Origin: Kocuria palustris
Lineage (GTDB): Bacteria > Actinomycetota > Actinomycetes > Actinomycetales > Micrococcaceae
DNA length: 64,000 bases
Direction: 5' to 3'
Assembly: GCF_007666205.1 (NCBI RefSeq)
Contig: NZ_VDOR01000006.1
Location: 1-64,000 of the forward strand
Below are positions 1 through 64,000 of the stretch, one piece after another. The position numbers were made by a program, and so were the translations under genes. The notes below the pieces were generated by a model. The model did no database searches. It had not been told where the DNA came from and was given only the letters and a program-made list of their open reading frames with translations. The first letter of the stretch is position 1, and each line of letters begins with the position of its first letter.

Positions 1-138
1 ACGAGGAGCCCGTTCCTCATCTCATCGACGCACCCGCGCCAAGAACCTCATGACCCACAACACCTAGGCTCGAAGCACCACGGAGCAGGAGCCCCGCACA
101 TCGGCGATCCTGCGCACCCGTCGTCGAGGAGGAGCACC
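1..138. other. Window edge and leader of the first gene
   Basis: No gene is recognised here. A possible -10 hexamer TAGGCT lies at 65-70, about 70 bases before the ATG at 139, and the sequence just before that ATG is rich in GAGGAG, a strong ribosome binding site. The first bases may be the tail of a gene outside the window, but nothing identifiable is visible. Confidence 0.4.
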
Positions 139-993
139 ATGCCCGCTGCGCTGACCGGCTCGTCGTGGCGCACGGAGGAGATCGACGTCCCCTCCTACCT
201 GGATCTGCTGGGGGTGCGGCGGGCTCGGCCGAGCCTCGAGCTGCTCGAGGCCCTGCACGACGCCCACGTGCGGACGCTGCCCTTCACGAACGCGGACATC
301 CTGCTGGGCACGTACCCCGGCATAGCGCCGGCGGCCGTCCAGCGGCAGCTGATCGAGCGCCGCCGCGGCGGATACTGCTTCGCCCACGGCCAGCTCATGG
401 CCGCGGCCCTCGAGGACCTGGGCTTCGAGGTCGCCCGGCACCTCGGACGGGTGGGCTCGCCGGACAGCGCCCGGACCCACATGTCCCTCGCGGTGCGCAT
501 CGACGGGCAGGAGTGGTTCGCGGATCCCGGCTTCGGCTTCAGCGTCCGGGGCCCGATCCTGCTCGAGGACGGGGCCTCGCGCGACGAGGGCGGGAGGCGC
601 TTCGAGCTGCGCCGCGGCGGCGAGGGGGCGGGAGAGACCTGGACCCTGCGGCGCGACGGCGAGCTCCTGCACATCACGGACCGCCTGCCGGTGCGGCCCG
701 TGGACGTGCACACCGGCGACCGGATCACCTCGGGCGGGCTGGCTCCGGGGCCGTTCACCGTGATGCTGATGGCCAACCGCTGGACGGAGCACGGGCACGT
801 CTCCATCACGGACTCCACGCGGGTCGTGCGTGCCGACGGCCGTCCGACGCAGCACGAGGAGATCTCCCCGCGCGAAGCCGTCGAGGCGACCGCGGAGCTG
901 GGCGTGGCCCTGAGCGCGGCGGAGCGGGCTGCTCTGGAGGACGTGCTCATCGGCCTGCGCCGTCGGCGGGAGGCCGAGCAGAAGAAGAGCTGA
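139..993 (+). CDS. Arylamine N-acetyltransferase (NAT family)
   Basis: A 284-residue protein of the arylamine N-acetyltransferase family, which moves an acetyl group from acetyl-CoA to aromatic amines or hydrazines through a cysteine thioester in the cytosol. The family's catalytic triad is visible: Cys80 in the motif RGGYCF, His114 in THMSL and Asp129 in FADPGFG. The length matches the usual 260-290 residues. The ATG at 139 follows a GAGGAGGAG Shine-Dalgarno. The gene stands alone, convergent with the membrane-protein gene at 1030-1620. The true substrate is unknown; family members act in xenobiotic acetylation or in polyketide/amide chemistry. Confidence 0.9.
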   Translation: MPAALTGSSWRTEEIDVPSYLDLLGVRRARPSLELLEALHDAHVRTLPFTNADILLGTYPGIAPAAVQRQLIERRRGGYCFAHGQLMAAALEDLGFEVARHLGRVGSPDSARTHMSLAVRIDGQEWFADPGFGFSVRGPILLEDGASRDEGGRRFELRRGGEGAGETWTLRRDGELLHITDRLPVRPVDVHTGDRITSGGLAPGPFTVMLMANRWTEHGHVSITDSTRVVRADGRPTQHEEISPREAVEATAELGVALSAAERAALEDVLIGLRRRREAEQKKS

Positions 994-1029
994 GGGGCCG
1001 CAGGACCGGCGGGGCGAGCCGCGGAGGGC

Positions 1030-1620
1030 TCAGCCGAAGCGGCGGTGCGCGGCGCGCAGCAGCTCGAGCAGGGAGGCCGGATCCGAGCCGACCACCCGGG
1101 GGATGGCACCGCGTCCGCCCTCGGTGGCCGTGGCGCGCTCGGCCCAGCCGCTGCTCCGGGGAGCGGAGCGGTCGTCGAAGCGCCGCGCCGCCCGCGGGCG
1201 CAGGGTGTACGACACGTGGTCGCAGCCGCCGACGAAGGGCACGGGACCGCGGGCGGGGGCGAAGGAGATGATCTCGTCCCAGGGCAGCCGGTGCAGGGTG
1301 GTCCATGTGCCCCGCGGCCTGTGCTCGAGCACGAGGCTCTCATCGGTGAGGATCAGCTGCAGCCCCGAGCGCCGGATCGTGCGCGTGCGCAGGAGCACGG
1401 CCGCGCCGAGGACGAGGATCACGGCCCCGAGCCACAGGGCGGGCCGCAGGAAGATCTGCGCGGCGGACTCGAGCCCGGCGGCCGCCGCCGAGCACAGGAG
1501 CGCCCCCGCGATCACGAGCACGCCGCCGGTCAGGCTGCGCAGCGCCAGGCGCCGGCGGCTCGAGGGGACGATCAGCAGCCCGTCCTCCTCGAGGATCTCG
1601 AGCTGCTCCCGGCTGTCCAT
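1030..1620 (-). CDS. Small membrane protein with a possible PH-like domain
   Basis: A 196-residue protein I cannot name. Residues about 25-75 form two hydrophobic segments separated by a short loop. The remainder is a soluble beta-rich region with a WDEIISFAPA stretch reminiscent of bacterial PH-like domains (inference). The ATG at 1620 is preferred over the GTG at 1638 because TAGGGT at 1628-1633 lies 7 bases upstream, the leaderless arrangement repeated across this window. It is convergent with the arylamine N-acetyltransferase and lies just downstream of hutG on the same strand, but has its own apparent promoter. Confidence 0.6.
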   Translation of the reverse strand: MDSREQLEILEEDGLLIVPSSRRRLALRSLTGGVLVIAGALLCSAAAAGLESAAQIFLRPALWLGAVILVLGAAVLLRTRTIRRSGLQLILTDESLVLEHRPRGTWTTLHRLPWDEIISFAPARGPVPFVGGCDHVSYTLRPRAARRFDDRSAPRSSGWAERATATEGGRGAIPRVVGSDPASLLELLRAAHRRFG

Positions 1621-1683
1621 GGGCTCAACCCTAGGCACCCCCGCGAAGCCGCCACCAGACCCGGGCGCTCGCCGGGACGGAGC

Positions 1684-2646
1684 TCACTGCGGGGCGGCCG
1701 CGGCGGTCGCCGCGGAGAGGATCTCGTGGATGAGCCGGGCCGCCGTGCGGGCCGTGCGGGAGTCGACGTCGTAGGACGGGTTCAGCTCGACCACGTCGAA
1801 GTGGCGCAGCCGGCCCGATCCCGCCGCGGCCGAGCAGGCGGCCAGGATCACGTGCGCGGGCACGCCCAGCCCGGCCGGCGCGCTGACCCCCGGCGCCACG
1901 CAGGCCGGGAGCACATCGAGGTCGATCGTGAGGTACAGGCCGTCCACCTGCGCGGCGAACTCCTGGACCTGCGCGACGACCGGCTCGACCTGCTGGGAGC
2001 CGACATCGGTGAGCCAGCCGACGCCGAGATCGCGCGCGGTGTCGAAGAGCGCGCGGGTGTTGCCGGGCTCGCTGATGCCGATCACCCGGTAGTCGAACGG
2101 ATCCCCTGCGGCCGCCCGGTGCTCGGCGATCTGCCGGAACGGGGTGCCGGAGGTCGGGCGGTCGGCCTGGCGCAGGTCGAAGTGGGCGTCGAGGTTGAGG
2201 ATGCCGAGACGACGGCCGCGGAACTCCTCGGCCAGTCCGAGGTAGCTGGCCCACGCGGACTCGTGGCCGCCGCCGAGCAGGCCCGTGAGCCCGCAGTCCC
2301 GGCGCAGGGCGGCCAGCTGCCGGCCGACCTCGGCCTGGCCGCCCTCGAGGTCCTCTCCCTGGGTCATGACGTCGCCGGCGTCGTAGAGCGACAGCGGCTG
2401 CTGCAGGGCCAGGGCGCCGAGCGCGGCGCGCAGCGCGTCCGGGCCCTCGGCGGCCCCGACCCGTCCGGCGTTGCGGGAGACGCCCTCGTCGGAGCGGAAG
2501 CCGAGCAGCGCGGCGTCGGCGTCGGCGGCGGTCGCCGAGCGCGCGGCCTCGTCGGGCGAGGCCGGCCCGATGATCGAGCTCCAGAGGCGCCGGTGCTCGT
2601 CGCCGGGGCCGTCGCTGCGTCCGCTCCAGGTGGGAAGGCTGTTCAC
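1684..2646 (-). CDS. hutG: Formimidoylglutamase (ureohydrolase family)
   Basis: This 320-residue arginase/agmatinase-fold enzyme likely hydrolyses N-formimidoyl-L-glutamate to glutamate and formamide, the last step of one histidine-degradation route. Manganese-binding signatures are present in order: GGGHES (His128), NLDAHFD, TIDLDVLP and a later VELNP. The GTG at 2646 was chosen because GAGGAG lies about 7 bases upstream; the open frame further upstream runs through the regulatory region. It is divergent from hutU-hutI, which supports the hut assignment over agmatinase. A palindrome at 2726-2745 may be the shared operator. Confidence 0.88.
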   Translation of the reverse strand: MNSLPTWSGRSDGPGDEHRRLWSSIIGPASPDEAARSATAADADAALLGFRSDEGVSRNAGRVGAAEGPDALRAALGALALQQPLSLYDAGDVMTQGEDLEGGQAEVGRQLAALRRDCGLTGLLGGGHESAWASYLGLAEEFRGRRLGILNLDAHFDLRQADRPTSGTPFRQIAEHRAAAGDPFDYRVIGISEPGNTRALFDTARDLGVGWLTDVGSQQVEPVVAQVQEFAAQVDGLYLTIDLDVLPACVAPGVSAPAGLGVPAHVILAACSAAAGSGRLRHFDVVELNPSYDVDSRTARTAARLIHEILSAATAAAAPQ

Positions 2647-2725
2647 GGGAGGCTCCTCGCGGTCGTCGGGTCGTCCGTCCCAGGCTAGGCGGACGGCGCC
2701 GGCGGCAGGGCGGCCGTCGTCGATC

Positions 2726-2745
2726 CTGTCTGGGATGCCGGACAG
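2726..2745. promoter_or_regulatory. Candidate hut operator (inverted repeat)
   Basis: CTGTCTGG and CCGGACAG form 8-bp arms with one mismatch around a 4-bp centre (GATG). The repeat sits in the 200-bp divergent region between hutG and hutU, where a regulator of both directions would be expected to bind. No regulator gene is present nearby, so the protein that might bind is unknown. Confidence 0.45.
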
Positions 2746-2846
2746 AAGGTGACGCGCACCACGTCGGAGCGGCCGGCGGCGGCCCCACCCTGGAGTGACA
2801 GCCACCACAGGCGGAACCTCTGCCCCCGATCATCGAGGAGCCCAGC

Positions 2847-4577
2847 ATGCCCACTGCGGACCAGTCCTTCACCCGCCACGACCCCTCCCGCGTGATCCGC
2901 GCCCCGCGCGGCACCGAGATCACGGCCAAGTCCTGGCAGACCGAGGCCCCCAAGCGCATGCTCATGAACAACCTGGACCCGGAGGTCGCCGAGCGCCCCG
3001 AGGACCTCGTGGTCTACGGCGGCACCGGACGCGCCGCGCGCTCCTGGGAGGCCTACGACGCGATCGTGCGCACCCTGGACGACCTCGAGGACGACGAGAC
3101 GCTGCTGGTCCAGTCCGGCAAGCCGGTGGGCGTGCTGCGCACCCATGAGTGGGCCCCGCGGGTGCTGATCGCCAACTCGAACCTCGTGGGCGACTGGGCG
3201 GACTGGGAGCACTTCCGCCGCCTCGAGGCCGAGGGCCTGATGATGTACGGGCAGATGACGGCCGGGTCCTGGATCTACATCGCGACCCAGGGCATCCTGC
3301 AGGGCACGTACGAGACCTTCGGGGCCGTGGCCCGCAAGCGCTTCGACGGCACCCTGGCCGGAACCCTCACCGTGACGGCCGGCTGCGGCGGCATGGGCGG
3401 CGCGCAGCCCCTGGCCGTGACCCTCAACGGCGGTGCCTGCCTGATCATCGACGTCGATCGGAGCCGCCTGGAGCGCCGGCGGGCCAAGCGCTATCTCGAC
3501 CAGGTCGAGACCGATCTGGACACCGCGCTCGAGGCCGTGCTGGCGGCCAAGGAGGAGAAGCGCGCGCTGTCCGTCGGCCTGGTGGGCAACGCGGCCGAGC
3601 TGCTGCCGGTCCTGCTGGAGCGGCCCGAGGCGGCCGAGGTCGACATCGTGACCGATCAGACCTCCGCGCACGACCCGCTGTCCTATCTGCCGATCGGCGT
3701 CTCGCTCGAGGACTGGCAGGCCGAGGCCGACGAGGACGCCGAGAAGTTCACGCGCCGCGCCGAGGAGGCGATGGCCAAGCACGTCGAGGCCATGGTCGGC
3801 TTCCAAGACTGCGACGCCGAGGTCTTCGACTACGGCAACTCGATCCGCGACGAGGCCCGCAAGGCCGGGTACGAGCGGGCCTTCGAGTTCCCGGGCTTCG
3901 TCCCGGCCTACATCCGCCCGCTGTTCTGCGAGGGGCTCGGCCCGTTCCGCTGGGTCGCCCTGTCCGGGGACCCCGAGGACATCCGCGTGACCGACCAGGC
4001 GCTCAAGGAGCTCTTCCCGGAGAACGAGTCCCTGCACACCTGGCTGGACGCCGCTCAGGAGTACGTCGAGTTCGAGGGCCTGCCCGCGCGCATCTGCTGG
4101 CTCGGCTACCGCGAGCGCGAGAAGGCCGGCCTGCTGTTCAACCGGCTCGTGGCCGAGGGCAGGGTCTCGGCGCCGATCGTGATCGGCCGCGACCACCTGG
4201 ACTCCGGCTCCGTGGCCAGTCCCTACCGCGAGACGGAGGACATGCTCGACGGCACCGACGCCGTGGCCGACTGGCCGCTGCTCAACGCCCTGGTCAACAC
4301 CTCCTCGGGCGCCACGTGGGTCTCGATCCACCACGGCGGCGGTGTGGGCATCGGCCGCTCGATCCACGCCGGCCAGGTCTCCGTGGCCGACGGCTCCGAG
4401 CTGGCCGCCCGGAAGCTGCAGCGCCTGCTCACCAACGACCCCGGCATGGGCGTCATCCGCCACGTGGACGCCGGCTACGACCGCGCCCACGAGGTCGCCG
4501 AGCAGCGCGGCATGCGCGTGCCCATGGACCCGGCCCTCGACGTGCGGGCCGCGGCCGATCGGCCGGAGCAGGCATGA
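2847..4577 (+). CDS. hutU: Urocanate hydratase
   Basis: A 576-residue urocanase, which adds water to urocanate to give imidazolonepropionate using tightly bound NAD+ as electrophile. The protein has the family's characteristic [11 protein letters not shown] near the N-terminus, the glycine-rich [15 protein letters not shown] nucleotide-binding stretch and a C-terminal [15 protein letters not shown] motif. Length matches the roughly 550-residue family. The ATG at 2847 follows GAGGAG. Its stop overlaps the start of hutI by four bases (ATGA), so the two are translationally coupled. The first pathway gene, hutH, is not in the window. Confidence 0.97.
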
Positions 4578-5857
4578 GCGCGCGGCTGCTGATCACCGAC
4601 ATCGGCGAGCTCGTCACGAACGAGCCCTCGGCCGCCCCGGAGCGCACCGGCGCCCCCGTGGGCGGTCCGGGGGAGGGCCCGGCCGGGCTCGAGCTGCTGG
4701 GACTGATCCGCGATGCGGCCCTGGCCGTCGGCGACGACGGCCGCGTGGCCTGGGCCGGTCCGGCCGCCGAGGTCCCGGCGGAGCTGGCCGAGGGCGCGGA
4801 GGTCGTCTCCGTGGGCGGCTCGGCCGTGATCCCGGGGTTCGTGGACAGCCACAACCACCTGGTCTTCGACGGCGACCGCTCGGAGGAGTTCGCGGCCCGG
4901 ATGGCCGGGCAGTCCTACTCCGCCGGCGGCATCCGCACGACGGTCGCGGCCACCCGGGAGGCCGATGACGAGCGGCTCGAGGCCAACCTGGTGCGTCTGC
5001 TCGAGCAGGCGCAGCGCTCGGGCACCACGACGTTCGAGATCAAGACCGGCTACGGCCTCAGCCTCGACGACGAGATCCGCACCCTGCAGATCATCCGCCG
5101 CCACACGGACGAGGCGACGCTGCTGGCCGCGCACGTCGTGCCGCCGGAGTACGCGCAGGACCCCGAGGCCTATGTCGATCTGGTGATCGAGCAGATCATC
5201 CCGGCTGCCGAGGGGCTGGCCCGGTGGATCGACGTGTTCTGCGAGGAGGGCGCGTTCACCCCGGAGCAGACCGAGCGGATCCTGGCGGCCGGCGCGGCCC
5301 ACGGGATGCGCCCGCGGCTGCACGCGAATCAGCTGACGCAGGGCGAGGCCCTCCAGGTGGCGGCGCGCACCGGATGCGCCAGCGCCGATCACGCGACCTT
5401 CGCCTCGGATGACGATCTCGCCGCGCTCGCGGAGTCCGGGACCGTCGTGACGCTGCTGCCGGGCGTGGAGTTCTCGACCCGGCAGCCGTATCCGGATGCC
5501 CGGCGCTACCTGGCCGCCGGCGTCCGCCTGGCGATCGCCAGCGACTGCAACCCGGGGTCGTGCTTCACGAGCAGCCTGCCGTTCTGCCTGGCGGTCGCCG
5601 TGCGGGACATGCGCTTCACCGTCGAGCAGGCGCTGTGGGCGGCCACCGCCGGCGGTGCCGCCGCGCTCGATCGCGATGACGTCGGCCGCCTGGGCATCGG
5701 CGCGCGCGCGGACTTCGCGGTCCTCGATGCGCCCTCGTACCGCCATCTGGCCTACCGCCCGGGCGTCCAGCAGATCGCCGAGGTCTACCGGGAGGGCCGG
5801 CTCATTGCCCAGAACCCTCGCTCCGTCATCATCCCCACCTCGCAGCGCCCGGGCTGA
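4574..5857 (+). CDS. hutI: Imidazolonepropionase
   Basis: A 427-residue amidohydrolase-superfamily enzyme that opens the imidazolone ring of 4-imidazolone-5-propionate to give N-formimidoyl-glutamate, the substrate of hutG. Metal-binding and catalytic features include the [12 protein letters not shown] motif near residue 95, a central HANQLTQ and a downstream ASDCNPGS. The ATG at 4574 overlaps the hutU stop (ATGA). A short GC-rich inverted repeat (CCGGGC/GCCCGG, 5849-5863) overlaps the stop codon and could weakly terminate transcription. Confidence 0.96.
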
Positions 5858-5942
5858 GCCCGGCCGCCGACCCTGGGAGGCGCCATGCCCGCAGCACCTG
5901 TCCCGTCCGCAGCACAGGGCCCCGAGCCCGCAGGAGGTGTCC

Positions 5943-5955
5943 GGGGGGGGGGGGG
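5943..5955. repeat. Homopolymer run of 13 G
   Basis: An uninterrupted run of 13 G lies in the 213-bp gap between hutI and the VOC-protein gene, about 50 bp upstream of a candidate -10 (CATACT, 6007-6012). The rest of the gap is GC-rich, with short CCGGG repeats just before the -10. No gene is visible in the gap. A run this long may be slippage-prone or a sequencing artefact. Confidence 0.7.
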
Positions 5956-6070
5956 CGGTGAGGCTGCCCGGCGGGACGGGCACGGCTCGGACCGGGCCGG
6001 GCCGGGCATACTGGCCCCGGCCGTCGCGGCGAGCGGCGGTCAGCCCGCCGAGGAGCACCAGGAGCACGCC

Positions 6071-6517
6071 ATGACGCAGTCGATCGCCGCCTACATCACT
6101 CTCCCCGGCAACGCGGCCGAAGCCTTCCGGCACTGGCACGCGGTCTTCGGCGGGGAGCTCGAGATCATCACCTACGGCCAGATGCAGCTCGAAGGGCTGC
6201 CCTTCGACCCGCCCGCGGACGCGGTGGCCCACGCCGTGCTGCATCTGGAGGGCGGGGACATCGCCGGCGGGGACAGCATCGGCGAGCTCCAGGGCGCCTA
6301 TCCGCTGCGGGACACCGCGTACTCCCTGCTGTGCACCGAGACCGATCTGGAGCGGGCCCGCGAGCTCAGCGCCGGACTCGTGGAGGCCGGCGGCTCCGAG
6401 AACATGCCGATCATGCGGGCCCCGTGGGGCGACCACTACGGCCAGACCTTCGACCGCTTCGGCGTGATGTGGAGCTTCTCGGTGCCGCAGGACGACCCGG
6501 CCGAGCGCGTACTCTAG
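6071..6517 (+). CDS. VOC-superfamily (PhnB/glyoxalase-like) protein
   Basis: A 148-residue protein with the paired beta-alpha-beta-beta-beta modules of the vicinal-oxygen-chelate superfamily, closest in style to PhnB/YaeR-like proteins. The opening SIAAYITLPGNAAEAFRHW and the closing GDHYGQTFDRFGVMWSF are typical. The substrate is not predictable. The ATG at 6071 was chosen because homology-like sequence starts there and GGAG lies upstream; the longer in-frame extension back to 5885 reads through the poly-G tract and looks non-coding. A candidate -10 CATACT lies at 6007-6012. A second VOC protein of the same type is encoded at 17341. Confidence 0.8.
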   Translation: MTQSIAAYITLPGNAAEAFRHWHAVFGGELEIITYGQMQLEGLPFDPPADAVAHAVLHLEGGDIAGGDSIGELQGAYPLRDTAYSLLCTETDLERARELSAGLVEAGGSENMPIMRAPWGDHYGQTFDRFGVMWSFSVPQDDPAERVL

Positions 6518-6527
6518 AATCGTTCGC

Positions 6528-7232
6528 ATGAGCATTGCAGGGGACAGCCCCCGGGACCACTCCCACGACCATGCCCACGACCACGGCGGGGGAGCGGATC
6601 TCGAGGCCCTGCGCCGCGGCAGCACCGCCGAGGCGTGGGATGCGATCTACTCGCCCTCGGAGCGGCGCTGGAGCGGGCAGCCGAACCAGGCGCTCGTCGA
6701 CGAGGTCTCGGGGATGGCTCCCGGCACGGCGCTGGACGTCGGCTGCGGCGAGGGCGCCGATGCGGTCTGGCTCGCGCAGCAGGGGTGGCGGGTCAGCGGG
6801 CTGGACGTCTCCGGCGTCGCCCTCGAGCGTGCTCGCGCGGCCGCCGAGTCCGCCGGGGCCGAGGTGCAGTGGCTGCACTCGGGACTCGACGACACCGAGC
6901 TGCCCGAGGACGGCTTCGACCTGGTCTCCGCGTTCTACCCTGCGCTGCCCCGGCAGCCCGAGGGCATGAACCTCATCGCGCTGCTGGGGGCGGTGGCCCC
7001 GGGCGGCACGCTGCTGTTCGTCGCCCACGCCGACGTCGATCCCGACGAGGCCCGGGAGCGCGGCTTCGACCCGGATGCCTACCTCTCGATCGACGACCTC
7101 GAGGCCGCACTGCGCCGGTCCTCGCACTGGGAGGTCACGACCCGCGAACGCCGCTCCCGCCGGGTCGCCGACGGGGCCGGCGCGGGCCACACCCATGACG
7201 AGGTCCTGCGGGCGGTGCACTCCGCCGAGTGA
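6528..7232 (+). CDS. Class I SAM-dependent methyltransferase with His-rich N-terminus
   Basis: A 234-residue Rossmann-fold methyltransferase. The SAM-binding motif I appears as ALDVGCGEGADAVW around residue 67, followed by a motif II-type acidic segment GLDVSGVAL. Residues 10-19 alternate His and Asp (HSHDHAHDH) and could bind a divalent metal. The C-terminus has another GHTHDE motif. Substrate unknown; the class includes tellurite-resistance-like enzymes, but no definite assignment is possible. TAGAAT at 6515-6520 ends 7 bases before the ATG, so the mRNA is probably leaderless. It lies 10 bases after the VOC gene. Confidence 0.82.
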   Translation: MSIAGDSPRDHSHDHAHDHGGGADLEALRRGSTAEAWDAIYSPSERRWSGQPNQALVDEVSGMAPGTALDVGCGEGADAVWLAQQGWRVSGLDVSGVALERARAAAESAGAEVQWLHSGLDDTELPEDGFDLVSAFYPALPRQPEGMNLIALLGAVAPGGTLLFVAHADVDPDEARERGFDPDAYLSIDDLEAALRRSSHWEVTTRERRSRRVADGAGAGHTHDEVLRAVHSAE

Positions 7233-7273
7233 GCGCGGCGGCCCGTCGGCCCGGCTGGTAGCGTCCCGGGACT

Positions 7274-8113
7274 GTGAGCACTGACGATCCGCGCGGCACC
7301 GGGACGAGCCGCCCTGCCGCCCCGGCGCCCTCTCCCCGCTCCCGCCGGGAGGGCTCGGAGGTCGTGGCCGCCGCCGTGGGGCTCTTCGAGGACCCCGGAT
7401 TCGAGGCCACCTCCGTCGCCGAGATCGCTGCCGCCATGGGCGTCTCCCGGGCCACCTTCTTCCGGCAGGTGGGCACCAAGGAGGACGCGATCTTCGCCGA
7501 TCATCCCCCGCTGCTGGCGGAGCTCGACGCCTCGATCGAACATCGGCTGGGCAGCGCCGGCGCGGATGCCTGGGATGTCGTGGGCGCCGCCTCGCTGGAG
7601 GTCTTCGATCACTTCACGCGCGATCTGCCCATGGCCCGCCGCCGGTACCGAGTGGTGCGGCAGACCCCCGCCCTGCGCGAGCGCGAGATCGTGACCGAGC
7701 GGCGGTACGAGCAGATCTTCGACCGAGCTCTGCGCCGCGCTCTGCCGGGGGTCGATTCGCTGCGCACCGTCTGCTTCGCCGCGGCCATCACCGCCGCTCA
7801 CAATCATGAGCTGCGGGCACTGCTCCGAGGCTCGGACGAGGGGGCGGCGCCGGCGGAGCGGGCGTCCGGCTCGGACGGCTCCGCCACGCAGGCCGTCCGC
7901 GAGGCGCGCAATCGGCTGCGGCGGGCCGTCGGGGCCCTGCGCGAGCGGCTGGCCCCGGAGGTCCCGCAGGCTCCGGAGCGGGGCGACGCGGGCGCGGCAT
8001 CCCCGGGCGCCGGCCCGAACGGCGAGGTCGGATCCGCCGTGATCGTCGCCTCCTTCCCTGCGGGCGCGGATCCCGAGGACGTCGCGCGCCGGGTCCGGGA
8101 AGCCCTCGGCTGA
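7274..8113 (+). CDS. TetR/AcrR-family transcriptional regulator
   Basis: A 279-residue DNA-binding repressor-type protein. The N-terminal TetR domain contains a helix-turn-helix at about residues 47-66 (SVAEIAAAMGVSRATFFRQV), preceded by a helix with GLFEDPGFEATS. The C-terminal ligand-binding half is unrecognised and has an Ala/Gly-rich insert near residues 190-250. The GTG at 7274 has no good Shine-Dalgarno; a TAGCGT hexamer lies 10 bases upstream. It sits 74 bases before the acyl-CoA dehydrogenase start, and a palindrome in that gene's promoter makes local regulation by this protein likely, possibly with an acyl-CoA ligand (inference). Confidence 0.85.
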   Translation: MSTDDPRGTGTSRPAAPAPSPRSRREGSEVVAAAVGLFEDPGFEATSVAEIAAAMGVSRATFFRQVGTKEDAIFADHPPLLAELDASIEHRLGSAGADAWDVVGAASLEVFDHFTRDLPMARRRYRVVRQTPALREREIVTERRYEQIFDRALRRALPGVDSLRTVCFAAAITAAHNHELRALLRGSDEGAAPAERASGSDGSATQAVREARNRLRRAVGALRERLAPEVPQAPERGDAGAASPGAGPNGEVGSAVIVASFPAGADPEDVARRVREALG

Positions 8114-8160
8114 GCACGGCTGCGCCGCTCTGCTGACCGATACGGCGTCGCACTATGCGT

Positions 8161-8181
8161 GAGACTGCGTCTCGCTACACT
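8161..8181 (+). promoter_or_regulatory. Acyl-CoA dehydrogenase promoter with candidate TetR operator
   Basis: GAGAC-TGC-GTCTC, a perfect 5-bp inverted repeat with a 3-bp centre, occupies 8161-8173. It is followed by a -10-like TACACT at 8176-8181, which ends 6 bases before the ATG at 8188. The palindrome is where a repressor would block RNA polymerase. No convincing -35 is seen. The neighbouring TetR gene is the natural candidate binder. Confidence 0.5.
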
Positions 8182-8187
8182 GGGGGC

Positions 8188-9432
8188 ATGACTGCGAATG
8201 CGCTTCCCGGGGCCGCCGAGCCCGAGTACTCCGTGACCGACCCCCTGGACATCGACTACTACAGCCTCTTCGCCGAGATCCCCGAGGCCGATCGCCGGCT
8301 GTGGCGGAGGGCCCGGGAGGTCGGAACCGGTCTGCACGACCTGATGGCGGCCGCCTGGGATGCCCACGAGTACCCGGTCGAGGCCGTCGCCGCGCTCGGG
8401 GCTGCCGATCTGTTCGTCGACGGGCTCGAGCACCCGCAGCTCAGCTCCTGCTCCGCGCTGGGGGCCGGGCTGGTGAACATGGAGCTCTCGCGCATCGACG
8501 GCTCGCTCGGGACGATCGTGGCAGTCCAGGGCGGCCTCGCGCTGCGCAGCCTGGTCCTGCACGGCAGTCCCGAGCAGCAGAACCGGTGGGTGAGGCCGCT
8601 GGCCTCCGGCGAGGTGTTCGGCGCCTTCGCGCTCACGGAGCCGGACCACGGCTCGGATTCGGCGGGACTGGAGACCACGGCGACCCGCACGGACGAGGGC
8701 TGGACGCTTCGCGGGGCGAAGAAGTGGATCGGCAACGGCGCGGCCGGCGGTATCACGTTCGTCTGGGCGCGGGTGACCGACGACTCCGTGCCCGCCGATG
8801 AGTCGGGAGCCGCCGGCTCCGTGCGCTGCTTCCTGGTCCCGCAGGAGACTCCCGGCTACAGCGCCGAGGTCATCACCGGCAAGGGCGCGCTGCGGGCGAT
8901 CGACCAGGCGCTCATCCGGCTCGAGGACGTCGAGCTGCCCGCCGATGCCGTGCTGCCCGGGTCCCGCAGCTTCCGCGACGCCTCCCGGGTGCTGTACGCG
9001 ACCCGTTCGGGCGTGGCCTGGTCGGCGCTCGGACACGCGACCGGCTGCTTCGAGGCGGCCCTGTCCTACGCGCGGCAGCGTCGCCAGTTCGGACGCCCGC
9101 TGGCCGAGCACCAGCTCGTGCAGGAGCGGCTCACCCGGATGCTGTCCATGCTCACGGCCATGCAGCTCTACTGCACTCAGCTGGCCGCCGCCGAGACCGG
9201 CGGGCGGCTGCGGCCCACGCAGGCCTCGCTGGCCAAGTACCACAACACCCGCACGGCCCGGGCGATCGCGGCCGAGGCCCGGGACCTGATGGGCGGCAAC
9301 GGGATCCTGATCGACAACGGCGTGATGCGGCATCTGGCCGACATCGAGGCGATCCACACCTACGAGGGCACGGAGTCCGTGCAGGCGCTGCTGATCGGCC
9401 GCGACCTGACCGGCTTCAGCGCCTTCGGCTGA
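8188..9432 (+). CDS. Acyl-CoA dehydrogenase (glutaryl-CoA-dehydrogenase-like)
   Basis: A 414-residue FAD-dependent enzyme that introduces an alpha-beta double bond into an acyl-CoA. The flavin/substrate-binding AFALTEPDHGSDS segment, the RRQFGRPLAEHQLVQERL helix and the C-terminal TYEGTESVQALLIGRDLTG motif are present. Glu393 of that motif is the likely catalytic base, in the position used by glutaryl-, isovaleryl- and short-chain-type relatives. The C-terminal segment most resembles the glutaryl-CoA dehydrogenase branch, but the substrate is uncertain. The start at 8188 is favoured over 8155 because of the -10 hexamer 6 bases upstream. Likely controlled by the adjacent TetR protein. Confidence 0.9.
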   Translation: MTANALPGAAEPEYSVTDPLDIDYYSLFAEIPEADRRLWRRAREVGTGLHDLMAAAWDAHEYPVEAVAALGAADLFVDGLEHPQLSSCSALGAGLVNMELSRIDGSLGTIVAVQGGLALRSLVLHGSPEQQNRWVRPLASGEVFGAFALTEPDHGSDSAGLETTATRTDEGWTLRGAKKWIGNGAAGGITFVWARVTDDSVPADESGAAGSVRCFLVPQETPGYSAEVITGKGALRAIDQALIRLEDVELPADAVLPGSRSFRDASRVLYATRSGVAWSALGHATGCFEAALSYARQRRQFGRPLAEHQLVQERLTRMLSMLTAMQLYCTQLAAAETGGRLRPTQASLAKYHNTRTARAIAAEARDLMGGNGILIDNGVMRHLADIEAIHTYEGTESVQALLIGRDLTGFSAFG

Positions 9433-9442
9433 GTCCCCTTCT

Positions 9443-9460
9443 CCGCCCGGGGCCGGGCGG
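9443..9460. terminator. Small hairpin between convergent genes
   Basis: CCGCCCGG and CCGGGCGG form an 8-bp perfect stem around a 2-nt loop in the 37-bp gap between the acyl-CoA dehydrogenase stop and the stop of the convergent aldolase-like gene. It may stop transcription from both sides; there is no clear T tract. Confidence 0.4.
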
Positions 9461-9469
9461 GCGGTCTCG

Positions 9470-10603
9470 TCAGCGGTTGAGGCCGCGGGCGGCCACGTGC
9501 CAGGTCTCGAGCACCGCGGCGGCATCGATCACCGTCACGGAGTCCACCAGGTTGACCGTCTGGCACACGTGGTTCGGGATCACGCGCACCTGCTCGCCCA
9601 TGGCCGGCAGCGGTTCCTCCGCGGGCAGGACGACGGTCGCATGGTGCTCGGACAGCGCCGTGATGCGTGCTCGCGGGTGGTTCGGCAGGCGCCCGAAGCC
9701 GCTGGCCCAGGCCGGGCGGTCGCTGCCCAGGACCTTCGATCCCGCATCCAGGATGATCCTGCGCAGGGGCTCCCCGTCGGGGCCGTCGTGGTCATGGCGG
9801 GAGACGACGGTCGACACGACCGACAGCGAGACGCCCTCGATGCCGATGCGGCCCAGCTCGAGCTGCTGGGCATCACCGAAGACGTAGACGCCGGGGCGGA
9901 TCTCCTGCGCGGCGGTGGGCCCGTCGACCTCCGCGGTCGGCGTCGAGCCGCCGCTCAGATGCACGATCTCGTGCCCGGCCTCCCTCAGTCGACGGGCGGC
10001 GCCGGCCAGGATCTCGCTCTCCTGCTCCGCCACCGGGGTCTCCTGCCCGGGGGCGTAGCTGTGGCCGGGGAAGGTGAAGACGCCGTCGAGGCGGACGCCG
10101 AGATCGCGGGCGCGCGCAGCGATCGCGAGAGCCTCGTCGGGCATGGCGCCGCTGCGGTGGTGGCCGCTGTCGACCTCGAGGGACACGGAGATCGGGGCGC
10201 CGTCGAGCTCGCGGGCGATCTGCTCGACGGCCTCGACCGAGTCGGTGCCGATCCGCAGCCGCACCTTCTCCGCCAGGATCCGCAGCCGGACCGCGCTGCG
10301 CATGTCGACCCACAGCGGGTAGGCGATGAACAGGTCCTCGACCCCCGAGCCGGCGAAGACCTCGGCCTCGCCGATCGTGGCCACGGTCAGCCCCACCGCC
10401 CCCGCGGCGATCTGCCGACGCGCGATCTCGGGCATCTTGTGGGTCTTGGCGTGCGGGCGCAGGGACAGCCCCCGCGCCTGCGCCGAGGCGGCCACACGAA
10501 CGATGTTGGCCTCCAGGATGCGGCGATCGACCACCACGGCCGGGGTGGCCAGAGGCAGGTCGGGGAGGTGCTGGGCGGGGAAGTCCACGTGCGCTTCGGT
10601 CAT
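9470..10603 (-). CDS. D-threonine aldolase / D-serine dehydratase-like PLP enzyme
   Basis: A 377-residue fold-type III (alanine-racemase-like) PLP enzyme. Lys53 in RPHAKTHK is the expected PLP-binding lysine, and the C-terminal IPNHVCQTVNL supplies the His/Cys metal ligands seen in D-threonine aldolases and DSD1-type D-serine dehydratases. Such enzymes cleave or dehydrate D-beta-hydroxy amino acids. The two activities cannot be separated from sequence alone. TAGGGT at 10610-10615 lies 6 bases before the ATG, suggesting a leaderless transcript of its own. It is convergent with the acyl-CoA dehydrogenase and functionally isolated. Confidence 0.85.
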   Translation of the reverse strand: MTEAHVDFPAQHLPDLPLATPAVVVDRRILEANIVRVAASAQARGLSLRPHAKTHKMPEIARRQIAAGAVGLTVATIGEAEVFAGSGVEDLFIAYPLWVDMRSAVRLRILAEKVRLRIGTDSVEAVEQIARELDGAPISVSLEVDSGHHRSGAMPDEALAIAARARDLGVRLDGVFTFPGHSYAPGQETPVAEQESEILAGAARRLREAGHEIVHLSGGSTPTAEVDGPTAAQEIRPGVYVFGDAQQLELGRIGIEGVSLSVVSTVVSRHDHDGPDGEPLRRIILDAGSKVLGSDRPAWASGFGRLPNHPRARITALSEHHATVVLPAEEPLPAMGEQVRVIPNHVCQTVNLVDSVTVIDAAAVLETWHVAARGLNR

Positions 10604-10770
10604 GCCCCGACCCTAGCGCCGGGCCCCGCATCTCGAGCCGGCGGTCCCGCGGGGCACGTGGGCGGCGGCATCCGTGGAGCATCTGCGCAGGTCAGCACCT
10701 TGCGGCGGCTCACAGGACCCCGTCCCGCTCTTTGCGGGACATGTCACTCGAAGTCCTCTACGGTGGAGGC

Positions 10771-11664
10771 ATGATCCCGCTGACTCCTCTGCAGGCCAGT
10801 CCGTTCACCGCCGTCGGAGATCTCCCGCTGCACCCGCTCGTGGTGCATGTGCCGGTGGTGGTCCTCCCGCTCACGGCGATCCTGCTGATCGTCGCGGCGA
10901 TCGCCCCCGCCGTGCGCCGACGCGTCCTGGGCCTGTCCGTGCTCGGCGCGGCGCTCGGGCTGATCGGAGTCGTCTTCGCCCTGATCTCCGGCGACGCCTT
11001 CGCTCAGCAGGTGGGCCTGCCGGAGCAACACGAGAGCGCCGCCCACCGGCTCCTCGCCGCCTCGATCATGATGCTGATCGCCTCGCTCGCGTGGTGGGTG
11101 AGCAGGCTCGCGGCCGATCGCTCGGCCGCCGCCGGCGGAGCGCGGGGCGGTGGCGGAGTGCCGGGCCGCGGCGCCGACGCGTCGTCCCGCGTGCGCGAGG
11201 CGGAGACCGCCGACGGCGGCAGCACCCGTGCGGAGGGCCGTTCGGGATCCGGCGTCCTCCCGATGATCCTGGGGATCGTGAGCGCCCTGGCCGGCGCGGC
11301 CGTGCTGATCTTCGCCGTGCAGACCGGGCACACCGGTTCGCAGGCGGCATGGTCCGGGGCCGTGGCCACGGGCGATCCGGCGGGCACGAGCTCCGAGCAG
11401 GACGCTTCGGGGGCTGAGACGGAGACCGCGAGCTACACCATGGACGAGGTCGCCGGGCACGACAGCCCCGAGTCGTGCTGGGCTGCGATCGACGGCGGCG
11501 TCTACGACCTGACCGACTGGGTCGGCCGGCACCCCGGCGGCGAGGGCCCGATCGAGTCGCTGTGCGGGACCGACGGCACCGAGGCCTTCACCGAGATGCA
11601 CGAGGGCAACGACCGGGTGGCCGAGCAGCTCTCCGAGTTCCGCCTGGGCGAGCTCGCCGCCTGA
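10771..11664 (+). CDS. DUF2231 membrane domain fused to a cytochrome b5 domain
   Basis: A 297-residue two-part protein. Residues 1-115 resemble DUF2231 (LHPLVVHVPVVVLPL opening and four hydrophobic segments), and a further membrane helix spans about 163-183. A flexible linker leads to a C-terminal cytochrome b5-type haem domain from about residue 221, with both expected haem ligands: His254 in HPGGE and His277 in EAFTEMHEG. The haem domain is predicted outside the membrane. It is probably a membrane haem carrier or electron-transfer protein (inference). TACGGT at 10759-10764 ends 6 bases before the ATG, so leaderless expression is likely and the upstream in-frame start at 10732 is not preferred. 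Confidence 0.78.
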   Translation: MIPLTPLQASPFTAVGDLPLHPLVVHVPVVVLPLTAILLIVAAIAPAVRRRVLGLSVLGAALGLIGVVFALISGDAFAQQVGLPEQHESAAHRLLAASIMMLIASLAWWVSRLAADRSAAAGGARGGGGVPGRGADASSRVREAETADGGSTRAEGRSGSGVLPMILGIVSALAGAAVLIFAVQTGHTGSQAAWSGAVATGDPAGTSSEQDASGAETETASYTMDEVAGHDSPESCWAAIDGGVYDLTDWVGRHPGGEGPIESLCGTDGTEAFTEMHEGNDRVAEQLSEFRLGELAA

Positions 11665-11696
11665 TCCCGCGCGCAGCGCTCGGCGCTGAGCTTCCC

Positions 11697-11731
11697 GTGG
11701 TCCGGATCGGTCAGTCCCCGATCCGGACCAC
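11697..11731. terminator. Bidirectional hairpin terminator containing the ATPase stop codon
   Basis: GTGGTCCGGATCGG (11697-11710) and CCGATCCGGACCAC (11718-11731) form a perfect 14-bp stem with a 7-nt loop between convergent genes. The loop begins with the stop codon of the minus-strand ATPase gene, so the gene's last codons form one arm of its own terminator. Confidence 0.75.
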
Positions 11732-14350
11732 GGCCGTGTCCGCGACCGCCGCGAAGCGCTCGGGGGTCGCGGTCAGCAGGATGACCTGAGCCTGGCGCCC
11801 CGCGGATTCGAGGGCCGCGGCCAGGCTCACGAGGCGCTCGGGATCGGTATGCCCCAGAGCGTCGTCGAAGATGACGGGCACCCCGTCCACGGGATCCACC
11901 AGCGTGGCCACGGCCAGACGCACCAGCACCGCGAGCTGCTCGCGTGCGCCCGTGGACAGCGAGGCCTCGTCGATCCACGAGCCGTGCATGAACCGCCGGG
12001 TCACCTCCAGGTCCTCGTCGAGCTCGACCTGGAAGCTCGAGCCGAACACGTAGGACCCCAGATGCTCCAGCCGCTTGCGGAACGGCTCGGTGTAGCGGCG
12101 GTGGGCCTCTGCCTGGAACTGCTCCATGGTCTCGGCCAGCAGCTTGGCGGCCGCCGCCCGGCGCAGGTGCGAGCGCAGCTCCCGGGAGACGGCGCGCCGC
12201 TGCGTGAGCGCGGTGTCGAAGGCGCTCTGCTTCTCGTCCCGGTCCAGCGCCGTCAGCGCACCGCGCGACTGGGACCTCTGATCCCGCGCGCGGTCGAGCT
12301 GCTGGCGCAGGCTCTGGGCCCGGCGCGCCATGGCCCCCTGCTGCTGCAGCACGTGCTCGGCGTCCTGCTCCTCCCATTCGCGCTCGAGCTGCTCGCGCGC
12401 CGACTGCACGCGGGCCAGCTCCGCGGCCGCGCTCGCGGCGGCAGCCTCCAGATCCTCATCGCCGATCCCCTCGCGGTCCCGGGCGAGCTGTGCCCTGGCG
12501 GCGCCGGCGATGTCGCTCTGCGCCTGCTGCGAGGCGAGGGCCGCCCCGAGCTCCTCGCGACGGGCCGAGAGCGCGGCGTCCGCGCCCGCTGCCGCATCCC
12601 GAGCCGACTCCAGCTCGACGCGAGCGGCCTCGGCGGTCTCGTCGGCGTCCTGCAGCGCGGCGGCTGCCTCCTCCGCATCGACGAACCGCGGGAGGGCGTC
12701 GTCGGCGTCGTGGGCCTCGTCGGCCGGCGCGGCCGCGAGCCGCTCGTGCTCGCGCCGCAGCTCCGCCTCGTCGCGCCCGGCCAGCACGAGGGTGCGCCGG
12801 TCCTCCAGGGAGCGGCGCTGCCGCTGCGTCTCCGTCTGCATCCGCAGCCGCTCGCGGGCCTCCTGGGGGGATCCGACCTCCCAGCGGCGCAGCGCCTGGG
12901 TCAGCGCGTCCTGGGCCTCGTCCAGCCGGCGCCGGCGGGTCTCCCGACCCTGTTCGGGGGCCACGGAGACGCGCAGCCGGCCCGGCAGCTCGATGTCGAC
13001 CGGCTCCGTCACCGCCTGAGTCGTGGATGCCTCCGCCGCGAGCTCGACCACGTCGTGGCCCAGGCGCACGGAGCGGGGCTCGCCCAGGGCCGTGACGGTG
13101 AGCTGCGCCGACCCGGCCTCGAACTGCGCACGGGCCGTCTCCGCCGCGCGCTCGGCGGCATCGATCTCATCGACGGCCTCCTGGGTGATCGGAGCGTCCT
13201 CGGGGGAGCCGAGCTCCGTCAGCTGCTCAGCCACCTGATCGAGCTGAGTGACGGCCTCGGCGAGCTCCGCGGCTCGCCGTCGGTCCTCGACGAGGCGCTG
13301 GGCCGTGCGGATCTGCCGGACCCGCCGGCGGGCGGCCTCGTCCCGTGCGCGCGCCCCCTCGAGCGCCTCCCGGCGTGCGCTCACGTCCTCCTGCGCTGCG
13401 TCCGCCCTGGTCCGCAGCGACTGCGCCCTGTCCTCGAGCTCGGCCGCTGTGCGCTCGGCCTGATCCGCCTGCCCGCGGCGCCGAGTCCGCTCGTCGGCAT
13501 CGAGGCGCTTCTGCTGCGCCCGCGAGGCGGCGACCTCGGCTTCGGCGTCGGCCTTCTCCCGTCGGGCCTTCAGCTCCTGCAGCGACTCCGCCGCCGAGCG
13601 CGCCGCCTCGGCCTCCTGGTCGGCGGCGGCCGATGACCGCTGGGCGGCCGTGAGGGCGCGCTCGTCCCGCTCGAGGCGCTCCTCGGCCTCGAGCAGGCCG
13701 GCGAGCTCGGCGTCTGCCTTCTCGTGCTCCGCGACGGCCTGGGCGTACCGGTCCCGCAGGGCCTTGGTGGGAGCGGACTCCCGGCCGGTCGCCGTCCAGT
13801 ACCGGTCGCGCTCGGCCTGGGCGAGTGCCAGCAGGCTCGACCCGGACTCGCTCTGCGCGCTGCCGCCGCTGACCTGCTCCAGAGCCGACCGCAGCGCCGA
13901 GGAGTCGGTCAGCGGCATCGAGCCCGAGCTCGACCCCTGGAGCATGCGCAGGACGCTCCACAGCGTCTGATCGGACTGCTCGCGGAGAGCGACGACCGCA
14001 TCGTGGGCCTCCCGCCCGGACAGCGCCTCGCCTGCTCGCGGCCCCTCCAGGAAGCGCAGCGTGGTCTTCTTGGCCTTGATCCAGTGCTTCCGGTAGAGCA
14101 GGCGGTGGCCCCCCAGGGAGAACTCGGCCTCGACCGCGATCCCGAGATCGTCGCCCACGGGGTTCGCGGCCTTGACCGCTCGGCTCCCCGAGGAATCGGG
14201 GGCATCGAGCAGGAGGTCGAAGGCCTCGATCATGGAGGACTTGCCGCTCTCGTTGCGGCCCTGCAGCACGGTGATGCCGGTGTCCGGGAATTCGACGGTG
14301 CGCTCGCGGACGCCCTTGAAGCTGTCGACGCGGATGCGATGGATCCTCAT
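11711..14350 (-). CDS. SMC/SbcC-like coiled-coil ATPase (YhaN-type)
   Basis: An 879-residue P-loop ATPase of the Rad50/SbcC/YhaN group, likely the DNA-binding ATPase partner of the upstream nuclease. Walker A is GRNESGKSS at 31-39, the ABC signature LSTGAREQL begins near 798, and Walker B is VPVIFDDALGHTD with acidic pair 829-830. Two long Ala/Glu/Arg-rich coiled coils flank a central beta-rich insert (about residues 410-470), where SbcC/Rad50 would carry a zinc hook; no CxxC hook is visible. The ATG at 14350 overlaps the nuclease stop by four bases, so the two are coupled. Role in DNA repair or defence is inferred from the family. Confidence 0.88.
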   Translation of the reverse strand: MRIHRIRVDSFKGVRERTVEFPDTGITVLQGRNESGKSSMIEAFDLLLDAPDSSGSRAVKAANPVGDDLGIAVEAEFSLGGHRLLYRKHWIKAKKTTLRFLEGPRAGEALSGREAHDAVVALREQSDQTLWSVLRMLQGSSSGSMPLTDSSALRSALEQVSGGSAQSESGSSLLALAQAERDRYWTATGRESAPTKALRDRYAQAVAEHEKADAELAGLLEAEERLERDERALTAAQRSSAAADQEAEAARSAAESLQELKARREKADAEAEVAASRAQQKRLDADERTRRRGQADQAERTAAELEDRAQSLRTRADAAQEDVSARREALEGARARDEAARRRVRQIRTAQRLVEDRRRAAELAEAVTQLDQVAEQLTELGSPEDAPITQEAVDEIDAAERAAETARAQFEAGSAQLTVTALGEPRSVRLGHDVVELAAEASTTQAVTEPVDIELPGRLRVSVAPEQGRETRRRRLDEAQDALTQALRRWEVGSPQEARERLRMQTETQRQRRSLEDRRTLVLAGRDEAELRREHERLAAAPADEAHDADDALPRFVDAEEAAAALQDADETAEAARVELESARDAAAGADAALSARREELGAALASQQAQSDIAGAARAQLARDREGIGDEDLEAAAASAAAELARVQSAREQLEREWEEQDAEHVLQQQGAMARRAQSLRQQLDRARDQRSQSRGALTALDRDEKQSAFDTALTQRRAVSRELRSHLRRAAAAKLLAETMEQFQAEAHRRYTEPFRKRLEHLGSYVFGSSFQVELDEDLEVTRRFMHGSWIDEASLSTGAREQLAVLVRLAVATLVDPVDGVPVIFDDALGHTDPERLVSLAAALESAGRQAQVILLTATPERFAAVADTAVVRIGD

Positions 14351-15615
14351 GCTCGCTGCCCTCCGCTCAGCCGCACGAGGAGTCTCAGAGCATCCTGCGC
14401 CGTCTCGTGCAGCGGCGGCGGTGCGGGCTCGGCCAGCAGCTCGTCCTGCTCCGCCTGCTCCGCGAGCGACTCCGCCGACTCCCCGGGGGAGGCCTCTCCG
14501 CCGCCCGCTGCGCCCCCGGAGACGGCAGCAGGGGCGCCGCGCTGCGAGAGCTCCCGCAGCTGCTCGAGGGCCTCCTGCGCGAAGCCGCCCAGCGAGAGCT
14601 CGGCGAGCTCGTCGTCGTCCGGGAGGATCACCAGCTCGGTGCGGCGCTCCCAGGCCTCCAGCGAGGCGAACAGGGAGCGGCGCGAGTCCAGCACCTGGTC
14701 CAGCTCGGCGGCCTGGCCGACGGTGAGCGCCCCGGTCAGGGCGGTCTTGACCAGGGTGCGCTCCTTGGGATCCAGAGCGTCGAGCCGGGCCGCAAGGGCC
14801 CGGATGTCCTCCGGGCCGTCCAGCTGCTGCCGGATCACGATGTGCTCCCACCGCCCGACCTCATGAGCGCGCACCCGGACCTGGTCGTCAGCGGGAGCCG
14901 AGGGATCGATCTCCACCTCCAGGACCTGGCCGCGCCCCCGCTCGTGGAAGCTCGTGGTCTCGTGCGCGCCCGAGTACTGGATGGCGCCCGAGCCGTCCTG
15001 CGGCCAGCGGATGTGGCGGTCGCCCAGGGCGACGTAGTGGATGCGCCCGTCCTGCAGGGCCTGATCCAGCGGCGCGCGGCGCACCGTGACGGGGGAGTCG
15101 GCATCCGGGTCCAGCTCCTCGAGCATCCCGTGGCCCACCACGATCCGCACGGTGCCGTCCGCGGGCAGGCCCTCGAGGGCCGGGGCGACGGGGTCGCCGT
15201 CGGGCTTGCGCGTGCGCCACGGGGCGCCCACGATCTCCACGCCGTCGGCGACCGCGACCGGTGCGCTGTCCCGCAGCACCGACGCGTTGGGCGGCAGGCG
15301 GTCCGCCACGGCGGGGGTGTCCCACAGCGACCCCGCTCCCAGGGGGTCGTGATTGCCCGGCAGCAGGTGCACGGGGACCGCAGCGCTGCCCATGGCCTCC
15401 AGGGCCCGGCCCAGGTCCCGGGGGCTGAGGTTGGCGTGGTCGAAGACGTCCCCGGCGACGACGACGAACGCGCAGTCCCGCTCCCGGGCCAGTTCGAGCA
15501 GCCGCCGCACGGTGTCCGCCCGATCGGCCGTGAACCGGGGCTGGGCCTCGCCCTCCAGATAGTGCCGGGTCATGCCCAGCTGCCAGTCGCTGGTGTGCAG
15601 GAATCGAACGGTCAC
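14347..15615 (-). CDS. SbcD/Mre11-like metallophosphoesterase (YhaO-type nuclease)
   Basis: A 422-residue calcineurin-like phosphoesterase, probably the nuclease subunit of a complex with the downstream ATPase. Metal-site motifs occur in order: HTSDWQLG (Asp10), GDVFDH (Asp56), GNHD (88-91), GHG (161-163) and GDRH (198-201). The usual second ligand of motif I (DxH) is Gln12, and the usual GHxH motif is GDRH, so the metal site departs from textbook SbcD. The GTG at 15615 follows GGAGG with a 7-base gap and is preferred over longer in-frame starts. The C-terminal third is acidic, probably the ATPase-binding and capping region. Confidence 0.87.
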   Translation of the reverse strand: MTVRFLHTSDWQLGMTRHYLEGEAQPRFTADRADTVRRLLELARERDCAFVVVAGDVFDHANLSPRDLGRALEAMGSAAVPVHLLPGNHDPLGAGSLWDTPAVADRLPPNASVLRDSAPVAVADGVEIVGAPWRTRKPDGDPVAPALEGLPADGTVRIVVGHGMLEELDPDADSPVTVRRAPLDQALQDGRIHYVALGDRHIRWPQDGSGAIQYSGAHETTSFHERGRGQVLEVEIDPSAPADDQVRVRAHEVGRWEHIVIRQQLDGPEDIRALAARLDALDPKERTLVKTALTGALTVGQAAELDQVLDSRRSLFASLEAWERRTELVILPDDDELAELSLGGFAQEALEQLRELSQRGAPAAVSGGAAGGGEASPGESAESLAEQAEQDELLAEPAPPPLHETAQDALRLLVRLSGGQRA

Positions 15616-15748
15616 GATGTGCCTCCAGGGGGCGGTCCGGCGGGTGCGGGGCGGGGAAGCGATCTGCTCTTCGAGGCTAGGAAGGGAGTCCGACATCACA
15701 AGCGGGAGATGCCGTGCGGCTCGGCGGCCGCCCACCCGAGCGATCCCG

Positions 15749-15754
15749 TAGATT
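15749..15754 (+). promoter_or_regulatory. Candidate -10 for the LapA-like gene
   Basis: TAGATT lies about 80 bases before the ATG at 15835, inside the 219-bp divergent gap with the nuclease gene. No matching -35 is obvious. Nothing else is recognised in the gap. Confidence 0.4.
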
Positions 15755-15834
15755 GTCCGCACACAGCACGCCGCGCAGGCCCCGGCCCGGATGCGCCCGC
15801 CGTCGTCCGCGCCGCCGACCCCGAGGAGACCCCC

Positions 15835-16284
15835 ATGTCCCAGAACGCGCCTCAGAACCCCTCCGGCAGCCCGGCGGAGCCCCCGGCGGGCAGCCCGGTC
15901 TCCGAGCCCGCGCCGCAGACCCGCTCGGACGCCCCGGTGCGGGAGCCCGCGTCCGAGCGCGGCGCCGCCCGCCGGGCGCCGCAGACCGATCCGAAGCTCG
16001 ACGGCCACAGCTCCGGGCCCGGCGCCGGGGTCTGGGCGGCGCTGATCGTGGGCATCCTGGTCCTGATCGTCCTGCTGATCTTCATCCTGCAGAACATGGA
16101 GGATGCGACGATCCACTTCATGTCATGGACCTCGTCGATGCCCACGGGCGTGGCCATGCTGCTGGCGGCGATCGCCGGCGCCCTGGTCATGGGACTGGTC
16201 GGCTCGGTGCGCCTGTTCGCCGTGAACCGCCGCGTGCGCAGGCTCGAGAAGGAGCGCGAGCGCATCAAGTCCACGCTGGGCTGA
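15835..16284 (+). CDS. LapA/DUF1049-like two-helix membrane protein
   Basis: A 149-residue protein with a Pro/Ser/Ala-rich disordered N-terminus (1-62), transmembrane helices at about 66-86 and 104-125 joined by a short loop, and a charged C-terminal coiled coil (130-147). The QNMEDATIHF segment after helix 1 is typical of the LapA domain (DUF1049) found in envelope-assembly proteins. The exact role in actinobacteria is unknown. The ATG at 15835 follows GAGGAG. It is followed after 26 bases by the diacylglycerol-kinase-like gene, possibly in the same transcript. Confidence 0.75.
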   Translation: MSQNAPQNPSGSPAEPPAGSPVSEPAPQTRSDAPVREPASERGAARRAPQTDPKLDGHSSGPGAGVWAALIVGILVLIVLLIFILQNMEDATIHFMSWTSSMPTGVAMLLAAIAGALVMGLVGSVRLFAVNRRVRRLEKERERIKSTLG

Positions 16285-16310
16285 GCGCCCCGGCTCCAGC
16301 GGCTCGATCG

Positions 16311-17252
16311 ATGCCCGATGCCCGCACTGCCTCGAGCCGTCGGCCCGCCGATGCCGTGGTGATCCTCCACCCGCTGCGTCGGCGGGCCGAGGCGATCGCC
16401 GAGATCTCCCTGGCCGTCGGAGCGGCCTGCGGGCTCGAGGTGCGCATCGAGCGCACCACACCGCAGCGTCCCGGCGCGCAGCAGGCGCGCGAAGCGGTGG
16501 CCGCGGGGGCGCAGCGGGTCGTCGCCGTCGGCGGCGACGGCACCGTGCGCTCGGTGGCCGCCGGACTGGCCGGCTCCAGGGTGCCGATGGGGATCATCCC
16601 CACCGGCACGGCCAATCTCTTCGCCCTCAACCTCGCCCTGCGCCCGCGGCGCGGTCGTCGGGCGCCGGCCGCGGACCTGCATCGAGCCCTGACCGGGAGC
16701 CCCTCGGCCCACGATGTCGGGCGGCTGCGCTGGCGCGACGCCGAGGGGCGCGAGCATCACGCGGTGTTCCTGATGGCCGCGGGCCTGGGGGAGGACGCCG
16801 CCGTCGTGGCGGAGACCACCGAGGCGCTGAAGGCCCGCGTCGGCTGGCCGGCGTACCTGCTGCGCGGCGCCGCGCGGCTGAGCGCGGCGGACCACCTGAT
16901 CGAGATCCGGGTGGATGCGGGCGCCTGGACGCGGCTTCCGGCCTGGTCCGTGCTGATCGGCAACGCTCCGAGGATTCCCGCCGGGGTGCGCGTCTTCCCG
17001 GGAGCCCGCACGGATTCGGGACGGCTGCAGGTGCTGCGGGCGGCCCCGGCATCGGCGGCGGGCTGGGCGGGCATCGCGTGGCACGGGGCGACGCGTCGCC
17101 CGCAGCGCGCGGCGGGGCTGCACTACGAGCACGCGCACCGGGTCGAGCTCGCGAGCTCCCCGCTGCCGCTGCAGGCCGACGGCGATGTCCTGGGTCGCGC
17201 GATCCGGGTCGAGGCCCGTGTGGACCCGGCGGCGCTGCTGGTCGCCTGCTGA
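16311..17252 (+). CDS. Diacylglycerol/lipid kinase family protein
   Basis: A 313-residue protein of the DAGK/YegS lipid-kinase family, which phosphorylates lipid alcohols such as diacylglycerol with ATP. The nucleotide-binding VAVGGDGTVRSVAAGL motif lies near residues 65-80 and is followed by IIPTGTANLFALNL, both hallmarks of the catalytic domain. Length fits the family. The ATG at 16311 is the first in-frame start after the preceding stop; no good Shine-Dalgarno is present, so the start is moderately certain. The natural substrate is not predictable. Confidence 0.88.
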   Translation: MPDARTASSRRPADAVVILHPLRRRAEAIAEISLAVGAACGLEVRIERTTPQRPGAQQAREAVAAGAQRVVAVGGDGTVRSVAAGLAGSRVPMGIIPTGTANLFALNLALRPRRGRRAPAADLHRALTGSPSAHDVGRLRWRDAEGREHHAVFLMAAGLGEDAAVVAETTEALKARVGWPAYLLRGAARLSAADHLIEIRVDAGAWTRLPAWSVLIGNAPRIPAGVRVFPGARTDSGRLQVLRAAPASAAGWAGIAWHGATRRPQRAAGLHYEHAHRVELASSPLPLQADGDVLGRAIRVEARVDPAALLVAC

Positions 17253-17340
17253 CGGCCGCAGCCGGCCGGCATGCGCGTCGGGCCCCGATGCCACACTGAG
17301 CCCCGCACGATCCCGCCCCGCATCCCAGGAGGAACTCCCC

Positions 17341-17754
17341 ATGGCAGCCCAGCTCCAGCCCTTCGTCATGTTCTTCGGGCAGCGCCACGGCCAGGCCGAG
17401 CAGGCCCTGACCACCTGGGTCAGCGCCTTCCCCGACTCCGAGGTCCTCGAGCTGGCGCGCTGGTCCGAGCAGGACGAGAACGAGGTCGCCGGCACGATCT
17501 CCCAGGGGATCGCCCGCATCGCCGGCACCCGGGTCCGGGTCTTCGACAGCAGCTTCGACCACGGCTTCCCGATCACCCCGGCGGTGTCGATGTTCGTCGA
17601 GCTGGATGCCCCGGAGCAGGTCCGCGCCGCGCACGAGATCCTGGTCGACGGGGGCGCGGAGCTCATGCCCCTGGGGGAGTACCCGTTCAGCAGCTGCTTC
17701 ACGTGGCTCCAGGACCGCTGGGGCGTCACCTGGCAGATCAGCGTCGCGCTCTGA
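17341..17754 (+). CDS. VOC-superfamily (PhnB-like) protein
   Basis: A 137-residue PhnB/3-demethylubiquinone-methyltransferase-like VOC protein. The opening LQPFVMFFGQRHGQAEQAL and the ending SCFTWLQDRWGVTWQIS are characteristic. Despite the family name there is no methyltransferase domain, and the biochemical role is unknown. The ATG at 17341 has AGGAGGA about 9 bases upstream. It ends in a strong terminator shared with the convergent icd gene. Confidence 0.82.
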   Translation: MAAQLQPFVMFFGQRHGQAEQALTTWVSAFPDSEVLELARWSEQDENEVAGTISQGIARIAGTRVRVFDSSFDHGFPITPAVSMFVELDAPEQVRAAHEILVDGGAELMPLGEYPFSSCFTWLQDRWGVTWQISVAL

Positions 17755-17814
17755 CAGCAGCGCGCCCCGTTCCGGGGACCGGCCGGGCCCGGGTGCGGAC
17801 CCGTCGGAGGCGGA

Positions 17815-17853
17815 CGACGGCCCCGCCCACCGAGCCGGTGAGCGGGGCCGTCG
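17815..17853. terminator. Bidirectional hairpin between the VOC gene and icd
   Basis: CGACGGCCCCGC and GCGGGGCCGTCG form a perfect 12-bp outer stem, and CACCG/CGGTG extend it inside the loop. It lies midway between two convergent genes and is a strong candidate terminator for both. Confidence 0.8.
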
Positions 17854-17922
17854 CGCGGCTCAGGGCCGCAGCGGATGCTCGCCCCGCACGGGACGAGCGC
17901 CCGCCTCAGGCGAGGCGGCGCC

Positions 17923-21778
<3,856 letters not shown>

Positions 21779-21816
21779 TCAGCCTCCTCGGACGGCCGGA
21801 TCCGGCGCGATCAGGA

Positions 21817-22539
21817 TCAGAGGTAGCGGGTCGGGTCGAACGCGTCGAGATCGATGATGCGCAGGCGGGGCAGCGGTGCCTTGAAGGCGTCGAAGTCGTC
21901 CTCCAGGTCCACGATCTGCAGGCCCTTCTCCTCCATCTCGTGCAGGCCCGCCGAGAGCAGCTCGCGGAAGCACAGGACGGCCACGCGACGACCGTCGTCG
22001 AGCAGGGCCTCGATCTGGTCGTGGAAGTCGATGTCGTGGGAGGCCAGGATGACGTCGCCGCGGCCCTGGGCCAGGATCGCGTCGAGCATGCGCTGGATGC
22101 CGACGTCGACGACCTTGACCCGCGGCGGGGCGGCCAGCGGGATCACCTGGTAGTCGAAGCCGCGCAGGGCCGCCACGAAGCTGAAGGGGAGGTGGCCGTT
22201 GGAGCCGTTGAGGAAGAACAGGCCGTTGGTGTCCTGGTTCCACAGCTTCCGGGCGCCCTTCATCACCTTCTCCCAGCGCGGACGCTCCTCCGGCTTGGGC
22301 TTGCGCTCGAGCAGGGACATGCCCAGGGTCGCGTCGATGTTCTCGCCGTCGACCAGCAGGTAGGTCACCGGCTGCCGCGCGGCGCCGGACGTCGAGGGGG
22401 CCTCGGCCGTCGCGGGCTCGGGGGCGGTCGTCGTCCCGTCGGAGGGCGGAGCCGTGCCGGCGGGATCGAGCGGGGCCGCGCCGGCGGCGGCGGAGTCGGA
22501 GCGGCGCGTGCCGAACTGGGTGCTCTCGTGCGGGACCAT
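21817..22539 (-). CDS. NYN-domain (PIN-like) putative RNase
   Basis: A 240-residue protein with a disordered Ala/Thr/Pro-rich N-terminus (1-55) and a NYN/PIN-like nuclease domain beginning at TYLLVDGENIDATLG. Further acidic positions lie in DVGIQRMLDAIL and ILASHDIDFHDQIEALL, consistent with a metal-dependent RNA-cleaving site. Family members act on RNA, but the target is unknown. TACCCT at 22547-22552 ends 7 bases before the ATG at 22539, suggesting a leaderless mRNA. It leads a likely two-gene operon with zupT. Confidence 0.83.
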   Translation of the reverse strand: MVPHESTQFGTRRSDSAAAGAAPLDPAGTAPPSDGTTTAPEPATAEAPSTSGAARQPVTYLLVDGENIDATLGMSLLERKPKPEERPRWEKVMKGARKLWNQDTNGLFFLNGSNGHLPFSFVAALRGFDYQVIPLAAPPRVKVVDVGIQRMLDAILAQGRGDVILASHDIDFHDQIEALLDDGRRVAVLCFRELLSAGLHEMEEKGLQIVDLEDDFDAFKAPLPRLRIIDLDAFDPTRYL

Positions 22540-22638
22540 GCCTCCGAGGGTACGGGAGTCCGCCGCACCGGCTCCCCTCGGACGGCCTGCGGCCGCTTCG
22601 ATGTGGTGCGCCTTACACAACGCCGATAGCCTGGGCCC

Positions 22639-23364
22639 ATGAGCGCCATCCATCCCGTCCTGAATCCCGCCCGCGTCCGCTCGGACCTCTCCCGCCTGGG
22701 GCGGGAGGCCGAGCAGTACCTCTCCACCGTGGAGTCGTTCCACGACGACGAGTTCGACCAGCCGTCGCACTGCGAGGGCTGGAACCGCGCCATGGTGATC
22801 GCCCACGTGGCGATCCTGGCGCGGCGCTTCACGCGTCTGCTCGAGTGGGCCGAGACCGGCCAGGAGCAGCAGCTCTTCGAGTCGCAGGAGGAGCGCACCC
22901 GGGACCACGAGGAGCTCGCGGCCAAGCCCCGCGCCGAGCTCAAGGCGGAGGCCCGCGCCTCGCTCGAGGCCTTCATCGCCGCCGCCGACGTGCTGACCGG
23001 CGAGTTGAGGGCCGAGGAGGTCGGCATCGGCCCCAAGCGCTTCCCGGCCACCTCGATCCCCGCCGTCGTGATCGCGGAGGTCGTCGTCCACCACGCGGAT
23101 CTGGACACCCAGTGGGAGGTCGAGGAGGCCGATCCCGACTCCCTGCTCAACGCCGTGACCGCCGGCGTGCTGAACCTCTCGGTCAAGGACTCGCCGGGCC
23201 TGACCATCGTCACCGACGAGGGCGACGAGTGGGTCATCGGCGACGGCTCCCTGCGCGTGGAGGGCGACCGCGAGGGCATCCTCGACTGGATCTCCCGCGG
23301 CCGCTCGCACGGCATCTACCTGCCCGAGGGCGTCGACGAGGCCCCGGAGCTGCCGAGCTGGTGA
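22639..23364 (+). CDS. Maleylpyruvate isomerase-family (mycothiol-dependent, DinB-like) protein
   Basis: A 241-residue protein of the mycothiol-dependent maleylpyruvate isomerase N-terminal/DinB-like four-helix family. The expected pattern is visible: SHCEGWNRAMVIAHVAILARR supplies the first His, and VVIAEVVVHHADLDTQW supplies the later metal-binding His pair. The presence of mshB elsewhere in the window shows that mycothiol is made, consistent with this assignment, though the reaction is unknown. TAGCCT at 22627-22632 lies 6 bases before the ATG. The gene ends at a perfect 20-bp hairpin. Confidence 0.8.
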   Translation: MSAIHPVLNPARVRSDLSRLGREAEQYLSTVESFHDDEFDQPSHCEGWNRAMVIAHVAILARRFTRLLEWAETGQEQQLFESQEERTRDHEELAAKPRAELKAEARASLEAFIAAADVLTGELRAEEVGIGPKRFPATSIPAVVIAEVVVHHADLDTQWEVEEADPDSLLNAVTAGVLNLSVKDSPGLTIVTDEGDEWVIGDGSLRVEGDREGILDWISRGRSHGIYLPEGVDEAPELPSW

Positions 23365-23396
23365 TCGCCCGGCCGCTCGACGGCACGCAGGGACGA

Positions 23397-23438
23397 CACG
23401 GGGGCGCCCGCACCGGGTCCGGTGCGGGCGCCCCCGTG
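23397..23438. terminator. Perfect 20-bp bidirectional hairpin
   Basis: Positions 23397-23416 and 23419-23438 are perfect reverse complements (CACGGGGGCGCC... against ...GGCGCCCCCGTG) around a 2-nt centre, lying between convergent genes. This is the strongest hairpin seen in the window. The following bases to 23531 are low-complexity GC sequence with G runs of 7 (23446-23452) and 8 (23475-23482) and no gene. Confidence 0.88.
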
Positions 23439-23531
23439 CCCGCCCGGGGGGGCAGCCCGCCGGCGGCCGGCGGCGGGGGGGGCCCGGCCCCGCCGGCGGC
23501 GGCCGCCTCGCCCCCGTGCCCGTCAGGCGGC

Positions 23532-23879
23532 TCAGCCGTCGCGGTGCTGGCGGGCCCTGACGGCCTCGAGGTGGCGCGGATTGATCGCGATCGCGTGGGG
23601 CGCGTAGTCCTCGTGCTTCTGCAGCCACGACTTCACGTACGGGCACACCGGCACGATCCGGAAGCCGTGCTCGATCGCGTCGTCCAGAGCGAAGCGCACC
23701 AGCTGCGAGGCCACGCCCTGCCCCTCGAAGGCGTCGTCGACCTCCGTGTGGAAGAAGATCCGCTCGGGGCGCTCGCAGTCCGGGGCGTCGACCCAGTAGG
23801 CCCTGCCGGCCGTCTCCTCGCCGGCCAGGGCCTCGTAGCGCATGCGGCCGGAGTTGTTCAGGAAGCTCAGATCAGTCAT
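23532..23879 (-). CDS. GNAT-family N-acetyltransferase (short, YjdJ-like)
   Basis: A 115-residue minimal GNAT protein. The acetyl-CoA-binding turn appears as DAFEGQGVASQLVRFALD, and the C-terminal PVCPYVKSWLQKHEDY is typical of the short YjdJ/COG2388-type acetyltransferases. The substrate is unknown. Its ATG at 23879 overlaps the end of the AhpD-like gene by 8 bases, so the two are co-transcribed from the promoter at 24379-24407. Confidence 0.85.
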   Translation of the reverse strand: MTDLSFLNNSGRMRYEALAGEETAGRAYWVDAPDCERPERIFFHTEVDDAFEGQGVASQLVRFALDDAIEHGFRIVPVCPYVKSWLQKHEDYAPHAIAINPRHLEAVRARQHRDG

Positions 23880-24372
23880 CGCGGGCCTCGGCTCTCCTCT
23901 TCCGGTCCAGGGCGCGCTCCCGGACCGGGTACTCGGACAGGATGGAGATGCGGTTGAAGGCGCCGATGGTCACGGCGGCCCACTGGACGGCCGCGTACTG
24001 GGCGTCGGTGAGGACCTCCCGGGCGGCCTCCTGGCGCGAGCGGCGGGTGATCGCATCGGGCAGCTCGACGGTGATCTCGGCGATCGTCAGCGCGGCGCAC
24101 TCGACGTCGTCGAACAGATCCGTCTCCTGCCAGGCGGTCAGCACGGCGAGCTGGCGATCCGTGACACCTGCCCGGCGGGCCAGCTTGACGTGCATGTCCA
24201 AGCAGAACGCGCAGCCGTTGAGCTGGGAGACGCGGACGTTGATCAGCTCCGCGACCGAGCGGGGCAGGCCCGCCGCCGCCAGGGACTGCGCGACCTGCCG
24301 GGAGACGCCGTTGAGCGCCTTCCACGACGCCGGGTCGGCCTTGTCGAGATAGAACCGCTGGTCATCGCTCAT
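23872..24372 (-). CDS. AhpD-like carboxymuconolactone-decarboxylase-family protein
   Basis: A 166-residue alkylhydroperoxidase/AhpD-core protein. The redox motif CAFCLDMH (CxxC followed by His) is intact near residue 55, the signature of peroxidase-type members that reduce peroxides with a thiol donor. The start at 24372 is firmly supported by a -35/-10 promoter whose -10 ends 6 bases before the ATG. An inverted repeat between -35 and -10 suggests repression. It overlaps the downstream GNAT gene by 8 bases. Confidence 0.88.
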   Translation of the reverse strand: MSDDQRFYLDKADPASWKALNGVSRQVAQSLAAAGLPRSVAELINVRVSQLNGCAFCLDMHVKLARRAGVTDRQLAVLTAWQETDLFDDVECAALTIAEITVELPDAITRRSRQEAAREVLTDAQYAAVQWAAVTIGAFNRISILSEYPVRERALDRKRRAEARDD

Positions 24373-24378
24373 GCCGCC

Positions 24379-24407
24379 AGACTAGCGTGACGTATCACGT
24401 AGTACAA
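24379..24407 (-). promoter_or_regulatory. Strong promoter with embedded operator, AhpD-GNAT operon
   Basis: On the minus strand, TTGTAC (24402-24407) and TAGTCT (24379-24384) are separated by exactly 17 bp, and the -10 ends 6 bases before the ATG. The spacer holds the inverted repeat CGTGA-TACG-TCACG (24386-24399). This is a textbook repressor-controlled, leaderless promoter. Confidence 0.75.
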
Positions 24408-24479
24408 GGGCGGGGCAGGGCGCCGCCGGGCGGCCTGCGTCGCCCCGTCGATCCGACCGGGGCGACGCCGGCCCGGCGC

Positions 24480-25379
24480 TCAGTCCGCGGGCGCCTCCAG
24501 GGCCGCCAGCAGGCGGGCGAGCTCCCGGCGCCGGGCTTCGTCCAAGGGGGCCATCGGGTGACGCGGGTCCCCGACGGGCACGCCCTGCAGCTCGAGACCG
24601 GCCTTGACCGCGGCCACGAAGGACCCGGACATCATGGACTCGAACAGCGGGTAGAGCCTGTCCCACTCGCGGCGGGTCCGCTCGTGCTCGCCGGCGAGCA
24701 CCGCATCGTGCACGGAGACCAGCTGGCGGGGGACCACGTTGGCGGTGCCGGCCATGATGCCGGCTGCTCCCTCGGTCAGCGCCGACAGCGCGTAGACGTC
24801 CCAGCCGATGAAGATCTCCAGGCGATCGCCCAGCCCGCGGATCAGCTCCAGGCCCAGCTGCCAGTCGGCGCTCGAGTCCTTCATGCACCGGATGTGCTCG
24901 TGCTCCTCCGCGAGCCGGCCGGCGATCTGCGGCGTCAGGGTGACCCCCGTGGCCCCGGGGATGTTGTAGAGCATGATCGGCAGCTGCGTGGACTCGGCCA
25001 CTCGGCGCAGGTAGTCGACGGTCTCCGCCTCGGTCAGCGGCTCGTAGTACGGGGTGACCACCATGAGGACATCGGCTCCGGCCTCCTCGGCGGCCCGGGT
25101 GTGGCGCAGGGCCTCGGCCGTCGTGACGGCGCCCGTCTGGGCGATCACGGGCACCCTGCCGTCGACGTGCGCGGTGACCTCGTCCACGAGGCGCATGCGC
25201 TCCGACTCGGACAGGGCCGCGAACTCGCCTGTCGAGCCGCCGGCCACGACGCCGTGCACGCCGCCGTCGATGGAGCGGTCGATCACCTGCCGCAGCACCG
25301 GGACGTCGATCCGTCCCTCGGCGTCGAAGGGGGTGGCCAGCGCGGTGAGCACGCCGTGCAGGGTCTGATCGCGGGTCAT
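24480..25379 (-). CDS. DapA/N-acetylneuraminate lyase-family aldolase
   Basis: A 299-residue (beta/alpha)8 class I aldolase that acts through a Schiff base. Lys167 in CMKDSS is the catalytic lysine and Tyr138 in YNIPG the proton-relay tyrosine; GGSTGEF (48-53) binds the keto acid. Because it is co-transcribed with an amine oxidase and an amino-acid symporter instead of lysine genes, it is more likely a catabolic lyase/dehydratase than 4-hydroxy-tetrahydrodipicolinate synthase (inference). The ATG at 25379 overlaps the amine-oxidase stop by four bases and has AGGAG 5 bases upstream. Confidence 0.85.
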   Translation of the reverse strand: MTRDQTLHGVLTALATPFDAEGRIDVPVLRQVIDRSIDGGVHGVVAGGSTGEFAALSESERMRLVDEVTAHVDGRVPVIAQTGAVTTAEALRHTRAAEEAGADVLMVVTPYYEPLTEAETVDYLRRVAESTQLPIMLYNIPGATGVTLTPQIAGRLAEEHEHIRCMKDSSADWQLGLELIRGLGDRLEIFIGWDVYALSALTEGAAGIMAGTANVVPRQLVSVHDAVLAGEHERTRREWDRLYPLFESMMSGSFVAAVKAGLELQGVPVGDPRHPMAPLDEARRRELARLLAALEAPAD

Positions 25380-26788
25380 GGCATCTCCTGGGTGAGTCGG
25401 TCGAGCGGGCGGTCGGAGCGAGCGGCCCCTGCGGCGAGCTGACGCCGGGTGGCCAGTTCGCTGGCCGCCTTCTGCGCCGCGGCGAAGCCGGAGGCGATCG
25501 CGGATTCGGTGTAGAGCGAGCCCATGTAGTCCCCGGCCAGGAAGACCCGCCCCTGGGGGCTGGCCAGTGCGGGCTGGAGGCGGCCGCGGCCCGGGAAGCT
25601 GTAGGGGGCCCCCGTGTGCCAGCGCTGCACATGGGCCTCCTCGACCAGGCTCGCCGATCCGGGCAGCGTGGCCTCGAGGTCCTCCAGGTACTGCTCCAGG
25701 ATCTCCTCGTCCGTCCGCTCGAGCAGACGGTCGGCCAGGGAACCGGGGGAGAAGACCATCAGGCTGCCGCCGGGACGACGCGAGCGCTCGGCCCCGCGCT
25801 GGATGCTCCCCTGGTTGATCAGCACGCTGAACGACCGCTTGGGGGCCGCGATGCCGTAGGCGCCGTCCCAGGCCTGGGGCTCGGTCTCCCCGGTCAGGAA
25901 CGCGGCGGAGACGTAGGAGCCGTAGCGGATGGCGCCCAGGGCCTCGTGGGCGTCGGCTGCGAGGTTCTCCGCCAGGCGGTGGCTGACATGGGCAGGCGTG
26001 GCCAGCACGGCCGTCCGTGCGGTCTCGGTGCGGGGTGCCCCGTTCTCGTCCCGGTAATGGACCTCCACGTGATCCGCATGGCGGATCACCCGCTGCACGG
26101 AGCACCCCAGCCGCAGCTTGTCGCCCAGGCCGGCGGCCATCGCCTCGGTCATCGTGGAGGGCCCGCCGAGGATGCTGCGGCTCAGGCCGGCGCCGATGTT
26201 CCAGACGAGGGAGAAGTACCCGATCCCCGCGCCGGCGGAGATCTGGTCGGGGTCGCCGGCCGAGCGGGTCACCGTGGGGCGGAACAGGGCGTCGGCATCC
26301 TCCGGGAGCCGCCCCGTGTACTCCTGGAACGTGCGCCGGGACTCGAAGTCGTAGATCCGCTGCTGGCGCACCGCTGCGCTCTCTCCCGGGCGGGTGCGGG
26401 TCTCCCAGGCGTAGCGCAGGACGTCCAGGCTCACCCGGGCCCCGGCTCCCAGCAGGGCGGCCCGGGCGCCCAGCGGCATGGGCACGCGGAAGGCGTACGA
26501 CGGCACCGGCCCCCGGGTCAGCAGCCGGCCGTTCATGGACAGCCCGGCCAGCGACCCCGGGATCTGCGTCCATGACGTCCCGGTCTCGGCGAAGAGCCGG
26601 TCCGTGGCGGTGCCCTCCCCGGCGAACATGTGCCCGCCCCAGTTCAGGACGTAGTCGCCGCGGGTCTCCGAGCGCAGCCGCCCGCCCACGCGCGGCGAGT
26701 CCTCGAGGACGGCGATGTCGCGGTGGCGCAGGCGCCAGGCTGCGGAGAGCCCGGCCAGTCCTGCGCCGATGACGATGGTGTCCAGCAT
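25376..26788 (-). CDS. FAD-dependent amine oxidase / protoporphyrinogen-oxidase-like flavoprotein
   Basis: A 470-residue flavoprotein of the monoamine oxidase superfamily. The N-terminal dinucleotide-binding motif GAGLAGLSAAWRLRHRDIAVLE is followed by the RVGGRLRSE motif, and the C-terminus carries GRVFLAGDYMGSLYTESAIASG for FAD binding. The substrate is unknown; amine or imino-acid oxidation is suggested by the symporter upstream and the aldolase downstream. AGAGGAG lies 8 bases before the ATG at 26788. It is the middle gene of a three-gene operon. Confidence 0.88.
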   Translation of the reverse strand: MLDTIVIGAGLAGLSAAWRLRHRDIAVLEDSPRVGGRLRSETRGDYVLNWGGHMFAGEGTATDRLFAETGTSWTQIPGSLAGLSMNGRLLTRGPVPSYAFRVPMPLGARAALLGAGARVSLDVLRYAWETRTRPGESAAVRQQRIYDFESRRTFQEYTGRLPEDADALFRPTVTRSAGDPDQISAGAGIGYFSLVWNIGAGLSRSILGGPSTMTEAMAAGLGDKLRLGCSVQRVIRHADHVEVHYRDENGAPRTETARTAVLATPAHVSHRLAENLAADAHEALGAIRYGSYVSAAFLTGETEPQAWDGAYGIAAPKRSFSVLINQGSIQRGAERSRRPGGSLMVFSPGSLADRLLERTDEEILEQYLEDLEATLPGSASLVEEAHVQRWHTGAPYSFPGRGRLQPALASPQGRVFLAGDYMGSLYTESAIASGFAAAQKAASELATRRQLAAGAARSDRPLDRLTQEMP

Positions 26789-26818
26789 GATGCGGCTCCT
26801 CTCGGAAGCGGTCGGGGG

Positions 26819-28315
26819 TCAGCGCGCCCCGGCGGGATCGGTGCCGGGGTCGGTGGCGGCGGCCGCGGGCACGATGGTCTGCGGCGCCGTCTCGGGGTCC
26901 TCCCACCAGTCGGCGTTGCGGATCCGCAGGGCCTTCGGGTCGAACTGCGGGTCCAGGCCGGCCGCGAGCTGGCGGTCGTAGTCGCGCATGATCCGCAGGA
27001 CCACCGGGGTGAGGAAGAGCAGGCAGGTCATGTTCAGCCAGGCGATCAGCCCGTAGCCGATGTCGCCGGCAGCCCACATGGCCTCGGCATCGACCAGGCA
27101 GCCGAAGAAGGAGATGGCCAGGGCCCCGATCTTGAGCACGTTCTCCGCCGCGCGGCTGCGGCGCTCGCCCAGCAGGAAGAACAGATTGGTGGTCGCCACG
27201 TAGTAGAAGAAGACCTGCGACGTGAAGGCGAACAGCAGGATGGCCAGCGCCACCGCGACGGAGCCCCAGCCCGGGAACGTCGTGTCGATGGCCGCCTGGA
27301 CGTAGTTGGGTCCTGCGACGAGCCCCGGGACGTTCTCGACGATCAGGCCGCCGTCGGGGTCGGTCACGTTGTACTGCCCGGTGAGCACGATCAGCACGCC
27401 GGTGGCCATGCAGACCAGCATGATGTCGAAGTAGATGCTGAAGGCCTGGACGACGCCCTGCTTGCCCGGGTGGGTCACGCGTGCGGCGGCCGCCGAGAAG
27501 GTGCCCTCGCCGAAGCCGGTGGCCGAGGCGAAGACGGCGCGGCGCACGCCCCAGGCCACGGCGTAGCCGACCATGCCGCCGAACACCGCGTCGGAGCCGA
27601 AGCCGGAGGCGAAGATCACGCGCGCGGTCTCCGGGACCAGCTGGATGTTCAGGACCACGATGACGGCCGCGGTGACGATGTAGCCGAAGCCCATGAACGG
27701 GACGACGGTCTGCGCGAACAGCACGATGCGCTTGGTCCCGCCCACGATCACGAGGGCCAGGGCCCCGGTGATGATCAGCGCGGTGCCCCAGGGCGGGATG
27801 CGGAAGGCCAGCTCGACGCTCGAGGCGATGTTGTTGGCCTGGATGCCGGGGAAGACGAAGCCGTAGCCGATCATCGTGACCAGGGCCAGCACGAAGGCGA
27901 CCCGCGGCAGCCGGAGGCCGTAGCGCACGTAGTAGGGCATGCCGCCCCGGTCCTCGCCCTGGATGCGCCGCTTGTAGACCTGGGCCAGGACGCCCTCCGC
28001 GTAGGCGGTGGTGGAGCCCAGGAAGCCGGTGATGAGCATCCACATGATGGCGCCGGGCCCGCCCGCGGCCACGGCCGTGGCGACGCCGGCGATGGATCCC
28101 ACGCCCATGCGGCTGGAGAGCGTCAGCGCGAGAGCCTGGAACGAGGACATGCCGGCCTCGCTGGAGCCGCCCTGCGCGAGCTGGCGGAGCATGTCAGGAA
28201 GCCGGCGGATCTGAATGCCCTTGGTGAGCAGCGTGAACAGCACGCCGAGGCCGAGGGCGAAGTACGCGAGCGGATTCCAGATGATGTCGCTCACGGTGGT
28301 GATCAGTTCGGTCAC
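26819..28315 (-). CDS. Sodium:alanine/glycine symporter (AGCS family)
   Basis: A 498-residue membrane protein with about 10-11 helices. SRMGVGSIAGVATAVAAGGPGA near residue 70 and the PGIQANNIAS region are hallmarks of AGCS transporters, which take up small amino acids with sodium. The GTG at 28315 follows AGGGAG with a 7-base gap; the longer frame back to 28492 runs through the promoter region and is rejected. It is the first gene of an operon with the amine oxidase and DapA-like aldolase, implying that its substrate feeds those enzymes. It is divergent from the oligopeptide importer. Confidence 0.92.
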   Translation of the reverse strand: MTELITTVSDIIWNPLAYFALGLGVLFTLLTKGIQIRRLPDMLRQLAQGGSSEAGMSSFQALALTLSSRMGVGSIAGVATAVAAGGPGAIMWMLITGFLGSTTAYAEGVLAQVYKRRIQGEDRGGMPYYVRYGLRLPRVAFVLALVTMIGYGFVFPGIQANNIASSVELAFRIPPWGTALIITGALALVIVGGTKRIVLFAQTVVPFMGFGYIVTAAVIVVLNIQLVPETARVIFASGFGSDAVFGGMVGYAVAWGVRRAVFASATGFGEGTFSAAAARVTHPGKQGVVQAFSIYFDIMLVCMATGVLIVLTGQYNVTDPDGGLIVENVPGLVAGPNYVQAAIDTTFPGWGSVAVALAILLFAFTSQVFFYYVATTNLFFLLGERRSRAAENVLKIGALAISFFGCLVDAEAMWAAGDIGYGLIAWLNMTCLLFLTPVVLRIMRDYDRQLAAGLDPQFDPKALRIRNADWWEDPETAPQTIVPAAAATDPGTDPAGAR

Positions 28316-28393
28316 ATCGGACTCCCTTGGCTCGTCCGCAGCCCGGCGGGGCCGTGTCGTGGATGTGCGATCAGTGATCACAAAATAGGGCAG

Positions 28394-28409
28394 AGTGATG
28401 AGGATCACA
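28394..28409. promoter_or_regulatory. CRP/GlxR-like binding site 1
   Basis: AGTGATGAGGATCACA fits TGTGA-N6-TCACA with one mismatch, the consensus of CRP-family regulators such as GlxR/Crp in actinobacteria. It lies 79 bp upstream of the symporter start. Confidence 0.6.
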
Positions 28410-28667
28410 AGATGCTGCGGCGATCCGATGTGCTGCGTCGTTCCCGGGCGGTCCGCGCGGCCGCGCGGCGGCGATCGGCGGCACGCAGACACGCCGAGGT
28501 CGATACGGGAATGTTGCGGATGTCAGATCGTCCACCCTGCGGCCCTGTGGGGCCGCCCGGCCCGGACGGACGGGCGAGATGGGGGCTTTCCCGTGGACCT
28601 TCTGCCGCGGAGTCCCCGGGTATGCGAGGGAGAGTCCCAGAAATCTCCGTGAACACTGGAAGCGAGC

Positions 28668-28683
28668 TGTAATCTGTCTCACA
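28668..28683. promoter_or_regulatory. CRP/GlxR-like binding site 2
   Basis: TGTAATCTGTCTCACA matches TGTGA-N6-TCACA with one mismatch. It lies about 68 bp upstream of the opp binding-protein gene and overlaps a possible -10 (TAATCT, 28670-28675), which would suit repression of opp or dual control. Confidence 0.55.
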
Positions 28684-28750
28684 CCTCGGGGTGCTGCAGA
28701 TCACAATCACAGCTCCAGGACCCCATCGGCTTCCACATCAGGAGATCACC

Positions 28751-30387
28751 ATGAACCCTTCCGTCTCCCGCCGCGGCCTCCTCGGCGCCTTCGCCCTCAC
28801 CTCGGCCTCGGCCCTCGTCCTGACCGCCTGCGGGGGCGGGGACGGAGGGGGGGCGGCTCGAGCGAGCCGATCACGGCCTTCGGCACCGAGCCCGAGAACC
28901 CGCTGGTGCCGACCAACACGACCGAGCAGGGCGGCGGGCGCATCGTCACCCTGATCTTCGTGGGCCTCATCTCGTACGACGACAACTCCGAGCCGGTCAA
29001 CGAGCTGGCCGAGTCGATCGAGTCCAACGAGGACAACACCGTGTGGACCATCAAGATCAAGCCGGACAAGACCTTCACCAACGGCGAGGCGATCACGGCC
29101 CAGAGCTTCGTGGACTCCTGGAACTACGGCGCCGCCGCCAAGAACGCGCAGCAGGGCTCCTACTTCTTCGAGACCATCGACGGCTACGAGGACGTCGCCG
29201 CCGAGGGCTCGGAGCAGGAGGAGATGAAGGGCCTCAAGGCCGTCGACGACACCACGCTCGAGGTCACGCTGTCGGCCCCGGACTCCACGTTCGGCAACCG
29301 CCTGGGCTACAGCTCCTACGCGCCCATGCCCGAGTCCGCCTTCGAGGACATGGAGGCCTTCGGCGAGAATCCCGTGGGCTGGGGTCCGTACAAGATGGAC
29401 GGCGAGGGCGCCTGGGCCCACGACCAGGAGATCCGCCTGGTCAAGAACGAGGACTACGACGGCTCGAGCACGGCGGCCAACGACGCCGTGACCTTCAAGA
29501 TCTACCAGTCGGCCGAGGCGGGCTACACCGATCTCGTGGCCGGCAACCTGGACCTGCTGGACACCATCCCGCCCTCCAACATCGAGGTCGCCGACGGCGA
29601 TCTCTCGGGTCGGCTCGCCGATCGCGAGTACGCCGGCAACTACGCCTTCGGCATCCCGTACTACCTCGAGGGCTGGTCCGGAGAGGCCGGGAAGCTTCGC
29701 CGCCAGGCGATCTCGAAGGCGATCGACCGCGACGAGCTCATCGAGGTGATCTTCAAGGGCCAGAACACCCCGGCCGTGGACTTCACCTCGCCGGTCGTGG
29801 CCGGCTACGACGCGGACGCCCTGCAGAACAAGGGCAACGTCGAGTTCGATGCGGAGGAGGCGAAGCGGCTCTGGGACGAGGCCGACGGCATGGAGCCCTA
29901 CAGCGGCGACACGTTCGAGATCGCGTACAACGCCGACGGCGGCCACAAGGAGTGGGTCGACGCCGTCTGCAACATGATCAAGAACAATCTCGGCATCGAG
30001 GCGGCCGGCAAGTCGTACCCGACCTTCAAGGAGCTGCGCACCGAGGCCAACGACGGCAAGCTCACGTCGGCCTTCCGCTCGGGCTGGATGGCCGACTACC
30101 CGTCGCTCTACAACTTCCTCTCGGCGCAGTACGCCAGCGAGGGGTCGTCGAACGACGCCCACTACGAGAACCCCGAGTTCGACGACAAGCTCAAGGAGGG
30201 CCTGGCGGCGCCCAGCGACGACGAGGCGAACGCGGCGTTCCTGGAGGCGGACGACATGCTGCTCGAGGACCTGCCGGCGATCCCCCTGTACTACCCGAAC
30301 CGCAGGAGCGGCTACAGCGAGAACGTGGACAACGTCGCGCTGACCTGGAACGGCGAGATCGACTACACCCAGGTCACCAAGGTCTGA
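28751..30387 (+). pseudogene. Oligopeptide ABC transporter substrate-binding lipoprotein, frameshifted
   Basis: This family-5 peptide-binding protein would deliver peptides to the downstream permeases. The N-terminus is a twin-arginine-like lipoprotein signal (SRRGLLGAF, lipobox LTAC with Cys27). In the sequence given, the frame breaks at a run of seven G (28847-28853): the signal peptide is in one frame and the mature protein, from SSEPITAFGTEPENPL onward, is in another. One extra G would join them into a normal protein of about 545 residues. The mature part is otherwise intact, so either the tract is a sequencing error or the gene is switched off. AGGAG lies 8 bases before the ATG. Confidence 0.85.
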
Positions 30388-30400
30388 GGCGGCAGGAAGC

Positions 30401-30429
30401 GGACCGGGGCGGCTCAGTCGCCCCGGTCC
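30401..30429 (+). terminator. Intra-operon hairpin after the binding-protein gene
   Basis: GGACCGGGGCG and CGCCCCGGTCC form a perfect 11-bp stem with a 7-nt loop, 14 bases after the binding-protein stop and before the permease genes. Such hairpins commonly reduce read-through and protect the upstream mRNA, giving more binding protein than permease. Confidence 0.7.
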
Positions 30430-30476
30430 CGTCCCGCCCTCGCCTCAGCCGCACCGTTCCAGGAGCTCCACGCATC

Positions 30477-30533
30477 ATGACCCACCTCGCGCCGGCGCGC
30501 CGGCCACTCCGCCCGACGGGGGGTGCCCGCTGA
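30477..30533 (+). CDS. Possible 18-residue upstream ORF before the permease gene
   Basis: An ATG preceded by AGGAG opens an 18-codon, Arg/Pro-rich reading frame (MTHLAPARRP...) that ends one base before the oppB ATG. It could couple translation of the permease, act as a leader peptide, or be chance. Codon choice cannot settle this at such a length. Confidence 0.3.
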   Translation: MTHLAPARRPLRPTGGAR

Positions 30534-30534
30534 C

Positions 30535-31461
30535 ATGGCCTGGTACCTCGTCCGCCGCCTCCTCCAGATGATCCCGGTCTTCCTGGGAGCCATCTTCCTC
30601 GTCTACTTCCTGATGTTCGCCACCTCCGGCGACCCGACCGCCGCGCTGTGCGGCGAGAAGGGCTGCACCCCGGCCACCAAGGCCGCGCTCGAGGCGCAGT
30701 ACAACCTGGACAAGCCGTTCCTGGTCCAGTTCCTGCTCTACCTCAAGGGCGTGGTCACCCTCGACCTGGGGGAGAACTTCTCCGGGCGGCCGATCCTGTC
30801 CGTCATCGCCGAGACGTTCCCCACCACGATCAAGCTGGCCGTGCTGGCCGTGATCTTCGAGGCCGTCTTCGGCATCCTCTTCGGCGTGATCGCCGGGATG
30901 CGCAAGGGGAGCTGGATCGACTCGGTGCTGCTGGTCGTCTCGCTGCTCGTGATCGCGGTGCCCGTGTTCGTGCTGGCCTTCGTGGCGCAGTACGTGATCG
31001 GCATCCACTTCGGCCTGGCCAGACCGACGGTCTCCGGAGGGGCCCCGCTCAACGAGCTCATCCTCCCGGCCCTGGTCCTCGGGGCGATGTCCTTCGCCTA
31101 CGTCCTGCGGCTGACCCGCAACTCGGTCGCGGAGAACCGCGAGTCGGACCACGTGCGCACCGCCACCGCCAAGGGCCTGCCGCGGCGCCGGGTGATCCAG
31201 GTCCATGTGCTGCGCAACTCCCTGATCCCGGTCGTGACCTTCCTGGGCGCGGACCTGGGGGCCCTGATGGGAGGCGCGATCGTCACCGAGTCCATCTTCA
31301 ACGTCAACGGCATCGGCAATCAGCTCTACTCCGCCATCAACCTGGGCGACGGGGCCATGGTCGTGTCGATCGTGACCCTCGTGGTGGTCATCTTCCTGAT
31401 CACCAACCTGGTCGTCGATCTGCTCTACGCCGTGCTCGACCCGAGGATCCGATATGCCTGA
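30535..31461 (+). CDS. Oligopeptide ABC transporter permease (OppB/DppB type)
   Basis: A 308-residue integral membrane permease with six helices. The N-terminal YLVRRLLQMIPVFLGAIFLVYFL and the cytoplasmic EAA-like loop (ENRESDHVRTATAKGLPRR) are typical of DppB/OppB. A 7-residue CGEKGCTP segment near residue 40 sits in the usual periplasmic insertion. The ATG at 30535 is used; the GTG at 30523 is an alternative. It overlaps oppC by 8 bases. Confidence 0.93.
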   Translation: MAWYLVRRLLQMIPVFLGAIFLVYFLMFATSGDPTAALCGEKGCTPATKAALEAQYNLDKPFLVQFLLYLKGVVTLDLGENFSGRPILSVIAETFPTTIKLAVLAVIFEAVFGILFGVIAGMRKGSWIDSVLLVVSLLVIAVPVFVLAFVAQYVIGIHFGLARPTVSGGAPLNELILPALVLGAMSFAYVLRLTRNSVAENRESDHVRTATAKGLPRRRVIQVHVLRNSLIPVVTFLGADLGALMGGAIVTESIFNVNGIGNQLYSAINLGDGAMVVSIVTLVVVIFLITNLVVDLLYAVLDPRIRYA

Positions 31462-32487
31462 GCCGACCCAGAACCAGACCCCGGACCTGACGCGGGGCGC
31501 TGCGCACGAGACCCTGGACCCCTCGCCGCGGGTCATGGGCTCGCACGAGGTGCACCTGCCGGATCACTTCGTCGCCCCGATCGCGGAGGAGCAGGGCCGA
31601 GCGGGGATCGAGCAGCAGCTCGAGGGAAAGCCCTCGAGCCTGTGGCGCGATGCCTGGTCGTCCCTGCGCCGCAATCCGATCTTCCTCGTCTCGGCGCTGC
31701 TGATGCTCTTCGTGCTGTTCGTCGCCGCGTTCCCCGGGGTGTTCACCTCCGCCTCGCCGACCGCCGGGTGCGAGCTGTCGAACTCCAACGGCGGCCCGGC
31801 CCCCGGTCACCCGCTGGGCTTCACCAACCAGGGCTGCGACATCCTGGCCCGCGTGGTCCACGGCACCGGCCCGTCCGTGCTCGTGGGCTTCGGCGCCACG
31901 CTCGGCGTCGTGATCATCGGCGGCCTGCTGGGCGCCCTCGCCGGCTACTTCGGCGGCTGGGTGGACGCGATCATCTCCCGCTGCATGGACATCTTCTTCG
32001 CGCTGCCGCTGATCCTGGGCGCGATCGTGCTGATGCAGGTCCCGGTCATGCGCGAGAACCGGGGCGTGGCCACCCTGGCCCTGACGCTCGTGATCTTCGG
32101 GTGGCCGTCGATCGCGCGCATCACCCGCAGCTCGGTGATCGCGGTGCGCAATGCCGACTTCGTGACCGCGGCCCGGTCGCTGGGCATGGGCCGCTTCGGC
32201 ATCCTGTTCAAGCACGTCCTGCCCAATGCCGCCGGGCCCGTGATCGTGATCGCCACGATCTCGCTGGGCACGTTCATCGTGGCCGAGTCCACGCTGTCCT
32301 TCCTGGGCATCGGGCTGCCCGCGGAGGCCATCTCCTGGGGCAACGACATCTCGGCGGCGCGCCCGCAGCTGCGCACCAACCCCGAGACGCTGTTCTGGCC
32401 CTCGCTCATGCTCTCCATCACCGTGCTGAGCTTCATCATGCTGGGCGACTCGCTGCGCGACGCCCTCGACCCCAAGGGGAGGACCAA

Positions 32488-32491
<4 letters not shown>
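31454..32491 (+). CDS. Oligopeptide ABC transporter permease (OppC/DppC type)
   Basis: A 345-residue permease with an extended N-terminal cytoplasmic region (about 65 residues), the N-terminal OppC motif SLWRDAWSSLRRNPIFLVSALLM and the EAA loop VRNADFVTAARSLGMG. A periplasmic insert between helices 1 and 2 carries two Cys residues (GCELSN and QGCDIL). It overlaps oppB at its start and the ATPase gene by four bases at its end, so the three genes form one translationally coupled unit. Confidence 0.93.
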
Positions 32492-34284
<1,793 letters not shown>

Positions 34285-34306
34285 GGCGACGGCCCGCCGC
34301 GCGACG

Positions 34307-34345
34307 GGCCCCGTCGACGTCCCCTGCCGGGCCGATGACGGGGCC
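34307..34345. terminator. Possible terminator between opp and the response regulator
   Basis: GGCCCCGTC and GACGGGGCC form a 9-bp stem around a 21-nt loop in the 90-bp gap between convergent genes. A further GC hairpin follows at about 34357-34372. Moderate support only. Confidence 0.45.
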
Positions 34346-34374
34346 CTCGTCCTGCCCCCTCGCGGGCGGGGCCT

Positions 34375-35046
34375 TCAGCCGACCACCCCGAGCTCGTGGG
34401 CCAGCACGACGGCCTGCACGCGATCCCGTGCGCCCGTCTTGGCCAGCACTCGGGAGACATGGGTCTTGACCGTGGCCTCGGAGAGCACGAGCGCGGCCAT
34501 GATCTCGTGATTCGACAGCCCCCGCCCCACGAGCTCGAAGACCTCCTGCTCCCGCGGGGTGAGCGAGCTCAGCCGGGGGTCGTCGGCCACGACGCGCGGC
34601 GGCGGGTCGATGAACCGGCGCAGAAGCCGCTGCGTGGTCGACGGCGCGATCACCGCGTCGCCGCGGGAGCAGGTGCGCAGGGCGCCGAGCAGCTCCTCGG
34701 GCTGGGCGTCCTTGAGCAGGAAGCCGGAGGCGCCGGCGCGGATCCCGTCGAGCGCGTACTCGTCCAGGTCGAAGGTCGTCAGCAGGACCACCGTCAGCCG
34801 GGGGCGCCGGGCCAGGATCCGCCGGGTGGCCTCGAGGCCGTCCAGGCGCGGCATGCGGATGTCCATGAGCACGACGTCGGGCTCCTGGCCCGTTCCGGCC
34901 AGGCGCTCGACGGCCGCGACGGCCTCCTGCCCGTCACCCGCCTCCTCGACCACCTCCAGGTCGGGCTGGGAGCGGATCAGCATGGCCAGGCCGCCGCGCA
35001 CGAGCGGCTGATCGTCGACCAGCAGGATGCGGAGGGGCTCGCTCAT
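34375..35046 (-). CDS. NarL/LuxR-family response regulator
   Basis: A 223-residue two-component regulator. The receiver domain has the acidic pair at 11-12 (LVDDQ), phosphoacceptor Asp62 in LMDIRMPRLDG and the conserved FLLKD lysine. The C-terminal LuxR helix-turn-helix runs from LTPREQEVFELVGRGLSNHEI. The ATG at 35046 overlaps the histidine-kinase stop by four bases. Together they probably control the neighbouring ABC exporter operon. Confidence 0.95.
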   Translation of the reverse strand: MSEPLRILLVDDQPLVRGGLAMLIRSQPDLEVVEEAGDGQEAVAAVERLAGTGQEPDVVLMDIRMPRLDGLEATRRILARRPRLTVVLLTTFDLDEYALDGIRAGASGFLLKDAQPEELLGALRTCSRGDAVIAPSTTQRLLRRFIDPPPRVVADDPRLSSLTPREQEVFELVGRGLSNHEIMAALVLSEATVKTHVSRVLAKTGARDRVQAVVLAHELGVVG

Positions 35047-36419
35047 GACTCTGTCCTCTCGTCGTCGGTGCCGGGGCCGGCCTGCTCGACAGCGGCCCAG
35101 GGGGCCCCGGCAGCCCCGGCGTCCTCGGCGGCCGACACGGGCTCGGGGGCCAGCGCCTCGCCCGGCAGCCGACCGCGCACCGCCCAGCGGGTCGGGTCGC
35201 GGGGATCCGGGCCCGCATCGAGCGATCCGCCGTAGAGCTCGAAGCGCTCCCGCAGCCCCAGCAGCCCGTGTCCGCCGTGACCGCGTCCGGCCGCCGTCCG
35301 CCCGGAGGCCCCGAGGCCGTCGCTGCTCACGACGGCCTCCGCGCCGCGGGCGTCCGCCCGGAGCTCGACCTCGGCCCCGCTCGCGCCGGGGGAGTGCTTG
35401 AGCGTGTTGGTCAGCGCCTCCTGGACGAGCCGGTAGATCGCCAGCGAGGCGCCGGAGGGCAGCTCCGGCATCTCGTCGAGACCCCGGCAGCGGATCGGCA
35501 GGCCGGTCGCGCGCACGGACTCCAGCAGCTCCGGAAGGTCCGCCAGCCCCGGGACGGGCGCCCGCTCGGCCGGCTCGTCGGTGCGCAGCACGCCCAGCAG
35601 GCGCCGGGTCTCGGCCAGGGAGCCGCGGGCGCTCTCGGCGATCGTGACCAGCGCGATCTCGGCCGCCCCGGGGTCGGACCGGGCGGCATAGCGCGCGCCG
35701 TCGGCCTGGGCGATCACGACGGAGAGGGAGTGGGCCACCACGTCGTGCATCTCGCGGGCGATGCGCGTGCGCTCGTCGTGGGCGGCCAGGCGGATCTCCT
35801 GATCGCGCTCGACCTCGAGCCGCCGGGCCCTCTCGGCGAGCGCATCGGCCCGGTCGAGCTCCGCCTGCCGGCGCTCCAGGGTGGTCCGCCGCAGATCGCC
35901 GGCCAGGTGCGCGGCGATCATGACCAGCGCGGTGAGCAGCAGCAGGACGACGGCGCCGATGAGCCAGTCGGCGAACGGCACCTGCACGCCGGTGCCGTCG
36001 AGCGCGGGATTCAGCCACCAGCGCGGCCACAGCAGCGCGCAGACCAAGCAGGTCAGCAGGGCCAGCGCCAGCACGCCGCGGCGCGTCGGGCGCCGGCACC
36101 GCGACGCCACGGCGTGCATGAGCCAGGGGGCGGCCCACACGCCGATCGCGAAGGGCCATACGCGCAGGACGACGGCGCCGAGCAGGATCAGCGCCGCGAA
36201 CAGGCAGGCGGCTGCCGCGGGGCGGCTCGCGCGCAGGTACAGCGGCACGAGCAGGACGAGCAGGAAGAGCACATGGATCCCGGCGGCCGCCGAGAGCAGC
36301 ACGGGGACGGGCGCCAGCAGCGTCACGATGATCGCATTGCCCGCGACGGAATGCTCCTGGAGCCATCCGGCCGCGCGCACGTGCGGCAGCGACCGCCGGG
36401 TGTCCTCGACTGCCGGCAT
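35043..36419 (-). CDS. Sensor histidine kinase (HisKA_3/NarX-like)
   Basis: A 458-residue membrane kinase. Five to six transmembrane helices fill residues about 25-175, followed by a coiled coil and the HisKA_3 dimerisation box with phospho-acceptor His225 in [11 protein letters not shown]. The HATPase domain has an [11 protein letters not shown]-box and a [12 protein letters not shown]-box. There is no large extracellular sensor domain, so it probably senses envelope stress or an antimicrobial in the membrane, as in LiaS/DesK-type kinases. The ATG at 36419 is preceded by an ideal AAGGAGGT, which rules out the longer start at 36467. Confidence 0.94.
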
Positions 36420-36468
36420 GCGCCCACCTCCTTCCGCTGCTCCGCAGCGTCGCCTCCGCCCCAGCATC

Positions 36469-38819
36469 TCAGTCCAGGGCGGAGAGCCCCTCGACCGGCG
36501 GGACCCGGGTGGCGCGCCGGGCCGGCAGCGCCGAGGAGACGAGCGCCACGGCCAGGACTCCCAGCGCCACGGCTGCCAGCCCGCCCCACGGGACCGTGAT
36601 CGCCACGGGGATGGTCTCCGTGACCATCGCCGAGACCACGCCCGTTCCGAGCAGCCATCCCGCCACGACGCCGGCCGCGCCGGCCGCCGCCGCGATGACC
36701 AGAGCCTCCCGGCGGATCAGGGCGCCGAGCTGGCGGCGCGAGAGCCCCAGGGCCCGCAGCAGCGAGTTCTCGCGGGTGCGCTCCAGCACGGACAGCGACA
36801 TCGTCGAGGTGATGCCGAGGACCGAGACCCCCACGGCAGCGGCCAGCAGCCCCAGGGCCACCCACAGCATGACGTCGAGGATGTCGACGTACACCGCCTT
36901 CTGCATGCCGTTCGCCGCGATCTGCTGGGCCTCCGCGCCCGTGAGCCCGACGACCTCGGCGATCTCCTGCGCGGCCGCCGCGGTCTCGGCGCCGCCGAGG
37001 CCGCGCTCCAGGTCGATCTCGACCGTGCCGCCGGACTGCTCGGTAGAGATGACCGACGGGACGTCCCGGATCTCCTGCAGGGCGACGTCGTCCACGGTCT
37101 GCTCGATCGCGACATCGACGGGCAGGGAGCGGTCGAGGTCGTCGAGCACCGACTTCTGCGCCACGGCGTGCCCGGTCAGCACGGTCGTCACGAGCGTGAT
37201 GCCGATCAGCAGGGCGGTGGCCGTCGTCGTGGTCCGGGACCTGTGGCGGGTCGCGTTCGCGGCCGCCAGCCGCGACGGCACGCCGCCGGGCAGGATCCGT
37301 CCGATCGCCCCGACGATCGCGGGCATCCACAGCCGCGACGTCAGGATCAGGCCCACGCCCGCGCCGATGCCGCCCAGGATGCCCACGATCGCCTGATCGT
37401 GGACGGCTGCGGCCCAGCCCAGGGCGATCGCCGAGGGCGCCAGGACGAGCAGCCCCAGCCCGGAGCGCACCCAGGGGATGCCCTCCGCACGGCGCGATCC
37501 GCGCATGCCGTCCAGCGGCGAGGCGCCCATGGCCCGGCGGGCGGGCCCGAGCGAGGCCAGCACCGTCACGAGCACGCCGATCAGCAGGCCCGCCGCGATG
37601 TCCTCGGGCGCCACCGCCACCTCGACGGGAGCAGAGGCCGGCAGGAGCGGCTCCACCGCGAAGCCCAGGGCGACGACCGCGGCCACCCCGAGCACCGAGG
37701 AGACGAGCCCCAGCACGAGGGCCTCGAGCAGCACCGAGCGCTGGATCTGGGACCCGGTGGCGCCCAGGCAGCGCAGCAGGGCGAGCTCGCGAGCGCGCTG
37801 GGCGGTCAGGACGCCGAAGGTCGTGGTGATGACCAGGAAGGCCACGAGCACCGCCAGCAGGGCGAAGGCCAGCAGGAACGCGGTGAGCCCGGCCGTGGCG
37901 CCGGCCATGTCCTCGAGCGCCTGCTCGGTCAGCTCCTGCGGGGTCTGCACCTGGTAGGCGGCATCGCCCGGGAGGTCGTCCAGCCGCTGCTGGACGTCCG
38001 CGCGCACGGCCTCCGGGTCGGTGCCGTCGTCGAGGACGAGCTGGATCGCGACATCGCTGGGCAGCTGGTCCGCCTCGAACGGCGAGAGCGTCCCGCTCAG
38101 CTCCGGGGAGATCCAGCCGTCCTGGGTGTCCGAGGAGCTCTCGGCGCCGACGATCCCGGTGACGACGGCCTCCGCGCCGTCTCCCGTCGGCAGCTCGACC
38201 GGGGAGTCCGCGGTCTGCGGCCCCCCGGCCTGCGCTTCCAGGGGCTCCAGGCGCACGGTGTCGCCGACGCCCACCCCGAGCTGCTCGGCGCGGACGACGT
38301 TCAGCGCGATCTCGTCGGGGCCCTCGGGGAGGGCGCCCTCGTCGATCTGCCACGGGAAGACGCCGTGGTCCTCGGGCGCGGTGCCCAGGTGCATCGTCCG
38401 GGGCTCGCCGGTGCCGGCGGCGTCGACGGCCACGACCGGGGAGGCCCACGCGGAGGCCACGCCGTCGACGTCCTGCAGCGACTGCGCCTCGCCCACGGAG
38501 AGGTAGTCCTCCCCGTACAGGGTCGCCGGATCGGAGGGGTCGGGGACGCCGGAGCCGGCAGGTGCGCCCTGACCGGGATCGCCCTCCGCGGACTCGGCCT
38601 CGGCAGACTCGACCTCCGCGGACTGCGCCTCCCAGTCCTCGGAGACGACCAGGTCGGCATTGCGGGTGGTGTCGGAGACGGTCGAGACCATCGAGTGGGT
38701 CATCGTCGTGCCCAGCATGAGCGATCCGGTCGCGAAGGCGGCCGAGACGGCGATCGCCAGCAGGATCAGGACGTAGCGCGTCCACTGGAGGCGCAGACGG
38801 CTCAGGACGATGCGGCGCA

Positions 38820-38820
<1 letters not shown>
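36469..38820 (-). CDS. MacB/FtsX-family ABC transporter permease
   Basis: A 783-residue permease with an N-terminal membrane helix (about 16-38), a large extracytoplasmic domain (40-305) and two FtsX blocks, the first around residues 310-440 and the second around 650-783, joined by further helices. This is the layout of the 8-to-10-helix type VII ABC exporters. The [13 protein letters not shown] and [10 protein letters not shown] sequences are family-typical coupling ends. Its ATG shares one base with the stop of the ATPase gene upstream (TGATG). Substrate unknown: lipids, peptides or antibiotics are all possible. Confidence 0.92.
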
Positions 38821-39653
<833 letters not shown>

Positions 39654-39746
39654 GGTCCAAGACTGCTCCGCGCCCGGGCCCGGCGCATCGGACGGGCGGC
39701 CCATCTGCGGGTGCCGCCGAGTCATCCCGGGGTATGACGGCGGGCC

Positions 39747-40508
39747 TCAGAGCAGGCCGAGCACGCCCTTCACCACGGCGGCCGCGCCGCCCAGCCCGGC
39801 GATGAGCAGAGCGAGGGTCCGGGCGCGCTCCGAGGGGACCCGGGACTCGAGGGCCGACCCGGCCCGCACGCCGCCCAGCACCAGGGCGATCACCACGGGC
39901 AGGGCCCACCACGGGGGAAGTCCCTGTCCGCCGGTGGCGCCCATGGCGGATTTGAGGACCACGGACATCAGGCCCATCGACATGAAGATGGGCTGCAGGG
40001 ACGCGGCGAAGGCCCGCTGCTCCCAGCGGGTGAGGCGCGAGACGATGACCATGGCCGGCGCGGCCACGCCCGCCGTGGTGTTGAGCAGCCCGCCGATCGC
40101 ACCGGCCGTCGGCAGCGCGGCCCGGCTGGTGACGTGGGGCAGCTGCGGCACGGCGACCGTGAGCCCGAGGGCGAGCAGCACCAGAAGCCCGATGCCGAGC
40201 TGCAGCCAGGCCGCCGGCAGGACGAGCACCAGCAGCGCCCCGACCACGGCGCCCGGCAGCGCGGAGGCCACGACGATCCCCGCCTTGCGCCAGTCCACCC
40301 GATCGCGCACCGAGAGCATGATGGTGAACCCGGAGACCGTGGTGGTCGCATTGGTCATCAGGACCCCGGAGACCGGGCCGAGCAGCAGCGACAGCACGGG
40401 GGTGACCACCAGACCCACCCCGGTGCCCGAGAGCCGCTGCAGGGCCGAGCCCACCAGGATCGAGGCCGCGGCCAGCAGCGCCGACGCCAGCGGCAGGTCG
40501 GTCAGCAT
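39747..40508 (-). CDS. TauE/SafE-family membrane transporter
   Basis: A 253-residue protein with about eight membrane helices and the TauE/SafE (DUF81) signature spacing: GTGVGLVVTPVLSLLLG in the first half and GGLLNTTAGVAAPAMV in the second. These permeases export or import sulfur-containing anions such as sulfite, sulfoacetate or sulfonates, but the substrate cannot be read from sequence. It is divergent from the nitronate-monooxygenase gene, with an 81-bp gap. Confidence 0.87.
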   Translation of the reverse strand: MLTDLPLASALLAAASILVGSALQRLSGTGVGLVVTPVLSLLLGPVSGVLMTNATTTVSGFTIMLSVRDRVDWRKAGIVVASALPGAVVGALLVLVLPAAWLQLGIGLLVLLALGLTVAVPQLPHVTSRAALPTAGAIGGLLNTTAGVAAPAMVIVSRLTRWEQRAFAASLQPIFMSMGLMSVVLKSAMGATGGQGLPPWWALPVVIALVLGGVRAGSALESRVPSERARTLALLIAGLGGAAAVVKGVLGLL

Positions 40509-40589
40509 CGTGCGTCCATGGGCGGGCCCCTAGAGTGATCAGCGGCACGTTCGATCACGCGCCAGGCTACTCGTCAGGAAGGCCCCGTC

Positions 40590-41678
40590 ATGATGTCCGC
40601 ACGCTCCTCCGTCCTGAGCGATCTCGAGGTCCCGCTCATCGCCGCGCCCATGGCCGGAGGACCGTCGAGCCCCGAGCTGGCGATCGAGGTGTCGCGCGCC
40701 GGCGGGCTGGGAATGCTCGCGGGCGGATACCGGACCGCCGCAGCGCTGGCCGAGCAGATCGCAGCGGTGCGCCAGGGGCTGCGCGATACCGAACGTCTGT
40801 TCGGCGTCAACGTCTTCGCCCCCGAGCCGGTGCCCACCGACCCCGAGGCGCTCGCCGGGTTCCGGGAGCAGTGGGTCCGCGCCGTCACCGCGCTGGACGA
40901 GCAGCTGGGGGCGCAGGCCGCGCAGCGTCCGATCCCGGAGTGCACCGACGACGGCTGGGACGAGAAGATCGCGCTGCTCGTGGCCGATCCCGTCCCGGTC
41001 GTGAGCTTCACCTTCGGGCTGCCGCCGACGGCCGCGATCCGGGCGCTGCAGGAGGCCGGGACCGCGGTGCTGCTGTCGGTGTCCTCGGCGGAGGAGGCGG
41101 TGCGCGCCGCCTCGTGCGATCCCGACGCACTCGTCCTGCAGGGCGCCGACGCCGGCGGGCACCGCTTCACCCTGGCCCAGGACGCCGTTCCGGGAGAGAC
41201 GCCGCTGTTGGAGCTGCTGGGCGATGCGCTCTCGGCGCTGTCGTCGACCCGTCCCGAGCTGCCCGTGATCGCCGCCGGCGGGATCGGCTCGCCCGCCGAG
41301 GCTGCTCGGGTGCTCGCCGCCGGAGCCGCCGCCGTGCAGGTGGGGACCCTGTTCGCGGTCGCCGACGAGGCCGGCACGAGCCGGACCCACCGCGAGGCGC
41401 TGCTGGCCGCCGCGGCGGACCCGTCGTCGTCGCGCACGACGGTGACCCGGGCCTTCTCGGGACGTCCCGCCCGTGCCCTGGCCACCGCGTACACGGAGGC
41501 GATGGCCGAGCACGAGATCGCCGGGTATCCGCAGATCAACACGATGTCCTCGCCCATCCGCAAGGCGGCCGCCGAGGCCGGCAGGACCGAGCTGGTGCAT
41601 CTGTGGGCGGGCACGGGCTTCGCGGCCTGCCGCCCGAGGCCCGCGGCGGAGATCGTGGCCGAGTTCCGCGGCCTCTGA
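40590..41678 (+). CDS. Nitronate monooxygenase-family FMN protein
   Basis: A 362-residue 2-nitropropane-dioxygenase/nitronate-monooxygenase-like TIM barrel. The opening PLIAAPMAGGPSSPELAIEVSRAGGLGMLAGG and the FMN-binding segments (VLQGADAGGHR, VIAAGGIGSPAEAARVLAAGAAAVQVGTLF) are present. It may oxidise toxic alkyl nitronates, but class II members with other functions look similar. A -10 TAGAGT lies at 40531-40536, and AGGAAGG precedes the ATG at 40590 (an adjacent ATG at 40593 is equally possible). The accessory islet begins downstream. Confidence 0.88.
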   Translation: MMSARSSVLSDLEVPLIAAPMAGGPSSPELAIEVSRAGGLGMLAGGYRTAAALAEQIAAVRQGLRDTERLFGVNVFAPEPVPTDPEALAGFREQWVRAVTALDEQLGAQAAQRPIPECTDDGWDEKIALLVADPVPVVSFTFGLPPTAAIRALQEAGTAVLLSVSSAEEAVRAASCDPDALVLQGADAGGHRFTLAQDAVPGETPLLELLGDALSALSSTRPELPVIAAGGIGSPAEAARVLAAGAAAVQVGTLFAVADEAGTSRTHREALLAAAADPSSSRTTVTRAFSGRPARALATAYTEAMAEHEIAGYPQINTMSSPIRKAAAEAGRTELVHLWAGTGFAACRPRPAAEIVAEFRGL

Positions 41679-42044
41679 GGGGCCTGTGCCTGCGTGCCTT
41701 CCGCCTGCCCCGCCGCGCTTGCCGCCCTCGACCCGCCCTTTCCGCCCCCGATCTCCTTGCCCTCGCCTTTTCCGCGCTCCCCTTTCCCGCGAGCGGCCGC
41801 TACTTCACTTCTCTCCTCGCGAGTGGCCGATTCTTCACCTCTCTGCTCGCGAGCGGCCGATTCCTCACTGCTTCGCGGCTGAAACGGTGACGAAGCGGCC
41901 ACTCGCGGCCGATGGGGTGAGGAATCGGCCTGTCGATGCAAGTGAGCAGGATCCAGAAGGGGCGGTCACTGTGGGGAGCCGGGGAATCGCGGCATCGGGC
42001 CGGCGTCTCGGCGGCGGAAGGTGCCTGCTGGCACGGAGGATACG
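41679..42044. other. Non-coding region left of the accessory islet
   Basis: 366 bp without a recognised gene. The first 110 bases are pyrimidine-rich. The repeat array at 41791-41934 follows, then about 110 bases of plain sequence leading to the GGAGG of the small ORF at 42045. Confidence 0.5.
41791..41934. repeat. Repeat array A: five 30-bp units, three direct then two inverted
   Basis: Three tandem units start at 41791, 41821 and 41851 (each GAGYGGCCG..., two of three followed by ATTCYTCAC). Two inverted units (reverse complements of 41875-41904 and 41905-41934) follow, again with 30-bp spacing. The inner units overlap by six bases, so the centre can fold as a hairpin with a loop containing GCGGCTGAAAC. 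The unit consensus is GASYGGCCGATTCCTCACC plus a variable tail. Array B at 43380-43493 is built from the same unit in the opposite loop orientation. Confidence 0.85.
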
Positions 42045-42185
42045 ATGCCGCAGCACCCGCGCCGGCCGGATGAGATCACCGACGTGCTGAACCGCACCGG
42101 ATGGACGACGACGGCGGCGATCCGTCGCGAGCCCGTGCCCGCGGAGCATCCGCAGGGCTTCGTGGCGGCTCGTCGACGCGACTGA
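42045..42185 (+). CDS. Possible 46-residue protein, unrecognised
   Basis: An ATG with a strong GGAGG at 5-6 bases upstream opens a 46-codon frame (MPQHPRRPDEITDVLN...) ending in ARRRD and TGA. It is basic, contains no membrane segment or signal, and could be a small DNA-binding or antitoxin-like protein, or a degenerate start of a longer gene. It lies inside the repeat-flanked islet, convergent with the nuclease gene. No homologue is recalled. Confidence 0.4.
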   Translation: MPQHPRRPDEITDVLNRTGWTTTAAIRREPVPAEHPQGFVAARRRD

Positions 42186-42233
42186 TCCGGTCGCCCGGTC
42201 GGCCGCCCCTCCGTCGTCCTGCCGCCCCCGAGA

Positions 42234-43232
42234 TCAGCCGGTGCGACCGAGGCGGTCGCTGCGAGCGGCCCGGAGAACGAGGGCGACTGCGCGCGGCACA
42301 CGCTGCCCGTCGACGGGCTCGGACTCCACGAGGTCACGTGCCGTGAGCCGGATCTCGATCCACCCGCTGCCAAGAGTCGCGCGCTGACGTCGCACATCGC
42401 GCTCGCGCTGACCCTGCCCGTCGTGGTGGGCGCCGTCGTACTGCAGGCTGATGCGCAGCCCCGGGTCGGCCAGATCGGGGTGCACGGCGCAGCCGTCCGC
42501 GCTCCTCAGCTCGAGATCGGTGCGGAAGCCGCGCAGGCCGTGGTCCTCGAGCAGCAGCCGCAGCCTGGTCTCCGGCTCCGAATCGACACCGACGCGTGCG
42601 CGTTCCAGGGCCCGGCGCACTCGTCGCGTCCCCCGGGTGCCGGTCAGCTGACGAAGGTCGTCGCGGACCTGCGCGAGGCTGCGCAGGGCGGGCAGGCCCG
42701 CGCGGATCCCGTGCCGGTGCTCGCAGATCACCCCGTCGACCGCCGCAATGAGCTCAATGTCGCTGAGCCGCCCGGCGATGTCCACGAGAGTCCGCGTCGG
42801 CCCGGTCAGCAGGGCGCCGTGCGGACCGGTCGTCAGCAGCAGCGGATTCGTGGCCCGATGCCCGACCAGGCCCGCGCGCTTCACCCTGGTCTCGGATTCC
42901 GCTCCCCGGATGTGCGTGACGTGGAGGGGCCACGCGCGCTCGAGCCGACGGGGCAGCCGGAACCCCCACAGCAGGGCCGCAGACTGATGGCTGATCGCGT
43001 GATCGGGCATGGCCAGGCGCTGGGCGTGCACGAGGCGGCTGAGCTCGTCGTACGCGCTCGGCCCGGACGACGCCCGCGGCCGTGCGGAATCCGGCGGCGT
43101 CCAGAGGCCCGAGACGATGCGCTCGTAGTGGGGGTGTCGCAGCTGCCGGGAGCTCAGACCCGCCGACATCGCCTCGCCGCGCGTGAAGACGCGGTCGGCA
43201 AGAGCCTCGGGGGTGTGGTGGCGCTGCGGCAT
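42234..43232 (-). CDS. AbiEi-like N-terminus fused to a DUF559/Vsr-like nuclease domain
   Basis: A 332-residue protein of a type common in actinobacteria. Residues about 7-50 resemble the winged-helix AbiEi antitoxin domain (ALADRVFTRGEAMSAGLSSRQLRHPHYERIVSGLW). A middle region carries RTLVDIAGRLSDIELIAAVDGVI. The C-terminus (about 217-300) is a PD-(D/E)xK-type endonuclease fold: Glu219/Glu221, Asp253 in HPDLAD, then SLQYDGAHH, where Gln264 replaces the more usual Glu before YDG. The ATG at 43232 was chosen because family-like sequence starts there. It stands alone between repeat arrays A and B. Its function is unknown; DNA cleavage or regulation is inferred from the folds. Confidence 0.78.
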   Translation of the reverse strand: MPQRHHTPEALADRVFTRGEAMSAGLSSRQLRHPHYERIVSGLWTPPDSARPRASSGPSAYDELSRLVHAQRLAMPDHAISHQSAALLWGFRLPRRLERAWPLHVTHIRGAESETRVKRAGLVGHRATNPLLLTTGPHGALLTGPTRTLVDIAGRLSDIELIAAVDGVICEHRHGIRAGLPALRSLAQVRDDLRQLTGTRGTRRVRRALERARVGVDSEPETRLRLLLEDHGLRGFRTDLELRSADGCAVHPDLADPGLRISLQYDGAHHDGQGQRERDVRRQRATLGSGWIEIRLTARDLVESEPVDGQRVPRAVALVLRAARSDRLGRTG

Positions 43233-43379
43233 GCGGACACGATGCGCGTCATATCGACCACCGCCGTCCGCCGGGTCTCGTCGGGGAGCGCGGCTCCCGC
43301 GCGTGCGTCGTCGACTCGTCTGTGGAGCCTCCGAGCCGGGGCCCTTGTGTGTCGCTTGCGCCCACGACGTCGGCGCATC

Positions 43380-43493
43380 GAGCGGCCGAAATATCACTGC
43401 TCACCCCGCGACCGGCCGATTCCTCACCGTTTCAGCGGCGAATCGGTGAGGAATCGGCCGGTCGCGGGGGGTGGGGTGAGGAATCGGCCGGTC
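43380..43493. repeat. Repeat array B: four 30-bp units, two direct then two inverted
   Basis: Direct units start at 43380 and 43410; inverted units are the reverse complements of 43434-43463 and 43464-43493. The inner pair overlaps by six bases and forms a perfect 22-bp stem (43408-43429 with 43444-43465) around a 14-nt loop containing TTTCAGCGGCGAAT. The units match those of array A (GACCGGCCGATTCCTCACC), and the loop sequence is the reverse complement of that in array A, so the two arrays flank the nuclease gene as inverted copies. Confidence 0.88.
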
Positions 43494-43516
43494 GCGGGAG
43501 GAGGGGCGGCGGGAAG

Positions 43517-43526
43517 CCCCCCCCCC
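43517..43526. repeat. Homopolymer run of 10 C
   Basis: Ten consecutive C lie between array B and the typA promoter, about 60 bp upstream of the -10. Could be slippage-prone or a boundary mark of the islet. Confidence 0.6.
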
Positions 43527-43585
43527 GGCGGGCTGCAGGCGTGTGAGGTCCGCGACTCGCAGCGGGAGGGCTTGCGCCCGCGCGC

Positions 43586-43591
43586 TAGACT
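43586..43591 (+). promoter_or_regulatory. Candidate -10 of typA
   Basis: TAGACT lies 114 bases before the typA ATG, giving a leader of about 108 bases. No good -35 at 17 bp is seen. Confidence 0.4.
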
Positions 43592-43705
43592 CCACGACGG
43601 ACTTCCGCGACCCTCGTCGCATCCCGCGCGGCACCGGCCGCAACCGAGCGCCGTCCTGGCAGCAGGGCGGCCGCACGCCATCGTCTGAAGAGAGACCGCA
43701 CTCGT

Positions 43706-45607
43706 ATGAGCACTGCCCAGCGCAACGACCTCCGCAACGTCGCGATCGTGGCCCACGTCGACCACGGCAAGACCACGATCGTGGACGCCATGCTCCGGCA
43801 GACGAACACGTTCGCCGAGCACGGCGAGGTCGCCGATCGCGTCATGGACTCGGGCGACCTCGAGCGCGAGAAGGGCATCACGATCCTCGCCAAGAACACC
43901 ACCGTGTTCTACGAGGGGCCGTCGGCCGACGGCGAGGTCATCACGATCAACGTGATCGACACCCCGGGCCACGCGGACTTCGGCGGCGAGGTCGAGCGCG
44001 GCCTGTCCATGGTCGACGGCGTCGTGCTGCTCGTGGACGCCTCGGAGGGCCCGCTGCCGCAGACCCGCTTCGTGCTGCGCAAGGCCCTCGAGGCCAAGCT
44101 CCCGGTGATCGTGGTCGTCAACAAGATCGACCGGCCCGACGCCCGCGCCGAGGAGGTCGTCTCCGAGACGATGGATCTGTTGCTGGGCCTGGCCTCGGAC
44201 ATCGCCGAGGACTACCCGGAGATGGACCTGGACGCCGTGCTGGACGTGCCGGTGGTCTACGCCTCGGGCAAGGCCGGCCGTGCCGATACCGAGTTCCCCG
44301 GCGACGGCCAGCTGCCCGCCAGCGAGGACCTCGAGCCGCTGTTCAAGACGATCCTGGAGCACATCCCGGCGCCGTCGTACGAGGACGACGGGGTGCTGCA
44401 GGCCCACGTCACCAACCTCGACGCCTCCCCGTTCCTGGGGCGCCTGGCCCTGCTGCGCATCTTCTCGGGCACGCTCAAGAAGGGCCAGACCGTGGCGTGG
44501 GCGCGCAAGGACGGCTCGCTCAAGAACGTGCGCATCTCCGAGCTGCTGGCCACCAAGGGCCTGGACCGCGTCCCGGCCGAGTCGGCCGGCCCCGGCGAGA
44601 TCGTGGCCGTCGCGGGCATCGAGGACATCACGATCGGCGAGACGCTGACCGATCCGGAGAACCCCAAGCCGCTGCCGGTCATCACGGTCGACGACCCCGC
44701 GATCTCCATGACCATCGGCATCAACACCTCGCCGATGGCCGGCCGCGTCAAGAACGCCAAGGTCACCGCCCGCCAGGTCAAGGACCGCCTGGACAAGGAG
44801 CTCGTGGGCAACGTGTCGCTGCGCGTGCTGCCGACCGAGCGCCCCGACGCCTGGGAGGTCCAGGGCCGCGGCGAGCTCGCCCTGTCGATCCTGGTGGAGC
44901 AGATGCGCCGCGAGGGCTTCGAGCTGACCGTGGGCAAGCCCCAGGTGGTCACCCGCGAGATCGACGGCAAGGTCCACGAGCCGGTCGAGCGCATGACGAT
45001 CGACACCCCGGACGAGTTCCTGGGCGCGATCACGCAGATCATGGCCACCCGCAAGGGCCGCATGGAGACCATGACGAACCACGGCACCGGCTGGGTGCGC
45101 ATGGAGTTCGTCGTCCCGGCCCGCGGCCTGATCGGCTTCCGCACGACGTTCATGACCGAGACCCGCGGCGCGGGCATCGCGTCGTCGTACTCCGACGGCT
45201 TCGAGCCGTGGTTCGGCCCGATCGAGTACCGCACCAACGGCTCGATGATCTCCGACCGCGCCGGCGTGGCGACCCCGTTCGCCATGATCAACCTCCAGGA
45301 GCGCGGCACGATCTTCGTGAAGCCCACCGAGGAGGTCTACGAGGGCATGGTCATCGGCGAGAACGCGCGCGCCGATGACATGGAGGTGAACATCACCAAG
45401 GAGAAGAAGCTCACCAACATGCGCTCGGCCGCCGCCGACAACTTCGAGAACCTCACCCCGCCGCGGCAGATGACGCTGGAGGAGTGCCTCGAGTTCGCCC
45501 GCGAGGACGAGTGCGTCGAGGTCACCCCGGAGGCCATCCGCATCCGGAAGGTGGTCCTGGACTCCAACGAGCGCGTGAAGCAGGCGCGCCAGCGCAATCG
45601 TGCGTGA
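43706..45607 (+). CDS. typA: Ribosome-associated GTPase TypA/BipA
   Basis: A 633-residue translational GTPase of the EF-G family that binds ribosomes and helps large-subunit assembly under stress. G-motifs are intact: AHVDHGKTT (G1), the EREKGITI switch, DTPGHADF (G3) and NKIDRP (G4). The later domains show the EF-G-like [21 protein letters not shown] and the BipA-specific C-terminal region with [18 protein letters not shown]-like sequence. Length is slightly above the usual 605-620. The ATG at 43706 is the conserved start. Its stop overlaps the mshB start by 8 bases. Confidence 0.97.
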
Positions 45608-46601
45608 CCGGAGCCGGGAGGCGACGGCGCCGGGGGAGGCCTCTGCGCCGTCGTACCCCGCCGTCGGCACCCTGATCCGCCCGGATGCCGTCGGCTCGCT
45701 GCTGCCCCGGGACATCGCCCCGGGGCAGGCGCGCGTGCTGGCCGTGCACGCGCATCCCGACGACGAGACGCTGGCCTCCGGACTCGCCCTGGCCTCGCTG
45801 GCCGCGGCCGGGACGGACGTGCATCTGCTCACGATGACCCGCGGGGAGCGCGGGGAGGTCATGGTCCCGCGCCTGGCCCGGCTCGAGGTGGGGCACCCGG
45901 ACAACCACGACGACGGCACCGAGCTCGGGGCGCACCGCGAGCACGAGCTGGCCGAGGCCTGCCGCGCTCTGGGCGTGCAGCACCGGGTCTACGCGGGGCA
46001 GCCCCCGGCCCTCGATCCGCGGGCAGGCTTCCCCGGGGGCGGCGACCGCTTCATGGACTCCGGGATGTCCTGGGGCGATGACGGCCGCGCTCAGCCGGCT
46101 CCCGATGTCTCCCCGCAGGCCCTGACGGCCGCGCCCCTGGACCAGGCGGCCGCGCACGCGGCGGCCGCGATCCGCGAGATCCGTCCGCATGCGGCCCTGA
46201 CCTACGACGACGACGGCGGCTACGGCCATCCCGACCACGTGCGCACCGCGCAGGTCCTGCTGCGCGCGCTCGAGCTGGCCGCGCAGGAGGCCCCCGATCA
46301 GCCGGACTGGACGGTGCCGCTCGTGTGGGCGATCGAGGCCGCGCCCGACCCGGCCGATGAGCGCCCCCAGGCCGTGATCCGGGCCGACGAGCGCTCCCGC
46401 GCCGCACGGCACGCCGCCATGCGCGCCCACGCGACCCAGATCGAGACGGGGGACGACCCCGCCGATCCGGCCTACGAGCTCTCGAACCGGGTGCCCCAGC
46501 GCATCCCCGAGGCCGAGACGTACCGGCTGGTCCGGGGCTTCGCCTCGCACCTGGCGGAGCCGGCCGCGGCGGGCAGCGCCGAGGACGGCGGGCGGGCGTG
46601 A
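45600..46601 (+). CDS. mshB: Mycothiol biosynthesis deacetylase MshB
   Basis: A 333-residue zinc deacetylase of the PIG-L/LmbE family that removes the acetyl group from GlcNAc-inositol in mycothiol synthesis. AHPDDE at 51-56 and the later YGHPDHV motif carry the zinc and catalytic residues. The internal VYAGQPPALDPRAGF region is MshB-like; mycothiol S-conjugate amidase (Mca) is the main alternative, but length and context (after typA, as in Arthrobacter relatives) favour MshB. The GTG at 45600 overlaps the typA stop; GAAGCAGGCG upstream is a weak ribosome site, so translational coupling is likely. Confidence 0.87.
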   Translation: MRDRSREATAPGEASAPSYPAVGTLIRPDAVGSLLPRDIAPGQARVLAVHAHPDDETLASGLALASLAAAGTDVHLLTMTRGERGEVMVPRLARLEVGHPDNHDDGTELGAHREHELAEACRALGVQHRVYAGQPPALDPRAGFPGGGDRFMDSGMSWGDDGRAQPAPDVSPQALTAAPLDQAAAHAAAAIREIRPHAALTYDDDGGYGHPDHVRTAQVLLRALELAAQEAPDQPDWTVPLVWAIEAAPDPADERPQAVIRADERSRAARHAAMRAHATQIETGDDPADPAYELSNRVPQRIPEAETYRLVRGFASHLAEPAAAGSAEDGGRA

Positions 46602-47146
46602 GGGAAAGCCGGGATCCGCAGGCCCGGGCGCGTGGGCGCTCGCCGGTCGACGTCGCCAGCGTGCCCGTCTCGGCGGTCGTCTCGGTCGTGAGCGGGCTGC
46701 TGGCCGGCATCCTGGGCACGGTCGTGCACGGGAACATCCTGCGCCTGGGCGGGCATCTCTGGATCCCGTGGGGCGCGGTGCTGGCCCTGGCCCTGCTGCT
46801 GAGCCTGTCGGTGTGGTCGGGCACGACCACCCGCCGCATCTGGGCCTCGGCGGTGCCGGGGATCGTGGCCTACGCCGCGGCCTTCGTGCTGGCCTTCGGT
46901 CGGCCGGACTCGCCGCTGGTGGTGATGAGCCCCGGATCCGCGATCGGGATCTCCGGGCTCCTGTGGTTCGGCGGCATCCTGGTGGTCACGCTGCTCTCGG
47001 TGGTCCTCGTGGGCCGCTGGTGGCGGCAGCGGCGGCGGGCCGCCGCCCGGCAGGCCGCCGACGAGGACGTCGCCCGGGAGACGCGGGAGGCCTCCGAGCG
47101 CGTCAGCGCCGCGGCGCCGGCGGAGGGACCTGCCGGGCGAGCCTGA
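46598..47146 (+). CDS. Four-helix membrane protein of unknown function (DUF6113-like)
   Basis: A 182-residue protein with four hydrophobic segments in residues about 25-145 and a charged, Ala/Arg/Glu-rich cytoplasmic tail. The protein resembles the small membrane protein that follows mshB in other Micrococcales (recalled as DUF6113; not verified). The GTG at 46598 overlaps the mshB stop by four bases. The 3' end overlaps the convergent SH3-like gene by 44 bases. Confidence 0.75.
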   Translation: MRESRDPQARARGRSPVDVASVPVSAVVSVVSGLLAGILGTVVHGNILRLGGHLWIPWGAVLALALLLSLSVWSGTTTRRIWASAVPGIVAYAAAFVLAFGRPDSPLVVMSPGSAIGISGLLWFGGILVVTLLSVVLVGRWWRQRRRAAARQAADEDVARETREASERVSAAAPAEGPAGRA

Positions 47147-47375
47147 CGTCCGCGAGCGGGATCCGCACCGGCCCGCCGCGGGTGTCGAGCACGACGGCCG
47201 CGGGATCGTCGTCGGAGCGCTCCCGCAGGGTCCCGATCGCGTCGGTGCGGCCCTTCCCGGAGGCATCCCCGGTCGGCAGCGCGTAGCGCACGGTGACCCT
47301 CGTGCCTGCGGGCAGCCGCGCGAGCCGCTCCAGGGCGGTGCGCCGCGCGGGGTCGGAGTGCTCGGGCGCTGTCAT
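47103..47375 (-). CDS. Small SH3-like protein (Rv0428c N-terminal-domain type)
   Basis: A 90-residue protein with an SH3-like beta core (GTRVTVRYALPTG ... DAIGTLRE ... VVLDTRGGPVRIPLADVRLAR). It resembles the N-terminal domain that precedes a GNAT acetyltransferase in the mycobacterial protein Rv0428c, but the acetyltransferase part is absent here. TAGGGT at 47383-47388 ends 7 bases before the ATG, so it is probably leaderless. It is divergent from fdxA. Confidence 0.65.
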   Translation of the reverse strand: MTAPEHSDPARRTALERLARLPAGTRVTVRYALPTGDASGKGRTDAIGTLRERSDDDPAAVVLDTRGGPVRIPLADVRLARQVPPPAPRR

Positions 47376-47442
47376 GGCCCTCACCCTAGCCGGGCGGCCG
47401 GCGGCGTATGACGTGCGGAGTCGGGCACCGTCCGCACGCCCG

Positions 47443-47448
47443 TAGAAT
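47443..47448 (+). promoter_or_regulatory. Candidate -10 of fdxA
   Basis: TAGAAT lies 42 bases before the fdxA ATG. An AAAGGA ribosome site follows in the leader, about 10 bases before the start. Confidence 0.5.
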
Positions 47449-47484
47449 GGCCCGGAAACTCCGCGAGAAAGGACCGTCGGCTCC

Positions 47485-47808
47485 ATGACGTACGTGATCG
47501 CCCAGCCCTGTGTCGATGTGAAGGACAAGGCCTGCGTCGAAGAGTGCCCCGTCGACTGCATCTACGAGGGCGAGCGCAGCCTCTACATCCACCCCGACGA
47601 GTGCGTCGACTGCGGCGCCTGCGAGCCCGTGTGCCCCGTCGAGGCCATCTACTACGAGGACGACACCCCCGAGGAGTGGGCCGAGTACTACAAGTACAAC
47701 GTCGAGTTCTTCGACGACCTGGGCTCCCCGGGCGGCGCCGCCCGCCTGGGCAACACCGGCAAGGACCACCCGGGCATCGCCGCCCTGCCGCCGCAGAACC
47801 AGGACTGA
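47485..47808 (+). CDS. fdxA: Seven-iron ferredoxin (3Fe-4S/4Fe-4S)
   Basis: A 107-residue cytosolic ferredoxin. Cysteines at 9, 17, 21 and 25 and then 40, 43, 46 and 50 match the actinobacterial FdxA pattern: the second group is the CVDCGACEPVC cluster motif, and the first carries the 3Fe-4S ligands. It is an electron carrier for oxidoreductases and cytochromes P450. Its position directly before dapC is conserved in many actinobacteria; the gap to dapC is 4 bases. Confidence 0.96.
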   Translation: MTYVIAQPCVDVKDKACVEECPVDCIYEGERSLYIHPDECVDCGACEPVCPVEAIYYEDDTPEEWAEYYKYNVEFFDDLGSPGGAARLGNTGKDHPGIAALPPQNQD

Positions 47809-47812
47809 GCCC

Positions 47813-48982
47813 GTGAGCGCCGAGCAGCCCCGCGCCTTCGGCCTGGACCTGCCGGAGTACCCGTGGGAGGCCATGGCCCCGTACCGGGAGATCGCCGCCG
47901 GCCACGAGGACGGCACCGCCGATCTGTCGATCGGGACCCCCGTGGACCCCACGCCTCTGGTGGTCCAAGACGCCCTGGCCGCTGCCTCCGACGCCCCCGG
48001 CTACCCCACGACGCACGGCACGTCCGCGCTGCGGGAGGCGATCGTGCGCTGGTACGAGCGCCGCCGCGGCGTGAGCGGGCTGGACCCCGAGCAGCAGGTC
48101 ATGCCCACGGTCGGCTCCAAGGAGCTCGTGGCGTGGCTGCCGCTGCTGCTCGGCCTGCGCGCCGGGGACGTCGTGGTCCGCCCCTCGGCCGCCTATCCCA
48201 CCTACGACATCGGCGCCCGGCTGGCCGGTGCGCAGCCCGTCGCGGCCGACAGCCTGGACGAGCTGCCGCAGGAGGTGCGCGAGCGCGTGCGCCTGGTGTG
48301 GCTGAACTCGCCGGCCAATCCCACCGGCGCCGTGGACGACGCCGGGACCATGGCCCGCACGGTCTCCCGAGCCCGGGAGCTGGGCGCGGTCGTGGCCTCG
48401 GACGAGTGCTACGCCGAGCTCGGCTGGGGCCGCTGGGACCGGGAGGAGGGCGGCGAGCCCGTCCCCTCGATCCTGGATCCGCGCGTGAGCGGGGGAGATC
48501 CCGCGGGGCTGCTGTCGGTCTACTCCCTGTCCAAGCAGTCCAACCTCGCGGGCTACCGCGCGGCCTTCGTCGCGGGGGATCCCGGGATCATGGCCGGGCT
48601 GATCAACTCCCGCAAGCACGCCGGGATGATCGTGCCGGCTCCGGTCCAGGCGGCCATGCGCGCGGCCCTGGACGACGACGCCCACGTGGTCGCCCAGAAG
48701 GCGCTCTACCGCGATCGCCGCGAGCGCCTGCGCGGCGCCGTGGAGGCCTTCGGGCTGAGCATCGAGCACTCGGAGGCCGGCCTGTACCTGTGGTGCCGCC
48801 GCGAGGGGCGCACGGCGCCGGACACCTGGGATCTGGTGCGGGAGCTCGCGCAGCTGGGCATCGTCGTGGGCCCCGGGGTCTTCTACGGCGAGGCCGGCGC
48901 GGGGTTCATCCGCATCGCCCTGACGGCCTCGGACGAGCGGATCGACGCGGCCGTCGGGCGCCTGCGGGCCGCCGCGGCCTGA
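47813..48982 (+). CDS. dapC: Succinyldiaminopimelate aminotransferase
   Basis: A 389-residue fold-type I PLP aminotransferase that makes N-succinyl-L,L-diaminopimelate in lysine and peptidoglycan biosynthesis. The PLP lysine is in VYSLSKQSNLAGYRAAF, and NSPANPTGAV is the Asn/Pro motif binding PLP and substrate. Assignment to dapC instead of another class I aminotransferase rests on context: fdxA upstream, dapD and dapE 3-4 kb downstream. The GTG at 47813 follows fdxA after 4 bases, implying co-transcription. Confidence 0.9.
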   Translation: MSAEQPRAFGLDLPEYPWEAMAPYREIAAGHEDGTADLSIGTPVDPTPLVVQDALAAASDAPGYPTTHGTSALREAIVRWYERRRGVSGLDPEQQVMPTVGSKELVAWLPLLLGLRAGDVVVRPSAAYPTYDIGARLAGAQPVAADSLDELPQEVRERVRLVWLNSPANPTGAVDDAGTMARTVSRARELGAVVASDECYAELGWGRWDREEGGEPVPSILDPRVSGGDPAGLLSVYSLSKQSNLAGYRAAFVAGDPGIMAGLINSRKHAGMIVPAPVQAAMRAALDDDAHVVAQKALYRDRRERLRGAVEAFGLSIEHSEAGLYLWCRREGRTAPDTWDLVRELAQLGIVVGPGVFYGEAGAGFIRIALTASDERIDAAVGRLRAAAA

Positions 48983-49014
48983 GGCCGGCCGCGGTGCCGG
49001 CGGCCCCCGGCAGA

Positions 49015-49072
49015 TTGGCAGGTCCCGCCGCAGTGCGAGTAGATTGACGAGCAGAGGTGTGTCTGCGGACAC
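49015..49072 (+). promoter_or_regulatory. gltA promoter and start-site palindrome
   Basis: TTGGCA (49015-49020) and TAGATT (49040-49045) with a 19-bp spacer form a reasonable promoter. The inverted repeat GTGTC-TGCG-GACAC (49059-49072) lies at the predicted start of a leader of about 140 bases. Confidence 0.5.
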
Positions 49073-49193
49073 TCCGACGACCTTCCGCCGCGCGACGGAG
49101 ACGCCGCCGGCTCCAGAGACTCGCCGCGTCCGGCACCCGGGCGCGATGAGCGCAGGTGAGCACCACGTGGCTCACAGACAACGGAGGAGATCC

Positions 49194-50492
<1,299 letters not shown>

Positions 50493-50552
50493 GCCGCTGG
50501 GCCGGGCCCGGCCGCTGAGGTCCGGGTCCGCGCTGCGGAGTCCGCGCACCGC

Positions 50553-50596
50553 GCACGGCGGGTCGCCTCCTTTCCGGGGGAGGCGGCCCGCCGTGC
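50553..50596. terminator. Bidirectional hairpin between gltA and galE
   Basis: GCACGGCGGGTCGCCTCC (50553-50570) and GGAGGCGGCCCGCCGTGC (50579-50596) form an 18-bp stem with one G-T wobble and an 8-nt loop, between convergent genes. Confidence 0.85.
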
Positions 50597-50684
50597 GTCG
50601 TGTCCGGCTCCTGCCGGGGCCCGGTTCCGGGCCCGTGCCGGCTCCGGGCTCGGCCCGGCCGGCTGAACCCGGTCCGAGCAGGGC

Positions 50685-51701
50685 TCAGGAGGAGTAGCCC
50701 ATGGGATTGGCCTTCTGCCAGTTCCAGTGATCGCGGCACATGGTGTCCATGTCGCGGTCGGCGGACCAGCCCAGATCGGCCAGCGCCGAGGCCGGGTCGG
50801 CGTAGTTGACGGCGACGTCGCCGGGGCGGCGCTCGACGATCTCGTACGGGATCTCGACGCCGGAGGCTCGCTCGAAGGCCTCGCGGACCTCGAGCACCGA
50901 GTAGCCGCGGCCGGTGCCGAGGTTCCAGACCTTCGCACCGCCGCTGCGGGCAAGCCATTCGAGGGCGCGGACGTGGCCGTCGGCCAGGTCGACCACGTGG
51001 ATGTAGTCGCGCACGCCCGTGCCGTCGGGGGTGGGGTAGTCCCCGCCGAAGACCTTCAGCTTCTCCCGGCGCCCCACCGCGACCTGGGCCACGAACGGCA
51101 TCAGGTTGTTGGGGATCCCCGTCGGGTCCTCGCCGATGATCCCGGACTCGTGCGCGCCCACCGGGTTGAAGTAGCGCAGCAGCGCCACGTTCCAGCGGTC
51201 GTCCGAGGCCGCGATGTCGGCCAGGATGTCCTCGATCTGCTCCTTGGTGCGCCCGTACGGGTTGGTGGCGTCCTTCTCGACCTTCTCGGTCAGCGGCATG
51301 GTCTCGACGTCGCCGTAGACGGTGGCCGAGGAGGAGAAGACGATCGTGCGGCAGCCGGCGTCCTCCATGGCGTGCAGCAGGTTCAGCGTGCCGCCCACGT
51401 TGTTGGTGTAGTACCACAGCGGCTTCTCGCCGGACTCGCCCACCGCCTTGAGACCGGCGAAGTGGATCACGGCCTCGGGCGCCCACTGCTCGAAGACGCG
51501 GCGCAGGCCGGGCTGGTCGAGCAGGTCGATCTCCTCGAAGCCCAGGACCTCGCGCCCGGCGAGCTGCTGGACCCGCTCGAGGCTGACCTTCGAGGAGTTC
51601 GCCAGGTTGTCGAGCACGACGACGTCGTGCCCGGCCTCGAGCAGGGCCAGGACGGTGTGCGAGCCGATGTAGCCGGTGCCGCCGGTGACAAGGATGCGCA
51701 T
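50685..51701 (-). CDS. galE: UDP-glucose 4-epimerase
   Basis: A 338-residue NAD-dependent SDR-family epimerase interconverting UDP-glucose and UDP-galactose for cell-wall polysaccharides. The N-terminal VTGGTGYIGSHT binds NAD, the catalytic Tyr-x-x-x-Lys is in NPYGRTKEQIEDIL, and the Ser-rich VFSSSATVYG is typical of GalE. Length matches the family. It lies downstream of dapD on the same strand, with a terminator hairpin in the gap, so separate transcription is likely. Confidence 0.95.
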   Translation of the reverse strand: MRILVTGGTGYIGSHTVLALLEAGHDVVVLDNLANSSKVSLERVQQLAGREVLGFEEIDLLDQPGLRRVFEQWAPEAVIHFAGLKAVGESGEKPLWYYTNNVGGTLNLLHAMEDAGCRTIVFSSSATVYGDVETMPLTEKVEKDATNPYGRTKEQIEDILADIAASDDRWNVALLRYFNPVGAHESGIIGEDPTGIPNNLMPFVAQVAVGRREKLKVFGGDYPTPDGTGVRDYIHVVDLADGHVRALEWLARSGGAKVWNLGTGRGYSVLEVREAFERASGVEIPYEIVERRPGDVAVNYADPASALADLGWSADRDMDTMCRDHWNWQKANPMGYSS

Positions 51702-51766
51702 GGGGACAGATCTCCTCTGCTGGAAGCGGGACGCGCCCGGCCCCCGATGGCCGCGGACGCGCCGGT

Positions 51767-51795
51767 GCGGGAGGGGCCGGTTCGGTCCCTCCCGC
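51767..51795 (-). terminator. Hairpin downstream of dapD
   Basis: GCGGGAGGGGCC and GGTCCCTCCCGC form a 12-bp stem with one wobble pair and a 5-nt loop in the 99-bp gap between dapD and galE. Confidence 0.75.
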
Positions 51796-51800
51796 GCGGG

Positions 51801-52781
51801 TCAGTTCTTGTGGAGCGCGTCGTTGAGCTCGACGGTGCGCCCGCCCCGGGGCAGCGCCTCGACGGCGCCGGTCGTCGAGTTGCGGCGGAAGAGCAGGTTG
51901 GAGACGCCCGAGAGGTCCAGGGCCTTGACGGCCTGCGCCTGCTCGGCGCTGTCCTGCTGGACCAGCACCCGCGTGCCGGCGGTGAGGTAGAGGCCGGCCT
52001 CGACGATGCAGTCGTCGCCCAGGGAGATGCCCACGCCGGCATTGGCGCCGAGCAGGACGCGCTCGCCCAGGCTGATGCGCTGCTTGCCGCCTCCGGAGAG
52101 CGTGCCCATGATCGAGGCGCCGCCGCCCAGATCGGTGTGATCGCCCACCACGACCCCGGCGGAGATGCGGCCCTCGACCATCGCCGAGCCGAGCGTGCCG
52201 GCGTTGAAGTTCACGAAGCCCTCGTGCATGACCGTCGTGCCCTCGGCCAGGTGTGCGCCCAGGCGGACGCGGTCGGCATCGCCGATCCGCACGCCCGAGG
52301 GCACCACGTAGTCGACCATGCGGGGGAACTTGTCCACCGAGAGCACGGAGACGTGGCCGGTCGAGCGCATGCGCAGGCGCGCGGTGTTCAGCTCCTCGGC
52401 CAGCACGGGGCCGCGATCGGTCCAGGCCACGTTGGCCAGCAGTCCGAACACCCCGTCCAGGTTGATGGAGTTCGGCCGGACCAGGCGGCGGGAGAGCAGG
52501 TGCAGGCGCAGGTAGACGTCGGCGGCATCGACCGGAGCGGCGTCCAGGTCGATCACGCGGTCCACGACCTCGACCGTGACATTGCGATCGGCGTCCGGCA
52601 GCGCGGCTCGGCGCAGATCGCCGTCGAGGGACCGGTCGGGCTCCTGGTCGAGGACGGGGGCGGGGTACCAGACGTCCAGGACCGTCCCGGCCCGGGGGCC
52701 GTCGGCGACGACGCTGGCGAGCCCGATGCCCGCTGCGCGGCGGGACGGTGCGGGGCTGGATGCGGTGGAGTCGGAAGTCAT
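51801..52781 (-). CDS. dapD: Tetrahydrodipicolinate N-succinyltransferase, actinobacterial type
   Basis: A 326-residue left-handed beta-helix acyltransferase that adds succinyl groups to tetrahydrodipicolinate in lysine and diaminopimelate synthesis. Hexapeptide-type repeats occupy the C-terminal half ([37 protein letters not shown], in register of six). The N-terminal domain and the 320-residue length match the actinobacterial DapD subclass. Start at 52781 (MTSDS) because TAGGAT at 52789-52794 lies 7 bases upstream; an ATG at 52790 would fall inside that hexamer. It is divergent from dapE. Confidence 0.92.
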
Positions 52782-52833
52782 GGGCTCCATCCTACGGATC
52801 CGGCCGCTCGATCGGGGTGGATAGGGTGGCCGC
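52782..52833. promoter_or_regulatory. Compact divergent promoter for dapD and dapE
   Basis: Both genes appear leaderless: TAGGAT on the minus strand ends 7 bases before dapD, and TAGGGT (52822-52827) on the plus strand ends 6 bases before dapE. The two promoters must overlap within 52 bp, so they probably interfere with each other. Confidence 0.6.
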
Positions 52834-53973
52834 ATGCCGAGTCCCCAGCACCCTGCCGACGAGCCCGCCCCCGCCCTGGACCTCAGCGCGGATCCCGCGC
52901 AGCTGACCGCCGCCCTCATCGACGTCGAGTCGGTCTCGGATCACGAGACCCGGCTGGCCGATCTGGTCGAGGACGCCCTGCGGGGGCTGGATCATCTGAG
53001 CGTGCACCGCGACGGGGACGCGATCGTGGCCCGCACCGAGCTCGGCCGGCCCGAGCGCGTCGTCCTGGCCGGCCACCTGGACACCGTGCCGCTGCCGAGC
53101 ATCGACGGGGCGCGGGGCACGGTGCCGTCGTCGTGGACGGGATCGGACGACGACGGCGATCTGACCCTCTGGGGGCGCGGGGCGACCGACATGAAGGGCG
53201 GCGTCGCGGTCCAGCTCGGGCTCGCCGCGCAGCTGACGCGGCCCGCGCGCGACATCACCTACGTCTTCTACGACCACGAGGAGGTCGACTCCGCGGCCTC
53301 GGGCCTGGGCCGCCTCGAGCGCAGCGTCCCCGAGCTGCTCGAGGCGGACTTCGCGGTCCTGCTCGAGCCCACGGACGGCACGGTCGAGGGCGGCTGCAAC
53401 GGCACCCTGCGGTTCGTGATCGCCCCGCAGGGACTGGCGGCCCACTCCGGGCGGGCGTGGCGCGGCGACAACGCGATCCACAAGCTCGCCGACGTCCTGG
53501 CGGTCCTGGCCGAGCACGAGCCCGCGACGATCGAGGTCGAGGGCCTCGAGTACCGCGAGGGCCTGAACGCGATCCGGATCGGCGGAGGGACGGCGGGCAA
53601 CGTCATCCCGGATGCGGCCTCGATCGAGATCAACTACCGCTTCGCCCCGGACAAGAGCCTCGAAGAGGCCCAGCAGCGCTGCCGCGACCTGTTCCCGGGC
53701 CACGAGCTCGAGTTCGTGGACCTCTCCGCGGCCGCCCGCCCGGGCCTCGACCGAGCCGCCGCCGCGGACTTCGTGGCAGCCGTCGGCCAGGAGCCCAAGC
53801 CCAAGTACGGCTGGACCGACGTCGCCCGCTTCTCCGCGATGGGGGTGCCGGCCGTCAACTTCGGGCCCGGGGACGCGCTGCTGGCGCACACCGACGACGA
53901 GCACGTCAGCGCCGCGGCGATCCGCGAGTGCCGCCGCGTCCTGCTGAGCTGGCTGAGCCAGGACATAGCCTAG
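52834..53973 (+). CDS. dapE: Succinyl-diaminopimelate desuccinylase
   Basis: A 379-residue M20-family di-zinc peptidase that releases succinate from N-succinyl-L,L-diaminopimelate. The metal motifs are [19 protein letters not shown], and YDHEEVDS with the catalytic Glu-Glu pair. A dimerisation lid domain lies between about residues 185 and 290. Assignment is supported by the neighbouring dapD and nearby dapC. The start at 52834 is fixed by the -10 hexamer 6 bases upstream. It is followed by the LOG-family gene. Confidence 0.94.
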
Positions 53974-53977
53974 GCGC

Positions 53978-54925
53978 ATGACTGCCAGCGACCCCCGCGC
54001 ATCGACCCCCGACGAGCCCGGCAGCGACCTGCCGGGCGACGAGCTGCCCGCCGCCCCTGCGGCGCATCGCCCGGCGCGCGCCTCGCGGTTCAAGGGCCCG
54101 ATCGTGCTGCGGGGCCGGGAGACCGCCCGCCGCACCTCGGATCAGCGGCTGCTCGAGCACTGGTCGGCGGAGGCGGTCGGGCACGACGCCGACTTCACCC
54201 GCACCGACCCCTGGCGGATCCTGCGGATCCAGTCGGAGTTCGTCGACGGCTTCGACACCCTGGCGCGCCTGGGGCCGGCCGTGACCGTGTTCGGCTCGGC
54301 CCGCATCCCCGAAGGCGCCGCGGACTACGAGCTGGGCCGCGAGGTCGGCCGCCGTCTGGGCCGGGCCGGCTACACCGTCATCACGGGCGGCGGCCCCGGG
54401 ATCATGGAGGCCGCCAACCGCGGGGCCCACGACGTCGAGGCCCCGTCCGTGGGGCTGGGCATCGAGCTGCCGCACGAGCAGAGCCTGAACCCGTACATCG
54501 ACCTGGGCATCAACTTCCGCTACTTCTTCGTGCGCAAGACGATGTTCGCCAAGTACAGCCACGGCTTCATCGCGCTGCCGGGCGGCTTCGGCACGATGGA
54601 CGAGCTCTTCGAGTGCCTGACGCTCGTGCAGACGGGGAAGATGACGCGCTTCCCCGTGGTGCTCATGGGCGTCGGGTTCTGGACCCCGCTGCTCGAGTGG
54701 ATCCGCGGCTCCCTCGTGGAGCAGGGGATGATCTCGCCCGGGGACCCCGATCTGATGCACCTGACCGACTCCGCGGAGGAGGCCGTGCGGATCATGCGCG
54801 ATGCCCACGACCGCTACAACCGCGAGGCGCAGCACCGCGCCGATCTGGGCGGCTACGACGCCGACCTGGACTCGGACGGGCGATACGGCGCGGGCGGGGA
54901 GCACGACCGGGGGGATCTGCGGTGA
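53978..54925 (+). CDS. LOG-family nucleotide phosphoribohydrolase-like protein
   Basis: A 315-residue TIGR00730/LOG-family Rossmann-fold protein. The motif PGGFGTMDELFE with the family's PGGxGTxxE signature, and the GGGPGIMEAANRGA nucleotide-binding loop, are intact. Relatives release the base from nucleoside monophosphates such as cytokinin precursors. An N-terminal extension of about 85 residues is disordered. TAGCCT (53966-53971) lies 6 bases before the ATG. The end overlaps the next gene by four bases. Confidence 0.9.
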   Translation: MTASDPRASTPDEPGSDLPGDELPAAPAAHRPARASRFKGPIVLRGRETARRTSDQRLLEHWSAEAVGHDADFTRTDPWRILRIQSEFVDGFDTLARLGPAVTVFGSARIPEGAADYELGREVGRRLGRAGYTVITGGGPGIMEAANRGAHDVEAPSVGLGIELPHEQSLNPYIDLGINFRYFFVRKTMFAKYSHGFIALPGGFGTMDELFECLTLVQTGKMTRFPVVLMGVGFWTPLLEWIRGSLVEQGMISPGDPDLMHLTDSAEEAVRIMRDAHDRYNREAQHRADLGGYDADLDSDGRYGAGGEHDRGDLR

Positions 54926-55155
54926 GCGCACCCGCCGCGGTGCTGCTCGTGTGCGCGCTGCTGGCGGCCTGCGGCACGGCCGCGGCCGTCGTGCTGATGC
55001 CGCCGCCGCAGGACGTCGGCGCCGAGCGCGAGGCGGACGGCACGAGGCCGGCGCTGCGCCCCCGGACCCCGTGGATGCGGGCCGGCTGGTCCTCCGGAGC
55101 GCCCCCGCGCCTCGAGCCGCCCCGGGCCGACGACGCACCAGGGACCGACCGGTGA
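54922..55155 (+). CDS. Small membrane or lipoprotein-like protein, unrecognised
   Basis: A 77-residue protein with one hydrophobic N-terminal segment (VSAPAAVLLVCALLAACG...), which contains an LAAC sequence resembling a lipobox but lacks the positive charges of a normal signal peptide, and a basic, Pro/Arg-rich tail. It overlaps the LOG gene at its start and the glycosyltransferase gene at its end, both by four bases, so it is translated as part of that operon. Function unknown. Confidence 0.6.
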   Translation: MSAPAAVLLVCALLAACGTAAAVVLMPPPQDVGAEREADGTRPALRPRTPWMRAGWSSGAPPRLEPPRADDAPGTDR

Positions 55156-56435
55156 GCCAGGCGGCCGGGTTCCCGGCCGGCGACGCCGCACCGGGCCGGG
55201 AGATCGCCTCGACCCGCGTGCACGCCGCCCTGGGCCGCGGCGCCAGCGCCGCGAGCGCCTGGCTGGGCGATCGGCCCCTGTGGCTGCAGGCGCTGCTGAT
55301 CTGGGCGATCGCCCGGCTGTGGTCGGCGCTCGTGCTCGTCGTGGTCGACCGCCAGGCCCCGGACGGGCCCTGGGGGGAGACCCCGCTGGGCTACTTCGGC
55401 ACCGCCTCGATCTGGGACGGCACCTGGTACGAGCAGATCCACGACGAGGGCTACCCGGGGCGGATCCCCCGGGACCCCGACGGCGCGGTCCAGGAGAACG
55501 CGTGGGCCTTCCACCCGCTGTTCCCGCTGGTGGTCCGGGGGCTGACCGCGCTCACCGGGGCCCCCTGGACCGTGGCCGCCCCGCTGGTCGCGCTGCTGGC
55601 GGGCTTCGGCGCGGCGGTGGCCGTCGCGGCGCTCTTCCAGCGCCTCGCCGGGCCGCGCGACGCCGTGTGGGCCCTGGCGCTCGTGGCGTTCTGCGCGGTC
55701 TCCCCGGTGCTGCAGACCGCCTACGCCGAATCGCTGCACCTGGCCCTGCTGGCCCTGGCGCTGCTGCTGATCCTGCAGGGGCGGGCCGTCGCCGCGATGC
55801 CCGTCGTCCTGCTGATGTGCCTGACCCGCCCGGCCGGCGTCCCGTTCGCCGCCGCGCTCGGGATCGCCTGGGCCGTGCGGGCCCTCCCGCGGCTGCGCGA
55901 GCACGGCCCCCGCCGCCTCCCGGCCCTTCTCGACCGCTGGTTCTGGCTCGCCGTGTGGGCCTGCGCCTGCGCCCTGGCCTGGCCGGCGATCGCCTGGGCG
56001 GCCACCGGGGAGATGACGGCCTACACCGAAACCGAGACGGCGTGGCGCGGCGGCGGCCTGGTGCCCGTCGAGCCGTGGCTGCAGCTGGGCGCCCGGCTGC
56101 TCGGGCAGGGCTGGGGCTGGCTCTTCGCGGCCGTGCTGATCGCGGTCGCCGCGCTGCTGCTGGGCACGCGGGTCGTGCGCCGCACGCTGCCGCAGGGCGT
56201 GCGGCTGTGGGCCGGCGCCTACGCCGTCTACCTCCTGCTGTTCCTGCATCCGCAGTCCTCCACGCTGCGGCTGCTGCTGCCGCTGTTCGTCGTGGCGCTT
56301 CCCCTGACGGCCGTGAGCGAGTCGCGGGCCTACCGGTGGACCCTGCTCGTCGTCGGCGCTCTGTCGCAGCTCGTGTGGGTCGGCGTGCTGTGGCAGTGGT
56401 CCCCGCTGCCGCAGGGCGGCGACTACCCGCCGTGA
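55152..56435 (+). CDS. PIG-V-like integral membrane glycosyltransferase
   Basis: A 427-residue membrane protein with about 10 helices. The first extracytoplasmic loop has WDGTWYEQIHDEGYPG and a later FHPLFPLVVRGL, the combination seen in PIG-V/mannosyltransferase-type GT-C enzymes that use polyprenyl-phosphate sugars. The substrate is unknown; a role in cell-wall polysaccharide or lipoglycan mannosylation is inferred. The GTG at 55152 overlaps the preceding stop. It ends about 100 bases before DUF3117. Confidence 0.75.
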   Translation: MSQAAGFPAGDAAPGREIASTRVHAALGRGASAASAWLGDRPLWLQALLIWAIARLWSALVLVVVDRQAPDGPWGETPLGYFGTASIWDGTWYEQIHDEGYPGRIPRDPDGAVQENAWAFHPLFPLVVRGLTALTGAPWTVAAPLVALLAGFGAAVAVAALFQRLAGPRDAVWALALVAFCAVSPVLQTAYAESLHLALLALALLLILQGRAVAAMPVVLLMCLTRPAGVPFAAALGIAWAVRALPRLREHGPRRLPALLDRWFWLAVWACACALAWPAIAWAATGEMTAYTETETAWRGGGLVPVEPWLQLGARLLGQGWGWLFAAVLIAVAALLLGTRVVRRTLPQGVRLWAGAYAVYLLLFLHPQSSTLRLLLPLFVVALPLTAVSESRAYRWTLLVVGALSQLVWVGVLWQWSPLPQGGDYPP

Positions 56436-56493
56436 CCGGCTGCGCTTGAGGCCGCTCCGCTCAGGGTCGCCTCAGCCCGTGTGACGCATCCGA

Positions 56494-56499
56494 TATACT
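56494..56499 (+). promoter_or_regulatory. Candidate -10 of the DUF3117 gene
   Basis: TATACT, close to the sigma-70-type -10 consensus, lies 40 bases before the ATG. The -35 is unclear. Confidence 0.5.
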
Positions 56500-56539
56500 G
56501 GCTCCCGAAACGACGTCCGAAGAACAGGAGATGAGTTCC

Positions 56540-56707
56540 ATGGCGGCTATGAAGCCCAGGACCGGTGATGGTCCTATGGAGGTCACCAAGGAGGGGCGCA
56601 GCCTCATCATGCGAGTCCCTCTGGAGGGCGGCGGCCGCCTCGTCGTCGAGCTCAAGCCCGATGAGGTCGCGGAGCTGAAGGGCTGCCTCGAGGGCGTCTC
56701 CGTCTGA
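56540..56707 (+). CDS. DUF3117-family small protein
   Basis: A 55-residue protein conserved across actinobacteria (MAAMKPRTGDGPMEVTKEGR start, EGGGRLVVELKPDEVAEL core). Small beta-rich fold, function unknown. AGGAG lies 9 bases before the ATG at 56540; an in-frame ATG at 56531 is possible but too close to the Shine-Dalgarno. It is too short to be found by length alone but matches the family well, and has its own promoter and terminator. Confidence 0.92.
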   Translation: MAAMKPRTGDGPMEVTKEGRSLIMRVPLEGGGRLVVELKPDEVAELKGCLEGVSV

Positions 56708-56727
56708 GGCCGGCTCACCCCGCGCGC

Positions 56728-56760
56728 AGGGCCCCGCACCGCTGCCGGTGCCGGGGCCCT
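56728..56760 (+). terminator. Terminator of DUF3117
   Basis: AGGGCCCCG and CGGGGCCCT, extended by CACCG/CGGTG with one bulged C, form a 14-bp stem around a short loop 21 bases after the stop. It also serves the convergent O-methyltransferase gene. Confidence 0.8.
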
Positions 56761-56798
56761 TCGCGTGTCTGCCCCGCCCGGGAGAGGGGGGCAGGGGA

Positions 56799-57431
56799 TC
56801 AGCGGCGCACGGCCACGAGCATTCCGGCGCCGGGGGTGAGCACCGTGCTCACGAACCGCTCGTCCTCCCGGAGCATCCGGTGGATCTCGCGGTGGATGCG
56901 GGTCGAGTCCTCGCGCTCCACGGGATTCGGCACGCGGTCCTGATCGAGGGCGTCGTGGACGATCAGCGTGCCGCCCGTGCGCAGCAGGCGCACGGCCTCG
57001 TCCACGTAGAGCAGGGTGTTGGACGGCTCGGCGTCCAGCAGGACCAGGTCGTAGGAGCCAGCGCTGAGCCGGGGCAGCACGAGCGACGCGCGGCCGGAGA
57101 TCGTGCGCACGCGCCGGCCCTCGGCGCCGACCTCGCGGAAGGTCTCCCGGGCTGCGCGCAGCGCGCGGATGTCGGTGTCGATCGTGGTGAGCACGGAGTC
57201 CCGCGGCATGCCGCGCAGCAGGGCGGCCCCGGACACGCCGGCGCCGGTGCCGACCTCGACGGCCGCGCGGGGCTGGACCGCCGCGGCGAGGACCGTGAGG
57301 GTCGCGGCGACCGCCGGGGTCACGGGGCGCAGGCGCAGGGCCATCGACCGCTCGCGGGCCCGCAGCAGGACGTCGTCCTCCCGCGGGTAGGCCTCGGCGT
57401 AGGCCCAGCTGGTCGCCTTGCCGCTGCTCAT
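56799..57431 (-). CDS. SAM-dependent O-methyltransferase (Rv1220c-like)
   Basis: A 210-residue class I methyltransferase of the catechol-O-methyltransferase-like family. Motif I is AVEVGTGAGVSGAALL, followed by LTTIDTD and YDLVLLDAEPSN. Position next to tatB parallels the methyltransferase near sigE-tatB in Mycobacterium (recalled). Substrate unknown. The ATG at 57431 (MSSGKATSWAYAEAYP) is chosen; the longer frame to 57551 has no ribosome site. Confidence 0.85.
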   Translation of the reverse strand: MSSGKATSWAYAEAYPREDDVLLRARERSMALRLRPVTPAVAATLTVLAAAVQPRAAVEVGTGAGVSGAALLRGMPRDSVLTTIDTDIRALRAARETFREVGAEGRRVRTISGRASLVLPRLSAGSYDLVLLDAEPSNTLLYVDEAVRLLRTGGTLIVHDALDQDRVPNPVEREDSTRIHREIHRMLREDERFVSTVLTPGAGMLVAVRR

Positions 57432-57500
57432 CCGCGCCCCGCCTCTCCGATCGTCCGTCGCTCCCGCTGCCTGCCCGCTCGCGGCGCCGGCCGGCTGCGG

Positions 57501-57542
57501 GGGTCGGCAGGCCGACCCGACGGGCTGAGTGCGCAGTGCACT
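57501..57542. promoter_or_regulatory. Inverted repeats in the divergent region upstream of the tatB cluster
   Basis: GGGTCGGC-AG-GCCGACCC (57501-57518, perfect) and AGTGC-GCAGT-GCACT (57528-57542) lie side by side in the 227-bp gap between divergent genes. The first may form an RNA hairpin; the second is operator-like. Confidence 0.4.
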
Positions 57543-57658
57543 GGCGGACATCCTACCCGTCGCCGGCGAACGGGCCCTGCGTCCAGGACCCGCTCAGGTC
57601 CGTGGCCGAGCATGGCTGCGCATCGTCTGCACTCGCATCGCCGGCAGGAGGGTCGACC

Positions 57659-58339
57659 GTGGGCTCCACCGCGCTGCCGAGCTTCGTGTCCCGGGCCCGG
57701 CTCGTCTCCGTGGTCACCTCGGTGGCCGCGCTGCTGCTGCTGGGCGTCCTGCTGCTGGGCTGGTTCGCCGGCTCCCGCACCTCCTCTACGGCGGGGGCGG
57801 GCTCCGCGGCAGTGCCGGGATCGCCGTGGGCGCAGTCCTCGGGCCTGCTGCTCACCGACATCTCCGACGTGGACCTCCTGCGCTCGCAGGGGTGGACGCT
57901 GCCGCTGGCCGGGGCGCCCGGCTACGAGGTCTCCTCGCTGCGCCAGGTCACCGTGGCGGGCGAGCCCGCCGTGCGGATGACCATGAGGGACCAGCAGGGC
58001 GAGAGCTACACGCTGGTCGAGCAGCGCGGCGAGGTCGATCCGCAGCACCCGGTGGACGGGCTGGTCGGGCTGCCGTCGACGACCACGGGCCTGGACCCGG
58101 CGGCCGTGGACGGCACCCCCGTGCGGATGCGGGCGGGCAGCCCGTGGACCGCTCAGATCGTGCACGACGACGTCGTCTACACCCTGCAGGGCGACGGCTC
58201 CGCCGCGGGCATGGTCCGGCTGATCCACCACACGGAGGCCGCGGACCGGGCCACGCTGATCCCCGCTCCGGAGCGGGAGTCGACGCCGGGGGAGACCGTG
58301 GTCGACGGGTGGAAGCGCATGCTCGGGCTGGACGCGTGA
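57659..58339 (+). CDS. Membrane-anchored extracytoplasmic protein resembling the outer part of an anti-sigma factor
   Basis: A 226-residue protein with one transmembrane helix (about 14-37) and an extracytoplasmic domain (about 45-226) rich in beta strands (LSVTVAG-type pattern, LVEQRGEVDP). The topology and place directly before tatB match an RseA-like anti-sigma factor, but the cytoplasmic zinc-finger part and an adjacent sigma gene are absent. The GTG at 57659 has AGGAGG 7 bases upstream. Function unknown. Confidence 0.65.
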   Translation: MGSTALPSFVSRARLVSVVTSVAALLLLGVLLLGWFAGSRTSSTAGAGSAAVPGSPWAQSSGLLLTDISDVDLLRSQGWTLPLAGAPGYEVSSLRQVTVAGEPAVRMTMRDQQGESYTLVEQRGEVDPQHPVDGLVGLPSTTTGLDPAAVDGTPVRMRAGSPWTAQIVHDDVVYTLQGDGSAAGMVRLIHHTEAADRATLIPAPERESTPGETVVDGWKRMLGLDA

Positions 58340-58369
58340 GCCCGACACCGCCCTGCTAATGTCGAGTCC

Positions 58370-58816
58370 GTGTTCGGCATCAGCGGGCTCGAAGCCATCG
58401 TCCTCATCGTCGTGATCCTCCTCGTGGTGGGTCCCGAGCGGCTTCCCGAGTACGCCGAGAACCTGCGCGACCTCGTGAAGCGGGCCCGCCGCTATGCCAC
58501 CGGGGCCAAGGAGGATCTGCGCGAGACCCTGGGCCCGGAGATCGGCGACATCGACTGGCGCAAGCTGGACCCTCGCCAGTACGACCCCCGGACCATCGTG
58601 CGCGATGCCCTCCTGGAGGCCGATCAGGAGGACTCCGCCGAGAAGCGCCGCCGCGAGCGCGAGGAGCGGGAGGCCGCCCGCGCCCAGCGCCGCCGCGAGC
58701 GCGAGGAGGCGGAGGCCGTCTCCGGGGACGACAGCGGGGACGCACCGGCGCCGGCCCCTTCGCTCGTGCGCCTCGGCGACGGCCAGCGCGCGCCCTTCGA
58801 CCCCGAGGCGACCTGA
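58370..58816 (+). CDS. tatB: Twin-arginine translocase subunit TatB
   Basis: A 148-residue Tat-pathway membrane protein that helps export folded proteins. The N-terminal helix FGISGLEAIVLIVVILLVVGPERLP, with the GPERLPEY hinge, is typical of TatB; an amphipathic helix and a long charged coiled coil (Arg/Glu-rich, 85-115) follow. The GTG at 58370 is set by TAATGT (58357-58362) ending 7 bases upstream. tatA and tatC are not in the window. Confidence 0.93.
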   Translation: MFGISGLEAIVLIVVILLVVGPERLPEYAENLRDLVKRARRYATGAKEDLRETLGPEIGDIDWRKLDPRQYDPRTIVRDALLEADQEDSAEKRRREREEREAARAQRRREREEAEAVSGDDSGDAPAPAPSLVRLGDGQRAPFDPEAT

Positions 58817-58818
58817 GG

Positions 58819-58835
58819 CTGCCGCACCGCGGCAG
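58819..58835. terminator. Short hairpin between tatB and mrp
   Basis: CTGCCGC and GCGGCAG form a 7-bp stem around a 3-nt loop in the 22-bp gap between convergent stops. Confidence 0.5.
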
Positions 58836-58838
58836 GCG

Positions 58839-60020
58839 TCAGCTCGGGCTGATCCCGAGCGAGCGCCCGGCCAGGCCGCGGGGGCCGTCGAGCGCCGCGG
58901 CGATCTCGCGCAGGATCCGGGAGGCGGGGGCCTCGGGCTGCGACCACACGAGCGGGAGGCCGTCGTCGCCGGCCTCTCGCAGGGCGACGTCGAGCGGGAT
59001 CGAGCCGAGCAGCGGGACGTCGTAGCCCATGCGCTGCGTCAGCGACCGCGCGATCTGCTCGCCGCCGCCGCTGCCGAAGAGCTCGAGCCGGGAGCCGTCG
59101 GGCATGGCCATGGCGGACATGTTCTCCACGACCCCCGCGACCCGCTGATCGGTCATCGAGGCCAGCGCCCCGGAGCGCTCGGCGATCCCCGCCGCGGCCT
59201 GCTGCGGGGTGGAGACCACGAGCACCCCCGAGCCCGGCAGCTTCTGGGCCACGGCGATCGCGACATCTCCGGTCCCGGGCGGCAGATCGAGCAGCAGGTG
59301 GTCCAGATCGCCGAAGTGCACGTCGGCCAGGAACTGCTCGACGGCCCGGTCCAGCAGCGGGCCGCGCCAGACCACGGGGTCGGCGGGATCCGTGAACATG
59401 CCGATCGAGATGGCCCGGACGCTGCCGCGGCGGCCGTCGCCCGGCGTCCCGGGCCCGTCCTGGCCGAGCACGTCCTCGGGGACCTCGACGACCGGCGGGA
59501 GGATCATCTCGTCGACCCGGGTGGGCGCGCGGGTGATGCCGAACAGGCCCGGGATCGAGAAGCCGTGGATGTCCGCGTCCACGACCCCCACGCTGCGCCC
59601 GCGCGCGGCCAGTGCGGCGGCGAGGTTGGCGGTGACGGTGGACTTGCCCACGCCGCCCTTGCCCGAGGTCACGGAGTGCACGCGGGTCAGCGACGACGAG
59701 TCCGCGAACGGGATCGAGCGCGTGTGCCCGAGCTGCTGCTTGAGCTGCTCGCGCTGCTCGGGGGTCATCACGTCCAGCTCGACGACGGTGCGCCGCACGC
59801 CGTCGACGTCGCGCACCGCCTGCTCGAGGTCCGACTCGATGGTGGAGCGCAGCGGGCAGCCCGAGATCGTCAGCAGCACCTCGATGACGGCCGTGCCGTC
59901 GGGCTCCAGGCGCGCCGCGCGCAGCATCCCGAGCTCGACCAGCGGGCGCTGGAGCTCGGGATCCTGGACGGCGGCCAGGGCGTCGGCGAGGCGGGGGTCG
60001 ATCGCGTGCTGCTGCGTCAT
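58839..60020 (-). CDS. mrp: Mrp/ApbC-type P-loop iron-sulfur carrier ATPase
   Basis: A 393-residue ATPase of the Mrp/NBP35/ApbC family, which assembles and delivers Fe-S clusters. An N-terminal DUF59/MIP18-like domain (1-100, with TISGCPLRSTIESDL) precedes the P-loop domain with deviant Walker A SGKGGVGKST and the LLLDLPPGTGD motif. The C-terminal CxxC pair common in some relatives is not visible; ENMSAMAMPDG occupies that region. The ATG at 60020 overlaps the DUF1003 stop by four bases. Confidence 0.93.
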   Translation of the reverse strand: MTQQHAIDPRLADALAAVQDPELQRPLVELGMLRAARLEPDGTAVIEVLLTISGCPLRSTIESDLEQAVRDVDGVRRTVVELDVMTPEQREQLKQQLGHTRSIPFADSSSLTRVHSVTSGKGGVGKSTVTANLAAALAARGRSVGVVDADIHGFSIPGLFGITRAPTRVDEMILPPVVEVPEDVLGQDGPGTPGDGRRGSVRAISIGMFTDPADPVVWRGPLLDRAVEQFLADVHFGDLDHLLLDLPPGTGDVAIAVAQKLPGSGVLVVSTPQQAAAGIAERSGALASMTDQRVAGVVENMSAMAMPDGSRLELFGSGGGEQIARSLTQRMGYDVPLLGSIPLDVALREAGDDGLPLVWSQPEAPASRILREIAAALDGPRGLAGRSLGISPS

Positions 60021-60667
60021 GGTCCTCCGTGCTCGGCGCCGGCTGCGTGGGAGCCGCTGCGGGCCCCTGCCGCGGTCTCGCCGGGCTTCTGCTTCTTCTT
60101 CCTGCGCCTGCGGCCGCCCTGCTCGGCGGTCTCCGCGGTCTCGTCGGGGCCCTCGGGGTCGCCGATCTCCTCGAGCAGCTCCTCGAGCAGGTCGCGCAGC
60201 TCCGAGCGGACGTAGTCGCGCGTGGCCACCTCGCGCATGGACATGCGCAGGGCCGCGATCTCGCGGGTCAGGTACTCGGTGTCGGCCAGGTTCTCCTGGG
60301 ACCGCTTGCGGTCGCGCTCGGCCACGACCTTGTCGCGGTCGTCCTGCCGGTTCTGCGCGAGCAGCAGCAGCGGGGCCGCGTAGGAGGCCTGGAGCGAGAG
60401 CATCAGGGTCAGCAGCGTGAAGTTCAGCGCCCGGGGATCGAACTGCATGCTCTCGGGCATCAGGGTGTTCCAGCCCAGCCACACGGCCACGAAGACCGTC
60501 ATCCACAGCAGGAACTGCGGCGTGCCCATGAAGCGGGCGAAGCCCTCCGTGAGCTGCCCGAATGCGTCCGGGTTGGGACGCAGCCGGGTCCACAGCCCGT
60601 GGCGCAGCCCGCCAGGCGTGTCCAGCCCTGCGGTGCGGCGCTCGGCGCCGGCTCGGCTCTCACTCAT
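60017..60667 (-). CDS. DUF1003 membrane protein
   Basis: A 216-residue protein with two transmembrane helices (about 50-70 and 80-105) containing LLWMTVFVAVWLGWNTL and the FTLLTLMLSLQASYAAPLLLLAQNRQ segment, the DUF1003 signature, followed by a long charged coiled coil and a Lys/Arg-rich tail. Function unknown. It is the middle gene of a conserved actinobacterial trio with the MgtE-N/CBS protein upstream and mrp downstream; its start overlaps the upstream stop by 8 bases. Confidence 0.92.
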   Translation of the reverse strand: MSESRAGAERRTAGLDTPGGLRHGLWTRLRPNPDAFGQLTEGFARFMGTPQFLLWMTVFVAVWLGWNTLMPESMQFDPRALNFTLLTLMLSLQASYAAPLLLLAQNRQDDRDKVVAERDRKRSQENLADTEYLTREIAALRMSMREVATRDYVRSELRDLLEELLEEIGDPEGPDETAETAEQGGRRRRKKKQKPGETAAGARSGSHAAGAEHGGP

Positions 60668-61967
60668 AGCGTCGTCCCACCTTCCTCACGGGGGTTCCGT
60701 CGTCCCAGATCCTCCAGTCGTCCGGCAGGAGGTCGTCGAGCACGTCGTCGATCGTCACCGCGCCCACGAGGCGCCGGCCCTGGTTGACCACCGGGATGAT
60801 CGTCAGGTCGTAGGTCGCCAGCTCCCGGGCCACGTCGGCGATGGGGGACAGGTCCTTGACGGGGTCGATCGCCGAGTCCAGCAGGGTGCCGATCTGCTCG
60901 GGCGGGGGCACGCGCAGCAGCTCCTGCATGTGCACCATGCCCAGGTACCGCCCGGTCGGGGTCTCCAGCGGGGGGCGGCACACGAACACGGCGGCCGCCA
61001 TGGCGGGGGAGACCTCCTCCTGGCGGATCGCGGCCAGCGCCTCGGCCACGGTCGTCTCCGGGGAGAGGATGATCGGCACGGGCGTCATCATGGAGCCGGC
61101 CGTGCCCTCCTCGTACTCGAGCAGGCGGCGGACGTCGTCGGCGTCCTCGGGCTGCATGAGCTCGAGCAGCGATTCGGCCTCCGGATCCGGCAGCTCGTTG
61201 AGCAGGTCGGCCGCGTCGTCGGGCTCCATCTCCTCGAGGACGTCGGCGGCGCGCTCGACCTCGAGATTGGTCAGCACGAACACCTGGTCCTCGTCGGTCA
61301 TCTCCTGCAGGACGTCCGCCAGGCGGTCGTCGCGCAGCTCGCCGGCGATCTCCAGGATGCGCTTGGGCGGCAGCCCCCGCAGCTCGTCGGCGATGTCGGC
61401 GGCCTTGTCGTCCTCGTGGGAGCTGACCCACTGGGTCGCCGGCTGATGGCCCGCCGACTCCTGGTCCGAGGCCTCGTTCCAGTCGATGACGAGGGTCTCG
61501 CCGCTGCGCCGGCGCATCAGGCCGCCGCTGCCGGAGGGCGTGCGGCGCACGAAGAGCTGCGTGACCTGCCAGTCGCCGGTGCGGGTCTGCTCCATGGCGA
61601 CGTCGCTGATCGTGGCGGTGCCGCTGCCGTCGAGCATGGTCACGGTGCGGTCGAACATCTCGCCGACCACGAGGATCTCGGAGCCGCGCTGCTCGAACCG
61701 GCGCAGGTTCACCAGTCCCGTGCACAGGATCTGCTCGGAGTCCATCGACGTCACGCGGGTCATGGGCAGGAACACGCGGCGCTTGCCCAGGACCTCGACG
61801 ACGAGGCCGATGACCATCGGCTGCTTGGCCGAGCTGCCGCCGATCGCGGCGGCGCCCCGGCGGATCATGACGAGATCGCGCACGCGGCCGACGCGGTCGC
61901 CCAGCGGGTCGAACACGTCCAGGCCGATGAGGCGCGCGATGAAGATCTTCTCGAGTGAACTGCTCAC
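60660..61967 (-). CDS. Soluble PRC-barrel/MgtE-N/CBS protein (no transport domain)
   Basis: A 435-residue protein with a PRC-barrel-like N-terminus (about 1-170), an MgtE N-terminal superhelical domain (about 185-290; ADIADELRGLPPKRILEIAGEL, DDAADLLNELPD) and paired CBS domains (about 295-425; MTPVPIILSPETTVAEALAAIR). The membrane transport domain of real MgtE is absent. It is therefore a probable magnesium/nucleotide sensor or partner protein, not a transporter, despite common annotation. The GTG at 61967 is supported by TACGCT (61974-61979) 6 bases upstream. Confidence 0.9.
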   Translation of the reverse strand: MSSSLEKIFIARLIGLDVFDPLGDRVGRVRDLVMIRRGAAAIGGSSAKQPMVIGLVVEVLGKRRVFLPMTRVTSMDSEQILCTGLVNLRRFEQRGSEILVVGEMFDRTVTMLDGSGTATISDVAMEQTRTGDWQVTQLFVRRTPSGSGGLMRRRSGETLVIDWNEASDQESAGHQPATQWVSSHEDDKAADIADELRGLPPKRILEIAGELRDDRLADVLQEMTDEDQVFVLTNLEVERAADVLEEMEPDDAADLLNELPDPEAESLLELMQPEDADDVRRLLEYEEGTAGSMMTPVPIILSPETTVAEALAAIRQEEVSPAMAAAVFVCRPPLETPTGRYLGMVHMQELLRVPPPEQIGTLLDSAIDPVKDLSPIADVARELATYDLTIIPVVNQGRRLVGAVTIDDVLDDLLPDDWRIWDDGTPVRKVGRRYE

Positions 61968-62060
61968 CGGGACAGCGTAGTCGTTGAGGGGATTCAGCCG
62001 GTCGCGATAGAGACGCCCGTCTCAAGCCGGCGATCAGCTCCGTGGGGGAATCTGGTGCCC

Positions 62061-62840
62061 ATGAGCAGCTCAGCACAGCAGGCACGGCAGATCTCCGGCG
62101 AGGGGCTCCCGGACGGCCAGGTGATCGCCTCGTTCTCCCGCTACGTCGACGCCCAGCACGCGGTCGACCACCTCTCGGACGAGGAGTTCGACGTCTCCGC
62201 GCTGTCGATCGTGGGGCACGACCTCGCGACCCTCGAGAAGGTCACCGGGCGGCTGACCTACCCGCGCGTGGCCATGATGGCCGCGGGCCAGGGCGCCTTC
62301 TTCGGCCTGTTCTTCGGGCTGATCCTCACCCTCTTCGGCGGCGGCGGTCCCATGGCGATCCTGCTCATCGTGATCCTGGGCGCCGCCTTCTGGATGCTGC
62401 TGGGCGTCATCTCCTACGCGGCGCAGCGCGGCCGCCGCGACTTCACCTCGATGTCGACGATCGTGGCCACCCGCTACGAGGTCCTGGCTCGCGGCGACGT
62501 CGCGGAGCGGGCCGGGGCGGCGCTGCAGGCGGCGGGCATCCAGGGCCGGGCGCCGCGGACCGGCGGCACGAGCGGCCCCGCCGGCATCGCCCCGGCCGCG
62601 CCGGGCGCCGCCGCCCCGGGAGCGCCCGCGGGACAGGAGCGGGCCGATGCGAGGCCCGTGCCGTCTCGCGTCGACGAGACCCCGGACGGCCGGCCGCTCT
62701 ACGGCGTGCGCGTCTCCGAGCAGGAGCAGGACGCCCGCCGCGTCGACTCGGCAGCTGCCCAGGGCGAGCCCGAGGACGGGTCCGAGGCCGAGCCCGAGGA
62801 CGGCCGCACGCCGTGGGAGCAGGGCGAGCACCGCGGCTGA
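62061..62840 (+). CDS. YflT/general-stress-protein-17M-like membrane protein
   Basis: A 259-residue protein. An N-terminal ACT-like YflT domain (VIASFSRYVDAQHAVDHLSDEEFD) is followed by two transmembrane segments in about 75-125 with a glycine-rich turn, a short cytoplasmic region and a disordered acidic C-terminus. The protein matches the general stress protein family conserved in Gram-positive bacteria. The ATG at 62061 is preferred over a GTG two codons earlier. It is divergent from the MgtE-N/CBS gene. Confidence 0.85.
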   Translation: MSSSAQQARQISGEGLPDGQVIASFSRYVDAQHAVDHLSDEEFDVSALSIVGHDLATLEKVTGRLTYPRVAMMAAGQGAFFGLFFGLILTLFGGGGPMAILLIVILGAAFWMLLGVISYAAQRGRRDFTSMSTIVATRYEVLARGDVAERAGAALQAAGIQGRAPRTGGTSGPAGIAPAAPGAAAPGAPAGQERADARPVPSRVDETPDGRPLYGVRVSEQEQDARRVDSAAAQGEPEDGSEAEPEDGRTPWEQGEHRG

Positions 62841-62864
62841 GCCCCGGTGCTCGGATCCCGCGGC

Positions 62865-64000
62865 TCAGTGCGCGATCGACGACGCGGAGGAGGACTCGAA
62901 GAGCCCCTGCATCCAGGACTCGACGTCCTCCGGGGTGCGGGGCAGGCCGGCCGAGAGGTTCTCGTTGCCGTCTGCGGTGATGAGGACGTCGTCCTCGATG
63001 CGCACTCCGATGCCGCGGTACTCCTCCGGGACGGCGAGGTCCTCCTCCTTGAAGTACAGGCCGGGCTCGATCGTGAAGACCATGCCGGGCTCGATCACGG
63101 CGTCCTGGTAGAGCTCGCGGCGGGCCTGTGCGCAGTCGTGGACGTCGAGGCCCAGGTGATGGCTCGTGCCGTGGGGCATCCAGCGGCGGTGGTGCTGGCC
63201 CTGCGCCGAGAGGGAGACCTCGGCCGGGACGGGCAGCAGCCCCCACTGCTCGAGGCGGTCGGCGAGCACCGACATGGCGGCGTCGTGGACGTCGCGGAAC
63301 CGGTTGCCGGGCACCGCGACGGTGAACGCGTGGTCGGCGGCGTCCAGCACCGCCTGGTAGATCTTCCGCTGGATCGGCGAGAACTCGCCCGAGGCGGGCA
63401 GCGTGCGGGTGATGTCCGCGGTGTAGAGCGAATCGGCCTCGACCCCGGCGTCCACCAGGATCAGGTCCTGCGGGCGGATCTCGCCGGTGTTGCGGATCCA
63501 GTGCAGCACGGTCGCGTTGTTGCCGGAGGCCGCGATGGTGTCGTAGCCGAGGTCGTTGCCCTCGGCCCGGGCCCGGGCGAAGAAGGCGCCCTCGACCAGG
63601 CGCTCGCCGCGCGGCTTGGCGATGGCCCGGGGCAGCGCCCGCACGACGTCCTCGAAGCCGCGGGCGGTCATGGCCACGGACTCGCGCAGCTGCCCGATCT
63701 CGTGGTCGTCCTTGATCAGCCGCAGCTCCGAGAGCCGCTCGACGAGCTGGTCGTCGCGGGCCTCGGCCTGCTCGAGCAGCACGCCGCCGGCCAGACGGGC
63801 CGAGTCCACGTGGCTGTCCACGACGGCGTCCTGCGCCCGGACGAGGCGGACCTGCACGCCGTCGGCGCCGACGTCCTTGGACAGGGCGGGCTGCAGCCCG
63901 GAGAGGTCCTGCGTGCGCAGCCCGTAGGCGCTCGAGAGCTCGCGCAGGGTCGGGCGGTCGCCCACCCAGAACTGCCCGTTGCGGGCATCGGCGTAGAACT
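62865..64000 (-). CDS. pepP: Aminopeptidase P (Xaa-Pro), 5' end beyond the window
   Basis: The visible C-terminal 378 residues of an M24 metallopeptidase that cleaves Xaa-Pro N-termini. Metal ligands are present in order: VDAGVEADSLYTADITRTLP (Asp pair), HGTSHHLGLDVHD (His), EPGMVFTIEPGLYF (Glu) and RGIGVRIEDDVL (Glu). The sequence continues off the end as FYADARNGQFWVG, so the N-terminal domain is truncated by the window only. The stop is at 62865; it is convergent with the YflT-like gene. Confidence 0.95.
   Translation of the reverse strand, partial: FYADARNGQFWVGDRPTLRELSSAYGLRTQDLSGLQPALSKDVGADGVQVRLVRAQDAVVDSHVDSARLAGGVLLEQAEARDDQLVERLSELRLIKDDHEIGQLRESVAMTARGFEDVVRALPRAIAKPRGERLVEGAFFARARAEGNDLGYDTIAASGNNATVLHWIRNTGEIRPQDLILVDAGVEADSLYTADITRTLPASGEFSPIQRKIYQAVLDAADHAFTVAVPGNRFRDVHDAAMSVLADRLEQWGLLPVPAEVSLSAQGQHHRRWMPHGTSHHLGLDVHDCAQARRELYQDAVIEPGMVFTIEPGLYFKEEDLAVPEEYRGIGVRIEDDVLITADGNENLSAGLPRTPEDVESWMQGLFESSSASSIAH

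Follow-up and report, generated by a model that had tools for sequence, protein, structure and literature searches.

Inverted palindromic repeat arrays around an AbiEi-Vsr-like nuclease gene: a possible association, little noticed so far, of a nuclease with a DNA repeat that spreads

Background

Why does a single nuclease gene lie between two inverted arrays of the same short repeat? The question is raised by an islet in a 64,000-nucleotide stretch of the Kocuria palustris genome (hereafter the window), for which the original prediction had considered three possibilities: a non-autonomous element, mobile or selfish; repeats of the REP kind; and sites recognised by the enclosed protein. Analysis of the islet, of the rest of the genome (G000), of 27 genomes of the genus and of nuclease homologues sampled across the order suggests that a nuclease and a DNA repeat that spreads are partners, an association that has drawn little notice; the pairing of such palindromes with an AbiEi/DUF559-like nuclease was undescribed in the titles or abstract openings of the open-licence papers searched.

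Results and discussion

Structure of arrays A and B

Array A (Table 1) has + units starting at 41791, 41821 and 41851 facing - units starting at 41886 and 41916, and array B has + units starting at 43380 and 43410 facing - units starting at 43445 and 43475, in agreement with the arrays of five and four units in 30-bp phase that had been described; the outermost left units are weak, with 4 and 5 mismatches to GASYGGCCGATTCCTCACC. Direct and inverted units meet head to head at the centre of both arrays, where the innermost pair, taken as 30-mers, overlaps by the predicted 6 bases (GCGGCT in A, AGCGGC in B). The loop of A had been read as the reverse complement of the loop of B, which is nearly so: 14 of the 16 bases at the centre of A are identical to the reverse complement of the centre of B, but the identity is not exact. 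Array B is separated by 147 bp from the start of the nuclease gene and by 212 bp from that of the putative typA gene, and lies upstream of both.

Table 1. Features of the islet and its flanks, in window coordinates.
Feature	Position	Strand	Description
Flanking gene, putative nitronate monooxygenase	40590..41678	+	name from the original prediction
Array A	41791..41934	.	five 19-bp units in 30-bp phase, + + + then - -
Central 54-bp palindrome of array A	41851..41904	.	19 + 16 + 19
Class I methyltransferase remnant	42045..42185	+	C-terminal 46 codons; the possible small ORF of the original prediction
Nuclease gene	42234..43232	-	332 aa; AbiEi-like N-terminal part (residues 15-165), Vsr/DUF559/MTES_1575-like C-terminal part
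Array B	43380..43493	.	four units, + + then - -
Central 54-bp palindrome of array B	43410..43463	.	24-bp arms, one mismatch near the loop
Flanking gene, putative typA	43706..45607	+	name from the original prediction; 95% identical between G000 and its sister species G021

The large hairpin expected of each array is supported by RNA folding of both strands, with predicted energies of -83.2 to -96.0 kcal/mol and z-scores of -6.2 (+) and -7.6 (-) for A and -11.0 (+) and -11.2 (-) for B; 0 of 200 shuffles folded as well in each of the four cases. A search of RNA families returned four matches, all under the gathering score and all to generic long hairpins.

The islet and its two genes

By gene calls the nuclease is the only intact gene between the arrays, as had been noted, and no toxin gene was seen there, but the accompanying small ORF proves to be the decayed tail of a methyltransferase. 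In the sister species, G021, arrays A and B occupy the same places, the methyltransferase is intact (229 aa; L078:3775-4464) and the nuclease is broken into pieces in three frames, a reciprocal decay in which each species has lost the gene that the other retains. Because remains of both genes are present in both species, their ancestor had methyltransferase and nuclease together between the arrays, and a cassette swap in which the methyltransferase replaced the nuclease in G021 was rejected on the same ground. Twenty other loci of the genus upstream of typA, searched by BLAST, showed no monooxygenase, methyltransferase or nuclease, and in one of them, G039, typA directly adjoins the neighbouring permease gene.

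The methyltransferase is of the class I Methyltransf_25 type by Pfam and is not evidently a DNA methyltransferase, for which reason restriction-modification was discarded as a likely reading of the islet. In PADLOC it matches mad2 (E 1.4e-17) and, weakly, MTase_II.

The nuclease family

The PADLOC profile of AbiEi matches 12 of 13 members of the nuclease family, including the window protein (E 1.5e-5); there is no AbiEi model among the Pfam matches and no AbiEi chain among the five PDB profile matches (E up to 10). The C-terminal half matches MTES_1575 in nine and DUF559 in four of the 13 members by Pfam, PvuRts1I in the PDB (E 2.5e-5) and, weakly, Vsr (E 0.093), and the window protein taken alone scores below the Pfam nuclease-domain cut-off (16.7 vs 38.2 bits); we regard it as a putative nuclease domain of the Vsr/DUF559-like (PD-(D/E)XK) kind on the basis of these domain matches. 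The other PDB matches, to IcmE (E 0.0013) and a weak one, look unrelated. The alignment of the 13 members (A2) contains invariant D, E, H, Q and R columns; a single-sequence AlphaFold model of the window protein (pLDDT 38.9) was too poor to use. Of 109 genomes sampled across the order, 72 have homologues with E <= 1e-25; some of these homologues, but not all, are bracketed by palindromes in the manner described below. One genome, G001, has four nuclease matches.

Palindromes bracketing nuclease homologues

Nuclease loci were scored as bracketed when a long hairpin (stem of at least 17, at most 2 mismatches, loop of at most 40) stood on each side of the gene and the pair shared an 11-mer. Sequence-sharing palindromes bracket 10 of 30 homologue loci in a first set and 9 of 26 in a later set drawn from the order as a whole (11 of 29 including three repeats), compared with 0 of 529 and 0 of 348 control genes of 600-1500 bp, or 0 of 877; five of these 877 have hairpins on both sides, none sharing sequence. 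The Fisher p of 2.5e-25 (19/56 loci vs 0/874 controls) should not be taken literally because the nuclease loci are related to one another. By the same criterion 37 of the 56 loci are not bracketed, and at the window locus the hairpin on side A does not pass the strict test.

The loci tested were up to 30 per search, a subset of the matches, together with L173. The first set was taken without the duplicate loci of the window and L043, the pseudogene loci of G021 and L056, which lies at a contig edge; the later set was taken without the window and, for the count of 26, also without the three loci seen before, and slightly larger distances were allowed in it (530/60 bp vs 500/30). The 529 controls comprise 47 + 38 + 44 + 51 genes from the genus and 349 from other named Actinobacteria, and the 348 comprise 177 from G015, 168 from G120 and 3 from G114.

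The palindromes differ in sequence from gene to gene, to the extent that three nuclease genes of G001 have three different palindromes. Across 23 loci, palindrome similarity follows protein identity (Pearson 0.51, a value reached in 0 of 5000 permutations; Spearman 0.24, p 0.0002), a co-variation driven by a few close pairs. The proposed link between the arrays and the enclosed gene family is supported in this form: differently spelled palindromes recur around homologues, and palindrome and nuclease vary together.

Dispersal of the repeat in the window genome

The unit is present in G000 in numbers far beyond chance, with 87 matches (40 + 47) at three or fewer mismatches compared with 6 for the reversed pattern. 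The genome contains 18 complete arrays of one design and two halves at contig ends (C3 and C4); the innermost unit starts are 35 bases apart in 18 of 18. By gene calls, 17 of the 18 array centres are extragenic. With 18 arrays genome-wide, the arrays were dismissed as markers of the nuclease islet alone. The notion that this islet by itself is the unit is not supported either: the majority of arrays are found where other genes end, 299 bp separate array A from the stop codon of the nuclease, and the two arrays once enclosed a second gene. A REP-like family, also among the original suggestions, agrees with the 18 dispersed arrays and with the finding that 5 of the 18 sites are common to the sister species.

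Among 54 same-strand steps between units, 44 are exactly 30 bases and eight fall at 39-42. The ten that differ from 30 are 31, 39, 40, 41 (five times), 42 and 53; the majority exceed 30 by roughly one helical turn, by eye through doubling of an 11-bp tail, and they may reflect the helical phasing of a bound protein.

The single array within a coding sequence (C11:433106-433219, L017) lies in frame in the linker of a gene that we take to encode a MocR-type regulator. The 30-bp period corresponds to exactly 10 codons and adds repeats of 10 residues to the protein.

Distribution and turnover

The array centre was found in 2 of 27 genomes of the genus, G000 and G021. The genus was searched with model R1, 150 first-look candidates being scored per genome, and matches in G015, G017 and G022 were rejected as window-type arrays after inspection by eye identified them as other hairpins. 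Long hairpins of other sequences, lying between or behind genes and having no T-runs by eye, were observed in G015, G022, G017 and G039 (L133, L134, L135, L164).

The repeat family of the window occurs at 12 places in G021. An array is found there at 5 of the 18 G000 sites (A, B, C1:61071, C3:829 and C11:213554) and a one-unit relic at one, the MocR-type gene; at the other 12 sites both flanking genes are present and no array was detected in G021 (one possible relic by eye). Two of these 12 sites have hairpins of another sequence in G021, again with a 35-base step. Neither target-site duplications nor clean empty sites could be discerned in the intergenic DNA, which is too diverged for junctions to be placed. 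The two inner arms of an array resemble each other less in G021, where the nuclease is decayed (mean identity 0.784 over 9 arrays), than in G000 (0.892 over 18).

By eye, most unit tails end in CGC in G000 and in ATC in G021. G021 also has a second palindrome family, GAGTGGCCNCGTGGTGTGC, with 11 matches and none for the control (L188, L153, L076, L080); it has the 35-base step, in places the 30-bp phasing, and a GAGTGGCC start in common with the window family.

Dispersal in other lineages

The bracketing palindrome is dispersed in three lineages besides that of the window. Ten palindromes of one family were seen in G001 (21 unit matches, control 0), two of which bracket the nuclease gene at C22:189270; G028 and G049, the two genomes searched for their unit, have 23 and 9 matches (controls 0); and a 400-kb sample of G114 has 14 matches at 7 places (control 0), with near-identical copies and, at one place, two units 30 bp apart. 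Such dispersal is not general: in 400-kb samples of G015 and G120 the unit of the respective genome matched just once (1 and 3 mismatches), which we regard as background because the G015 unit also matched once in the G120 sample. G018 has palindromes of the G001 type (22 unit matches, control 1) and no nuclease between them in the stretches fetched.

A probable REPIN-like arrangement with a different enzyme

We consider it probable that arrays A and B are dispersed palindromic repeats cognate to the nuclease that they enclose, in an arrangement resembling that of REPINs and RAYTs but with a different enzyme. According to the available parts of the reports, REPINs are hairpin-forming inverted pairs that are dispersed in intergenic space, often between convergent genes, and have a low-copy enzyme gene flanked by copies (PMC3116915, PMC8049555, PMC3733652). 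The window family likewise consists of inverted hairpin doublets in many mostly extragenic copies, is dispersed with turnover of its sites, and belongs with an enzyme gene, here AbiEi-Vsr-like, that co-varies with its palindromes and, in the 19 bracketed loci, is flanked by family copies in a compact layout that recurs from locus to locus. The closer match of inner arms in G000 than in G021, where the nuclease is decayed, also speaks for the cognate reading. It differs in its AbiEi-Vsr/DUF559-like nuclease, in its 30-bp-phased tandem arrays and, by reading, in having no GTAG or CGTC tag in the unit consensus. A family driven by a RAYT was rejected because the Y1 (HUH) transposase (PF01797) was found in 0 of 27 genomes of the genus, the same profile having matches in 5 of 14 control genomes, and since its enzyme differs from RAYT the window system is not filed as a member of REPIN/RAYT. 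CGTC-tagged REPs, which the available part of one report says lack a dedicated transposase (PMC3733652), resemble it as dispersed, mostly intergenic palindromes without a RAYT, and differ in that here a nuclease gene is bracketed by copies of the family.

Other resemblances are to antitoxins and to endonucleases. In the available part of PMC7319586, AbiEi is described as binding two 23-bp inverted repeats 3 bp apart near its own gene, and Rv2827c as binding inverted-repeat pairs 13 bp apart, sizes and spacings close to the arms and gaps of the window arrays. Unlike the AbiE antitoxins, whose profile its N-terminal part matches, the window protein is joined to a nuclease-like C-terminus, has alongside it between the arrays only a decayed methyltransferase instead of a visible toxin gene, and has palindromes on both sides and dispersed. 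The weak C-terminal matches liken it to Vsr, DUF559, MTES_1575 and PvuRts1I endonucleases, from which the islet differs in the Methyltransf_25 type of its methyltransferase.

The unit that we propose consists of a palindrome, a short 5' leader, the nuclease gene and a second palindrome, accompanied by solo palindromes that are scattered mainly at the 3' ends of genes and in G000 have grown into 30-bp-phased arrays; at these gene ends the palindromes probably have a second role as RNA hairpins working in both directions. The AbiEi-like N-terminal part would recognise inverted repeats of about 20-24 bp, as AbiEi antitoxins do theirs; the C-terminal part would nick or cut at or near them; and copies of the palindromes would arise elsewhere through repair. 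In addition, the nuclease gene may be autoregulated through its 5' palindrome.

More tentatively, and with doubt outweighing confidence, we suggest that such AbiEi-Vsr-like nucleases could form a distinct palindrome-spreading class, widespread in the actinobacterial order, in which each enzyme recognises and cuts its own palindromes, drives their copying to gene 3' ends and co-evolves with them in each lineage. If true, the REPIN/RAYT arrangement would have been invented a second time, independently, with an antitoxin-type DNA-binding domain and a restriction-type nuclease as its components. It would give a role to the large AbiEi/DUF559-like gene family and could explain species-specific hairpin families at gene ends; for the spread of dispersed palindromes without a RAYT, a nuclease that co-varies with the palindrome is a concrete and testable candidate enzyme.

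Operators, terminators and recombination sites

Operator and terminator roles may be real side functions of the palindromes, and they are also the main rivals to the cognate-nuclease reading. It is rather unlikely, in our estimate, that nothing here is mobile and that an AbiEi-type regulator-nuclease simply binds palindromes to control its own gene, the dispersed copies titrating the protein or regulating other genes. AbiEi antitoxins do autoregulate through inverted repeats of about 23 bp, as the available part of PMC7319586 describes, and the position of the 5' palindrome suits an operator: at the 19 bracketed loci, searched within 650 bp, it lies 51-197 bp upstream of the start codon in 18 and 462 bp in one (median 84). 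An operator does not account for the second palindrome at the stop codon, which at these loci lies from -37 to +86 of the stop (median 6) and overlaps it in some, nor for the placement of most dispersed copies in the window genome at 3' ends rather than promoters. Site turnover between the sister species is fast, and near-identical copies stand at several places in G114, both of which also argue against this reading.

We judge it distinctly unlikely that the arrays are hairpins of the host lineage, bidirectional terminators or mRNA 3'-end hairpins, between two of which the nuclease gene simply happens to sit. Several observations favour this reading. Gene calls place 11 of 16 classified arrays between convergent genes, 3 between neighbours transcribed from the same strand and 2 between divergent starts (B and C60:59076), compared with 10 convergent among 83 other gaps of at least 60 bp in the same loci (p 7e-6); counting C33:224305, which lies between converging genes as read from the gene calls, 12 of 18 are convergent. 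The strong predicted folds on both strands agree with such a role, and so do the unrelated long hairpins that sit between convergent genes elsewhere in the genus and the hairpins of another sequence that the sister species has at two of the same sites.

The arms of the arrays point the same way. Inner arms compared at variable positions match better within an array than between arrays, both in G000 (0.757 vs 0.640, p 0.00045) and in G021 (0.625 vs 0.505, p 0.03), and arm-pair cells changed on both sides number 32 compared with 16.3 in shuffles (0 of 500 as high), the number of pairs with such changes being unremarkable (8 vs 6.4, reached in 81 of 500 shuffles). Neighbouring - units are more alike within an array than between arrays (0.792 vs 0.686, p 0.0021); neighbouring + units (0.586 vs 0.577) are not, and outer units compared across an array (0.625 vs 0.606) are not. 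Template-switch correction can homogenise the arms of a palindrome, and because it could yield the same pattern, covariation of the arms is no proof of selection on RNA and was set aside as such.

Host hairpins do not predict matching, gene-specific palindromes at both ends of the nuclease gene (seen in 19 of 56 loci and at 0 of 877 control genes), nor three different palindromes at three nuclease genes of one genome, G001. A scan of 41500-43900 for terminator-like sites found two, neither at A nor at B, which despite their strong hairpins lack the form of an intrinsic terminator (a GC-rich hairpin followed by a T-run); and of the other arrays that fit this reading poorly, two separate divergently transcribed genes and a third is part of a coding linker.

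Very unlikely is a history in which palindromes came first and a nuclease cassette recombined into them by homology, the arrays being hot spots for gene gain, for this would suit the methyltransferase that shared the window islet and a 145-aa ORF found between array copies at C3/C4, but would lead us to expect neither palindrome sequences that track nuclease similarity nor one compact geometry in several families of the order. At the C3/C4 site (C3:1-912 and C4:1-110; L012, L014) the two array copies around the ORF are near-identical and, by eye, part of a neighbouring gene end is duplicated; the corresponding site in G021 has one array and lacks the ORF, and the arrangement looks like a merodiploid produced by recombination at the array.
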